Below are positions 1 through 47,620 of a stretch of 47,620 nt of DNA, piece by piece; position 1 is the first letter of the stretch; every line of letters begins with the position of its first letter. Below the pieces are notes generated by a model. It saw only the letters and a program-made list of their open reading frames with translations. It did no database searches and was not told the origin of the DNA. Made by a program: the position numbers and the translations under genes. The stretch covers positions 7,716 to 55,335 of the forward strand of contig JAJZKW010000005.1 of the NCBI GenBank assembly GCA_021803945.1. Direction: 5' to 3'. Source of the DNA: Microcaldota archaeon. GTDB lineage: Archaea > Micrarchaeota > Micrarchaeia > Micrarchaeales > CABMGC01.

Positions 1-48
1 AGGGGTCTTTACGGAGACAATCCCGGATTTCTTATCACAAACGAATGA
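1..48 (+). CDS. possible C-terminal end of an unidentified gene
   Basis: Frame 1 is open from the window edge and ends RGLYGDNPGFLITNE followed by TGA at 46-48, three bases before the convergent stop of the FAD synthase gene. The codons look like those of neighbouring genes. A second frame is also open and ends at 65-67, so the choice is uncertain. The fragment is too short to assign. Confidence 0.25.
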   Translation, partial: RGLYGDNPGFLITNE

Positions 49-50
49 AC

Positions 51-473
51 TCAGATCATCTTCCTGAGCCTTGAGCTTTTAAACACGTTGCTATTGAAAG
101 GCCTCTCCCGCTTTATCCTTGCCTTAATCTCATATCTTTCAAGGCTTCTGCGCAACTCCAGCTCGTCTATCCTCTGGTCATATCCGAGCACTATGAAGTC
201 AGGCCTGTATCTTAACAGTATCCTGTACATCTCCTCAGGATCTTTTATCCTATTTCCAAGCACTGCTTTGTGGACGAACTTCAAGGCCCCGACGATCTCA
301 AGCCTCGACCTCTCGCCGAACAGCGGCCTCCTCCCTTTTAGCATCTTTATGCTTTCGTCCCGCGCGACTACGACAACAAGCCTTCCATACCTGCTAGCCT
401 GCTTAAGGTAATGTATGTGGCCAGGATGCAGTATGTCGAAAGCCCCGAAAGCCATCACAGTCTTTTCCCGCAT
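51..473 (-). CDS. ribL: archaeal FAD synthase (FMN adenylyltransferase, RibL type)
   Basis: This cytidylyltransferase-fold enzyme should transfer AMP from ATP to FMN to make FAD in the cytosol. The protein is about 140 residues, the usual length of the archaeal RibL family. Its N-terminus carries the nucleotidyltransferase signature GAFDILHPGH (about residues 10-19), and the C-terminal FKSSRLRKM stretch fits the second phosphate-binding motif. An in-frame ATG lies two codons upstream at 479. I prefer 473 because a TATA-like ctttaaatatct (503-492) would put the transcript start almost exactly there, giving a leaderless message. A related glycerol-3-phosphate cytidylyltransferase is less likely given the short archaeal form. 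Confidence 0.85.
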   Translation of the reverse strand: MREKTVMAFGAFDILHPGHIHYLKQASRYGRLVVVVARDESIKMLKGRRPLFGERSRLEIVGALKFVHKAVLGNRIKDPEEMYRILLRYRPDFIVLGYDQRIDELELRRSLERYEIKARIKRERPFNSNVFKSSRLRKMI

Positions 474-491
474 ACACATACTCCAGGTTAA

Positions 492-503
492 AGATATTTA
501 AAG
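492..503 (-). promoter_or_regulatory. TATA box of ribL
   Basis: CTTTAAATATCT on the minus strand lies about 25 bases upstream of the ATG at 473, the spacing expected for a leaderless archaeal gene. Confidence 0.5.
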
Positions 504-678
504 AAATCCCCGGCCAAACCAGGCCAGGTCTTATATGCCCCAGACCCATATATACCGACATCAAATCCCATAGAAACCTATAAAAACTTTGACCTGCTAT
601 ATTATATGGTAAATTCGAATATCATTAGGTGACTTTTGGTATCTTCTATTTATAAAATCAAAAACAACAGGTGAAAAT

Positions 679-2337
679 ATGGCAGAGAATAATCTAGGCG
701 GACAACAGTATATGGTATTGCCGGAAGGGGCCAGCAGGCTTTTGGGAAAGGAGGCACAGAGAACCAATATCGCGGTGGGATATGCGGTAGCGAGCATAGT
801 AAAGACAACGCTCGGCCCTAAGGGCATGGACAAGATGCTCGTCAGCGAGCTTGGTGACATAGTGATAACCAACGACGGAGCCACCATCCTGGAAGAGATG
901 AACGTAGAGCATCCGATAGCAAAGATACTAGTAGAAGTAGCAAAGACGCAGGACAAGGAAGTCGGCGACGGGACAACGTCCGCAGTAATAATGGCCGGAG
1001 ACCTGCTGAGGAATGCGGGAAGCCTCCTTGACCAGGGCATACCTCCTGCAGCAATAATAAAAGGATATGACATGGCAAAGGAGAAGGCCCTTTCAGTGCT
1101 CAAGTCGGTATCAAGCAACATATCCATAGCAGATCACGACAAGCTCGAGAAGATAGCGAGGATATCGATAGGCTCAAAGAACATAGGCAGCGACACCACA
1201 AAGAAGAATCTGGTCAAGCTCGCCATATCTGCGATTGAGCAGGTGGCGGAGAAGCAGGGAGACAAGGCGGTGGTGGACAAGGACTTCATCAAGCTCGAGA
1301 AGAAGGAAGGCGGAAGCATAGACGACACTGAATTCATAAACGGGGTGCTTGTAGACAAGGAGATGGCACATCCGGGAATGCCAAAGTCCATAAAGAACGC
1401 TTCAATAGCTCTACTAGACGTAGCGCTAGAGATAGAGAAGACGGAAACAGACGCAAAGATAGAGATAACCTCTCCGGAGCAGATGCAGGCCTTCCTGAAC
1501 CAGGAGGAGAAGATGCTCAAGGCAATGGTAGAGAAGATATCAAAGAGCAAGGCCAATGTCGTCTTCGTGCAGAAAGGCATAGATGATGTAGCCCAGCACT
1601 TCCTCGCGAAGGCCGGAATCTCCGCAATAAGGAGGGTGAAGAAGAGCGACATGGAGAAGCTCTCAAAGGCCACTGGAGCAAGGATGGTGACGAGCCTCGA
1701 CGACCTATCCAAAGACGATCTCGGCTTTGCAGGCCTGGTTGAGGAGAGGAAGATCTCCGGGGAGCAGATGATCTTCGTGGAGAAATGCAAGGACCCGAAG
1801 AGCGTGACGATATTCATAAGGGGAGGCACAAAGCAGGCAACCGACGAGGTGGAGAGGGCGATAACCGATGTGATCGGAGCGCTGACAAGCACTATAGAGG
1901 ACGGCAAGTACGTGACCGGAGGAGGCAGCACTGAGATAGAGGTTGCAACGAAGCTCAGGGACGCAGCTACAGACATAGGCGGCAGGGAGCAGCTAGCCAT
2001 GATGTCATTCGCAGACGCGCTTGAAGTAATCCCCAAAGCGCTGGCAGAGAGCGCAGGTATGGATCCTATAGACACCCTGGTGCAGCTCAGGAACAAGCAC
2101 AAGGGCAGCTCAGGAAAGGCCTTCGGTGTTGATGTATATGGAAATGTCATATCCGACATGGACAAGCTGGGGGTAATAGAGCCGCTTAAAGTAAAGGTAC
2201 AGGCGATAACCAGCGCAACCGAGGCTACAGTCTCGATCCTGAGGATAGATGACATGATAAGCTCAAAGGGATCAAGGCCTCAGGGCGGAGGAGGGCCAGG
2301 AGGCATGCCTCAGGGCATGGGAGGGATGGAGGACTAA
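679..2337 (+). CDS. thsA: thermosome subunit (group II chaperonin)
   Basis: This is a cytosolic ATP-dependent protein-folding chaperonin that forms double rings with a built-in lid. The full-length 552 residues contain GPKGM (46-50), NDG (65-67) and the ATPase motif GDGTTSA (96-102), followed by apical and second equatorial regions and a Gly/Met-rich tail ending GGMED, typical of archaeal thermosomes. A clear ribosome binding site (aggtga, 670-675) precedes the ATG. The gene stands alone, with about 200 bases upstream containing several TATA-like stretches (tataaaaact 581-590, tatattatat 596-605). Only one subunit gene is seen here, so whether the complex is homo- or hetero-oligomeric cannot be told. 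Confidence 0.97.
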   Translation: MAENNLGGQQYMVLPEGASRLLGKEAQRTNIAVGYAVASIVKTTLGPKGMDKMLVSELGDIVITNDGATILEEMNVEHPIAKILVEVAKTQDKEVGDGTTSAVIMAGDLLRNAGSLLDQGIPPAAIIKGYDMAKEKALSVLKSVSSNISIADHDKLEKIARISIGSKNIGSDTTKKNLVKLAISAIEQVAEKQGDKAVVDKDFIKLEKKEGGSIDDTEFINGVLVDKEMAHPGMPKSIKNASIALLDVALEIEKTETDAKIEITSPEQMQAFLNQEEKMLKAMVEKISKSKANVVFVQKGIDDVAQHFLAKAGISAIRRVKKSDMEKLSKATGARMVTSLDDLSKDDLGFAGLVEERKISGEQMIFVEKCKDPKSVTIFIRGGTKQATDEVERAITDVIGALTSTIEDGKYVTGGGSTEIEVATKLRDAATDIGGREQLAMMSFADALEVIPKALAESAGMDPIDTLVQLRNKHKGSSGKAFGVDVYGNVISDMDKLGVIEPLKVKVQAITSATEATVSILRIDDMISSKGSRPQGGGGPGGMPQGMGGMED

Positions 2338-2396
2338 CTGCATAAGGTCCAGCCTTCCAGCCAAGGCCATCCAATCCCTTTCAGGTCCTTCGGCAG

Positions 2397-2418
2397 ACTT
2401 TAAATATAAATATAAACT
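2397..2418 (+). promoter_or_regulatory. promoter of the adkA-eL14 operon
   Basis: A run of overlapping A/T boxes (actttaaatataaatat) sits 37-58 bases upstream of the adkA ATG. A Shine-Dalgarno-like ggtg (2443-2446) shows a short leader. The genes that follow have very small gaps, so this probably drives the whole group. Confidence 0.5.
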
Positions 2419-2454
2419 CTTCATTCCATATACCCATAAACAGGGTGTCTCCAC

Positions 2455-3030
2455 ATGACAAAACTAATACTAGTCACAGGAACCGCAGGAGCAGGGAAAA
2501 GCACGATCCTTTCGATATTATCCGGCATAGAGGGCAACAAGCTCAGGATAATCAACCTTGGCTCAGAGATGCTTGACATAGCAAAGGAGAGGTTCAACAT
2601 AACTGACAGGGACAAGGTGAGGCTCCTCGACGACAGTACGACAATAGCGATAAGAAACGAGATCATGCAGAGGATAATAGGCACGAAGGAGGACTCGATA
2701 ATAGACACCCACGCATCGGTAAAGCAGGGAAGGAGATACAGGCCGGGATTCTCCATAGACGAACTGCAGAAGATAAGGATAAGCGCAATAATATACATAG
2801 ACGCGACATCAGAGGAGGTGCTTGAGAGGAGCCTCGCTGACAAATCCAGGACAAGGGCCTACGACTCGATCGCAGAAATAGACGAGTGGAGGAGCGTAAA
2901 CATATCCATAATCTCGACGTTCGCCGTGTATTTAAATATCCCGATATACATCATATACAACAAGGAAGGAAAGCAGGATGAAGCTGCAGCAGAAGTGCAC
3001 AGGATAACAAAAGAGATAATCGGCGAATAA
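2455..3030 (+). CDS. adkA: archaeal adenylate kinase
   Basis: This P-loop kinase interconverts ATP + AMP and 2 ADP. The 191 residues carry a Walker A loop GTAGAGKST at 9-17 and a basic lid-like region, matching the short archaeal AdkA family rather than bacterial Adk. Its position is diagnostic: in many archaea adkA is followed by a DUF106 membrane protein, eL34, cytidylate kinase and eL14, exactly as here. The stop codon is one base from the next start, implying co-transcription. The secY gene that often precedes adkA is absent, and the thermosome gene occupies that place. Confidence 0.9.
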   Translation: MTKLILVTGTAGAGKSTILSILSGIEGNKLRIINLGSEMLDIAKERFNITDRDKVRLLDDSTTIAIRNEIMQRIIGTKEDSIIDTHASVKQGRRYRPGFSIDELQKIRISAIIYIDATSEEVLERSLADKSRTRAYDSIAEIDEWRSVNISIISTFAVYLNIPIYIIYNKEGKQDEAAAEVHRITKEIIGE

Positions 3031-3031
3031 T

Positions 3032-3487
3032 TTGGCCATACCAATACTACCAGAGCTAGCGGCAATAGCAATTGCATACGTAACGCTTACAATCGTAGTG
3101 CAGAGGAAACTGATAAACTACAAGAGGATAAAGGAGATAAAGAAGGAGATGGACTCTAAGATGAAGGAGCTGAAGCAGATGGGCGCAACCGCAACAAAGG
3201 AGATGACGGACGCCAAGCAGAAGGAGATAATGCTGCTCACATCAGAGAGCATGAAGCACCAGATCAAGGGAATGATTATAATACTTCCAATATCAATACT
3301 TCTATATTACGTCGCGCTTCCGGCACTGTTCCCTTCACAGGCCACAGTCATCGTCCTTTCATACACGCTGCCGTACAGGACGTTCTTCATAATTGTGGCG
3401 TTCGTCCTGGGATTGATATCGACGATGCTGCTCTCGCTGTACGAAAGGGCAGTGGCGAAGAGGCAGCAGCCGGTTACCGCTCAATGA
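3032..3487 (+). CDS. DUF106 / EMC3-TMCO1-like membrane insertase
   Basis: This is a small integral membrane protein of the Oxa1/YidC/EMC3 superfamily, thought to help insert membrane proteins. The 151 residues show an N-terminal hydrophobic segment (about 5-22), a long charged Lys/Met-rich helical hairpin (about 28-75), and two further membrane segments (about 82-104 and 117-140), the standard DUF106 layout. Translation appears to begin at TTG (3032-3034), one base after the adkA stop. Placement between adkA and eL34 is the conserved archaeal arrangement. Function is known from homologues; the annotation rests on topology and context. Confidence 0.85.
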   Translation: MAIPILPELAAIAIAYVTLTIVVQRKLINYKRIKEIKKEMDSKMKELKQMGATATKEMTDAKQKEIMLLTSESMKHQIKGMIIILPISILLYYVALPALFPSQATVIVLSYTLPYRTFFIIVAFVLGLISTMLLSLYERAVAKRQQPVTAQ

Positions 3488-3500
3488 AAAAGGTGTTTTT

Positions 3501-3821
3501 TTGCCAAAACCAATGCACAGATCGAGAAGCTTCAGGAGGCTTGACAGAGTCACTCCGAAGAACAGGCACGTCATCCACTACAAGAGGAAGTCCCCGTCAA
3601 TGCCGCACTGCGCAATCTGCAGGAAGGAGCTCAATGGGATATCCCTAAAGCCGAGAGGAAAGAGCGCAGCGACCAATTCCAGGAAGTTCGGCGGCGTGCT
3701 CTGCGCGTCATGCACCTCCAAGGTGATAAAGCTGGCGAGCAGGATAGAGCAGGGAGAGATGAAGCTAAATGACATCAGCATAGTAGACAGAGCGTTTGTA
3801 CTCCAGATGATATCGCACTGA
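3501..3821 (+). CDS. rpl34e: large-subunit ribosomal protein eL34
   Basis: This 106-residue basic protein has a zinc-ribbon pair CAIC ... CASC and the basic N-terminus MPKPMHRSRSFRR characteristic of eL34. It begins at TTG (3501), preceded by aggtg at 3491-3495. It lies 13 bases after the DUF106 gene in the conserved adkA-DUF106-eL34-cmk-eL14 cluster. Confidence 0.93.
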   Translation: MPKPMHRSRSFRRLDRVTPKNRHVIHYKRKSPSMPHCAICRKELNGISLKPRGKSAATNSRKFGGVLCASCTSKVIKLASRIEQGEMKLNDISIVDRAFVLQMISH

Positions 3822-3842
3822 AGGCATAGCAGATGCATCCCC

Positions 3843-4406
3843 ATGGAAGCAATAATAATATCCGGGAAGCCGGCGGCCGGCAAGACCACAGTAGCCAGGA
3901 TCATCGCCGGACGGCTGCACATAAAAGCCATAGGCGGGGGAGACATACTAAAAGAGATGGCCATCGAGAGAGGGTATAATGCGCACGGCGACGAGTGGTG
4001 GGACTCGAAAGAGGGCATAGAGTTCCTGATGGAGAGGAAGAAGAACCCGGATTTTGACAACGAAGCTGACAAGAAGCTTATAAAAAAGATAGACGAAGGC
4101 GACATAGTCGTCACAAGCTACACTGCCGCATGGATATCCAAGAAGGGCTTCAAGGTCTGGCTCGACGGAACAGAGAAGACAAGGGCGGAGAGGATGGTAA
4201 AGAGAGACAATACGGAAATGTCGGAGAGCATGAAGGTGGTAAAGATAAGGGACATAGAGAACTTCAACGTCTACAAGAAGATATACAACATAGACTTCGG
4301 CAAGGACAAGACACCCTTCGACCTCATAATAGACACCAACTCAAAGCGCCCGGAAGAGGTAGCGGAGATTATATTAAATGAATATAAGAAAAGGAATAAT
4401 AGATGA
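3843..4406 (+). CDS. cmk: cytidylate kinase, archaeal type
   Basis: This enzyme phosphorylates CMP/dCMP to the diphosphate with ATP. The 187 residues begin with a P-loop GKPAAGKTT (8-16) and include the GGGDILKEMA and DEWWDS segments typical of the archaeal Cmk family (shorter than bacterial Cmk), and the lid-like RAERMVKRDN. It sits between eL34 and eL14, the usual archaeal context, and its stop nearly touches the next start. Confidence 0.92.
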   Translation: MEAIIISGKPAAGKTTVARIIAGRLHIKAIGGGDILKEMAIERGYNAHGDEWWDSKEGIEFLMERKKNPDFDNEADKKLIKKIDEGDIVVTSYTAAWISKKGFKVWLDGTEKTRAERMVKRDNTEMSESMKVVKIRDIENFNVYKKIYNIDFGKDKTPFDLIIDTNSKRPEEVAEIILNEYKKRNNR

Positions 4407-4410
4407 TTGA

Positions 4411-4650
4411 ATGGCACTGATAGAGGAAGGCAGGGTATGTATAAAGAAATCAGGAAGGGATGCCGGCAGCAAAGCCGTCATAACAAAGGTGATAGACGGG
4501 AGCTTCGTAAACATAATAAGCTCTGTAAGGCCGAAGGAGAGGAAGTGCAACGTCCAGCACCTCGAGTTCCTTTCGGAGAAGGTATCTCTCTCTGACAAGG
4601 GCCAGCTGGCCAAGGTGCTCGAGATAGACACAGCGAAGCTAAAGGCATGA
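4411..4650 (+). CDS. rpl14e: large-subunit ribosomal protein eL14
   Basis: This 79-residue protein has an SH3-like barrel sequence (IEEGRVCIKKSGRDAGSKAV, then a conserved central NVQHLEFL), as in archaeal eL14. It starts four bases after the cmk stop. In many archaea truB/cbf5 follows; here an aminotransferase gene takes that position. Confidence 0.93.
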   Translation: MALIEEGRVCIKKSGRDAGSKAVITKVIDGSFVNIISSVRPKERKCNVQHLEFLSEKVSLSDKGQLAKVLEIDTAKLKA

Positions 4651-4663
4651 CAAGGGCCATAGC

Positions 4664-5980
4664 ATGAAATTCAGGCTCACTCCAAAGATAAAGGACATAA
4701 TCGCAAGGGACAGGAAAGTGATAATGACGACAACGCGCGGCGAGGTCCCTTTCGTTGCGTCACACGGCAGGGGGGATTTCGTATATGATGTGTCAGGGAA
4801 CAGGTTCATAGACTTCTCCTCATTCATAAGCGTATACAATTTCGGGGTTAATGGCACAAAGGAGGCTGCTGCTGCCATAAGCAGCCAGGCTGCCAAACTG
4901 ATGCATCCTGCGTTCACCGACTATTATGCCGAGCAGCCTGTAGCCTTCGCCGAAAACCTGCTCACGATGTTCCCCAAGGGATTTGGAAAAGTCTTCTTCT
5001 CAAATTCAGGCACCGAAGCCAACGAAGCGGCAATAAAATATTCAAAGCTGTTTACCAAGAGGCAGTATACGATAGCCTTCTATAACTCATTCCACGGAAG
5101 GACAATAGGATCTCTCTCCCTCACGTCTTCGAAGATCGCGCAGAGGGAAAGGTTCGGTCCGTTCAACTCCGTCGTACATGCTCCGTACGCATACTGCTAT
5201 AGATGCCCGCTCGGCAAGGAGTATCCTTCATGCGGCATAGCATGCGCGGATTACCTGAAGAAATACCCGTTGGCCAAGGAGGTCTCCCCGAAAGAGGTTT
5301 CCGCAATATTCATCGAGCCCGTCCAGGGGGAGGGTGGGTATGTAGTTCCCCCAAGAGAGTTCGTCAAGGAGGTCAGGAAGATAGCCACTGACAACGGGAT
5401 GCTGCTTGTCTCCGACGAGGTGCAGGCAGGGTACATGCGTGCAGGGAAGTTCCTTGCTATGGACAATTTCGGAGTAGAGGCCGACATCTATACGCTTGCA
5501 AAGGCAGCAGGCGGAGGCCTGCCCATAGGAATCACCGTGGCAAGGAATTCGCTTGGCAACGTTCCTGAAGGCGCGCACTCAAATACGTTCGGAGGGAACC
5601 TCGTGTCAGTCGCAGCAGCCGACACCACGCTCAGGTACATAAAGAAGAACATGCGTTCGCTAGAGGCGCAGATAAAGGAGAAGAACAGGATAATCATGGA
5701 CAGGCTCAACAGGATGAAGGACGAATACGAGATAGTGGGAGACGTCAGGGGCCTAGGGCTTATGATAGGCGTGGAGTTTGTCAAGGACAAGAAATCCAAG
5801 GCACCTGCGGTCAAGGAAAGGGATGCGGTGGTGCTGGAGTCATTCAACAACGGCTTGCTCATGCTGCCATGCGGTGAATCAGTGATAAGGATAATACCTC
5901 CGATAACGATATCAAGGAGCAGCCTCGAAGAGGGGCTCGACATACTCGAGGCAGCGATCAGGAAGTCCTGCGGGAAATGA
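4664..5980 (+). CDS. class III (PLP) aminotransferase, GabT/ArgD-like
   Basis: This is a pyridoxal-phosphate enzyme of fold type I. The 438 residues contain SNSGTEANEAAIKYS (113-127), SDEVQAG (250-256, Asp251 to contact the pyridine nitrogen) and LAKAAGGG with Lys280 as the Schiff-base lysine. Class III members of this length act on 4-aminobutyrate, ornithine or acetylornithine, and archaeal homologues can have broad specificity, so the substrate is not assigned. Cys178, Cys181, Cys190 and Cys194 form a C-x2-C-x8-C-x3-C cluster in an insertion after the HAPYAY segment, which could bind metal (inference). The gene is 13 bases after eL14 and probably the last of that operon. Confidence 0.88.
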   Translation: MKFRLTPKIKDIIARDRKVIMTTTRGEVPFVASHGRGDFVYDVSGNRFIDFSSFISVYNFGVNGTKEAAAAISSQAAKLMHPAFTDYYAEQPVAFAENLLTMFPKGFGKVFFSNSGTEANEAAIKYSKLFTKRQYTIAFYNSFHGRTIGSLSLTSSKIAQRERFGPFNSVVHAPYAYCYRCPLGKEYPSCGIACADYLKKYPLAKEVSPKEVSAIFIEPVQGEGGYVVPPREFVKEVRKIATDNGMLLVSDEVQAGYMRAGKFLAMDNFGVEADIYTLAKAAGGGLPIGITVARNSLGNVPEGAHSNTFGGNLVSVAAADTTLRYIKKNMRSLEAQIKEKNRIIMDRLNRMKDEYEIVGDVRGLGLMIGVEFVKDKKSKAPAVKERDAVVLESFNNGLLMLPCGESVIRIIPPITISRSSLEEGLDILEAAIRKSCGK

Positions 5981-5985
5981 TGGAT

Positions 5986-6007
5986 CAGCGCGTAACGCTG
6001 CGCGCTG
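5986..6007. terminator. hairpin between convergent genes
   Basis: CAGCGCG and CGCGCTG form a perfect 7-bp stem around an 8-base loop between the ends of the aminotransferase and rpoA2. A second, overlapping pairing (gtaacgc 5992-5998 with gcgttac 6016-6022) is possible. A transcription-stop role is inferred from position. Confidence 0.35.
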
Positions 6008-6058
6008 CAGCTCAACGCGTTACATACATCATATAAGGAAAAGGAAATAAGGTTCAGG

Positions 6059-9690
<3,632 letters not shown>

Positions 9691-11520
9691 CTACTCGTTC
9701 AGGCTTATGCTGGTCATTATGTGGAGGGACTTTATCTCGTCGAGCAGCACTTTGAAGGCGTAGCTTATCTCTACCTCCTCGAAGTCGTTCTGCTTGCACA
9801 CAGAGCATATCTGCACCTTCTTTATGTGATCGTAATATCCCAGCGAGCCGCAGTTCTTGCACACAAGGACCTCTGTCTTGTCGCTCTGGTCGAGCAGCCT
9901 CTCCTTGAGCAGCAGGCTAGCCCCGTATCCTATTAGAGCATCTCGTTCCATCTCCCCGAATCTCAGGGCACCCTGCCTGGCTTTTCCTTCAGTAGGCTGG
10001 TGGGTAAGTATCTGCACCTTCCCCCTGCTTCTGACCTGTATCTTGTTGCTGACCATGTGGTACAGCCTGTTGTAGTATACCACTCCGTTGAAGATCGTGG
10101 ACCTGAACGGCAGCCCAGTCATCCCGTCATAAAGCACCTCATTGCCGTATCTCTCGAACCCGTGCGATTCGAGCATGTTTCCATAATCCTCTATCCTCTT
10201 AGACCCTGCCTCTGCGAACGCCGTGCCGTCCATTATCCTGCCCCCTACTGCACCGGCCTTTCCTGAGAGCATCTCCAGGAGGTGGCCGAAGGTAAGCCTT
10301 GTCGGTATAGAGTGCGGATTGAGTAGCAGGTCAGGGACTATCCCCTCAGCAGTGAAAGGCATGTCTTCCGGCGGAACTATCAATGCCACAACTCCCTTCT
10401 GCCCGTGCCTGCTCGCAAACTTGTCCCCGTTTTCAGGTATCCTGAGGCTCCTTATCCTTGTCTTGACTATCTTCGTAGCGCCTGTTGATTCTGTGAATAT
10501 AACGCTGTCTACCACTCCGCTCTCCCCTGTCTTCATCACCACCGTATCATCCCTTACCTTCTCCTCTAACCCTCCTGCTCCCAGGTTCTCCTCAAGGAAC
10601 CTTGGAGGCGCTATCTTCCCTATCAACGCGTCCCCTTCAGACACCTCCATCTCAGGCTCTATTATCCCGTCCTCGCTGAGCTTCGAGTATACGTGCTCTC
10701 CCATGTATCCGTCGGCTGTAGGCGGAGGGATCTTGAACTTGTCCTTCTGCCCTCCAGGATACCTCCTCTCCTCATCCACATATGTCTTGTAAAACATGCT
10801 TCTCCCGAGCCCCCTGTCCACAGCGGCCCTGTTCAGGACTATGGCATCTGCCATATTGTATCCATAGTATGTTGAAAGCGCAACCACGAAGTTCTGTCCG
10901 CTGGGGTGGTTGGTTATCTTCACAGTCTCGTATGCCGCAGTGGTGGCTATGGGTTTCTGCGGGTAGAAAAGTATATATGACCTGGAATCGAACCTCTGGT
11001 TGAAGTTTGTGGCATACAGGCCCTGCGCCTGCTTCGTGAAGTTGGCGAGCATTGCGTGCCTTGCCAAGCTGTTGTGCTCAGGGTAAGGCGATGTGTTTAT
11101 CGTAAATCCGAATATTGCCGATATGTCCACCTCAAGGTGGGTGGTCTTTTCCGTTATGTCCTTTTCAGTCATCGCAGCCAGTATATTCTCCTCCTCCTCC
11201 GCATCGAGGTATTCGACTATCCCGTTCCTAAGCAGCCAGTTGAAATTTATCTCCTTGCTCTTCAGCTTCTCCTCCAGCTCGCGTGTGAACTTCGACTGCT
11301 TGTTCTCCACTATTATGTAAGGCTTCCTCAGCCTTCCCCTGTCAGTGTTTATATTGACTGCATTGAGCTTTTCGGAGTATGACACGTTCACCTCTCCTGA
11401 TATCATGCCCTTCCTGCGTGCGGCCCGTATCTCGGCTGCCAGCTCCAGCGGATTCTCCACTGCTCCGGCAACCTTGCCATTGAGGTAAACGTATGCCTTG
11501 CCCTTCGCTCTAGCCGCCAT
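9691..11520 (-). CDS. rpoB1: DNA-directed RNA polymerase subunit B' (RpoB1, C-terminal half of B)
   Basis: This is the C-terminal half of the second-largest subunit, made as a separate polypeptide of about 610 residues. It contains GDKFASRHGQKGV, part of the active-site wall, and a C-terminal zinc site CKNC ... CSVC. The frame can start at GTG 11529, overlapping the rpoB2 stop, or at ATG 11520 (MAARAKGKAYVYLNGK), which I prefer because the conserved sequence begins there. A split B gene is known in methanogens, halophiles and Archaeoglobus. Confidence 0.95.
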   Translation of the reverse strand: MAARAKGKAYVYLNGKVAGAVENPLELAAEIRAARRKGMISGEVNVSYSEKLNAVNINTDRGRLRKPYIIVENKQSKFTRELEEKLKSKEINFNWLLRNGIVEYLDAEEEENILAAMTEKDITEKTTHLEVDISAIFGFTINTSPYPEHNSLARHAMLANFTKQAQGLYATNFNQRFDSRSYILFYPQKPIATTAAYETVKITNHPSGQNFVVALSTYYGYNMADAIVLNRAAVDRGLGRSMFYKTYVDEERRYPGGQKDKFKIPPPTADGYMGEHVYSKLSEDGIIEPEMEVSEGDALIGKIAPPRFLEENLGAGGLEEKVRDDTVVMKTGESGVVDSVIFTESTGATKIVKTRIRSLRIPENGDKFASRHGQKGVVALIVPPEDMPFTAEGIVPDLLLNPHSIPTRLTFGHLLEMLSGKAGAVGGRIMDGTAFAEAGSKRIEDYGNMLESHGFERYGNEVLYDGMTGLPFRSTIFNGVVYYNRLYHMVSNKIQVRSRGKVQILTHQPTEGKARQGALRFGEMERDALIGYGASLLLKERLLDQSDKTEVLVCKNCGSLGYYDHIKKVQICSVCKQNDFEEVEISYAFKVLLDEIKSLHIMTSISLNE

Positions 11521-11525
11521 AAACA

Positions 11526-12998
11526 TCACAATTTTTCTATCTTGGTAAGTTCCCTTATCCTTGCCTCAGTTGACTCCTCATCCGCTCCAACCGTCACCTT
11601 CGCCATCGCAGCGAGGTACTTGGTCAATCCTACCTCCTGGCCTTCAGGAGTCTCTGACGGGCATATCTTGCCCCACTGCGTACCGTGCACATCCCTTGCC
11701 TTGAAATGCGGATGCTTCTTTGCCAGCGGAGACTTGACTCTCCTGAGGTGCGTATAGGTGCTTATTATGTTTGTCCTGTCAAGCACCTGAGACACTCCTG
11801 TCTGCCCTGCCACCCACGTTCCAGTGCCCATTGCGTATGCAATCCTCTCTGTTATCGTGTCAGGATTGATTATAGACTGAATGCTGAGCTTCCTCCCCCT
11901 TGCGCTCGTCCTCTCTATCTGGTATTTAACCTCCTTGGTGAAGAACCTGAATGCATATGCGAAAAGCTCCTCCATCAGCTCTCCTGAGTACTTCACCCTC
12001 TTGTTGCCATAGTGGTCCTTGTCATCCTCCTTGGCCTGCCTGTTGCCTATTATCGTCGCCTTCCGTGCCATCTGTATCAGGTACTTGCCCTTCTCGAGCC
12101 TGTCTTCAGGAGCCTCCCCTATGTGCGGAAGCAGGTAGTTGTCAACCTGCGTCTCCGCCCTCTTCTGCTGGTATTCCTTGGCCTGCCCTGGAGCAGACAG
12201 CTTCCCAAGCTCTACAAGCGACTCGTTTGACGACATATCCTTGCTTTCTGAGACCTCTATATTGAGCATCATATCATTCTTGAACGGGAGCATGTCTTCA
12301 GCGTAGCTCATTATGTTCTCCGCCTTCAGTCCTAGCGCCTTAAGCACGAGCATGAAGTTAAGGCTTTTCGGCACTGTAGGGAAATCCACAGTGAATATCC
12401 CGTTCTGCGCCCTTGTCACAACGCACCTGGCTCTGAATCCAGGTGCCGTAGAGAAGACCACGCTGGCGACCTTGTCGCCGGTCTTCTTCCTAGTGGTTAT
12501 GATCCTATTCGCGGCTACGTCCTCCAGCCCTATCAGCACACGCTCCACTCCCTTTATTATGAAGTACCCTCCTGGGTCGTCGACATCCTCGCCGTTTTCC
12601 ATCATCTGCTGCTTTGTCTGGGTCTTCAGGTAGCACAGGTTGCTCCTTACCATGATAGGCATCTCTCCCACGAAGACCTCCCCGAACGAGGCAGACTTCT
12701 CTATCCCCCTTATTATCGGGACTACCTCTATGAATATCGGAGCAGAATAAGTAAGGTTCCTCAGCCTTGTCTCGTTAGGCATTATCGGCCTCCTCGATCC
12801 GTCTGCCTCTATCACAGAAGCCTTCTCGAGCCTCACCTTCCCCAGCTTCAGCGCGAATCCCTCCACACTTGGCTCTATTATGCTCTGCCTGTTTATGACT
12901 GCCTGGATCCCGCTGTCCTGGAACCTGTTGAAGCTCTCTATCTGGTGTGTGACAAGGGAATTTGCCTCTAGGTACGATTCAAGCAGTATATTGCTCAT
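11526..12998 (-). CDS. rpoB2: DNA-directed RNA polymerase subunit B'' (RpoB2, N-terminal half of B)
   Basis: This is the N-terminal half of the second-largest subunit (490 residues), with lobe and protrusion features: GYFIIKGVERVLI and, near the end, the HFKARDVHGTQWGKICPSETPEGQ stretch (only the first part of this conserved fork region is quoted as landmark). The split falls after PEGQEVGLTKYLAAMAKV, followed by a short acidic tail. The gene starts 12 bases after rpoH and overlaps the extended rpoB1 frame by four bases. Confidence 0.95.
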   Translation of the reverse strand: MSNILLESYLEANSLVTHQIESFNRFQDSGIQAVINRQSIIEPSVEGFALKLGKVRLEKASVIEADGSRRPIMPNETRLRNLTYSAPIFIEVVPIIRGIEKSASFGEVFVGEMPIMVRSNLCYLKTQTKQQMMENGEDVDDPGGYFIIKGVERVLIGLEDVAANRIITTRKKTGDKVASVVFSTAPGFRARCVVTRAQNGIFTVDFPTVPKSLNFMLVLKALGLKAENIMSYAEDMLPFKNDMMLNIEVSESKDMSSNESLVELGKLSAPGQAKEYQQKRAETQVDNYLLPHIGEAPEDRLEKGKYLIQMARKATIIGNRQAKEDDKDHYGNKRVKYSGELMEELFAYAFRFFTKEVKYQIERTSARGRKLSIQSIINPDTITERIAYAMGTGTWVAGQTGVSQVLDRTNIISTYTHLRRVKSPLAKKHPHFKARDVHGTQWGKICPSETPEGQEVGLTKYLAAMAKVTVGADEESTEARIRELTKIEKL

Positions 12999-13010
12999 AT
13001 AAACAAACCT

Positions 13011-13241
13011 TTAGCCGTCTATTACTGCCCTGTAGTATGGATATTCCCGCTTTCCTTCCCTCCTGTATATCTTCAATACCTGTCCTGGCTTTGCCTCGAG
13101 CTTCTTCGCCTGTACGTCGCTCTCGAATATCTTAGGAAGGTTATCAATCGTAATATTAAAGGTCTTGAAAAGCTCTTTCACGTCCTTGTCACTCATGATT
13201 TCATGAACCGGAACAAGTTCGTGGTCGCTTTTTGATGGCAT
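13011..13241 (-). CDS. rpoH: DNA-directed RNA polymerase subunit H
   Basis: This small universal archaeal/eukaryotic (Rpb5 C-terminal-like) subunit has 76 residues. It shows HELVPVHEIM near the start and the ending KIYRREGKREYPYYRAVIDG type motif, as in RpoH. It is the first gene of the RNA polymerase operon. A ggtga ribosome site precedes the ATG, and a TATA box lies about 60 bases upstream. Confidence 0.95.
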   Translation of the reverse strand: MPSKSDHELVPVHEIMSDKDVKELFKTFNITIDNLPKIFESDVQAKKLEAKPGQVLKIYRREGKREYPYYRAVIDG

Positions 13242-13265
13242 AATTCACCCAACATCAGCACTAGC

Positions 13266-13280
13266 AGTGGGAATTCCACT
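13266..13280. promoter_or_regulatory. palindrome at the RNA polymerase operon start site
   Basis: AGTGG-gaatt-CCACT forms a 5-bp inverted repeat at the predicted transcription start of the rpoH operon. It could be an operator or a 5' leader hairpin; nothing else in the sequence decides this. Confidence 0.3.
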
Positions 13281-13298
13281 ACTCCTTTGTTCAACAAA

Positions 13299-13308
13299 CT
13301 TTATAAGC
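13299..13308 (-). promoter_or_regulatory. TATA box of the RNA polymerase operon
   Basis: GCTTATAAAG on the minus strand is a near-consensus archaeal box A. The expected start of transcription (about 13275-13280) coincides with the palindrome at 13266-13280. Confidence 0.6.
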
Positions 13309-13481
13309 GTTTTCATAGGTCCTTTTACCTGCAATAAAAGCCTTTTGGCAGGGCTTTGTCGGTTAAATGCCATTCGGCGAGATTGGGATTTTCGATATAA
13401 ATCTCATTATCCACCGATGCGCTCGTAGTACCGACTTTCAGTAGACTTTGCACTATTGATTTGTGATGTCAAAAAGAGAAG

Positions 13482-13503
13482 CCCCTGAACCTATATTCAG
13501 GGG
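13482..13503 (-). terminator. hairpin terminator after the two-TM protein gene
   Basis: CCCCTGAA and TTCAGGGG form a perfect 8-bp stem with a 6-base loop, beginning 16 bases past the stop of the gene at 13519-13953. It sits between that gene and the rpoH promoter. Confidence 0.5.
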
Positions 13504-13518
13504 AAGATTCTTAATCTG

Positions 13519-13953
13519 TCAGTCTCTATGGTAGAGACCTAAAGGATCTTTTTTATTAATTTTTTCTACTAGTACTCCAAAACCAATACCAGCTACACCC
13601 GCAATTGCTAATCCAATAACGGTTACATCTTTAGTTAGCTGGATACTTTTTGTTAGTTGGGCGCCTAGCTGGTTATTATACATCAACCCCACAATCCCAA
13701 TGGCTACACGAGACATTAGTCCGAATGCAGCTATGGCAAGACCTGCGAAAGCTCCCTTTCCAGCTAAATCTGCCTCATCATTTAGTCTCCTCATGAGCCT
13801 TTTATATGTCTCTGCTTCCTTCCCCTGGTCAACCGTTCTTCTTATTGCTCCCCAATACTCCGGGGGCAGTACCTGCGCAGTTGTTTCCCCTCTTTCCCTT
13901 TTCACAGCACTTAAACTATTCTTCGGGACTTCCGGCGCATTTAATTTCTCCAT
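13519..13953 (-). CDS. uncharacterised protein with two membrane segments
   Basis: The protein has 144 residues and is not recognised. Residues 1-60 are hydrophilic and charged; two hydrophobic segments follow (about 67-90 and 109-131), with a short basic tail. Both Gly/Ala-rich segments could form a hairpin in the membrane. Codons are more A/T-rich at third positions than in the flanking RNA polymerase genes, which may reflect different ancestry. A TATA-like atatttaaatat (13994-13982) lies about 30-40 bases upstream of the ATG, and a strong hairpin follows the stop, so it is likely transcribed alone. Confidence 0.65.
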   Translation of the reverse strand: MEKLNAPEVPKNSLSAVKRERGETTAQVLPPEYWGAIRRTVDQGKEAETYKRLMRRLNDEADLAGKGAFAGLAIAAFGLMSRVAIGIVGLMYNNQLGAQLTKSIQLTKDVTVIGLAIAGVAGIGFGVLVEKINKKDPLGLYHRD

Positions 13954-13981
13954 TTTACCACAAACATATTATGCATTTTCT

Positions 13982-13994
13982 CATATTTAAATAT
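13982..13994 (-). promoter_or_regulatory. TATA box of the two-TM protein gene
   Basis: TATATTTAAATAT on the minus strand predicts a start close to the ATG at 13953, giving a very short leader. Confidence 0.45.
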
Positions 13995-14013
13995 AATTAT
14001 ATTGAGCAATTTA

Positions 14014-14130
14014 TTAGTAATCTGTTGTTGTTTTGGTGCATATGTAGCTTTGTAGAAATCCCCTCATTCTAACTACCCCGGAAGCTGCCACTACTTTGTT
14101 TAGAACTGGAATTGCTTTTTGAAGAGCCAT
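14014..14130 (-). CDS. possible 38-residue peptide
   Basis: An ATG frame (MALQKAIPVLNKVVAASGVV..., 38 residues) lies between the two-TM protein gene and tRNA-Gly. A TATA-like ttttaaac (14156-14149) is about 20-26 bases upstream, compatible with leaderless translation. No family is recognised and chance cannot be excluded. Confidence 0.2.
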   Translation of the reverse strand: MALQKAIPVLNKVVAASGVVRMRGFLQSYICTKTTTDY

Positions 14131-14194
14131 ACTAGAATCAAGACAGTGTTTAAAATGGATTTCACAGCAACGCTTTCGATTAACAAGCCGCAGA

Positions 14195-14267
14195 TGCGAC
14201 CGCCGGGATTCGAACCCGGGTTATTGACTTGGAAGGCCAAAGTCCTACCAGGCTAGACTACGGTCGC
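14195..14267 (-). tRNA. tRNA-Gly (anticodon UCC)
   Basis: All arms fold: acceptor GCGACCG/CGGTCGC, anticodon stem TTGGC/GTCAA with loop CTTCCAA, T-arm CCGGG-TTCGAAT-CCCGG, discriminator A. There is no intron, and CCA is not encoded. A likely box A (aatttaaaaa, about 14305-14294) lies roughly 30 bases upstream of the 5' end. Confidence 0.95.
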
Positions 14268-14452
14268 ACTGCACACAATATAATGTGCAACTTAATTTTT
14301 AAATTAACGCCTCCTTCAAAACCACACGCAAGCAGGTTGGCTATTCCGCAGATATGGCCTATCTGGCATCTCCCTATCCAATTTCCAACAATTTAAACAG
14401 TTTGCAAATGCATAAATACTATAATTGCGCTAAAATATCCAACTGAGACTAC

Positions 14453-15574
14453 ATGGACGATGAATACAAGATAGGCGCTTATTCCGTTGAGGGCAAAGTG
14501 GACTATGAAGACACGATCAAAAAATTCGGAATCGGCCTTATTGACGACGCTCTGAAAGCGAGGATAAAGAAGGATGCGGGAGAGGTCCATTTCATGATAG
14601 AGCGCGGCATATACTTCGCACAGAGGGACATGAACTGGCTTTTGGACAAGTATGAAAAAGGGGACAAGTTCTATGTATACACCGGGATAGCCCCTTCAGG
14701 CAGCATGACGATAGCACACCTCCTGCCATTCATAATGGCGCAATGGCTGCAGGAAAAGTTTGATGCCGATGTACTGGTGCAGATTCCTGACGAGGAGAAA
14801 TTCCTAGCAAAGCGGGATCCAAAGCTCTCGCTCGAAAGGGCGCACGAGCTTGCCTATGAAGACGCGCTTGACATAGCGGCCCTTGGGTTCAAGCAGTCCA
14901 AGACGAAGATATTCCTCAATACAGAATATGCGACAGTATTGTACAAGCAGGCGGTCAGGGTCTCCAAATATCTTACCTTCTCGATAGTCAAGGACGCATT
15001 CGGATTCGGCAATGATACCAATGTCGGCACGCTCTTCTATACAAGCATGCAGGCCGTCCCGGCATTCCTCAAGTCAGTACAGGAAGGAAGGAACATACCA
15101 TGCGTCATACCTCTTGGTCTCGACCAGGATGTCCATTTCAGGGTCGCGCGGAACGCCATAGACAAGCTCGGATACTACAAGCCTGCGATAATGCATTCAA
15201 AGTTCCTGCCTTCGTTAAAAGGAGGCCCGAAGATGTCCTCAAGCGACCCCGACAATACCATATACCTGAACGATTCGCCTGAGGCGGTGGCAAGGAAGGT
15301 GAACAAGGCAATAACAGGACAGCAATCTACAGCAGAGCTCCAGAAGAAACTCGGAGGCGACCCAGACAAATGCGCAGTATGCCAGTATAACAGGTATCTC
15401 TTCGAGCCAGATGACAAAAAGCTAAAGGAGATATTCGATGGAGAGCGGAAGGGCACGCTTCTCGCAGGGGAGCACAAGAAGGACCTGGCAAACAAGATAA
15501 ACAAATTCCTTGAAGGCCACAGGAAGAACAAGGAGAGATTAAGGGGCAGCCTGGACAGCTTCATGCTGCAGTAA
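14453..15574 (+). CDS. trpS: tryptophanyl-tRNA synthetase
   Basis: This class I synthetase charges tRNA-Trp. The 373 residues match the archaeal/eukaryotic TrpRS layout: an N-terminal extension, PSGSMTIAHL (81-90) as the HIGH-equivalent, GLDQDVHFR (222-230), and KMSSS (260-264). A C-terminal CAVC motif follows. The HIGH segment is degenerate (TIAH rather than HIGH), as tolerated in TrpRS. TyrRS was considered, but the DQDVHFR and HSKFLPSL segments favour TrpRS. It begins a run of plus-strand genes (trpS, kae1, bud32). Confidence 0.9.
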   Translation: MDDEYKIGAYSVEGKVDYEDTIKKFGIGLIDDALKARIKKDAGEVHFMIERGIYFAQRDMNWLLDKYEKGDKFYVYTGIAPSGSMTIAHLLPFIMAQWLQEKFDADVLVQIPDEEKFLAKRDPKLSLERAHELAYEDALDIAALGFKQSKTKIFLNTEYATVLYKQAVRVSKYLTFSIVKDAFGFGNDTNVGTLFYTSMQAVPAFLKSVQEGRNIPCVIPLGLDQDVHFRVARNAIDKLGYYKPAIMHSKFLPSLKGGPKMSSSDPDNTIYLNDSPEAVARKVNKAITGQQSTAELQKKLGGDPDKCAVCQYNRYLFEPDDKKLKEIFDGERKGTLLAGEHKKDLANKINKFLEGHRKNKERLRGSLDSFMLQ

Positions 15575-15590
15575 TCGCTTCCGCTTTCAA

Positions 15591-15600
15591 TATAAAAACT
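15591..15600 (+). promoter_or_regulatory. TATA box of kae1-bud32
   Basis: TATAAAAACT lies 34-43 bases upstream of the kae1 ATG, in the gap after trpS. Confidence 0.5.
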
Positions 15601-15633
15601 TTTCATGCAATCTCATAGATACCGGTCATATAC

Positions 15634-16608
15634 ATGCTTGTACTCGGAATAGAGAGCAGCGCACACACCTTCGGGGTAGGGATAGTTGAAGGCGGAAAGG
15701 TCCTTTCAAACGAGAAGTCAATGTACGACATAGGCACAACAGGCATGATCCCTAAGAAAGTTGCAGAGCATCACGTTCAGAACTCAAATTCAATTGTGCG
15801 AGCCGCGCTTGAAAATGCAGGCGTCGGTCTGGAGGACGTAGAAGGCATAGGATATACGAAAGGACCAGGAATAGGGAATTGCCTGCAGGTAGGGCAGATA
15901 GTGGCAAAGACGCTTGCCCAAAAACTGAATGTACCCATAGTGCCTGTAAACCATGGCGTAGGCCACATAGAGATAGGAAGACTGAAGAGCGGTCTTAAGG
16001 ATCCAATAGTCCTTTATGTCAGCGGGGGGAATTCACAGATATTAAAGATTTCAAGCAAGCCGGAGAGGCACTACCGCATACTCGGGGAGACATTCGACAT
16101 AGGCATAGGGAACATGCTTGACAATTTCGCAAGGGCGATAAAACTGAACCCTGCATGGGGCTCCTCCGTAGAGAAGCACGCGCTCGGAGGCAGGTACCTA
16201 AGCATGCCGTACACTGTGAAGGGAATGGATTTTTCCTTCACCGGGCTGCTCACCCACTCCATAAAGCAGATAGGCAAGCACAGCGTCAAGGACATCTGCT
16301 TTTCTCTCCAGGAGACCGCGTTCTCCATGCTCTGCGAGGCGACAGAAAGGGCAATGCTGCTTACAAGCAGCAGCGAACTGTGCGTATGCGGCGGAGTGGC
16401 GCAGAATGCAAGGCTCAAGGAGATGCTTAAGTATGTCGCAGAAGAGCACAGGGCGAAGATAGGCTACGCTGCAAACGAGTTCAACGCGGACAACGGCGCC
16501 ATGATAGCCTTTGTCGCAGAAAGGATGCTTGATGGGGGATGCAGGACAAGGCTGTCTGATTGCACCATCGAGCAGAGATACAGGGTAGACCAGGCACAGA
16601 TATATTGA
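15634..16608 (+). CDS. kae1: tRNA threonylcarbamoyladenosine biosynthesis protein Kae1
   Basis: This is the catalytic subunit of KEOPS, which transfers threonylcarbamoyl to A37 of ANN-decoding tRNAs. The 324 residues are of ASKHA fold: LGIESSAHT at the start, NHGVGH with metal-binding His107 and His111, a VSGGNSQ phosphate loop, and NADNGAMIA near the C-terminus. The protein is not fused to Bud32, unlike in many euryarchaea, but the kinase gene follows 13 bases later. Confidence 0.96.
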   Translation: MLVLGIESSAHTFGVGIVEGGKVLSNEKSMYDIGTTGMIPKKVAEHHVQNSNSIVRAALENAGVGLEDVEGIGYTKGPGIGNCLQVGQIVAKTLAQKLNVPIVPVNHGVGHIEIGRLKSGLKDPIVLYVSGGNSQILKISSKPERHYRILGETFDIGIGNMLDNFARAIKLNPAWGSSVEKHALGGRYLSMPYTVKGMDFSFTGLLTHSIKQIGKHSVKDICFSLQETAFSMLCEATERAMLLTSSSELCVCGGVAQNARLKEMLKYVAEEHRAKIGYAANEFNADNGAMIAFVAERMLDGGCRTRLSDCTIEQRYRVDQAQIY

Positions 16609-16621
16609 CAATGTTGATATC

Positions 16622-17209
16622 ATGAGGAAGATTGGAGAAGGCGCGGAAGCAGTAATCTATTCAGGAAAGATATACGGGAAGGAGGTGATAGTAAAATACA
16701 GGGCGCCGAAGAGATACAGGGTAGCGGAGCTTGATACAACGATAAGAAAAGGCAGGACAAGGAAAGAGGCTATGGTAATCTCAAGAGCCACAAATTCAGG
16801 AGTAAATGTGCCAATGCTGATAGGGCTGGGAGCGTATGAAATATACATGGAATACATAAGAGGAACTGCGCTTAAAGATATGGAAGCCTCAAAGGCAATT
16901 ATGGCAATGACCGGAGTGCAACTGGGCAGGCTGCATAATGCAGGGATAGCCCACGGCGATTTCACACCGGCTAACATCATAATGAAAGGGAAAAATGTTT
17001 ATGTGATAGACTTCGGGCTTGCTGAGATTACTGAAAGCAGCGAAGAACGGGCACTGGATCTGCTTCTCATGAAGAGGCAGATTAGCGCAAGCCTTAACAG
17101 AGCATTCCTTTCTGGATACACGAAGACTTCGGGCTCGAGCAGGGATGTCCTAAGGCGCCTTTCCGAAATAGAGGAAAGGGGAAGGTACCAGATTAGGACA
17201 TTGGCATAG
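16622..17209 (+). CDS. bud32: KEOPS kinase/ATPase Bud32
   Basis: This small atypical protein kinase of KEOPS has 195 residues. It shows a glycine-containing GEGAEA loop (5-10), Lys25, the catalytic HGDFTPANI (111-119) and DFG (130-132). It has the compact PRPK form without the C-terminal lobe additions of larger kinases. It is the last gene of the kae1 unit; downstream lies a gap before the convergent eL41 gene. Confidence 0.93.
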   Translation: MRKIGEGAEAVIYSGKIYGKEVIVKYRAPKRYRVAELDTTIRKGRTRKEAMVISRATNSGVNVPMLIGLGAYEIYMEYIRGTALKDMEASKAIMAMTGVQLGRLHNAGIAHGDFTPANIIMKGKNVYVIDFGLAEITESSEERALDLLLMKRQISASLNRAFLSGYTKTSGSSRDVLRRLSEIEERGRYQIRTLA

Positions 17210-17341
17210 CGATAGACGCCAAGTATCTCCATACATTTTGTCAAGAGTGTGCCGCTCATATGCATCTGCAATGCATACGCTCAGGCTCATTATCCCTAAT
17301 ACTTGAAGCACGCTGTGTGCCAAACAACAAAATCCAGCGGG

Positions 17342-17455
17342 CTAGAGCTCGCCTACCCTTCTCTTCTGGGCCCTCTTTATCCTGCGCCTCCTCTTCTTGA
17401 GCCACTTCCAGCGCATTCTTCCCTTCTTTTTCCACTTCCTAGGTATGCTGCCCAA
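17342..17455 (-). CDS. rpl41e: large-subunit ribosomal protein eL41
   Basis: This very short, extremely basic protein includes [12 protein letters not shown] and KKRRRRIKR, the pattern of eL41, which forms a single helix at the subunit interface in archaeal and eukaryotic ribosomes. I place the start at TTG (17455), giving 37 residues, because the conserved RKWKKKGR segment lies upstream of the only ATG (17416, which would give 24 residues). A ggtg (17464-17461) precedes the TTG, and a TATA box attatataat (17498-17489) fits a short leader. Confidence 0.75.
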
Positions 17456-17488
17456 AACAAGCACCAATGAGGTATTAATAATCATAAC

Positions 17489-17498
17489 ATTATATAAT
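17489..17498 (-). promoter_or_regulatory. TATA box of eL41
   Basis: The sequence attatataat lies about 34-43 bases upstream of the inferred TTG start. It is symmetrical, so it could also act on the plus strand. Confidence 0.45.
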
Positions 17499-17544
17499 CA
17501 TAGCGGAAAGGCAAGGACCGCCACGGACCCAGAGGCTGAAGAAC

Positions 17545-17556
17545 AAATATATACTT
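17545..17556 (+). promoter_or_regulatory. TATA box of the Thr-rich secreted protein gene
   Basis: AAATATATACTT predicts a transcript start near 17573-17578. That excludes the upstream GTG at 17561 and supports ATG 17585 as the start. Confidence 0.45.
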
Positions 17557-17584
17557 TGCAGTGGCAAATTCTTACCGTGCTTTC

Positions 17585-18367
17585 ATGGTCAACACAAAAG
17601 CGATAATGATATATGTTGTGCTGCTTGTCGTAGTGGCCATCATAGCCTTCTTCATCCTCCCTTCAAGCCCGCCGAAGACAACTACAGCCTTAACCACGTT
17701 CCCATCAAATTCCCAGAAGACGACAATTCCGCACCAGACCACAGTGATAAGTGCGACCACCACCACAGGTTTTTCGTCTTCATGCATATCTGCCAACCAG
17801 ACGGTCCCGATATACAACGGCAACTTCTCCACAGGCACGTTCGCGGGCTGGAACACGACGGGGCTAGGGTTCGGATCGGCTCCGAGGAACAAGACATACT
17901 ATAACAACAAGCTCATCTATTACGGCTCCCCGTGGGCCGGGTTCAACGGAGTGTACTTCGCGTCCAACTTCCAGGGCGGCACCCAGGTGGTTGGAGGAAA
18001 CCTCACATCAAACACGTTCGTAGTAAGAGAATCTTTCCTCAACTTCAAGATAATCTCTCCGCGCAGCAAGCTGATCTTCGTGCAGATATTGAGGAACGGA
18101 GCACCGGTAATAACGACATACTTCAACACGTACTCCAAGACGAGCTCCAGCAATACAAATTCCTCGAGCACGTTCGTGAACGCGAGCATAAACCTAATCC
18201 CGCTCCTCTGCGAGGACGTCCAGATAAGGGTATCGGCAGGCACACAGACCAGCTCGACCACGTCCGCAAGCACAAATTACATAGCGGTCACAGGATTCTT
18301 CCTGGGAAAGAGGCCGTATCAAGACGCAATCCTTCCGTACAACCAGACCATAAACCTTACAAGCTAG
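17585..18367 (+). CDS. membrane-anchored extracellular protein, Thr-rich stalk
   Basis: This protein of about 260 residues is not recognised. The N-terminus carries one long hydrophobic segment (about residues 7-25) that would act as an uncleaved signal anchor. It is followed by a Thr/Ser/Pro-rich stalk and a globular region beginning near NGNFSTGTFAGWNTTG, which resembles carbohydrate-binding-like beta-sandwich modules in its FxxGxxxGW opening (inference). There are many N-x-S/T sequons and two cysteines that could pair. The frame extends to GTG 17561, but the TATA position favours ATG 17585. It is probably exposed on the cell surface. Confidence 0.7.
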   Translation: MVNTKAIMIYVVLLVVVAIIAFFILPSSPPKTTTALTTFPSNSQKTTIPHQTTVISATTTTGFSSSCISANQTVPIYNGNFSTGTFAGWNTTGLGFGSAPRNKTYYNNKLIYYGSPWAGFNGVYFASNFQGGTQVVGGNLTSNTFVVRESFLNFKIISPRSKLIFVQILRNGAPVITTYFNTYSKTSSSNTNSSSTFVNASINLIPLLCEDVQIRVSAGTQTSSTTSASTNYIAVTGFFLGKRPYQDAILPYNQTINLTS

Positions 18368-18377
18368 GTAAGCCATC

Positions 18378-19808
18378 ATGCTATCTGTATACAACACCCT
18401 CTCAAGGTCCAAGGAGGAGTTCAAGCCTCTCTCCGGGAAGGAGGTGAAGATGTTCGTATGCGGGCAGACAGTATATGACGACGCGCACCTAGGGCACGCG
18501 AAGAACTACATAAACTTCGACGTCATAGCCAGGTGGCTGAGGAGGAGCGGATACTCCCTCAAGTACATCCAGAACATAACCGACATAGACGACAAGATAA
18601 TAAAGAGGGCAGCCGAGGACGGGGTCGATCCGATTGCGCTTGCAAGGAGGTACGAATCAAGGTTCATGGAGGACATGGAGGCCATAGGGGTGAAGGCCGG
18701 AGTGGACAGTTATCCAAGGTCGCATGATTTCATAGGCGCCATTAAGGAGCAGCTGCAGATGCTCCTGGACAACGGATACGCGTACGTCCTGGACGGCGAC
18801 ATATACTATGACGTATCAAAATTCAAAGACTACACAAAGCTTTCCGGGATGAGGGTCGAAGAGCTCGAGAAGCACAGGATAGAGCCGAAGGAGGGAAAAA
18901 GGAACTCCTACGACTTCGTCCTCTGGAAAGGCTCGAAGCCCGGGGAGCCGAGCTGGAAGATAGGGCTAAGGCTTGATGGCAGCGAGATGGACATAGAGGG
19001 CAGGCCAGGATGGCACATAGAGGATACGGCAATAACATACGCCATCTTCGGAAGGCAGTACGACATCCACGGCGGAGCCATAGAGCTCATATTCCCGCAC
19101 CATACGAACGAGATAGCCCAGGCAGAGGCGGCATTCAAGGTCAGCCCTTTCGTCAGGTACTGGATGCATTCTGGCATAATGCTGATAAAAGGGGAGAAGA
19201 TGAGCAAGAGCCTGAAGAACTTCATAAGGATAAGGGACCTCCTGAAAGAATACGATGCGGAGGCCTTGAGGATGCTCATATGCTCCACCCACTACAGGAA
19301 AGACATAGCGTACACAGACCAGCTAATGAAAGACGCCTCTTCAAGGCTCAGGCATGCGTATTCATCGCTGGGCATATTCTTCAACATGGAGGCAGAGGAG
19401 AGCAAGGAGTCATGCGCAGAGGTCGACGCTATAATGGACGGGCTCAGGAAGGGCTTCGCCGAGGCTATGGACGACGACTTCAACACTCCTCTCTCCCTTT
19501 CGCTGCTCATGTCGGCGATAGAGAAGCTAAGGATATACGCCGAGTCATATCCGAAGATAAGCTCCAAGTCAAAGGAATCTGCGGTCAGCGAAGTGCTGTC
19601 GCTCTGCGGGATATTCGGGATCATGCAGAAGGACGCGTACAAGGAGAGGCTCTCTGCAGACGAAGCAAGGCTGATAAAGGAGAGGGAGTCACTGAGGAGG
19701 GAGAAGAAGTTCGCGGAATCGGATGTTATAAGGGAAAGGCTGGCCAGCGAGTTCGGCATAATAACGGAAGACAGCGAATTCGGGACGATATGGTACAGGA
19801 AGGGATAG
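18378..19808 (+). CDS. cysS: cysteinyl-tRNA synthetase
   Basis: This class I synthetase charges tRNA-Cys. The full-length 476 residues have HLGH at 37-40, KMSKS at 274-278 and the zinc-site residues Cys28, His241/His242 and Glu245. The segment normally reading GWHIEC in bacterial CysRS is GWHIED here (211-216), so the second zinc Cys is Asp. Presence of CysRS argues against dependence on the SepRS/SepCysS route. It ends one base before the convergent gene. Confidence 0.95.
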   Translation: MLSVYNTLSRSKEEFKPLSGKEVKMFVCGQTVYDDAHLGHAKNYINFDVIARWLRRSGYSLKYIQNITDIDDKIIKRAAEDGVDPIALARRYESRFMEDMEAIGVKAGVDSYPRSHDFIGAIKEQLQMLLDNGYAYVLDGDIYYDVSKFKDYTKLSGMRVEELEKHRIEPKEGKRNSYDFVLWKGSKPGEPSWKIGLRLDGSEMDIEGRPGWHIEDTAITYAIFGRQYDIHGGAIELIFPHHTNEIAQAEAAFKVSPFVRYWMHSGIMLIKGEKMSKSLKNFIRIRDLLKEYDAEALRMLICSTHYRKDIAYTDQLMKDASSRLRHAYSSLGIFFNMEAEESKESCAEVDAIMDGLRKGFAEAMDDDFNTPLSLSLLMSAIEKLRIYAESYPKISSKSKESAVSEVLSLCGIFGIMQKDAYKERLSADEARLIKERESLRREKKFAESDVIRERLASEFGIITEDSEFGTIWYRKG

Positions 19809-20276
19809 CTATCCCTGCTCCTGCCCCTGGGCCTGCTTCTTTCCGTCTCCTGCTTGTGCCTCCGCAGCGCTCCTGCCGCCCCTCTTCTTCTGCCTGTCGG
19901 TCCTTGCATTTGCAAACAGCACGAGCAGGTCCTCCTCCTTCGGCGTCTCTGCCCATGCCTTTATGTAGAGTGATATGTTCTTTAGCGGCCTCGAATACCT
20001 GTCAGTGAAGGCGTACACCCCGTCCTCGTGCTTCAGCAAGCCAACCATGACTCCGAAGTCGAGATACCTCTTCCATGTCGCCATGGGGAGCTCGTCCCCG
20101 CAGTCCTTGAGCCTTAGCCCGTTCCTCTTCTTCACCTCGCACAGCGCCTTCGAGAACCTGTAGGCCTTCGTGTCGTTGTCGAAGTATATCTTTGCTACGT
20201 CCCTAACGTTCGGGTCCTTCAATTTCTCCTTGAGGGGAGCGTCTTCGTACTCCCAGTACCTGATCGCCATGGACAT
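19809..20276 (-). CDS. uncharacterised protein, possible winged-helix fold
   Basis: The protein has 155 residues. Residues 1-120 alternate helices and strands; VMVGLLKHEDGVYAFTDRYSRPL resembles a wing-containing helix-turn-helix end (inference). The C-terminal 35 residues are low-complexity Lys/Gln/Gly/Ala. An ATG two codons downstream (20270) is an alternative start. The gene converges with cysS with no spacing and lies downstream of the DRG GTPase on the same strand. Confidence 0.6.
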   Translation of the reverse strand: MSMAIRYWEYEDAPLKEKLKDPNVRDVAKIYFDNDTKAYRFSKALCEVKKRNGLRLKDCGDELPMATWKRYLDFGVMVGLLKHEDGVYAFTDRYSRPLKNISLYIKAWAETPKEEDLLVLFANARTDRQKKRGGRSAAEAQAGDGKKQAQGQEQG

Positions 20277-20335
20277 ATTGTGTTTGGTAATAAATTTAAT
20301 CCTTACTGAGCCGAACCCGCAATCCCGTGCGCATA

Positions 20336-21448
20336 CTAGAAGTCAAATACAACAGTGACTACATCCCCGTCCATCACTTTGTGGTCTTCCCCGACCCTCT
20401 GGTTCGCAAACTTAGAGCTCGGGCCGCTCACATAGGCATACTTTATGCTCTTCACGAGCTTCGTGTTTATCTTCCTGACCACTTCTATTATGCTAGCCCC
20501 TCCGTCAAGGACAAGAGGCTTGCCGAAATCCGGGCTGCCGTCCTTGGGCTTGAGGTACACCCTTATGAGCCCGAGGCCGTCGAACACCTTCTTCTTGACA
20601 TCGTCTATGTTATCTGCCATCTTCGCGCTTATCGGTATCACGCGCATGCCTGTCTTTGCCTCAATCTCATTCTTCAGCGCCTCTATCTTCCTCGAATCCG
20701 CAGTGTCTATCTTGTTCAGGGCAACAACCCCCCTGATATACACGCAGTTGTCGGCTACGAAGTCTATGAGCATCTGGTCAGTAGTATCCTGGTAAAAGAC
20801 AAGGTCCCCGTTGAATATCTTGAACTCGTTGAGCACGCTAAGTATCACGTCCCTGCCGGGTATGCGGTGCCCGTTCCCCTCTATATGCACCCCTCCAGCC
20901 GCTGTCCTCTCAAGCCTGATCTTCGGCCTCTCCTGGTTCACCCGTATGTTCAGCATGCCCAGCTCATCGACAAGCTGGTATACCTGCTGGTGCGCATTTA
21001 TGTCTATGACGAAGAGCATAAGGTCCGCTATCCTGATCACGCTGATTATCTTCAGGCTCCCTCCCCTGCCTATGTGAGCGCCCTGTATGAGCCCCGGAAG
21101 GTCGAGGACCTGTATCTTCGCGCCGTTGTATTCCAGCATGCCAGGTATGACGTCAAGCGTAGTGAATGCGTAGTCCGCCACCTTGGACTGCACTCCGGTC
21201 AGCACCCGCAGGAGAGACGACTTACCTGCATTAGGGAACCCTACCAGCACGACCGTCGCATTCCCTGACTTCCTCACGGAATATCCTGTCCCGCTTCTCC
21301 TGCTGTGGCTCTCTATCTCCCTCCTTATCTTGGCTATTTTGGCCCTCAGCTGCCCTAGGTACTTGTTCGTTGCCTTGTTGTATTTCGTCTTCGAATACTG
21401 CTCCTGCAGCTCCTCTATCTTCTTCTCCCCTGAGGTCTTGTCAATCAT
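20336..21448 (-). CDS. drg: DRG-family GTPase (OBG superfamily, TGS domain)
   Basis: This ribosome-associated GTPase belongs to the archaeal/eukaryotic DRG family. About 370 residues: a charged N-terminal helix region (KATNKYLGQLRAKIAKIRRE), then the G domain with G1 GFPNAGKSS, switch II DLPGLIQGA, and NKID, and a C-terminal TGS domain ending VMDGDVVTVVFDF. The frame extends to TTG 21469 with ATGs at 21454 and 21448; the last matches the usual family start best. It is divergent from purA. Confidence 0.92.
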   Translation of the reverse strand: MIDKTSGEKKIEELQEQYSKTKYNKATNKYLGQLRAKIAKIRREIESHSRRSGTGYSVRKSGNATVVLVGFPNAGKSSLLRVLTGVQSKVADYAFTTLDVIPGMLEYNGAKIQVLDLPGLIQGAHIGRGGSLKIISVIRIADLMLFVIDINAHQQVYQLVDELGMLNIRVNQERPKIRLERTAAGGVHIEGNGHRIPGRDVILSVLNEFKIFNGDLVFYQDTTDQMLIDFVADNCVYIRGVVALNKIDTADSRKIEALKNEIEAKTGMRVIPISAKMADNIDDVKKKVFDGLGLIRVYLKPKDGSPDFGKPLVLDGGASIIEVVRKINTKLVKSIKYAYVSGPSSKFANQRVGEDHKVMDGDVVTVVFDF

Positions 21449-21530
21449 AAACATCCGCTTGCGAATCAAACCTTGCTGTGCATAATCATTTAATTCTTAC
21501 GAAAGATAAACCTTTGTGGAGGTGCATTGA

Positions 21531-22544
21531 ATGATCGATATTCTAGTCGGCGGCTTCTACGGCGACGAAGGCAAGGGCAAGGTGGCGTCATACCTCGCGC
21601 TGAACGACAAACCAAGGATTGCAGTGAGGACAGGCAGCATAAACGCCGGGCACACGGCTGTGTACAACGGGAATTCATACAAGCTCAGGTCTATCCCTTC
21701 CGCATTCATCAGCGCTGGCACGGAGCTAGCCATATCTCCCGGAGCGCTCATCAAGCTTGACATCCTCTTCAAAGAGATGGAGACGACAAAGACGCGGCAA
21801 AGGATCATGATAGACGGGCATGCCGGAGTCATAACGGAGCTTGAGGCGGAGGAGGAGAGGAAGGACAGCCTGCTGAGCGACAAGGTGGGCAGCACGAAGC
21901 AGGGAGTCGGCGCAGCCGAGTCGAAAAGGATCCTGAGGAGCCTAAAGCTGGCGAAGGACTATCCCGAGCTCTCAGAATTCATAGCCAATGTGCCGGAGAA
22001 GGTAGTGGATTGCGTAAAGGATGGGGGCCTGGTCCAGGTTGAGGGGAGCCAGGGGCACATGCTCAGCCTGTATCACGGAGTCTATCCGTATGTAACGAGC
22101 AGGAACACGACGTCATCTGGAATACTGAGCGACGTTGGCGTGGGCCCGAAATACGTAGGCAGCGTAATAGCGATATTCAAGGCCTTCGTGACAAGGGTCG
22201 GCGGAGGCCCGATGGACAACGAGATGTCCCCTGAGAAGGCAAGGGAACTCGGGCTCCAGGAATTCGGCACTGTGACAGGCAGGCAGAGGAGAGCCGCTCC
22301 ATTCGACCCCAAGCTCGCAAAGGAGGTTGTCAGGATAAATTCGGCAACAGAGGTCGCGATAACAAAAGTCGACGTGCTCTTCAAGGGTGCCGAGAAGGTA
22401 AGGAGCTATGGTCTGCTCCCAAAGGAGGCAAAGGAATGGATAGAAGGGATAGAGGACGAGATAGGCGCCAATGTCACGCTGATAGGCACAGGAGAGGACG
22501 CGCTTGACATGGTGGACCGCAGGAAGGAGATATCAGGCAAATAA
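21531..22544 (+). CDS. purA: adenylosuccinate synthetase (compact archaeal form)
   Basis: This enzyme condenses IMP and aspartate using GTP, the first step from IMP to AMP. The 337 residues are much shorter than the roughly 430-residue bacterial enzyme, as is typical for archaeal Pur[12 protein letters not shown] (7-17) is the catalytic/phosphate loop, and GSINAGHT (35-42) carries the catalytic His. A strong ribosome site ggaggtg (21518-21524) sits six bases before the ATG. purB follows 14 bases later. Confidence 0.95.
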
Positions 22545-22558
22545 TTCCGTGATTACGA

Positions 22559-23989
22559 ATGCCGGACGAAAGAAAAAGGCCGCCAAGGCCATCGAAGCTC
22601 GACGTATCCTATTTCGAGAACCAGGAGCACATCTCCCCTATAGGCATAAGGTACACCACAAGTATGTCAAAGGTCTTCGGAGAGGAGAGCTACATACAGG
22701 CAATATTAGACGTAGAGGCGGAGAACGTAAAGGTGCTGTCCGAGCTGTATCCGGGAAAGGTCCCAGGCAGAGCTGCAAGGAGGATCAAGGCGATAGCCGA
22801 TACCAGTCACGTCAGGCCTGCAGAAGTAAGGAGGAGAGAAGCAGAGAAGACGCACCACGAGCTTGCCGCTGTAATAGGAGTGATGGCAGACAAGGCAGGC
22901 AAGGACGGCAGGTATGTGCACTTCGGGATGACTTCTGCAGACGCAGTGGAAACCGCCAAGGCCCTGCAGATGCTTAAGGCCATTGACATACTGATTAAAA
23001 CCGCAGCGGATACGAGGGACGCATGCCTGAGGGCAGCGTTGTCCTGGAAAGACATCCCGTCGATAGCCAGGACCCACGGGCAGCACGCAATACCTGCCCC
23101 GTTCGGCCTTCCATTCGCCTTCTTCGGATACTGCCTGCAGAAAAACATAGAGAGGCTCAGGTATGACAGGGAGAGGTGTGCAGAAGGGAAGCTGTCAGGT
23201 GTCATAGGCACGTACGATGTGCACGTGAACGAAGGCATCGACGGCCCGAAGGTGGAAGAGAAGGTTCTCAGAAACCTCGGAGTGAAAAAGGCGGAGATGG
23301 CCATGCAGACCCCGCCCCGGGAAGGCACTGCATATATAATCTCAGACCTCGCAGTGCTTTGCGGCAGACTTGCGACAATCGCGTCCTACATAAAGATGCT
23401 GAAGCGGACAGAGATACTGGAGCTGAGCGAAGCTCCTGACAGGGGCTCAGTAGGGAGCTCGGCAATGCCACACAAGAACATGCATGGCAATCCGTTCATA
23501 GAGGAGAGGTGCATCTCGATAGGCAGGATCCTGCGCGGCCACGCGCTGGCATCACTGGAATCCATGTCGGTCGAGGACTTCAGGGACCTAACAGCCTCCC
23601 TCTCAGACAGGGTGATTATACCTGAATCTTTCATACTCTCGGATTATGCGTGCGCCCTGATTAAAAACATAATAGAGCGCGCAAGCATCGTGCCTGAAAA
23701 CATAGAGCACAACCTAAACCGCACAAAAGGCACGGCCTCTTCGCAGCTTGTGATGAGCAGGCTCGTGGACAAGGGGATGCAGAGGCAGAGGGCCAGGGAG
23801 ATATCATTCAATGCCGCTGAGGCCGCGCTGAAAGGTGATATCAGCTACCTTGAAGCGCTGATGGAAGACAGTGAGATAGCAGGGCTCATCTCCGAGGGCG
23901 AGCTCAGGAGCCTATGCGATCCAAGGACAAACCTGGGCATGTCAAGGAAGATAATCGAGAGGATCGCAGGGAAGTACATGAATAAGTAG
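22559..23989 (+). CDS. purB: adenylosuccinate lyase
   Basis: This fumarase/aspartase-superfamily enzyme releases fumarate from adenylosuccinate (and SAICAR). The 476 residues show THHE (98-101), GMTSADAVET, THGQHA (172-177) and the signature loop GSSAMPHKNMHGNP (299-312) with the catalytic Ser. The signature reads KNMHGNP where many PurB proteins have KRNP, a small insertion. It is co-transcribed with purA, so the pair converts IMP to AMP. Confidence 0.95.
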   Translation: MPDERKRPPRPSKLDVSYFENQEHISPIGIRYTTSMSKVFGEESYIQAILDVEAENVKVLSELYPGKVPGRAARRIKAIADTSHVRPAEVRRREAEKTHHELAAVIGVMADKAGKDGRYVHFGMTSADAVETAKALQMLKAIDILIKTAADTRDACLRAALSWKDIPSIARTHGQHAIPAPFGLPFAFFGYCLQKNIERLRYDRERCAEGKLSGVIGTYDVHVNEGIDGPKVEEKVLRNLGVKKAEMAMQTPPREGTAYIISDLAVLCGRLATIASYIKMLKRTEILELSEAPDRGSVGSSAMPHKNMHGNPFIEERCISIGRILRGHALASLESMSVEDFRDLTASLSDRVIIPESFILSDYACALIKNIIERASIVPENIEHNLNRTKGTASSQLVMSRLVDKGMQRQRAREISFNAAEAALKGDISYLEALMEDSEIAGLISEGELRSLCDPRTNLGMSRKIIERIAGKYMNK

Positions 23990-24062
23990 CAGAAACAGCG
24001 CAGTCTCCCTCCCTCCAAATTTCCGTTATCCCGCTTCTCCTTCGCACGCAGCAGGCTTGGCA

Positions 24063-25373
24063 TCACTGCCCAAGCCCCGGCAGGAACTTTGACATCTGCT
24101 TCTTCATGTCCCTGTTGTTCTTGAGCATGTCCGCCATCTTCTTCATCTTATTGAAGTCTGCTATGAGGCCGCGCACGTCCTTCTCAGATGTCCCGCTTCC
24201 CTTTGCTATCCTTTCTATCCTCTTCGGATCCCTGAGCAGCCTCTCATGCATCCTCTCATCCCTTGTCATGGACCCTATGATGTTCTCATACCTCTTCAGC
24301 TTGACCTCGCCCACTTCCAGAGCCTCTTTCGGGACGTCGACAAGCCCCATCATCCCGAGCACGTTCTTCATTGGTCCCATCTTTGACATGGCCTTCATCT
24401 GCTTGTAGAAGCTGTCGAAGTTCAGCTCCTCTGAGTTGATGTCCTCCTGCTTCATCCCGGAGGCCTTCACAGCCTCGTTGACGTGCGCAATCAGCGATTC
24501 AAGGTCAGGTATGCCCAGCAGCCGGCCCACGAACTTCTTGGAGTCGAAGACCTCGAGCGCGTTTAGCTTCTCCCCTGTCCCTGTGAAGGCGACCCTTATG
24601 GAAGCTGCAGAGACGGCGCTCAGCGCCCCTCCTCCCTTCCCCGATCCGTCCAGCTTGGTAACAATCACTCCGGTAAGCCTTATCGCCCTGTCGAACTCCC
24701 CGGCCTGCCTTCCTGCTACCTGCCCTATGTCGGCGTTTATGACAAGGAGCTTCTCATCAGGCTTGAACTGGCTGTTTATCAGCTTGAGCTCCTTTATCAG
24801 CTCGTCGTCCATCGCGTTCCTCCCGCTGGAGTCGCATATTATCACCTTCTTGCCCTTGAGCTCCGCAAGCCCTTCCCTGACTATCCTTCCGACATCCTTC
24901 TCGCCGTTTATCCCAAAGAATCCGGCGTTCGCCTGCTTCGCCAGGGTCTCGAGCTGCTCGTATGCCGCAGGCCTTGACACATCGCAGCATATCAGCCCCA
25001 CTCCCATCCCCCTGTCCTGGTAGAACTTGGCCAGTTTTGCAGCTGTGGTGGTCTTTCCGGCCCCGTAGATCCCGGCAAGGAGTATCCTCTTCGGCCTGAT
25101 GTCCGGCTCGTAGCTCTCTCCCATGAGCCTTGCCAGCTCCTCATAGACAAGGTTTGTTATGTAATCCCTCTGGCTGACTCCCTGCGGCATCTTGCTCCTT
25201 AGCGCAGCTTCCTCTATCCTCTTGGTCAGTGCAAAGACCAGCCCGACCTCGACGTCAGCAGATATCAGGGCTTTCTGGAGCTCCTTGCCGAACTCCTTTA
25301 TCGTCTTCGAGTCTATCACCGAGGCTCCGCTCAGCCTTGCGATGGCCTTCCTGAGACCCTCTCCCAAATCCAT
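24063..25373 (-). CDS. srp54: signal recognition particle 54 kDa protein
   Basis: This is the GTPase and signal-peptide-binding subunit of SRP, which targets nascent membrane and secreted proteins. The 436 residues have an N domain (1-90), the G domain with GIYGAGKTTT (101-110) and TKLDGSGKGGG, and a Met-rich M domain ending MLKNNRDMKKQMSKFLPGLGQ. The G3 motif reads DSSGR rather than the usual DTAGR. The gene is single, with a weak A/T-rich promoter region upstream. Confidence 0.96.
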   Translation of the reverse strand: MDLGEGLRKAIARLSGASVIDSKTIKEFGKELQKALISADVEVGLVFALTKRIEEAALRSKMPQGVSQRDYITNLVYEELARLMGESYEPDIRPKRILLAGIYGAGKTTTAAKLAKFYQDRGMGVGLICCDVSRPAAYEQLETLAKQANAGFFGINGEKDVGRIVREGLAELKGKKVIICDSSGRNAMDDELIKELKLINSQFKPDEKLLVINADIGQVAGRQAGEFDRAIRLTGVIVTKLDGSGKGGGALSAVSAASIRVAFTGTGEKLNALEVFDSKKFVGRLLGIPDLESLIAHVNEAVKASGMKQEDINSEELNFDSFYKQMKAMSKMGPMKNVLGMMGLVDVPKEALEVGEVKLKRYENIIGSMTRDERMHERLLRDPKRIERIAKGSGTSEKDVRGLIADFNKMKKMADMLKNNRDMKKQMSKFLPGLGQ

Positions 25374-25544
25374 AAAAACACATATTTATTGAAAACAAAG
25401 TTCTTTAATCCTGACATGCCTCAGTCTAGTCTACTTTATTAGCGCATTCCGTCGTTTACCGCGTTGTCCAAGAAGCCAAAACCTGTTTTAAAACTCCAGA
25501 TACCAAAATAACAGGGTTCTGCTTCAAATCTGCTAAACGCAATT

Positions 25545-25557
25545 AGGTTTAAATATG
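25545..25557 (+). promoter_or_regulatory. TATA box of the 87-residue protein gene
   Basis: AGGTTTAAATATG puts the transcript start near 25575-25580, just before ATG 25586 and downstream of the alternative GTG at 25565. Confidence 0.45.
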
Positions 25558-25585
25558 AGGCAAAGTGAATTCATACTGTGATAAA

Positions 25586-25849
25586 ATGGCATCGTTTAAG
25601 GGCACCGGAACGGGACCAGCGCCTCATGCTCCGAAAGATTCAGCGCCGCTTTTTGTGCAATCTTCCCTGGCAGGATTTTTCATTGAGAAGGCACAAATCC
25701 AAGAGGGGAAGGGACTTCCAGCATCAGACTTATGGGAAAAAGCAGCAAAATGGGCTTCAGACGGGGGAAACATATCACTTGCAGCAGAATGCGAACGCAA
25801 GGCAGAGATAGCCAAGCTCAAAGAGCAAATGAGGCCAAAGGAAGACTAG
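25586..25849 (+). CDS. small uncharacterised protein
   Basis: The 87 residues start MASFKGTGTGPAPHAPKD, with a disordered Gly/Pro/Ala N-terminus followed by helices rich in Ala, Lys and Glu (residues about 28-85). One Cys and no membrane segment are present. The helical part, with LWEKAAKWASDGG and LAAECERKAEIAKL, has a TPR-like spacing of aromatic and Ala residues (inference). The HAD gene follows on the same strand, so the two may be co-transcribed. Confidence 0.6.
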   Translation: MASFKGTGTGPAPHAPKDSAPLFVQSSLAGFFIEKAQIQEGKGLPASDLWEKAAKWASDGGNISLAAECERKAEIAKLKEQMRPKED

Positions 25850-25900
25850 AAAGTGCAAGCCCTAAGCACATCAGGCAAGCAGGAAACAAGGACGATTAGA

Positions 25901-26680
25901 ATGGATGACATAAAAAGTGCCCTTCGGGACAGCAGCCCGCAGCTAAAACTTGTGCTATTCGATATAGATGGAACAATCCTCTCCTCCGGATCGTTCACCA
26001 AGTGCCTTGTCAAGGTCGTCGTGGATAAGTTAGGCAGCTCCGTAAACACCGCTCCGCTGTCAGACAGGGCAAAGACTGGCAGCACAATGAAATCCGTGCT
26101 TATAAGCATACTCAATGAAGAGGGTATACCAGAAGACAAACAGGAGGGGCTTGTCGAAGAGATGCTTTCATCCGCTACAATGGAATACAAATCCTGGCTG
26201 TCAAAGTTTCCTCTCAAACTATTGGATGGGGTGGCAGAACTCATCGAACTCCTGTCCAGCAGAGAAGACGTAATGCTTGGGATAGTCACCAACAACATAA
26301 AGGAAATGATGCTGCTAAAATTAGACAATGTGAAGCTGCTGGAAGTTTTTTCGCGCTACGGGCTTATGTTCCCTGGAGACAACATCCCCGGAGATAAAGC
26401 CAGTCTCCTCGAATTGGTGGTAGAATCTGCAGTAAAGAACTTCAGCCCGCGCCTTGACAGGAAGAACATCTTCTATATCGGGGACCAAGTCTCCGATATG
26501 CTTGGTGCCAAGGCTGCAGGCGCAGTTGCAGTTGGGATTGCTACAGGAAAATCCACTTTCGAGGAGCTGGAAGCTGCAGGCGCATCCGCCGTATTCCGCA
26601 GCTTCGCAGACAATGCAAGGGCGGCAATGGCTGTTATTGAAATGCCACGGGCCTATGCAGCGAAAAAGATGACAGTATAA
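25901..26680 (+). CDS. HAD-superfamily phosphatase (PGP-like)
   Basis: About 259 residues with HAD motif I LFDIDGT (Asp21 nucleophile and Asp23), a helical cap of about 90 residues, motif II VTNN, a motif III Lys near GDKASLL, and motif IV YIGDQVSDMLGA. The arrangement resembles phosphoglycolate-phosphatase-type C1-cap enzymes; the substrate is unknown. The frame opens at GTG 25853, but ATG 25901 has an agga ribosome site and places the start at the usual distance from motif I. Confidence 0.85.
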   Translation: MDDIKSALRDSSPQLKLVLFDIDGTILSSGSFTKCLVKVVVDKLGSSVNTAPLSDRAKTGSTMKSVLISILNEEGIPEDKQEGLVEEMLSSATMEYKSWLSKFPLKLLDGVAELIELLSSREDVMLGIVTNNIKEMMLLKLDNVKLLEVFSRYGLMFPGDNIPGDKASLLELVVESAVKNFSPRLDRKNIFYIGDQVSDMLGAKAAGAVAVGIATGKSTFEELEAAGASAVFRSFADNARAAMAVIEMPRAYAAKKMTV

Positions 26681-26747
26681 CCTTCATGGCAGGCTTCCGG
26701 ATAGCGCAAAAGCCACGTAGCAGCTGCATAGCTGGCAGCTACACTAA

Positions 26748-26757
26748 AGGTTAAAAT
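26748..26757 (+). promoter_or_regulatory. box A of tRNA-Ile
   Basis: A TATA-like ggttaaaatg lies 27-36 bases upstream of the tRNA 5' end, the usual spacing for archaeal tRNA genes. Confidence 0.4.
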
Positions 26758-26783
26758 GTTTTGGATATAAGAAGTATTGCTGA

Positions 26784-26897
26784 GGGCTCATAGCTCAGCC
26801 TGGTTAGAGCGCTGGTCTTATAATGGTCTTTTAGGCAATGTCAAGCCTAGAATGATAAGAGAGCCAGATGTCGTGAGTTCAAATCTCACTGGGCCCA
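26784..26897 (+). tRNA. tRNA-Ile (anticodon UAU) with a 39-base intron
   Basis: Acceptor GGGCTCA pairs with TGGGCCC, D-stem GCTC with GAGC, anticodon stem CTGGT (26812-26816) with GCCAG (26863-26867), and T-stem GTGAG with CTCAC; the discriminator is A. The spliced loop reads CUUAUAA, so the anticodon is UAU (26819-26821). The intron (about 26823-26861) lies at the standard position after base 37. UUAU of the loop pairs with AUAA (26855-26858) in the intron, giving a bulge-helix-bulge, and the intron has its own 8-bp stem. The body matches archaeal tRNA-Ile. Confidence 0.88.
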
Positions 26898-26898
26898 C
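26867..26898 (+). repeat. attachment-site-like repeat, copy 1 (3' end of tRNA-Ile)
   Basis: These 32 bases are repeated at 27525-27556 with one mismatch (27 bases in a row identical, 26872-26898 and 27530-27556). The tRNA 3' half is the classic target of archaeal integrases, so this is read as attL/attR-type duplication. Confidence 0.6.
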
Positions 26899-27010
26899 CT
26901 CAGCACTAACGAGAGAAACAGTAAATCTGAAAACAGAAAAGCAGGCAAAAAGGGATAACCTGGTTGGGCTGAACGACTAAAGCGAAGCATAATCTCCAAA
27001 TAAGTAGCAG

Positions 27011-27268
27011 TTAAGCCAAGCTATTGAATTCCTCTACCGATAGGTCAGCTTCGCTCATTATAGTTCTCAGCATACCTCTCCCTATCGGTCTGTGTGCAGG
27101 AACCACTATCATATATTCTGGTTTCCTGTCTCCAAATAACACGGTATATTTCTCCCTCCTGTCAAGGTGCATTACAATATGGCTTCCTCTCTAGTGGTTT
27201 ACCACATAGCCTACTTTAGAAAGAGCTTTTACTACCTTGTCGTAATTAAGCGGTATTAGCCTAGACAC
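27011..27268 (-). pseudogene. hicA: HicA-like toxin, interrupted by an amber codon
   Basis: The minus frame from GTG 27268 to TAA 27011 reads as a complete HicA/YcfA RNA-binding toxin of 85 codons: VSRLIPLNYDKVVKALSKVG, then RGSHIVMHL, a VVPAHRPIGRGMLRTIM stretch and LSVEEF at the end. Codon 26 is TAG (27193-27191), where HicA proteins normally have Gln before RGSH, so a single C-to-T change explains it. The catalytic-region His of RGSH is downstream of the stop. The start overlaps the hicB stop by eight bases, the normal coupling of such pairs. It is most likely an inactivated toxin; read-through cannot be excluded. Confidence 0.75.
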
Positions 27269-27461
27269 TTATCTGCACCGATTCCACAGGAATAGGATCG
27301 CCGTGCTTCTTCAAGGATTCCATATATGCCCGAATGGCCTCCTTCATGTTCTTCATAAGCTCCTTCTTAGTCTTGCCTTCTGTAGCGCAGCCCGGAAGGT
27401 CAGGGACCTTGCCTACGTATACTCCATCTTCATCTCTTTCTATCAATACCCTAAACTGCAT
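27261..27461 (-). CDS. hicB: HicB-like antitoxin
   Basis: This 66-residue partial-RNase-H-fold protein (MQFRVLIERDEDGVYVGKVP, DLPGCATEGKTKKEL, then an amphipathic helix) is typical of short HicB proteins that neutralise HicA. The frame extends to 27500, but ATG 27461 matches the family start. A TATA-like tataattatatga (27489-27477) gives a nearly leaderless transcript. It has no added DNA-binding domain, so autoregulation through a helix-turn-helix is not evident. Its toxin partner is broken. Confidence 0.85.
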   Translation of the reverse strand: MQFRVLIERDEDGVYVGKVPDLPGCATEGKTKKELMKNMKEAIRAYMESLKKHGDPIPVESVQISV

Positions 27462-27524
27462 AATCTCACTAATCGCTATAATTATATGACAGCTACACAT
27501 ATAAAATGTTTCACTTCTGATACT

Positions 27525-27556
27525 GATGCCGTGAGTTCAAATCTCACTGGGCCCAC
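27525..27556 (+). repeat. attachment-site-like repeat, copy 2 (partial tRNA-Ile)
   Basis: This detached T-arm and acceptor 3' strand of tRNA-Ile, in direct orientation, lies 658 bases after the intact gene. No matching 5' part is present, so it is not a tRNA gene. Confidence 0.6.
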
Positions 27557-27661
27557 ATTTCCGATACAAAACAAAGGCAAGCCTTGCCGCAAAAATTCCA
27601 GTCTCTAGCTATTGATTGCGGAACATGCATCATGTTTCCGCAACCAACGAAACCAAGGAGA

Positions 27662-27796
27662 TTACGTCCTCATTATTTTTTTCCCTGCAGGCCTGTTCTT
27701 GACTCTTCTAGGGTGCTTGTTCTTGTTGCCCTTCCCGTATTTCGCTGCGCGCTTTATAGCCGCTTCCATTCTTCCCCCTCTGCTCTTTTTTGCCAT
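27662..27796 (-). CDS. 44-residue basic protein
   Basis: ATG 27796 follows ggatga (27804-27799) and opens MAKKSRGGRMEAAIKRAAKY, then a Lys/Arg/Asn-rich tail ending GKKIMRT. Over a third of residues are Lys or Arg, suggesting nucleic-acid or ribosome binding. No family is recognised. It is the last gene of a minus-strand run of small membrane proteins, beside the attachment-like repeat. Confidence 0.45.
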   Translation of the reverse strand: MAKKSRGGRMEAAIKRAAKYGKGNKNKHPRRVKNRPAGKKIMRT

Positions 27797-27811
27797 TTTC
27801 ATCCCTAATCA

Positions 27812-28414
27812 TTACCTATACACTACAATACGCGCAGAGGACATGTTTGCGTAAGATACGCCCTCTCCAACCTGCAGCTGATATTTTGTCCATATTGAGC
27901 CCGTTATGTTCGAACCTACCGATACCGGACCGGAAGTTATTGGTATGTTGATGTACTTCGTGGCGTTTGAAAGCAGTCCGCCCGTAACGTTTACTGCCAT
28001 CGGAGGCGACCATGAAAGCTCAGGGACCCCATTCGAGTACGTCGTGCCTAACGGAACGAATCTTACTGTCACGCTAGTCCAATTGTATCCTGTATCCTGG
28101 CTCAATGCAACGGTAAGCGTTCCAGAAGTCAAGTTGAATGACGGATTAAGGCATCTGTAAGTTGTGGATAGCGGCGTGCAGCCAACGCTTACTACTATAG
28201 GGGCTGCTGGGGCTGTCTGGTTTGCATATGCAGCCACAGTAGTAACCGGAGATGTCGCAGCAGCGCCTCCGTTTACCCCAAGCAGGGGCAATACCTGGCC
28301 CTTATTGATTGCAAGCGACAGACCAACTACCAACGCTATCAATAGCACCACTATAATGCTAGAAAATACTAGCCTCGCAGACACCGTATAAAACTTTTCT
28401 CTTTTTTCTCCCAT
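27812..28414 (-). CDS. membrane-anchored extracellular protein
   Basis: This 200-residue protein is not recognised. A basic N-terminus precedes one hydrophobic segment (about 17-36), followed by an Ala/Thr/Pro linker and a beta-rich domain with two Cys (in GCTPLSTTYRC) that could form a disulphide, and several N-x-S/T sequons. The start follows ggtga. It is probably a signal-anchored surface protein, and a pilin-like role is possible but unsupported. It lies just downstream of two BofA-like genes. Confidence 0.65.
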   Translation of the reverse strand: MGEKREKFYTVSARLVFSSIIVVLLIALVVGLSLAINKGQVLPLLGVNGGAAATSPVTTVAAYANQTAPAAPIVVSVGCTPLSTTYRCLNPSFNLTSGTLTVALSQDTGYNWTSVTVRFVPLGTTYSNGVPELSWSPPMAVNVTGGLLSNATKYINIPITSGPVSVGSNITGSIWTKYQLQVGEGVSYANMSSARIVVYR

Positions 28415-28432
28415 TTTTTCACCAATTAAATA

Positions 28433-28714
28433 TCATATCGAAATCCCTATCAGTTTCAAGACTATTATGATCGCGGCTGCAGGAAGCCCGAATATTGCCA
28501 ATGCTATCCACGTGACTAGGTCAAACGATATCCCCAGACCGAAGAGCAAATTTGCCACCCAGATCAGGACAAGTCCCAGTATGCTGTTTAGAATAAGCCC
28601 AAATATCACGCTGCCAAACTTGAATATCACATATAGTACAAGTATGATCGCCGCTATAACCACAATCTCAGAAAGGATTGCTCCAGCAGCTATACCAAAC
28701 AAAACATCCATCAT
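28433..28714 (-). CDS. BofA-like small membrane protein (first of two)
   Basis: The 93 residues are almost wholly hydrophobic, with three membrane segments. FGLILNSILGLVLIWVANLL followed by LGISFDLVTWIALAIFGLPA is the pattern of the pro-sigma-K processing inhibitor BofA family, which also occurs in archaea lacking sporulation. The function in archaea is unknown. A paralogue lies immediately upstream. Confidence 0.65.
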   Translation of the reverse strand: MMDVLFGIAAGAILSEIVVIAAIILVLYVIFKFGSVIFGLILNSILGLVLIWVANLLFGLGISFDLVTWIALAIFGLPAAAIIIVLKLIGISI

Positions 28715-28723
28715 ACAATCACA

Positions 28724-29017
28724 TCATTCCCTGCTGCCTGTCCTGTACGACCAGTTTACCCCAAGCAGGTTCAACAGTATCAGTATCGCAACCGCTAACA
28801 GCCCAAACACGGCAACAAATATCAGCACCAGGAGATCGTATTTTATCCCGAGCTCAAAGACCGCATTTACAATGAAGATTGCCACAAACCCTATCACAGT
28901 GTTTGCCAATAGGGCATAAGCCAGTCCGCCTCCCAGAGGCAGCACAAGTCCAAGTATCAGTGCAATCAGTACCAGAACCAGCAATAACCCTACCAAGTTC
29001 CCCGTTTTTGTTGTCAT
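28724..29017 (-). CDS. BofA-like small membrane protein (second of two)
   Basis: The 97 residues are paralogous to the next gene: LANTVIGFVAIFIVNAVFEL and LGIKYDLLVLIFVAVFG align with its neighbour's core. Membrane segments lie at about 8-28, 33-53 and 60-86. The charged C-terminus (SYRTGSRE) is distinct. The adjacent genes may form a hetero-oligomer (inference). Confidence 0.6.
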   Translation of the reverse strand: MTTKTGNLVGLLLVLVLIALILGLVLPLGGGLAYALLANTVIGFVAIFIVNAVFELGIKYDLLVLIFVAVFGLLAVAILILLNLLGVNWSYRTGSRE

Positions 29018-29033
29018 GCTACCAAATCCAATA

Positions 29034-29501
29034 TCATTTGCTATCCTTTGTCCTGTCGTTCCTGTGGCTTGATTTTATCCTGTTAGCTCCGCTTTGACTC
29101 TGTCTCCCCCTTTCCCTGAACATCCCCCTGTTCTGAGACTCAAATAACCCTATGGAATTCCCCTCAGGGTCTTTGCATAATGCAGTGCGTCCATGCCCAG
29201 GAGTGTTCCTGTCTCCGACAATAATCTGCCCTCCGGATCGTTCCACTTCTGCCATCGTCTCTGTCAAATCAGTTGTAGCTATGTAATTCACAGGGGTCTG
29301 GTTACGGCTGCCTTTTTTATACAATCCGCCTTCAACCCCAGGGCTATGCCTTGTCCCTGTGTTTATATTCCAATACTGCATATTCTGCGCAGCAGAATTC
29401 TTGAACTTCCAGCCAAACACCCCGGTGTAGAACTTCCTCAATCTTTCAGGGTTCTTAGCCGGTATCTCAAAATGCACAACCTCGCTTATTTCATTCTTCA
29501 T
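29034..29501 (-). CDS. VOC-fold (glyoxalase/bleomycin-resistance) protein
   Basis: The 155 residues have one VOC module pair: VVHFEIPAKNPERLRKFYTGVFGWKF at the N-terminus (only landmark residues quoted), a central HSPGVEGGLY, and the second half ending DPEGNSIGLFE. The C-terminal 35 residues are an Arg/Ser/Gln-rich tail not usual in the family. The substrate cannot be inferred. A ribosome site (aggtgt) precedes the ATG, and the upstream DNA carries two tandem copies of the aaagtattatata promoter element. Confidence 0.85.
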   Translation of the reverse strand: MKNEISEVVHFEIPAKNPERLRKFYTGVFGWKFKNSAAQNMQYWNINTGTRHSPGVEGGLYKKGSRNQTPVNYIATTDLTETMAEVERSGGQIIVGDRNTPGHGRTALCKDPEGNSIGLFESQNRGMFRERGRQSQSGANRIKSSHRNDRTKDSK

Positions 29502-29541
29502 ATTTACACCTAATTACTAACTCTATATTAGTTTACATTCA

Positions 29542-29581
29542 TATATAATACTTTGCTATTTTATATAATACTTTACTATTT
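29542..29581 (-). promoter_or_regulatory. tandem 20-bp promoter element upstream of the VOC gene
   Basis: Two consecutive 20-base units begin tatataatacttt (plus-strand reading) at 29542 and 29562. On the minus strand each reads AAAGTATTATATA toward the VOC gene. The nearer copy sits about 45 bases before the ATG and could hold the TATA box. Confidence 0.5.
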
Positions 29582-29682
29582 TTAAATAATTTATTTATTT
29601 AAAAAATACTTTATAAAATTTAAAATACCCGGGCAAATCCGCAGCACAACCGGGTTTGCAGACGAAGGTGCAAGCAACGCGC

Positions 29683-32526
29683 CTATCCGCATAGCTGCGA
29701 GGCCGTCATCCAGCCGCAACCGCTAACCCCCGAGCATACATTGCCTCCAAGGTCCTTGTTTGTGAGGCTTGTAGCGTTTCCATAACATCCAATGCCATTA
29801 AGAGACCCATATACCCTGTTGTCTTGCACATGCGCGAATTGCGAATTCACCATTACTATCCCTTCAGAAGCGTTGCTTATCGTGTTGTTTATGATATCTG
29901 CAGACAAGCTCCTGTTCATCACCAATCCAGTGCGCAACGCCGATATGGTGTTGTTTACCACATCTCCGTTGTTGAACCCGTACAGGTAGATGCCTGCAGA
30001 CGAATTCAATATCCTGTTGCCCCTCACAGTCGACATCTGCGCATTCACCATGTAGATCGAGCTATTAGATGAACTGGCAAAGGTATCGTTTATTATAGAT
30101 ATCTTAGATACAGGCACCTTAGAGACGACCACCACCGGATTCGTGAATCCTATCAGTATGCAGTTCTCCAATGTCACCCCGCTCGTGTTGTATGAGTACA
30201 GGAAAGTGCCTCCGTCCGTGGCAAATATCTTGTGTCCCTTGCAATTTATTGTAGTCCCGTCCGCGCTCTGGACTCTAGAGGAGCGTATGCTGAAGCAGGT
30301 AGCCCCATACGAGTATACCATGTCCTGCGCGAAGCTGATCGTATCAGGGCTTGTTGTAAGCTTGCATATGGCTTCGTTGTATACTGGGGAGACTTCTACA
30401 AGCCAATTGCAGCCTGCAGCAGTGACTCCATAGTTGATCCTTCCGTACTGTTCATACATTCCTGCCGAATCCGGAGCACACTGATATCCGAGGTTAGATA
30501 CAGAGTATATCGAATTGTTGTATATTGTGTTGTACCTTGAATTTGCGATGTAGAATCCATATTCCATAGAAGCGGCAGTGTTATTCAATATCTCATTATT
30601 GAATGACCCAGAGAGCACGAATGCGTACCCCAACGGGCCAAAATCCGCTTTGTTGTTGAGCAGTGCGCTGTCGTTTGTATTCACAATTGAATATGCCTGA
30701 TTGGAGAAATAAGTCACCAAATCGTTCGAAACTAGAGCATTCACGCTGCCGCTTACATTAACTCCATTGATCACAGACTTTATTGTCATAGACCTGATGG
30801 CAACTGACTTCGTGCCTTCCGCAACAACTCCGTCATGGAACCCGGATATGCGGCATCCCTTTACTGTCACATTCGTAACATTATCCATCTTGAACGCAGA
30901 TCCGACCCCCGTTATCGAGGCGATATTGCTGTTTCCAGTGCATTTTATAGACACATTGCTTGCATCCACCCTAAAGCACGATCCCCTTGCAACTACTCCG
31001 CCCGCCACGGCATAATGCCGGGATATCGTTATGTTGCCGCATTCAGTCAGTGGATATACGCTCAGCGCAATCGGCACCTTGATTGGACACGAACTGCCAG
31101 CCCAGTTGCAGTCGGTGTTCCCGCATTTAATGTCATTCGCGGATAGCGTCGCAGAGCCGTAGGTGCTTGCAGTGCAGTACAGGTCAACGTTCGAGTTTGC
31201 AGATGCAGTCCCATTATACAGGCGCACGTAGGTTGAATTGTCAAGAGTCACGCCATAGCTGTCGTTAGATGCCAGGAACCCGCTTATCGAATCATACTGC
31301 GTATTGTTAAAGTACACTCCATACTTATCCGATTGCGCACTTGAGTTTGCTAAGTTCCCATTGTCTGATCCCATGAGGTAGATTCCGTAGGCCCCTCCGC
31401 GCGCATTTATCGAGCTGAGCCCGAATTTTATCACATTCTGCAGGTAAATCCCATATGTATCGTTCTGCAGATCGCACCCTGATATCGTCACGTTGTAGAC
31501 TCCAGTCTCTGAAAGTATACCATACTTTGCATTCCTTATTGTGTGCCCATTGCACTGAAGCCGCACGTTAGATGCATTTATACTTAAGCAAGGAACTGCA
31601 GCGCTACCCAGAAGCGACGCATTCATGTATCCTGCAAAATTAAGGCCGGATTCCAGGCTGTACGACCCTCCCCTAGTTATGCTTCCGCACGAACTTATTC
31701 CCGGGCCGAGTATTATATCGGTTACAGGATATTGGATGTTGCTGCTGTAGCAGCGTGCGAAGTTGCAGAACCTGTTTTCATAGCATGATGAGTCGTTGAA
31801 CTTGTTGTTCGACGAGACGAAGCTCGCCCCAGCTCCGCATGCCATATCTGCATGGCTCTCCAGCAATACTGACTTAGAAATCCTGTTTCCCCGACTGCCT
31901 ATCAATGAAATGCCGTAATGCAAGTTATATTCAGCAGTGATAACCGACAAAGTGTTATTTCCTCCTCCGGTTATGTTTACGGCTCCGACATCATCCTTCA
32001 TACTGTCATTATAGAGCAGGTTCCGGCTTGAGCCGTAAAGGTAGATTCCTGCACCTATCATGCCGTCTGCCGAAACGTTTGATATTTTGTTGCTATCCGA
32101 TCCAATCAGATATATTCCATCTGAGAACTTGGATATGGCGACCTGACTTATGCTAACATTAGATTGTGATTCTATTGCAATCCCATACGATGCGGCACCT
32201 TGACCTCTAGACGATACATTTCCGGTTATTGAATGCCCGCCTCCAATCAGGGAAACGCCGCTTGCCTTCACATCTATGCACGCTCCGCTATTTGGCGTAT
32301 AGCTTAAGTTCGCATCCAAAGTATAGTTCCCAGGGCGCGATATAACAGTGCATGAGCGTATTTCGTATGCCTGTGCCTTAGCAGTACTATTGATTATTGC
32401 ACGCGGAGACGCGCTTATCCAGGCATAGTATAGCAGCCCGATAATCACCAACACAGCAGCAGCCGCAGCTACGTTCTTGGCGATATTGCCATGTGTTTTG
32501 TGCTGCGCATGCTGGTCCCTACCCAT
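29683..32526 (-). CDS. surface-anchored parallel beta-helix protein (NosD/CASH-like repeats)
   Basis: This protein of about 947 residues has one N-terminal membrane anchor (about residues 19-38) and a long extracellular region. Short repeats of the type DGIYLIGSDSNKISN, AGIYLYGSSRNLLYN, YGIYLQNV and YGVYFNNTQYDSIS recur throughout, the ladder of a right-handed beta-helix seen in NosD, pectate-lyase-like and adhesin proteins. There are several blocks, each opened by a Cys-containing segment (CTVISRPGNYTL, CGSITRGGSYSL, CGNITISRHYAV). Sequons are frequent. It starts 15 bases after the DUF3494 gene (a TTG at 32535 is the alternative start), so the two form an operon. Adhesion or glycan binding is inferred. 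Confidence 0.8.
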   Translation of the reverse strand: MGRDQHAQHKTHGNIAKNVAAAAAVLVIIGLLYYAWISASPRAIINSTAKAQAYEIRSCTVISRPGNYTLDANLSYTPNSGACIDVKASGVSLIGGGHSITGNVSSRGQGAASYGIAIESQSNVSISQVAISKFSDGIYLIGSDSNKISNVSADGMIGAGIYLYGSSRNLLYNDSMKDDVGAVNITGGGNNTLSVITAEYNLHYGISLIGSRGNRISKSVLLESHADMACGAGASFVSSNNKFNDSSCYENRFCNFARCYSSNIQYPVTDIILGPGISSCGSITRGGSYSLESGLNFAGYMNASLLGSAAVPCLSINASNVRLQCNGHTIRNAKYGILSETGVYNVTISGCDLQNDTYGIYLQNVIKFGLSSINARGGAYGIYLMGSDNGNLANSSAQSDKYGVYFNNTQYDSISGFLASNDSYGVTLDNSTYVRLYNGTASANSNVDLYCTASTYGSATLSANDIKCGNTDCNWAGSSCPIKVPIALSVYPLTECGNITISRHYAVAGGVVARGSCFRVDASNVSIKCTGNSNIASITGVGSAFKMDNVTNVTVKGCRISGFHDGVVAEGTKSVAIRSMTIKSVINGVNVSGSVNALVSNDLVTYFSNQAYSIVNTNDSALLNNKADFGPLGYAFVLSGSFNNEILNNTAASMEYGFYIANSRYNTIYNNSIYSVSNLGYQCAPDSAGMYEQYGRINYGVTAAGCNWLVEVSPVYNEAICKLTTSPDTISFAQDMVYSYGATCFSIRSSRVQSADGTTINCKGHKIFATDGGTFLYSYNTSGVTLENCILIGFTNPVVVVSKVPVSKISIINDTFASSSNSSIYMVNAQMSTVRGNRILNSSAGIYLYGFNNGDVVNNTISALRTGLVMNRSLSADIINNTISNASEGIVMVNSQFAHVQDNRVYGSLNGIGCYGNATSLTNKDLGGNVCSGVSGCGWMTASQLCG

Positions 32527-32541
32527 TTTTAGCAAGCCTGG

Positions 32542-34545
32542 CTACTTTTTCCCCTTCCTGCTCAGCGCGTAGCCTGCCGCCGCTATCACGACCACTGCCG
32601 CTACAAACCACGGGATCCACCCTCCTGATGAAGCAGGAGTGCTGGTGCCCGAAGTAGCTATCGTAGTTGGCTGTATTGGCGGGATTACGTTTATAACCTG
32701 TACAAGGCTGCATACTGCCGGTACTGTGCCTATATCGCAAGCCTGAAGCGAACGCGTGCCTGCTGAGAGCCCTGCCGCATTGAATGTAGTCAGCTTTACT
32801 CCAGTGGCCACTACTGTTCCATTGACCAGTATGACTACCGGCCCAGATGACGTAGTCGTAGCATTTACCGTGTCCAGCTGCCCCGTCGTAGTGACGTTCG
32901 ATTCCACCGTCAAGGTCACTAGTGTAGGTGCAGAATTAATGACGACAGGCACTTTAGAGACTACCGGATCTGCGCATATTGTCAATATTGCCGTGTCTAT
33001 TCTTGGCGTGTACGAGATGTTGTCAAGCACAACCGAGTACGTGTAATTATTTATGGCCGTAAGTGCCTGGAACTGCCCCGGTATCAGTGTGTAGCGCGTA
33101 TTATTCAAGTTGCCAAGAGTGGTCTTTACGCTGATCCCTACGTTATAAGGATTTATGAAGTTCATAGTCACTGTTATGTTATTGTCTCCGTTGAGCAGAA
33201 GCTTCTGCGTTCCGCTCTGCGTGAAGTTCAGTATCTCGAAGCATGCTCCATTGCCCTGGCTTACAAGCGTAGGCTTGTAGTTCCCTCCTGCTCCTGTGCT
33301 GCCTCCACCGCTCTGCTGCACTCCTCCTCCCCCTCCTCCTCCACTGTTTGTCGTGCCGCTTGTCGTAGTGGTTGGAGCTACAGTTGTTGTCGTTGATACC
33401 GGTACTGGCACCGATGCGCCTGTGCCTGTGGTTCCTGCAAATGAGACTGCAGCCTGCGCCAGCGCCAGGCCATCCAATGTTGCTCCGGTATTTATCGAAA
33501 TCGAAGTAGATGATAATACTACTCCTGAGAGCTGGGTAGTAGTTCCAAGAGTCACTTGGCCTGCAACAGCCCAGTAGATGTTTTGAGCTTGGCAGCCTCC
33601 TGTCAGAACGACTGTGGCGCCGGAGTCCATGGTAAATGCGCCTGACATGTCAAAGATGTACGTCGCAGCGGAGTTGCCTCCGCAATCAAGAGTGAGAGTA
33701 GTTCCGGTTGGTATGATAACAGTGGCTTCACTAAATGTATAAAGGCCAGGAGCGAGAGTCAGTCCTCCAAGGCTGCCTGCGCCCTTATCGACAACTGGTG
33801 CCGGAGCGGTTGTGCCTTGCGTTTCAGTATATGCATTGGTCATGTCTGTTGTAGCTGTGGTCAGCATGGCTGGAGTCTTGCCTGCTCCTGCGCCGGTGCC
33901 TGTCATGTCCGCACCATATATCCTTCCTGTTACAAGAGGTGATGTAGCGTATTCTCCAGTTGGATCATTCACTAATGGCATTGATCCAAAGCCGGTGATA
34001 CCGCTTGTAGCTGCCGGGCTGATCCCAATATTCCCATCAACTCCAGATCCTGCCGTCGAGATGGCAGTTTCTGCTAGAACCGTGAAATTTCCTGCATCGT
34101 AAAGGGCAGGCAGCGCCGGATAAGTGCCGCTTCCTGCTACTCCATTCTTATCCACTCCCGGATTCATGGCTACTCCGGATGAGACCACAGTGAGAGTTCC
34201 TGTATTAGTAGAAGTTATGCTGTTTCCCCCGGAATCCAAGACGAATACGTTAGCCGCCTGTGTATCCCCTGCCATCCCGTTTACCGTGTATGCGAAGCTG
34301 TTTGACGTTCCAGACTGGAATCCCACCTGTACATTAGTTATTGTATTGAATACCAAGAAGTTGTATGTTGTATATGTCCCGCTCCCTCCAGTCGCCACAG
34401 CTCCGAACGTCACTACGTTGCCTGCGACTTGATTGGAAGGCAGCACCGGGGATGAGGATATCGTGACCGACAGCGCCGTAGCGTTAACCGCTCCGCTTAG
34501 GAACAAAGAGAATAAGAGCAGGCCCAACAGATTCTTGTATAACAT
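32542..34545 (-). CDS. secreted DUF3494 (ice-binding-like) protein with C-terminal anchor
   Basis: The 667 residues have a signal peptide (about 1-21), then a short beta domain, then a DUF3494 domain (about 135-375). That domain shows AGNFTVLAETAISTAG, GNIGISPA, the GLTLAPGLYTF turn, LDCGGNSAATYIFDMSG and QNIYWAVAGQVTLGTTTQLSG. This family folds as an irregular beta-helix and includes ice-binding proteins, but many members are adhesins. A Thr/Gly-rich linker follows, then two beta domains, a Thr/Ser stretch, a hydrophobic segment (about 640-660) and SRKGKK. First gene of a two-gene surface operon. Confidence 0.85.
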   Translation of the reverse strand: MLYKNLLGLLLFSLFLSGAVNATALSVTISSSPVLPSNQVAGNVVTFGAVATGGSGTYTTYNFLVFNTITNVQVGFQSGTSNSFAYTVNGMAGDTQAANVFVLDSGGNSITSTNTGTLTVVSSGVAMNPGVDKNGVAGSGTYPALPALYDAGNFTVLAETAISTAGSGVDGNIGISPAATSGITGFGSMPLVNDPTGEYATSPLVTGRIYGADMTGTGAGAGKTPAMLTTATTDMTNAYTETQGTTAPAPVVDKGAGSLGGLTLAPGLYTFSEATVIIPTGTTLTLDCGGNSAATYIFDMSGAFTMDSGATVVLTGGCQAQNIYWAVAGQVTLGTTTQLSGVVLSSTSISINTGATLDGLALAQAAVSFAGTTGTGASVPVPVSTTTTVAPTTTTSGTTNSGGGGGGGVQQSGGGSTGAGGNYKPTLVSQGNGACFEILNFTQSGTQKLLLNGDNNITVTMNFINPYNVGISVKTTLGNLNNTRYTLIPGQFQALTAINNYTYSVVLDNISYTPRIDTAILTICADPVVSKVPVVINSAPTLVTLTVESNVTTTGQLDTVNATTTSSGPVVILVNGTVVATGVKLTTFNAAGLSAGTRSLQACDIGTVPAVCSLVQVINVIPPIQPTTIATSGTSTPASSGGWIPWFVAAVVVIAAAGYALSRKGKK

Positions 34546-34575
34546 ATTATCAACAATATACTTAATTCAATCTAT

Positions 34576-34597
34576 TATATAATACTTTGCTATTTTA
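34576..34597 (-). promoter_or_regulatory. shared promoter element of the surface operon
   Basis: These 22 bases are identical to 29542-29563 upstream of the VOC gene. Read on the minus strand they contain AAAGTATTATATA, placing a TATA box about 35 bases before the ATG of the DUF3494 protein. An inverted repeat ACTAAA-N6-TTTAGT follows at 34599-34616. Confidence 0.55.
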
Positions 34598-34696
34598 AAC
34601 TAAATTTTATTTTAGTAAAATTCTATTGATTTTAAAATAAACTTTATATCATTAAATCTAGAGTTTAAATATAAAGCCGTACCTTCTAAATCTAAA

Positions 34697-34709
34697 GTTT
34701 TATAAATAG
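34697..34709 (+). promoter_or_regulatory. TATA box of the first winged-helix regulator
   Basis: GTTTTATAAATAG lies about 20-32 bases before the ATG, so translation is probably leaderless. TCTAAAGT (34691-34698) overlaps its upstream edge and matches half of the palindrome at 35098-35114. Confidence 0.5.
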
Positions 34710-34728
34710 TAATTGCAAATTCACTAAC

Positions 34729-35028
34729 ATGGTAATTATAAAAGGATACCTGGAAATACTCCAGCTGGCCAACGGCAATGTCCCCAAATCCTTCAACGAC
34801 TTCACAACAATATCCATAAACGGAAAGCGCCTCAGCTCAGCGACTGTGTCAAAGCGCCTCGATCAGCTCATCTCCGTCGGCGCGCTGAAGGAGGTAATAA
34901 ACAGGTCCCACACCGGAAGGAGGATAATCGCCTACAGGACAACCGAAAGCGGCAAAAGGGTAATAGCTCTAGCCGCCGAGCTTAAAACCATGCTCACCGT
35001 ATCTACGGACAAGCACAAAGCGCACTGA
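34729..35028 (+). CDS. winged-helix transcription regulator (HxlR/MarR-like), copy A
   Basis: The 99 residues have a helix-turn-helix around LSSATVSKRLDQLISVGAL and a wing with TGRRIIAYRTTESGKRV. It has no Cys sensor and no added domain, so the signal is unclear. It is a close duplicate of the next gene, including a 59-base identical stretch over the recognition helix. Expected to act as a dimer on a short palindrome; the ctaaagt motifs by its own promoter and that of copy B suggest auto- and cross-regulation. It diverges from the surface operon. Confidence 0.8.
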   Translation: MVIIKGYLEILQLANGNVPKSFNDFTTISINGKRLSSATVSKRLDQLISVGALKEVINRSHTGRRIIAYRTTESGKRVIALAAELKTMLTVSTDKHKAH

Positions 35029-35097
35029 CCGATGCCAACAGGCACGCCTGCGCCCATCACGCAGAATCAAACCGTCCACCACCAATAAACCTTATAT

Positions 35098-35114
35098 ACT
35101 TTAGATTCTAAAGT
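35098..35114. promoter_or_regulatory. 17-bp palindromic operator candidate
   Basis: ACTTTAGA-t-TCTAAAGT is a perfect 8-bp inverted repeat, 15 bases before a second half-site (ctaaagt, 35129-35135) that abuts the TATA box of copy B. Confidence 0.5.
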
Positions 35115-35129
35115 AGTATAATAATAACT

Positions 35130-35142
35130 AAAGTATTATATA
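35130..35142 (+). promoter_or_regulatory. promoter element of the second winged-helix regulator
   Basis: AAAGTATTATATA, the same element as upstream of the VOC and surface operon genes, lies 23-35 bases before the ATG, giving leaderless transcription. Confidence 0.55.
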
Positions 35143-35164
35143 CTTGAACGTATGATGTAATGTC

Positions 35165-35449
35165 ATGGCAATAACAAGAGGATACATGGAAATACTCCAG
35201 CTGTCCAACGACAATCCCAGGTCTTTCAGCGATTTTACAAAGATACCCATGAAAAAAGGCTTCCTCAGCTCAGCGACTGTGTCAAAGCGCCTCGATCAGC
35301 TCATCTCCGTCGGCGCGCTGAGGGAGATAATAATGAGGTCTAAGCACGGAAGGAGGATAATCGCCTACAGGACAACGGACAAAGGCAAAAGGGTAATAGC
35401 GATAGTGGTGCAGCTGGAAGAGATCCTTTCAACACCAGAAAAAAAATAA
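35165..35449 (+). CDS. winged-helix transcription regulator (HxlR/MarR-like), copy B
   Basis: The 94 residues are about three-quarters identical to copy A. Recognition helix and wing are nearly unchanged, while residues 15-32 and the C-terminal helix differ. DNA identity is mosaic: 59 identical bases (34830-34888 and 35263-35321) and 30 identical bases over the wing, separated by diverged stretches. It is probably a recent duplication or maintained by gene conversion. The DUF4143 ATPase converges on it. Confidence 0.8.
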   Translation: MAITRGYMEILQLSNDNPRSFSDFTKIPMKKGFLSSATVSKRLDQLISVGALREIIMRSKHGRRIIAYRTTDKGKRVIAIVVQLEEILSTPEKK

Positions 35450-35454
35450 AGCCA

Positions 35455-35481
35455 AAAACAAAGCCATGCCAGGGCTAGCCT
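35455..35481 (+). repeat. 27-bp direct repeat, copy 1
   Basis: Perfectly repeated at 36998-37024; it contains gccatgccagggctagcct. The two copies flank the DUF4143 ATPase gene and its upstream region. Confidence 0.7.
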
Positions 35482-35483
35482 AC

Positions 35484-36692
35484 TTATTTTATCATAGCGC
35501 CTGATTTCCCAGTTTTCCTCAATTCATCCAGCAAATCCTTTATATTAACTGCGCTTATCAGGCATCCCCCATATTTCGATATGCTGGGTCCGCCTTCGTA
35601 AAAAACCACGAATCCTTTTTTAGGTCTGTATGCCTCTATAAAAGATTGCAGGCTCCTTTCCACAAGATGCCTCTTATCCGCTTTAATCTTCACCTCTATC
35701 GGAATCGGCTCGCCGCCCCGTTGCACAACAAAATCCACTTCGGCATTGTTCTTAGACCGCCAATACCTCACCTCTTCCCCGTTTTTGACCAATTCCGAAA
35801 ACACGAAGTTTTCAAACAGTTTTCCTTTGGTTTCCGGGGGGATATGGAAAGAATTTGATATTGCACTGCGCATTCCAGTATCAACGAAATATAGCTTATG
35901 CTGCTTCACTATCTCTTTTAGTTTGTTCTTGTAAAAAGAAGGAACTCTGGCTATCAAGTAGCTTTTCTCCATCGCATCCATGTATTTCTTTACCGAGAGC
36001 GATGAGAGCCCTAGCGTACGCGATATCGCCTCGTATGATATCAGGCTTCCGACATTGTGAGAAAGATACTGTGCAAGTCGCTCTAGGGCCGCTCCATCCT
36101 CTATATTGAAGGTCCGTGCCACATCCTTGAGTATCATGAGTTGGTAAAGGTCCCTGAGTATAGATTCTTTGTTGGAATTATCGCTTTCCAACACGACCCT
36201 CGGGTATCCGCCATACATAATATGCCTATCTATTACTCTATTGAGGATGCTCGGTGTTACCTCCTTCTGGCCATCAGCATTAAGCACTTCGTTTATGGAG
36301 AACGGATAGAGTGTCAATACGGAGGCTCTTCCTACCAGCCACCCAAGCACTTCCTTGCCAAGCGCAACCTGTGATGATGACGTCACCCACAACCTTTTTC
36401 CTTTGTCTGCAAGATATTTCAGCTTGCTGCCAGGATCCTTCCCGTATTGTATTTCATCCAGCACAACAACATTATCGCCGGATAGGTACTGATTTTCGAA
36501 CCTCTTTATATCTACATCAAAAAGCTCTTTCACGTCAGGGTCATCAAAGCTTAAGTATTTCTCATAGTCATTCTTTGACTGCGCTTTAAGGAATGTAGTC
36601 TTGCCTGACTGCCTGGGCCCTACTACCACTACCACTCTGTTCAGTTTTGATGCCGTTAGGAAAGGCTGAGTTATCTCGCGTTCTACATACAT
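35484..36692 (-). CDS. AAA-type ATPase with DUF4143 domain
   Basis: About 402 residues: an N-terminal AAA_14 ATPase domain (Walker A GPRQSGKTT, Walker B VVVLDEIQ, sensor VTSSSQ), a winged-helix region (about 220-270), and a C-terminal DUF4143 nuclease-like domain with AEVDFVVQRG and PIEVKIK, the spacing of a PD-(D/E)xK site. Such ATPases are common, patchily distributed accessory genes in archaea; their role is not established. The ATG at 36698 is an alternative start; 36692 agrees with a TATA-like ggtataag (36724-36717) and leaderless reading. It lies within a 27-bp direct repeat pair, suggesting insertion. Confidence 0.88.
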   Translation of the reverse strand: MYVEREITQPFLTASKLNRVVVVVGPRQSGKTTFLKAQSKNDYEKYLSFDDPDVKELFDVDIKRFENQYLSGDNVVVLDEIQYGKDPGSKLKYLADKGKRLWVTSSSQVALGKEVLGWLVGRASVLTLYPFSINEVLNADGQKEVTPSILNRVIDRHIMYGGYPRVVLESDNSNKESILRDLYQLMILKDVARTFNIEDGAALERLAQYLSHNVGSLISYEAISRTLGLSSLSVKKYMDAMEKSYLIARVPSFYKNKLKEIVKQHKLYFVDTGMRSAISNSFHIPPETKGKLFENFVFSELVKNGEEVRYWRSKNNAEVDFVVQRGGEPIPIEVKIKADKRHLVERSLQSFIEAYRPKKGFVVFYEGGPSISKYGGCLISAVNIKDLLDELRKTGKSGAMIK

Positions 36693-36728
36693 GATCATTT
36701 AATGGAAAGCAACATACTTATACCTTTC

Positions 36729-36760
36729 TACTAAATATAAATTCAAGTTATTATTTAGTA
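36729..36760. promoter_or_regulatory. inverted repeat upstream of the ATPase gene
   Basis: TACTAAATA and TATTTAGTA are exact complements separated by 14 bases, directly upstream of the ATPase TATA box. It may be an operator or part of an element end. Confidence 0.35.
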
Positions 36761-36852
36761 AGGTTAAATAGTAACCCTGATTCGTATATAACAGCATATA
36801 TGGCCAACCTGGCTCAAATCCCAAGCAGCGACTGCTTTGGCAGGAGTTATAT

Positions 36853-36880
36853 GTGACATCCTCCCAGGGTTTTACGCCCA
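36853..36880 (-). mobile_element. possible IS200/IS605-type right end
   Basis: The minus strand reads GGGCGTAAAACCCTGGGAGGATGTCAC: a short GGG/CCC hairpin then the conserved GAGGATGTCAC terminus found beside the tnpB remnant at 44661-44671. No tnpB residue is recognisable upstream. Confidence 0.35.
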
Positions 36881-36997
36881 CATAGATAAGCCCACACCTT
36901 CAGCAGCAGTTTACGGAAAGCATCAGAGCGCAGATCATTTTCAGGGATAGATCGCAGCCAGAAGAAACCCCTTGGGCGCCAAATGCGGATGTTCTCT

Positions 36998-37024
36998 AAA
37001 ACAAAGCCATGCCAGGGCTAGCCT
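36998..37024 (+). repeat. 27-bp direct repeat, copy 2
   Basis: Identical to 35455-35481. This copy overlaps the last codons and stop of the gene at 37018-37482. Confidence 0.7.
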
Positions 37025-37482
37025 CTCCTTGCGCCTTCGAGCGCTCCCTTCCGCCCGTCTTTCACATAAGCCACAAAAGCCGGGACTTTGGGATTGAACT
37101 CTGCATCAGCAAGCAAGCCTCCCTTCCTGACGTATGCATCAACTACAAATGCGAGCTCGTTCTCCCCAGGACAATGGAACGACTTGCTTCCCTCAGGCAG
37201 CGAATCGAACGTCTCCTTATCCACATCAGAAAATCTTCCGCCCTCCTCTATTTTCTTCCGCCCCTCGCTTGCAAGCCCCTTCTGCGCTGCACGGGCCCAT
37301 CCTTTCTTCCACAGCTCCTCCCTGAATTCTGGGCTTCTCCTGTACCACTCCGCGACCTCTTCAAAAGTGGCCTTCCTGTATCCTTTAGGCACTACGCTGT
37401 CCATCTTTGAAGCTGGAACTTTTTCCGATGACAGGTAAACACGCAACGCTCTCTGCCGTGCGTTTTTCAGCGCTTCCGCCAT
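37018..37482 (-). CDS. uncharacterised protein with GYRKATFEEV motif
   Basis: About 154 residues, hydrophilic, with no membrane segment. VPKGYRKATFEEVAEWYRRS matches in pattern the LPGFRLATLEEV of the gene at 38920-39471, so the two may be distant paralogues. The second half is beta-rich (ELAFVVDAYVRKGG, VPAFVAYVKDG). The frame opens at 37533, but a TATA-like tgatatataact (37522-37511) would place the transcript start near 37490, so ATG 37482 with ggtg just before it is preferred. Its last residues fall inside the 27-bp direct repeat. Confidence 0.6.
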   Translation of the reverse strand: MAEALKNARQRALRVYLSSEKVPASKMDSVVPKGYRKATFEEVAEWYRRSPEFREELWKKGWARAAQKGLASEGRKKIEEGGRFSDVDKETFDSLPEGSKSFHCPGENELAFVVDAYVRKGGLLADAEFNPKVPAFVAYVKDGRKGALEGARRG

Positions 37483-37548
37483 AATGGCACCAAGCATAAT
37501 GGATTTCTTGTGATATATAACTCCTCTCGCCATCCTTTTTAACCCCGT

Positions 37549-38889
37549 TTGCGTAATCCTCCTGTGCGAACTTCAAGCAGGGCGCTGATAAGCGTGCCTG
37601 CGGCCACGGCCGTGGGCCTTGGCGCAATAATAGGCGCAGGGATATTCGTGCTGAGCGGCAGCGCCATTGCCCTTGCCGGTTCAGATGCAATGATAGCGTT
37701 CGCGCTCGTCGGGTTCGTAGCCGTGCTTGTGGCCCTGGAGCTCGGAGAGCTCGGGTCGATCCTGCCGAAAGTTGAAGGCGCCTCGTACTCATACGTATAC
37801 AACGCGTTCGGGAGCGAGCTCGGCTTCATAACCGGCATAATCTTCTATTTCAGCTCGGCTACCGCCATCTCCGCAATATCCATAGGCTTCGGCTCCTATT
37901 TCGCTAACCTTCTGGGCTTCAGTCCAGGAACCCAAATATACTTCGCCATAATGCTCATAGCAATACTGGCAGCCCTGAACCTGATGGGCATAAAGAAGGC
38001 AGTGAATGCGGACTTCGCCCTTGTGCTGGTGAAGCTCGCAGCGCTCCTCGCATTCGTAGCCTTCGCTGCATATTTCGCGTTCGGCCTGGGCCATTTCAAC
38101 CCTTCAAACTTCGGGGTCGACGCAGCGCAGTCAGGCCTGGGGCCCATAGCCGCGGCTAGCATAGTGATATTCTTCGCGTATTCCGGGTTCCAGACGATAA
38201 GCACCCTGACATCGAAGATCAGGGGAGGCGCAAACGCAGCTGCCAGATCCATACTGCTCTCCGTAGTGCTGAGCCTTGCAGTATACATTGCCATAATCTT
38301 CGCGCTCCTTCTCCTTGTGCCGTCATCTGCCTATACTGTCTCATCGGCAGACCCGATCTCGCTTGCCCTCGACGCCTCCTCGGCCCCCTACGCGCTCAAG
38401 CTCGCCGTAGGGATAGGCGCGCTCATAGCGACTGCATCAGCCGCTCTTGCAATGTTCCTCAGGTCTTCAAGGATCGTATACCAGCTCGGGAAGGACGGCC
38501 TCCTGCCCAAAATACTGAGCAGGTACGATGTCAAGAGGGACATATCCCCAGACGCAGTGCTCGCCACTGCTGTCGTGGCAGCTATCGCCCTGTTTTCAGG
38601 AAACGTGTACGTCATAGCCTCGATATCGGTTTTCGGAGTGCTTTTCACGTATCTCATGTCCAGCTTTGCGCTTATCCACTTCAGGAGGATCAAGAAGCTT
38701 GGAAGCTTCATATCGCCCCTCTACCCATACCTCCCTGCTGTGGCCATAATCTCAGTGATAGCCTTCATGTACGGCCTGCCAAAGCAGTCGCTGCTCATAG
38801 GGACCATAATGGTGATAGGCCTCTTGCTAGTGTATTACTTCCTGAGCGAATACGAAGGCAAGAGGGTCGTCAAGGTCAGGCTGTTTTAG
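37549..38889 (+). CDS. APC-superfamily amino acid permease
   Basis: This membrane transporter, probably importing amino acids or amines by cation coupling or exchange, has 446 residues and about 12 hydrophobic segments. TM1 carries the unwound-helix motif GLGAIIGAGIFVLSG, and TM6 the FFAYSGFQTIS segment, both typical of APC permeases. The frame begins at TTG 37549; a GTG at 37564 is an alternative. No ribosome site is obvious for either. It lies between the two GFR/GYR-motif genes on the opposite strand. Confidence 0.88.
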   Translation: MRNPPVRTSSRALISVPAATAVGLGAIIGAGIFVLSGSAIALAGSDAMIAFALVGFVAVLVALELGELGSILPKVEGASYSYVYNAFGSELGFITGIIFYFSSATAISAISIGFGSYFANLLGFSPGTQIYFAIMLIAILAALNLMGIKKAVNADFALVLVKLAALLAFVAFAAYFAFGLGHFNPSNFGVDAAQSGLGPIAAASIVIFFAYSGFQTISTLTSKIRGGANAAARSILLSVVLSLAVYIAIIFALLLLVPSSAYTVSSADPISLALDASSAPYALKLAVGIGALIATASAALAMFLRSSRIVYQLGKDGLLPKILSRYDVKRDISPDAVLATAVVAAIALFSGNVYVIASISVFGVLFTYLMSSFALIHFRRIKKLGSFISPLYPYLPAVAIISVIAFMYGLPKQSLLIGTIMVIGLLLVYYFLSEYEGKRVVKVRLF

Positions 38890-38919
38890 CGAAGCATACG
38901 AACAATCGCCGCAATCCGT

Positions 38920-39471
38920 CTATTTCAATTCCGCTCCAGGCGATAGTATTAACTGCGGCGGAGGAAACGTTGCTGTACTATATAATCCAAATTCCTCCTT
39001 TTTACAATCTTCCGAGCCTTTTTCTATATAAGCAAAATGCAATTTTGTTTCTCTAGCCAAAACTGTATTTTCATACGCATCAATTTCCCCTTTTCCGTAG
39101 TTGATTAGCACATTTCTGCAAACCAACCCCAGCACAAATTCTCCTTGTCTGGTCCCTACAGCTACATTTAGATTCACAGGTACTCCGCTTATTTTGTCCG
39201 GTTTAGACTCAGGGATTTTTATCACAATCCACAAAGCCAACCCCTCTTGTAGCATCCTGTATACCAAATCTTTATTAGAAAGAACCTCTTCGAGCGTAGC
39301 TAAACGGAAGCCAGGTAGGGCCAAGCTCTTAGCTTCCTCAGCCGTTACCATATTTTCAGATACGAATACCGGTCTCGTTACCATCTTTTCAGATACGAAC
39401 ATCGGTCTCTTCTCTTTAGATAGAAATGACGGTCCAGGCGGTGGAATCACTCTTTCCGCAAATAGTGCCAT
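38920..39471 (-). CDS. uncharacterised protein with GFRLATLEEV motif
   Basis: The 183 residues begin with a Pro/Ser-rich segment, followed by two 11-residue repeats (RPMFVSEKMVT and RPVFVSENMVT) encoded by a 33-bp tandem duplication. Then comes LPGFRLATLEEV and a beta-rich C-terminal half (VNLNVAVGTRQGEFVLGLV). The motif is shared with the gene at 37018. A TATA-like tgatatataaag (39502-39491) gives leaderless transcription at ATG 39471. Third-position A/T is higher than in the neighbouring permease. No function is assigned. Confidence 0.65.
   Translation of the reverse strand: MALFAERVIPPPGPSFLSKEKRPMFVSEKMVTRPVFVSENMVTAEEAKSLALPGFRLATLEEVLSNKDLVYRMLQEGLALWIVIKIPESKPDKISGVPVNLNVAVGTRQGEFVLGLVCRNVLINYGKGEIDAYENTVLARETKLHFAYIEKGSEDCKKEEFGLYSTATFPPPQLILSPGAELK
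39344..39409 (-). repeat. 33-bp tandem duplication inside a coding region
   Basis: Units 39344-39376 and 39377-39409 differ at three of 33 positions and keep the reading frame. Confidence 0.75.
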
Positions 39472-39792
39472 AACTATATTATCCCTTTTCTGATATATAA
39501 AGTTAGCTTCGGAACCAAAAACAGCGTGAAATCCTGTTGTTTTGGTAAATCAGGGTGCTATTGAATCCTGAACCATGCAATCAAGCCTGCCCGATGGCAT
39601 AGCATTCACGGCGTTCGCCGCGTATAAAAAACATATTTAGCCACCCCGGCAGACTACAGCGAAGTATATCTATACGCCACAGAAGCCGCAGCTGCGGAAA
39701 TTAAGGAATTTTGCCACAAACCGTATCCAGAGCCCTTCCTTCGTGGAGTGCACAGTTCCCTGCCTGAGAATCTGGGCAGTTTTGGGAAGAGC
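39472..39792. other. 321-base intergenic stretch
   Basis: No gene is evident. It holds the promoter of the gene at 38920-39471 (39491-39502), a small hairpin CGGCG-tt-CGCCG (39607-39618) followed by gtataaaaaac, and a possible terminator for the helicase gene at 39760-39779. Confidence 0.5.
39760..39779 (-). terminator. hairpin after the helicase gene
   Basis: CTGCC and GGCAG form a 5-bp stem with a 10-base loop, 14 bases past the helicase stop. Confidence 0.3.
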
Positions 39793-41124
39793 CTACCTCC
39801 TTCCGCCGTACCCTCTGCCTACGTAGTTGAACCTTCCCCTGCGCTTCGAATCCCTGTGGTCCCGGTCTCCTCCCTGCGAATCGCTCCTCCTGTGGAAGTC
39901 CCTGCCTCCTCCCCGTCCTCTCCCTCCGCTTCGGAAGCCTCCTCCTCCACGCCCCCTGAAATCTCCTTCCCTCCTGCGCTCTGCGAACGGGAGCTCGACG
40001 TCCTTGAACTTGTTGATGTCAAGGTCTATGTGGTTCATCTTTATATTTGCAATTATCCTTGTGTCCTCCATCAGGCCCTTCTGGTCGAACCCGAAGAGCG
40101 TGAACGCCCTGCCGTCCTTGCCCATCCTAGCCGACCTCCCCACCCTGTGCGTGTACACCTTAGGGTCGTCAGGAGCATCGAAGTTTATTATGTCGCTTAT
40201 GTCGGGTATGTCCAGACCCCTCGACGCAAGGTTTGTCGATATCAGGAAATTAGCATGCGTCTTGAACGCCTGCAGTGAGGCCTCCCTCCTGGACTGCGTC
40301 AGCCCCCCGTGCATGACTATGGCACTGAACCCCTTCCCCTCAAGGAATCTGTGCACATACTCGGACTCCCTCTGCGTAGACGTGAATATTATGCATTTCT
40401 TGGGCTTGAACCTGTCTATGTATGCGAGCAGCGCCGAGAACTTCGTGCGCCCGTTCGCCATGTAGTAATAGTGGCTTATCGTGGTCACGGTGATCTCCTC
40501 TTCTGCACCGATCACCAGCCTGGCAGAGTCCTGCTTCATATGCCTCCTCGCTATCTGCTCTATCTCCCGCGGTATCGTGGCGGAGAACAGCAGCGTCTGC
40601 TTGTCCTTAGGCGCAAGAGACATTATCTGCTCTATGTCTTCGATGAATCCCATGTCAAGCATCAGGTCGGCTTCATCCAGCACGAATATCCTTATCCTGC
40701 TGAGGTTCAGCGATCCCCTGTCTACAAGGTCGAGTATCCTTCCAGGCGTGCCTATCACAATGTCAGTTCCCCTTGACAGGCTGTACATCTGCGCGTTTAT
40801 CGATGCCCCTCCGTATACCACAGTGGTCCTTATCCTGCTCCTGTGGCACAGTTTCTGGGCCACGGTACTAACTTGCAATGCGAGCTCCCTGGTCGGGGTT
40901 ATCACAAGCGCCTGAGGATGTCCCCTTGGCTCAGTGAGCTGGAGTATAGGTATAAGGAACGCTCCTGTCTTGCCACTCCCTGTCTTAGACCTGACTACCA
41001 GGTCCTTGTGCATCAGCACTATCGGTATTGCCCGCTCCTGCACCTCTGTCATGCTCTGGAAATTCATGAGCCTTATTGCCTCAAGCAACTCGGGCTTTAG
41101 ATTAAGCTCCTTAAATTCTTTCAA
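39793..41124 (-). CDS. DEAD-box RNA helicase with RGG tail
   Basis: This ATP-dependent RNA-unwinding protein has 443 residues. In order: a Q-motif region (FKELNLKPELLEAI), motif I SKTGSGKTG (47-55), PTRELALQ, VLDEADLMLD, SAT, and motif VI HRVGRSARMG. The C-terminal 60 residues are Arg/Gly-rich (FRGRGGGGFRSGGRGRGGG), a tail that binds RNA in many helicases. The N-terminal core is the short type of archaeal/bacterial cold-shock helicases. Upstream A/T stretches (atatatattg 41168-41158) are likely promoter. Confidence 0.95.
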   Translation of the reverse strand: MKEFKELNLKPELLEAIRLMNFQSMTEVQERAIPIVLMHKDLVVRSKTGSGKTGAFLIPILQLTEPRGHPQALVITPTRELALQVSTVAQKLCHRSRIRTTVVYGGASINAQMYSLSRGTDIVIGTPGRILDLVDRGSLNLSRIRIFVLDEADLMLDMGFIEDIEQIMSLAPKDKQTLLFSATIPREIEQIARRHMKQDSARLVIGAEEEITVTTISHYYYMANGRTKFSALLAYIDRFKPKKCIIFTSTQRESEYVHRFLEGKGFSAIVMHGGLTQSRREASLQAFKTHANFLISTNLASRGLDIPDISDIINFDAPDDPKVYTHRVGRSARMGKDGRAFTLFGFDQKGLMEDTRIIANIKMNHIDLDINKFKDVELPFAERRREGDFRGRGGGGFRSGGRGRGGGRDFHRRSDSQGGDRDHRDSKRRGRFNYVGRGYGGRR

Positions 41125-41274
41125 TCAATCTACCTTATGTAAAAATACGTTAAAAGTATCAATATATATCTGTCATACGGGTTAAAATGGCTTTGGTTTC
41201 TCCAGGTAGCACGGCGAGGCGCCTTATGCGAAGCGTGTTTATGGCCACCCCGGCACAGATCCTGACCACGCCTT

Positions 41275-42234
41275 CTACCTGCCCTGAGCCTGCTTCTTCC
41301 AGTGGCTTATCGTCTTCTTCAGCCCCTCCTCAAGCGTGTATCTGGGCTCCCAGCCCAGCAGCTTTTTGGCCTTTGTATTGTCCCCTATCAGTATCCTGGC
41401 GTCCAGTGGCCTCTTCGGAGTGGAATTCCACACTATCTCCCCCTTGAATCCTGTCAGCTTCGCTATTATCTTTGCCGTCTCCTCCGTGGTGTAGCTCTTT
41501 CCTGAGCAAATCTGTATCGTCTCTCCTATCGCCTTCTTGTTTCCCAATGCCTTCTCATACGCCGCTACATGATCGTCTACGTATATCCAGTCGCGTATGG
41601 CGCTCCTGTCCCCAAGGTATACCTTGTCGCCCTTGAGCATCTGGGTTATCGTCCTCTCTATGAAGAAGTGCGCATTGGTTCTTCTCCCGAAAGTGTTGAA
41701 CGGTCTTAGGATTGTGGACGGGAAGTTGTATGCCTCATTCATGTATGTCAGATACATGTCCGACGCCACTTTCGCGATCGCATACGGGCTGTTGGGATGA
41801 AGCTGCGATGATTCTGTCAGCTTCTTGTTCCTGTCTTTCAGCGTCATCCCGTACTCCTCGGAAGTCCCTGCAAGTATCATTTGCTTGAAATGCGAAACCT
41901 CCCTATAGCACGCCTCAGCGAGGTTTATCGTGCCTATGTAGTTCGCCTCCGATACCTCCACGTAGTGGTCGTAGGAGAACGAGACAGGGCTTACGGCGGC
42001 AAGATGCACCACGTAATCCGGCTGCACATCCCTCACTATGCTCTTTATTGCCGGGAAGTCCGTCAGCGTGGCGTAATGCGTTATCACCTTCCTGTTCTTG
42101 TCGAACGAGTACCTGCCTGTGACATAGCGGATAAGCTCGTGGACCTCTACCTTCCTGTTTTCCGCAAGCCTACTGACCAGCTCCTGCCCTATGAATCCTG
42201 TCCCTCCAGTTATCAGAATTTTTCCTTCTACCAT
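41275..42234 (-). CDS. NAD-dependent sugar-nucleotide epimerase/dehydratase (extended SDR)
   Basis: The 319 residues have a Rossmann N-terminus GGTGFIGQEL, LAAVSPV, and the catalytic SPYAIAKVASD (Tyr-x3-Lys). The later GDRSAIRDWIYVDDHVAAY and a C-terminal LGWEPRYTLEEGL are standard for the GDP-mannose / dTDP-glucose dehydratase and UDP-hexose epimerase group. The substrate is not decided from sequence. It probably supplies sugars for the glycosylated surface proteins that are numerous in this window, with the second SDR at 45244 and the flippase at 47160 as likely partners. Confidence 0.88.
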   Translation of the reverse strand: MVEGKILITGGTGFIGQELVSRLAENRKVEVHELIRYVTGRYSFDKNRKVITHYATLTDFPAIKSIVRDVQPDYVVHLAAVSPVSFSYDHYVEVSEANYIGTINLAEACYREVSHFKQMILAGTSEEYGMTLKDRNKKLTESSQLHPNSPYAIAKVASDMYLTYMNEAYNFPSTILRPFNTFGRRTNAHFFIERTITQMLKGDKVYLGDRSAIRDWIYVDDHVAAYEKALGNKKAIGETIQICSGKSYTTEETAKIIAKLTGFKGEIVWNSTPKRPLDARILIGDNTKAKKLLGWEPRYTLEEGLKKTISHWKKQAQGR

Positions 42235-42296
42235 TGTACCACTATGGCCTCCAAAATATCTTTGAACATGCCTATGCTAAAGATTGAAAACCAAGC

Positions 42297-42881
42297 TTAA
42301 TAATCTTTCGAAATCCCAGCCATCCTTGTCACTACATCTTCAACGTAATCCTTCATCTCCCTGGTCACCTTCACTACAGCCATGCCTCTTCCTCTCATCC
42401 CATACACCACAAACTCCCCTATCTTCGCAAAGTATATGCACGCGAGCGATGCGAGGTCCTCCTCTCCATAGACCCGAATCCCGACACGAGCCGCCTTCCT
42501 GCACGCGTCCCTGACAGCTTCCCACATCTCCGCGCTAAGCTCTCCGCGGCCATTGCGCACGCGCACAGGGTCCTTGTAGACCCTTTCTATTATAGGGAAC
42601 TTCGCAGCCTCTTTCTCAGCCCTATAATCGAATATCGATATCTTCGGCTTATACCCCAGCTCCAGCAGCGTGGCCGTTGTCACGTCCCCAACCGAGTATA
42701 TGATGCGATCTTTCCCAATACTCCTCGCTATCTGCCTTCCATCCATTATCCGTCCAAAATCTCCCGACAGCTCCTTGCGCATTCCGCTGCCCAGGCGCAA
42801 GTCATCTGTGAAGCTGAATTCTCCGTCTCTCCTTTTTTTGCGTGGTTTCAATTTGCGTTTATCCGAACCTGCATGCTCCAT
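42297..42881 (-). CDS. GTP-dependent dephospho-CoA kinase (DUF359)
   Basis: This enzyme performs the last step of archaeal CoA synthesis, phosphorylating dephospho-CoA with GTP. About 194 residues show the family pattern: MRKELSGDFGRIM, YSVGDVTTATLLELGYKP, IFDYR, and VYGEEDLASLACI followed by EFVVYGMRGRGMAVVKV. The frame is open to 42959, but ATG 42881 fits a TATA box (aaagatataaag, 42916-42905) and the family length. The 20 Lys/Arg-rich residues before the conserved domain are unusual. Confidence 0.88.
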   Translation of the reverse strand: MEHAGSDKRKLKPRKKRRDGEFSFTDDLRLGSGMRKELSGDFGRIMDGRQIARSIGKDRIIYSVGDVTTATLLELGYKPKISIFDYRAEKEAAKFPIIERVYKDPVRVRNGRGELSAEMWEAVRDACRKAARVGIRVYGEEDLASLACIYFAKIGEFVVYGMRGRGMAVVKVTREMKDYVEDVVTRMAGISKDY

Positions 42882-42904
42882 GATGGATATCTGGCACAAA
42901 AGCT

Positions 42905-42916
42905 CCTTTATATCTT
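42905..42916 (-). promoter_or_regulatory. TATA box of the dephospho-CoA kinase gene
   Basis: AAAGATATAAAG is centred about 30 bases before ATG 42881. A divergent box for the next gene (gaatttaaaca, 42939-42949) lies close by. Confidence 0.5.
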
Positions 42917-42938
42917 TCCTGCTCTGCAGTCCGTGAAG

Positions 42939-42949
42939 GAATTTAAACA
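42939..42949 (+). promoter_or_regulatory. TATA box of the small secreted protein gene
   Basis: GAATTTAAACA ends 20 bases before ATG 42969, consistent with a leaderless message. Confidence 0.45.
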
Positions 42950-42968
42950 TGCAGTTCAAAATAAAATA

Positions 42969-43493
42969 ATGCGATATAGTGTAATACTGATTTCCATCCT
43001 CGCTGCGCTTGGGATATCCGGGATCGCATCGGCATACGGCCTCGGCACATCATTGATCCAATTCCAGAGCGGCAATGTCAGCATCTACTCCAACGGAACT
43101 GCCTATGCCAACTATTCAATCAACCTGTCATCCGGAAGCACCTGGGGTAGCACACTAAATCTCACCAATGCCGCATACCTGAAGTCCAAGGGAATATCTA
43201 TAACGCTCAGCGCCGCGGCAGGCGACCCGACATTCAGCGGATATGCGCAGATAACAACGAAAGGCACGCTCCCAGGAAGGTACAACGCCATAATGTCTGT
43301 GACCGGGGACGATCCGTCAAATTCATATTCCCTCGGAATATTGGTGCTGGGCGGGACAGGGAACTCATCCGTTTCTTCAGAGCCTCCACAGCCGCAATCT
43401 CCCACAAGCATACTGTACTATATCGCAGGAGCCGTGCTCCTGGCGGCAGCCGCATCCGGATTTTTCATCTCAAAACTGGCAATATGGAGATGA
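42969..43493 (+). CDS. secreted protein with C-terminal membrane anchor
   Basis: About 174 residues. A signal peptide (MRYSVILISILAALGISG, cut likely after ASA) is followed by a beta-rich domain with sequons (NVSIYSNGTAYANYSINLS) and SYAQ-like GYAQITTKGTLPGRYNAIM, which resembles Ig-like folds (inference). A short Pro/Gln linker, a hydrophobic segment (about 147-168) and a basic end follow. The open frame extends upstream to 42873 but lacks a promoter there. It is probably glycosylated and on the cell surface. Confidence 0.7.
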   Translation: MRYSVILISILAALGISGIASAYGLGTSLIQFQSGNVSIYSNGTAYANYSINLSSGSTWGSTLNLTNAAYLKSKGISITLSAAAGDPTFSGYAQITTKGTLPGRYNAIMSVTGDDPSNSYSLGILVLGGTGNSSVSSEPPQPQSPTSILYYIAGAVLLAAAASGFFISKLAIWR

Positions 43494-43535
43494 ATCCCGG
43501 CTACGAATATCAAAGTAGCCATTCATTTCAAAAAG

Positions 43536-43546
43536 ATTTTTATAAC
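43536..43546 (+). promoter_or_regulatory. TATA box of the Ser/Thr-rich secreted protein gene
   Basis: TTTTTATAACA lies about 42-52 bases before the ATG, with a ggtg ribosome site at 43579-43582 between. Confidence 0.45.
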
Positions 43547-43587
43547 ATACCAAATAACTGGTTCAATACAAGAGTATAGGTGTATAA

Positions 43588-44430
43588 ATGAACATAACAA
43601 GGAGAAGCATAGCGATTTTGTTCCTGCTGGGTTTTGTGCTGCCGTTGGCGTATGCGCAGTGGAATACGGGAAGCGGCTACGGAGGCTATTCAACGTCAAA
43701 CACAAGCAGCGCGTCAACGTCATACAATACGTCAAGCACATCTACGGCATCTAGCAATACCTCTTCTTCATCTACAGTATCCGCTGTTCCAGTCGCGACA
43801 TTCCAGGCCATATCAGAGAACAACATCATAGTTAACGCCATTGCAGGAGGATCGGTGAGCCTTCCAGGAATAACGGAGGTAATAGCGCCAGGCACATATG
43901 CGCTTATAGGGAACAAGACAGTAGGGTCGTACAACTTCTCCCTCATACTGTTCAGCACCAAGAACGTGCCGTCCCCAAGCAGCAACGGAACCCTGACTCC
44001 ATCAGGCGCATTCGCATATGCAATAAACGGGCAGATAACGACCGCAATCACAATGGTCAATTCAACGGGCTCGCCCAAGCCTGTGACCACCTTCGTTGCA
44101 GGCAGCCCAAGCACATCGACCACATGGACCTTCCTCGGCGGAACATTCAACGGAACTTCATATACAGGAGGGAAATACGCCTTCGCAGATACATGGAAAC
44201 AGGTCAATTCCACCACGATGGTGAATACGCAGTTCATAAAGCCGGTCATGTGGGTATTCGAGGCAGTAAAGGCCCCCGCCCCTGCAACTACGCAGCCAGC
44301 CACTTCAAAGACCCCGGCGCCTTCCACAAGCGCTCCGTCCAGCCCAGGCACGAGCCCGCTCGTCTATGTTGTAGTAGCAGTAGTGGTAATAGCCGTAATC
44401 GCATACCTATACACAAGGAGCAAGAAGTAG
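43588..44430 (+). CDS. Ser/Thr-rich secreted protein with C-terminal anchor
   Basis: The 280 residues start with a signal peptide (MNITRRSIAILFLLGFVLPLA, cut near YAQ; quoted in part), then a Ser/Thr/Asn-rich stretch (about 28-66) with many sequons and a beta domain (about 67-230). A Thr/Pro/Ala linker and a hydrophobic segment (VYVVVAVVVIAVIAYLY) follow, ending in YTRSKK. The design is the same as the DUF3494 protein: exposed domain, Thr/Pro stalk, membrane anchor, basic tail. The domain is not recognised. A transposon remnant begins directly after its stop codon. Confidence 0.7.
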   Translation: MNITRRSIAILFLLGFVLPLAYAQWNTGSGYGGYSTSNTSSASTSYNTSSTSTASSNTSSSSTVSAVPVATFQAISENNIIVNAIAGGSVSLPGITEVIAPGTYALIGNKTVGSYNFSLILFSTKNVPSPSSNGTLTPSGAFAYAINGQITTAITMVNSTGSPKPVTTFVAGSPSTSTTWTFLGGTFNGTSYTGGKYAFADTWKQVNSTTMVNTQFIKPVMWVFEAVKAPAPATTQPATSKTPAPSTSAPSSPGTSPLVYVVVAVVVIAVIAYLYTRSKK

Positions 44431-44436
44431 TCCAGC

Positions 44437-44615
44437 ATGGTTTGCAGATTGACAGAGACCTGAATGCATCCCTGAACATACTGAAGCTTGGGATTGAAAA
44501 ATTCCGACTACCCCTGGACAAGGGGAAAGTTGAAGCCTCTGGAGACAGTGTAAGACCTTCGCACATGAAGGCAGTTGCCGATGAATCAGGAACTATACGT
44601 GGGGCATCCAAATGA
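44437..44615 (+). pseudogene. tnpB: 3' remnant of an IS200/IS605-family tnpB
   Basis: The plus frame reads HGLQIDRDLNASLNILKLG, the last RuvC segment of TnpB with its catalytic Asp (DRDLNAxxNI). Then follow a hydrophilic tail with VEASGDSVRPSHMKAV and the end GTIRGASK before TGA (44613-44615). Everything upstream (wedge, RuvC I-II, zinc finger) is missing: the sequence before is the end of the secreted protein gene. It cannot make an active nuclease. The part kept corresponds to the region that encodes the guide (omega) RNA in intact elements. Confidence 0.75.
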
Positions 44616-44635
44616 ACAATGCGGATAATATCCAC

Positions 44636-44671
44636 TGGAAGCCCACGATTTCAATCATGTGAGGATGTCAC
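44636..44671 (+). mobile_element. IS200/IS605-type right end
   Basis: GGAAGCCCACGATT is followed by tcAATCATGTG, an imperfect hairpin (CACGATT with AATCATG) of the IS200/IS605 subterminal type, then GAGGATGTCAC. It lies 20 bases after the tnpB stop, the normal position of the element end. No left end or tnpA was found. Confidence 0.6.
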
Positions 44672-44718
44672 ACTAATCTCTTTTGTACACCACGACCAAG
44701 CGTATGACTGAATTTCTG

Positions 44719-45183
44719 CTATGCAAGCTTCCTGCCTGATTCAATTCCATTCCTACCTACTTTTCCCCTCGAAAGCCAGAAAGACGCTGCAGCCGACGCA
44801 ACGAGCAATGTGAACGCAAGCGATACCCCGAAGGAGGAGTTGCCGCCGAGCACCCCGAACCCGAACAGGTACCTGAATCCATAGCCTCCTGCTACTGCAG
44901 CCAGGCTTATTGTAGGGGTCGCAGAAGTGAACGGCAGGCCTAGGGCCGCGTCCAGCAGCATGAAGGCCATGCCCATTGCCGACCAGTATGCTATGAACCT
45001 CCTGGCCAGCAGTGACCCTGTCCTTATGTATACGATGGCAAGCACGATGTTTACAGAGGAATAGGCAAGTATGCCCAGCCAGTGTAGAGGCGCTATGCTG
45101 ATTATGAACCTGTCAAGGAATATTATGTAAAGACCAGCAGCCACCTGGAGCAGGACAGCAGCAATAAGCGCATCCTTCTTCAT
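44719..45183 (-). CDS. membrane protein with four segments, unknown function
   Basis: The 154 residues have hydrophobic segments at about 5-27, 34-54, 64-84 and 115-138, and a basic hydrophilic C-terminus (SRGKVGRNGIESGRKLA). No charged residue in the membrane parts suggests transport. The 94-112 region is Gly-rich. The family is not recognised. It stands between the tnpB remnant and the SDR gene on the same strand as the latter. Confidence 0.65.
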   Translation of the reverse strand: MKKDALIAAVLLQVAAGLYIIFLDRFIISIAPLHWLGILAYSSVNIVLAIVYIRTGSLLARRFIAYWSAMGMAFMLLDAALGLPFTSATPTISLAAVAGGYGFRYLFGFGVLGGNSSFGVSLAFTLLVASAAASFWLSRGKVGRNGIESGRKLA

Positions 45184-45243
45184 GATCGGAATGCTCTGCT
45201 AAAAATTTTAAAGCCTTCCACGCCCCTTAGGGAATCCGCAATT

Positions 45244-46152
45244 CTATCCAAGCATGGAGATGCCCTGCTCAAGTCCTATCTTCGCCTTGAATCCGAGCAT
45301 CCTCCTGGCCTTGCTGGTATCCGCAAGGGTGGCCATCACATAGTTCTTCACAGGCATCTTGATGTATGTGGGCTTTATCCTCTTGCCAAGCTTCCTGTTG
45401 AGCGTCTCGACCATCTGGTTTATCGTATAGCTCTTGCCGTAGCCCACGTTGAAGACCTCGAATCCCCTTACCTTCGATGCTCTTACCAATGCATCCACCA
45501 CGTCATAGACGTGCACGAAGTCCCTCTTCTGCGTCCCATCCCCGTATATGACCGGGCTCTTGCCCTTCTTCATGAGCCACATGAATTGCGAGACAAGGTT
45601 TGCATATCCCTTCTTTGCCTCCTCGTGCGGCCCGTAGACCGAGAAGAATCTCATGGCGGCTATGTCGCATCCCTCCATCTTGTTGTAGAGCTCTGAGGCC
45701 CTCTCCGCGAATATCCTGCCCTCGGTGTAGTAATCCGTTATCCTGTAATCCGCATCCTCCCTGTGCGGAGGCTTCACTCCGTTGTATATGGAAGACGTCG
45801 ATGCGAAGACCATCGGTATGCCGGCTCCCTTGACGTATTCCAGTATCCTCACCATGCTGTTGGTCACCTCTCCGAGCAGCTTCGGGTTCTCCCTGTACAT
45901 GGGCGAGGCGGAGTACATGCCAAGGTGGTAGACGATGTCAGCATCGAACCGCATCCTTGCAAGCTCCCCGGAGTCCGCATTCCTGAACACCACGTTCCCT
46001 GACTTCATCGCTTCGGCAAGGTTGCCCTTAGACCCAGTAAACAGGTTGTCCACAACGCATACCTCGTTCTCCCTGCAGAGCCTCTCCACAAGGTTGCTGC
46101 CTATGAAGCCCGCTCCGCCCGTCACTATTATCTTCTTGTTCTTAATCTCCAT
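45244..46152 (-). CDS. NAD-dependent sugar-nucleotide epimerase-like SDR
   Basis: The 302 residues have GGAGFIGSNL (12-21), VDNLFTG, and ASTSSIYNG with the catalytic Ser/Thr. They also have the YTEGR segment in place of Tyr-x3-Lys, and GTQKRDFVHVYDVVDA. The family is the UDP-glucose/UDP-glucuronate 4-epimerase type. The usual catalytic Lys is Arg, so activity may be altered. The ATG lies about 50 bases from a TATA box inside a GCGCAT/ATGCGC palindrome. Together with the SDR at 41275 and the flippase at 47160 it suggests surface glycan synthesis. Confidence 0.85.
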   Translation of the reverse strand: MEIKNKKIIVTGGAGFIGSNLVERLCRENEVCVVDNLFTGSKGNLAEAMKSGNVVFRNADSGELARMRFDADIVYHLGMYSASPMYRENPKLLGEVTNSMVRILEYVKGAGIPMVFASTSSIYNGVKPPHREDADYRITDYYTEGRIFAERASELYNKMEGCDIAAMRFFSVYGPHEEAKKGYANLVSQFMWLMKKGKSPVIYGDGTQKRDFVHVYDVVDALVRASKVRGFEVFNVGYGKSYTINQMVETLNRKLGKRIKPTYIKMPVKNYVMATLADTSKARRMLGFKAKIGLEQGISMLG

Positions 46153-46196
46153 AAATCCACGCCTATCGTGCTAGTCCTTCAATTATATCCTTAAGC

Positions 46197-46216
46197 GCGC
46201 ATTTATTTATATGCGC
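46197..46216 (-). promoter_or_regulatory. palindrome around the TATA box of the SDR gene
   Basis: GCGCAT-ttatttat-ATGCGC is a perfect 6-bp inverted repeat whose 8-base spacer is the likely TATA box (ATAAATAA on the minus strand), 45-60 bases before the ATG. A protein bound here would block TBP. Confidence 0.4.
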
Positions 46217-46344
46217 TCAAACTGCGCCTTTACACTGATAGTCCAGTATGGGCTGAAGATAAGTCCCGAGTTGATTTCCCCCGAGCTAAAAATCTGTTTT
46301 TATATGCTAAGCATCTTCGACGGAAAGGCTTTAAGACAACCAAC

Positions 46345-46355
46345 AATATATAAGG
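46345..46355 (+). promoter_or_regulatory. TATA box of the three-gene cassette
   Basis: AATATATAAGG lies about 45-55 bases before the ATG at 46400. Confidence 0.45.
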
Positions 46356-46399
46356 TTTGATACAGTATATGAATAGGTTATATCTCGAAACCGGTCTTT

Positions 46400-46582
46400 A
46401 TGGACGAAAAAGAAAAGTTTTTAAAGATATATTCGAACATACCTATGAATCTACGAGATGACATAGTGGCTGTCATCGATGGCAAACCAGTCACTTGGAA
46501 TGTGGCTTTCGTAGAAATTTCAAATAACAGTGAAATTGGCACAAAGATTTTGAATAAGCTTTTAGAAATGGAGATAATATGA
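46400..46582 (+). CDS. small protein of a three-gene cassette, gene 1
   Basis: The 60 residues (MDEKEKFLKIYSNIPMNLRDD...) are mixed helical and include ITWN-like PVTWNVAFVEISN and a C-terminal LNKLLEMEII helix. They have no membrane segment. The stop codon overlaps the next start by four bases (ATGA), so the two proteins are translationally coupled. Function is unknown; strict coupling suggests that the cassette's products work together. A/T-rich codons differ from the G/C-rich housekeeping genes, a sign of transfer. Confidence 0.65.
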   Translation: MDEKEKFLKIYSNIPMNLRDDIVAVIDGKPVTWNVAFVEISNNSEIGTKILNKLLEMEII

Positions 46583-46785
46583 TATCAGAGGATGTAAAGG
46601 AACTTGTAATTGCAAAGCTATCGGTGATGCCATCTGATAGAAAACTTGCAGTCGGCGCTTTCGGCGAGTTTACGAAAGAACAACTAATAAAGCATGTTGA
46701 AGATGATGACGATGTGGGCAGAAAGATCGCGGAAATTGAAATATCCTTTTTGAAAGCAGTAGCCCAAGGTAAGGTGTATGGTTAA
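46579..46785 (+). CDS. small acidic protein of a three-gene cassette, gene 2
   Basis: The 68 residues start MISEDVKELVIAKLSVMPSD, continue GAFGEFTKEQLIKHVEDDDD and end with an Ala/Lys helix (VGRKIAEIEISFLKAVAQG). It is acidic and probably all-helical after a short strand. Its end overlaps the start of gene 3 by eight bases. This FTKEQLI...VGRKI pattern looks like a conserved small-protein family, but I cannot name it. Confidence 0.65.
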   Translation: MISEDVKELVIAKLSVMPSDRKLAVGAFGEFTKEQLIKHVEDDDDVGRKIAEIEISFLKAVAQGKVYG

Positions 46786-47092
46786 AGGATACCTAATTAC
46801 CCTTCCCGACCACGATATAGTTACCCATTATTTATCTACTTATGCTAAACAGACTTTCAGCGTTGCCGAGGAGCATGATTTCAGAATAATACCGCTCGAA
46901 AATATGAAAGCTAACAGTAACGACTTCAGAAGTTACGTTACAAACAATAAAGTTGACTTTGTTGTATTCAATGGCCATGGAAATGGTACATCAGTAACTG
47001 GCCAATTAGATAAGCCGATAATAACAGCGGGAATAAACCACGAACTATTAACAATGCGAGTCGGAAATCTCATGCAGTCTACCGATTGGTAG
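46778..47092 (+). CDS. truncated caspase-like/C25-type peptidase-fold protein, gene 3
   Basis: The 104 residues begin MVKGYLITLPDHDIVTHYLS and contain VDFVVFNGHGNGTSVTGQ: a hydrophobic strand followed by His-Gly, the pattern of the catalytic His in clan CD peptidases (caspase, C25, CHAT). The second strand with the catalytic Cys is missing: the frame stops at 47090-47092. The following 68 bases, read in mixed frames, give pieces such as VYLAR and EIGPTGLSG that could be a decayed continuation (speculative). It is probably a broken enzyme. Confidence 0.55.
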   Translation: MVKGYLITLPDHDIVTHYLSTYAKQTFSVAEEHDFRIIPLENMKANSNDFRSYVTNNKVDFVVFNGHGNGTSVTGQLDKPIITAGINHELLTMRVGNLMQSTDW

Positions 47093-47159
47093 TTTACTGG
47101 GTTCAAAGTCTATCTTGCGCGTTTCTCATTAGCGCAGCGAAATAGGTCCCACTGGTCTA

Positions 47160-47620
47160 TCAGGCAGCGATGCCCGCATAGTCCACAAGCGCCCGCAGTA
47201 CTCCTCCGACAATGGGTATGCTCTTAGAAAGCTCCCTTATCGTGTTTATGTCCCCTATGTCCGCTCCCTTCAGCAGCGCAGCCAATGGCGGGTAGAGCAG
47301 TATGTAGACCATGGCCACCGATGCCAGGAGCACTGCGCCGCTCAGGAAGGGGTATAGCAGCAATGCAACGGCAGACACTATGGCGTTTGCGAGTATTAGC
47401 CTGGCAAACTTGTTCAGCCTCAGCCTTACGTCAAACATCTTCGAGAGCTCCCTTATGAATACCAGGTCGCCTATGACCGGGCTCAGTATGAATGCTATCA
47501 TCACGTACGCGTTTCCTCCGAAGTATGGCACAAGCGCAAGGAAGAGCGCAAGCACCACCAGGTTTATGGCGATATTGTACTTGAAGACCGTCCTGACCCT
47601 GTTCGCGCTTATCAGTATCG
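47160..47620 (-). CDS. polysaccharide flippase (Wzx/MATE-like), C-terminal part
   Basis: The frame is open to the window edge, so the N-terminus is missing. The visible 153 residues have four hydrophobic segments: NIAINLVVLALFLALVPYF, AYVMIAFILSPVIGDLVF, LILANAIVSAVALLLYPF and VAMVYILLYPPLAALL. A tail INTIRELSKSIPIVGGVLRAL follows. This is the C-terminal half of the polysaccharide-export family that flips lipid-linked sugars. Its neighbours, two sugar-nucleotide SDR genes on the same strand, support a role in surface glycan export. Confidence 0.75.
   Translation of the reverse strand, partial: ILISANRVRTVFKYNIAINLVVLALFLALVPYFGGNAYVMIAFILSPVIGDLVFIRELSKMFDVRLRLNKFARLILANAIVSAVALLLYPFLSGAVLLASVAMVYILLYPPLAALLKGADIGDINTIRELSKSIPIVGGVLRALVDYAGIAA

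Follow-up and report, generated by a model that had tools for sequence, protein, structure and literature searches.

What kind of genetic unit is formed by three short, overlapping genes near the end of an archaeal contig, the last of which carries only the first half of a peptidase-like domain? The window analysed here is a stretch of 47,620 nucleotides from a Microcaldota archaeon (NCBI GenBank assembly GCA_021803945.1, contig JAJZKW010000005.1). It represents the end of one contig of a source genome of 902 kb, which is assembled in 26 contigs and estimated to be 94% complete. The genes of this contig, among them those for a thermosome and for split archaeal RNA polymerase subunits, point to a small-genome archaeon, probably of the DPANN group. 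A sequence-only reading of the window had proposed a regulated protease or defence/toxin module with a truncated, apparently inactivated, caspase-like enzyme. What is known of caspase-type proteases with regulators of their own comes mostly from animals and from multicellular bacteria with large genomes.

Organization of the cassette

Three ORFs were located at positions 46400-47092 exactly as described in that reading: gene 1 (46400-46582, +, 60 aa), gene 2 (46579-46785, +, 68 aa) and gene 3 (46778-47092, +, 104 aa), the last encoding a putative truncated clan CD (C25/CHAT-like) peptidase with the GHG His half only. The overlap is 4 bases between genes 1 and 2, and 8 bases between genes 2 and 3. 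The leader upstream of gene 1 (46340-46399, +) is A/T-rich with the TATA-like stretches AATATATAAGG and GTTATATC, read directly from the letters, and is the probable promoter of the cassette. At many other loci, too, TTTAAA/TATATA-like boxes precede gene 1 by no more than about 60 bases, as seen by eye only and with no statistic attached.

The G+C content of the cassette is 38%, against 54% for the epimerase gene upstream and 53% downstream, in agreement with the A/T-richness noted before. Both flanking genes, named by reading of the sequence, are glycan-related: one (45244-46152, −) resembles NDP-sugar epimerases, and the other, present with its 3' end only (47160-47618, −), resembles flippases and is open at the contig end, 528 bases 3' of the cassette. 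This glycan setting, also part of the earlier description, appears to be incidental, since no neighbour is conserved between loci; no conserved fourth gene was common to more than two of them. The neighbours across loci were mostly housekeeping and accessory genes, with scattered matches to Fic, DUF4143 ATPases, type IIG restriction and DarG, all counted with no enrichment control.

Within the window, an ORF at 35484-36698 (−) encodes a protein of 404 aa that by eye is an AAA_14/DUF4143-type ATPase; these families recur beside the cassette elsewhere. Two other ORFs (37018-37533, − and 38920-39471, −) share the motif G-[YF]-R-x-A-T-x-E-E-V and may encode related proteins. The large proteins encoded at 32542-34545 (−) and 29683-32535 (−) we take to be of surface type, one resembling the ice-binding DUF3494 and the other a NosD-like right-handed beta-helix repeat.

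Conservation of the gene trio in the phylum

In the first search, in which gene 3 of the window was compared with 98 related genomes, a match was detected in 7 other genomes, with open frames of 211-241 codons. The gene 3 family was then searched as a profile against 295 genomes of the phylum, and ORFs were extracted around each match. The family was present in 27 of the 295 genomes, that of the window included. Genes 1 and 2 were located directly upstream of gene 3, on the same strand and in the same order, at all 26 testable loci, which belong to 25 genomes other than that of the window, a locus being testable when the contig extends far enough (one further locus starts inside gene 3). At 13 of these 26 loci, genes 1 and 2 again overlap by 4 bases. 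The recurrence of the trio is thus far beyond chance.

The sequence-only reading had looked to other genomes for longer forms of gene 3 with a Cys motif behind the same two upstream genes, and both were found, the relatives being about 210-218 aa in length with an invariant Cys. The opposite cases raised in that reading did not arise: Cys101 is invariant in the 22 full-length copies, so that no homologue without a Cys region was among them, and far from never co-occurring with gene 3, genes 1 and 2 accompany it at every testable locus.

In the reverse search of the same genomes, strong matches of gene 2 (E < 1e-20) were found only beside gene 3, and so were those of gene 1 except in two places, a deletion stub of gene 1 in G082 and a contig of G289 that ends inside gene 1. 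From these two-way searches, the trio is regarded as obligate in the genomes sampled from the phylum. Over 24 loci, the three genes show correlated protein distances (r = 0.67-0.79, with none of 2000 permutations reaching any of these values), and therefore they move as one.

Relationship of gene 3 to clan CD peptidases

Residues invariant among the 22 full-length copies of gene 3 are Asp13, Gly-His-Gly at 66-68 (including His67), Gly75, Cys101 and Gly-Tyr at 121-122. The window copy, 58% identical to that of G017 over residues 1-95, carries FVVFNGHG, and thus keeps the Gly-His-Gly motif. In the family, this motif comes after a hydrophobic strand, and Cys101 after the next such strand. None of the single sequences of gene 3 reaches a curated cut-off of Pfam or NCBIfam; weak Pfam matches were to C25 in 3 of the 22 members, to C14 in one and to CHAT in one, all of the same clan.

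By hhalign, the gene 3 profile matched a C25-like profile (P = 1.3e-6, probability 90.6) with GHG aligned on GHG and Cys on Cys, the comparison set consisting of 10 sequences from another phylum and including weak C25 matches that are perhaps CHAT- or C14-like. The score of this match was 50.6 while the column shuffles gave 20.6 or less (0 of 200 reached it). Family C14 was rejected as the closest relative, its profile giving P = 0.0016 only, and the C25/CHAT side being closer. Clan CD is defined by the order and spacing of the motifs and by the glycine beside the histidine, and gene 3 fits this definition (PMC4357240). The claim of a clan CD-like peptidase with a His motif was accordingly borne out, with His and Cys both in register. 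Judged from its profile, the gene 3 product is a distant clan CD peptidase of the C25/CHAT side with a minimal size of about 210 aa, and would be active as a protease. The invariant Asp13, located behind strand 1, is a weak hint that Arg or Lys would be preferred at P1. By eye, the gene 3 copies have no obvious signal peptide, membrane segment or prodomain.

Properties of the two small proteins

Pro15 and Trp33 are invariant in the family alignment of gene 1, and Gly26 and Gly47 in that of gene 2. The start codons of gene 1 are uncertain (L034, L036, L040 and others), several copies having non-conserved N-terminal extensions; the protein itself is probably shorter than the 62-111 aa annotated.

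Both proteins were modelled by AlphaFold2 from single sequences, with a pLDDT of 94.3 for the best model of gene 1 (50-63 for the other four) and 80.8 for gene 2. The two are predicted alike, in the order helix, beta-hairpin, helix and helix, both having one helix at 33-41 and another that starts at 45. Comparison of the gene 1 and gene 2 profiles aligned about 49 columns (P = 4e-4), the score of 19.95 exceeding the shuffle maximum of 18.98 (0 of 300 reached it) by a modest margin. Genes 1 and 2 thus appear to be distantly alike, with a shared predicted fold. Both are small polar proteins, and the predicted fold includes no hydrophobic helix of membrane length. Foldseek gave no match in PDB at E < 0.001 for either model, and searches of family libraries and PDB sequences with genes 1 and 2 gave nothing firm. 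The matches to DUF7713, aIF2-beta, S100A6 and prefoldin were weak, partial and inconsistent, and were taken as chance.

Proposed roles of the three proteins

In the mode of action that we propose, intact gene 3 would encode a cysteine peptidase of clan CD, located in the cytoplasm, that has a His-Cys dyad and consists of the catalytic domain alone, about 210 aa in length. Genes 1 and 2, expressed in close coupling with gene 3, would encode regulatory subunits serving this enzyme only. The small proteins would bind the peptidase and either hold it inactive or set the threshold of its activation. Stress or an invader would disturb the complex, and the freed protease would cleave cell proteins, leading to growth stop or death as in toxin-antitoxin or abortive-defence modules. 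The window copy, from which the 3' half of gene 3 has apparently been removed, would be unable to cut, with the two small proteins still intact.

The partners are proposed to keep the protease off because intact gene 3 was never seen without both of them, and both broken copies of gene 3 kept them. Besides the window copy, the broken copies include that of G244, in which gene 3 is split by a frameshift, possibly a sequencing error, and genes 1 and 2 are intact. Such asymmetry, seen in two cases, would be expected of a gene 3 that is harmful on its own.

Alternatively, genes 1 and 2 could be activators or substrate adaptors, gathering the peptidase or presenting its substrates in the manner of adaptor domains of bacterial conflict systems. 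This alternative agrees with the frequent activation of clan CD enzymes by dimerisation or ligand binding (PMC4357240) and with the description in bacteria of small effector-associated domains (EADs) recruiting caspase-like peptidases (PMC7159879), and it accounts equally well for the strict co-occurrence of the trio. We nevertheless consider it rather unlikely, since in none of the copies seen is a small protein fused to the peptidase, no EAD model of Pfam was matched (E up to 0.1) by any of the 20 members of gene 1 or the 26 of gene 2, and mere activators would be less expected to stay intact next to a broken gene 3, as genes 1 and 2 do in the window and G244. Inhibition by the small proteins is placed only modestly above activation, activators being expected to leave nearly the same genomic trace.

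Origin of the truncated copy in the window

The homology of gene 3 ends at about 47050-47064, and the codons up to the stop in the junction segment (47050-47092, +), encoding RVGNLMQSTDW, are unrelated to the family. Gene 3 of the window thus stops about 10 residues past the end of its alignment with the relatives, before their invariant Cys. The G+C content shifts from about 38% to over 50% about where the homology ends. The missing C-terminal half was absent from any nearby frame after 47064, indicating that the truncation is not due to a premature stop codon in a gene that is whole apart from it. Deletion of the 3' half of gene 3 is the simplest reading of this sequence. The copy thus appears to be inactivated, as had been claimed, with its catalytic Cys half lost and genes 1 and 2 intact.

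The same junction could arise by a chimeric join in the assembly, the gene 3 of the organism itself being intact. The closeness of the contig end to the cassette, and of contig ends to several other copies, would be in agreement with such an artefact; we hold it to be unlikely because a profile search of the source genome, 94% complete, detected no further fragment of gene 3, and because real losses exist in relatives. The single-contig genome G082 shares synteny with G263 (77-82% DNA identity) but lacks about 985 bp at this locus; the deletion begins inside gene 1 and ends shortly after gene 3, so that genes 2 and 3 are gone.

Mobility and loss of the module

Within the genus of the window's archaeon, the module was found in 2 of 12 genomes. 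The RNA polymerase protein of the source genome is 87% identical to that of its congener G006 and 72% to that of G017, whereas its gene 3 product is 40% identical to that of G006 and 58% to that of G017. This conflict indicates transfer, or else very uneven loss of old lineages. As judged from its distribution and these comparisons, the module is patchy, horizontally moving and sometimes deleted.

At two loci, gene 1 is immediately preceded, at a distance of about 45-70 bases, by a same-strand ORF that reads as a tyrosine recombinase (G006 contig C17, L013:6460-7416, −; G289 contig C100, L118:237-1430, +). The position of this ORF may be a clue to the way in which the module spreads.

A housekeeping or accessory protease, for instance in protein quality control or surface-protein maturation, that was lost in most small-genome archaeal lineages would fit the many housekeeping neighbours, the lack of a conserved defence neighbour and the absence of the module from the viral contigs, phages and plasmids searched, but is improbable for a unit that only 27 of the 295 sampled phylum genomes carry, that is repeatedly broken or deleted, whose tree incongruence indicates transfer, and whose proteins by eye have no signal peptide or membrane segment.

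The patchiness, mobility and decay of the module point instead to a role in conflict; as a counterpoint, its neighbours are mostly housekeeping genes, and defence-like genes are only scattered among them. On balance, the explanation that we favour, with confidence somewhat above even, is that the window carries a decayed copy of a self-contained, horizontally moving, regulated cysteine-protease module with two dedicated regulatory subunits, probably of a conflict or toxin-antitoxin-like kind. More tentatively, and with some doubt on our part, the trio could represent an undescribed archaeal conflict system, in which a minimal caspase-like protease is held by a paralogous pair of small proteins of a fold absent from PDB, and which spreads horizontally among small-genome archaea and is repeatedly inactivated at the protease.

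Similar proteins are suspected in other archaea. No usable match was found in Pfam or NCBIfam for the three proteins of the window, in PADLOC-DB for these or for two full-length gene 3 proteins, or in PHROGs for gene 3. A contig scan gave only a chance match, inside an unrelated ORF of Psychrobacter, and the module was likewise not found in 349 genomes of one other phylum, that of Psychrobacter. No account of the trio was found in the literature, the papers covered being open-licence ones only, which makes this absence weak evidence.

Comparison with known systems

In the C25 (gingipain-like) and CHAT enzymes, the His-Gly and Cys motifs follow one another as in gene 3 and are in register with those of gene 3, and the downstream KGNTVxEAVxKA stretch of gene 3 aligns with the C-terminal part of the C25-like enzymes. 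In contrast to these enzymes, gene 3 encodes a bare domain of about 210 aa, stays below the cut-offs, and is always accompanied by two small partner genes.

The nearest described arrangement is the two-gene system of EACC1 and a caspase in actinobacteria, proposed to be a regulated conflict unit (Kaur et al. 2020, PMC7159879). In both, a small 5' gene is coupled to a 3' gene for a peptidase of the caspase superfamily. EACC1 is, however, built around a conserved transmembrane helix, which is absent from the soluble-looking products of genes 1 and 2, and its peptidase is fused to variable effectors, whereas that of the trio is a lone domain in archaeal hosts. EADs are small non-enzymatic domains associated with caspase-like effectors, a few of them predicted to be mixed alpha/beta (PMC7159879, PMC8195603). 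The products of genes 1 and 2 resemble EADs in being small, apparently non-enzymatic and paired as related copies beside a caspase-like peptidase, but stand alone, while EADs occur as fusions with effectors or core NTPases.

With type II toxin-antitoxin systems, the likeness is one of working only: small genes first and a toxin-like enzyme last, overlapping, patchy and mobile. The trio differs from them in having two small proteins instead of one, and its presumed toxin would be a protease. A bare trio moving between archaeal genomes of about 1 Mb would provide a minimal model of a regulated caspase-like switch, and the unit of about 1.1 kb is small enough for direct testing in a laboratory strain.
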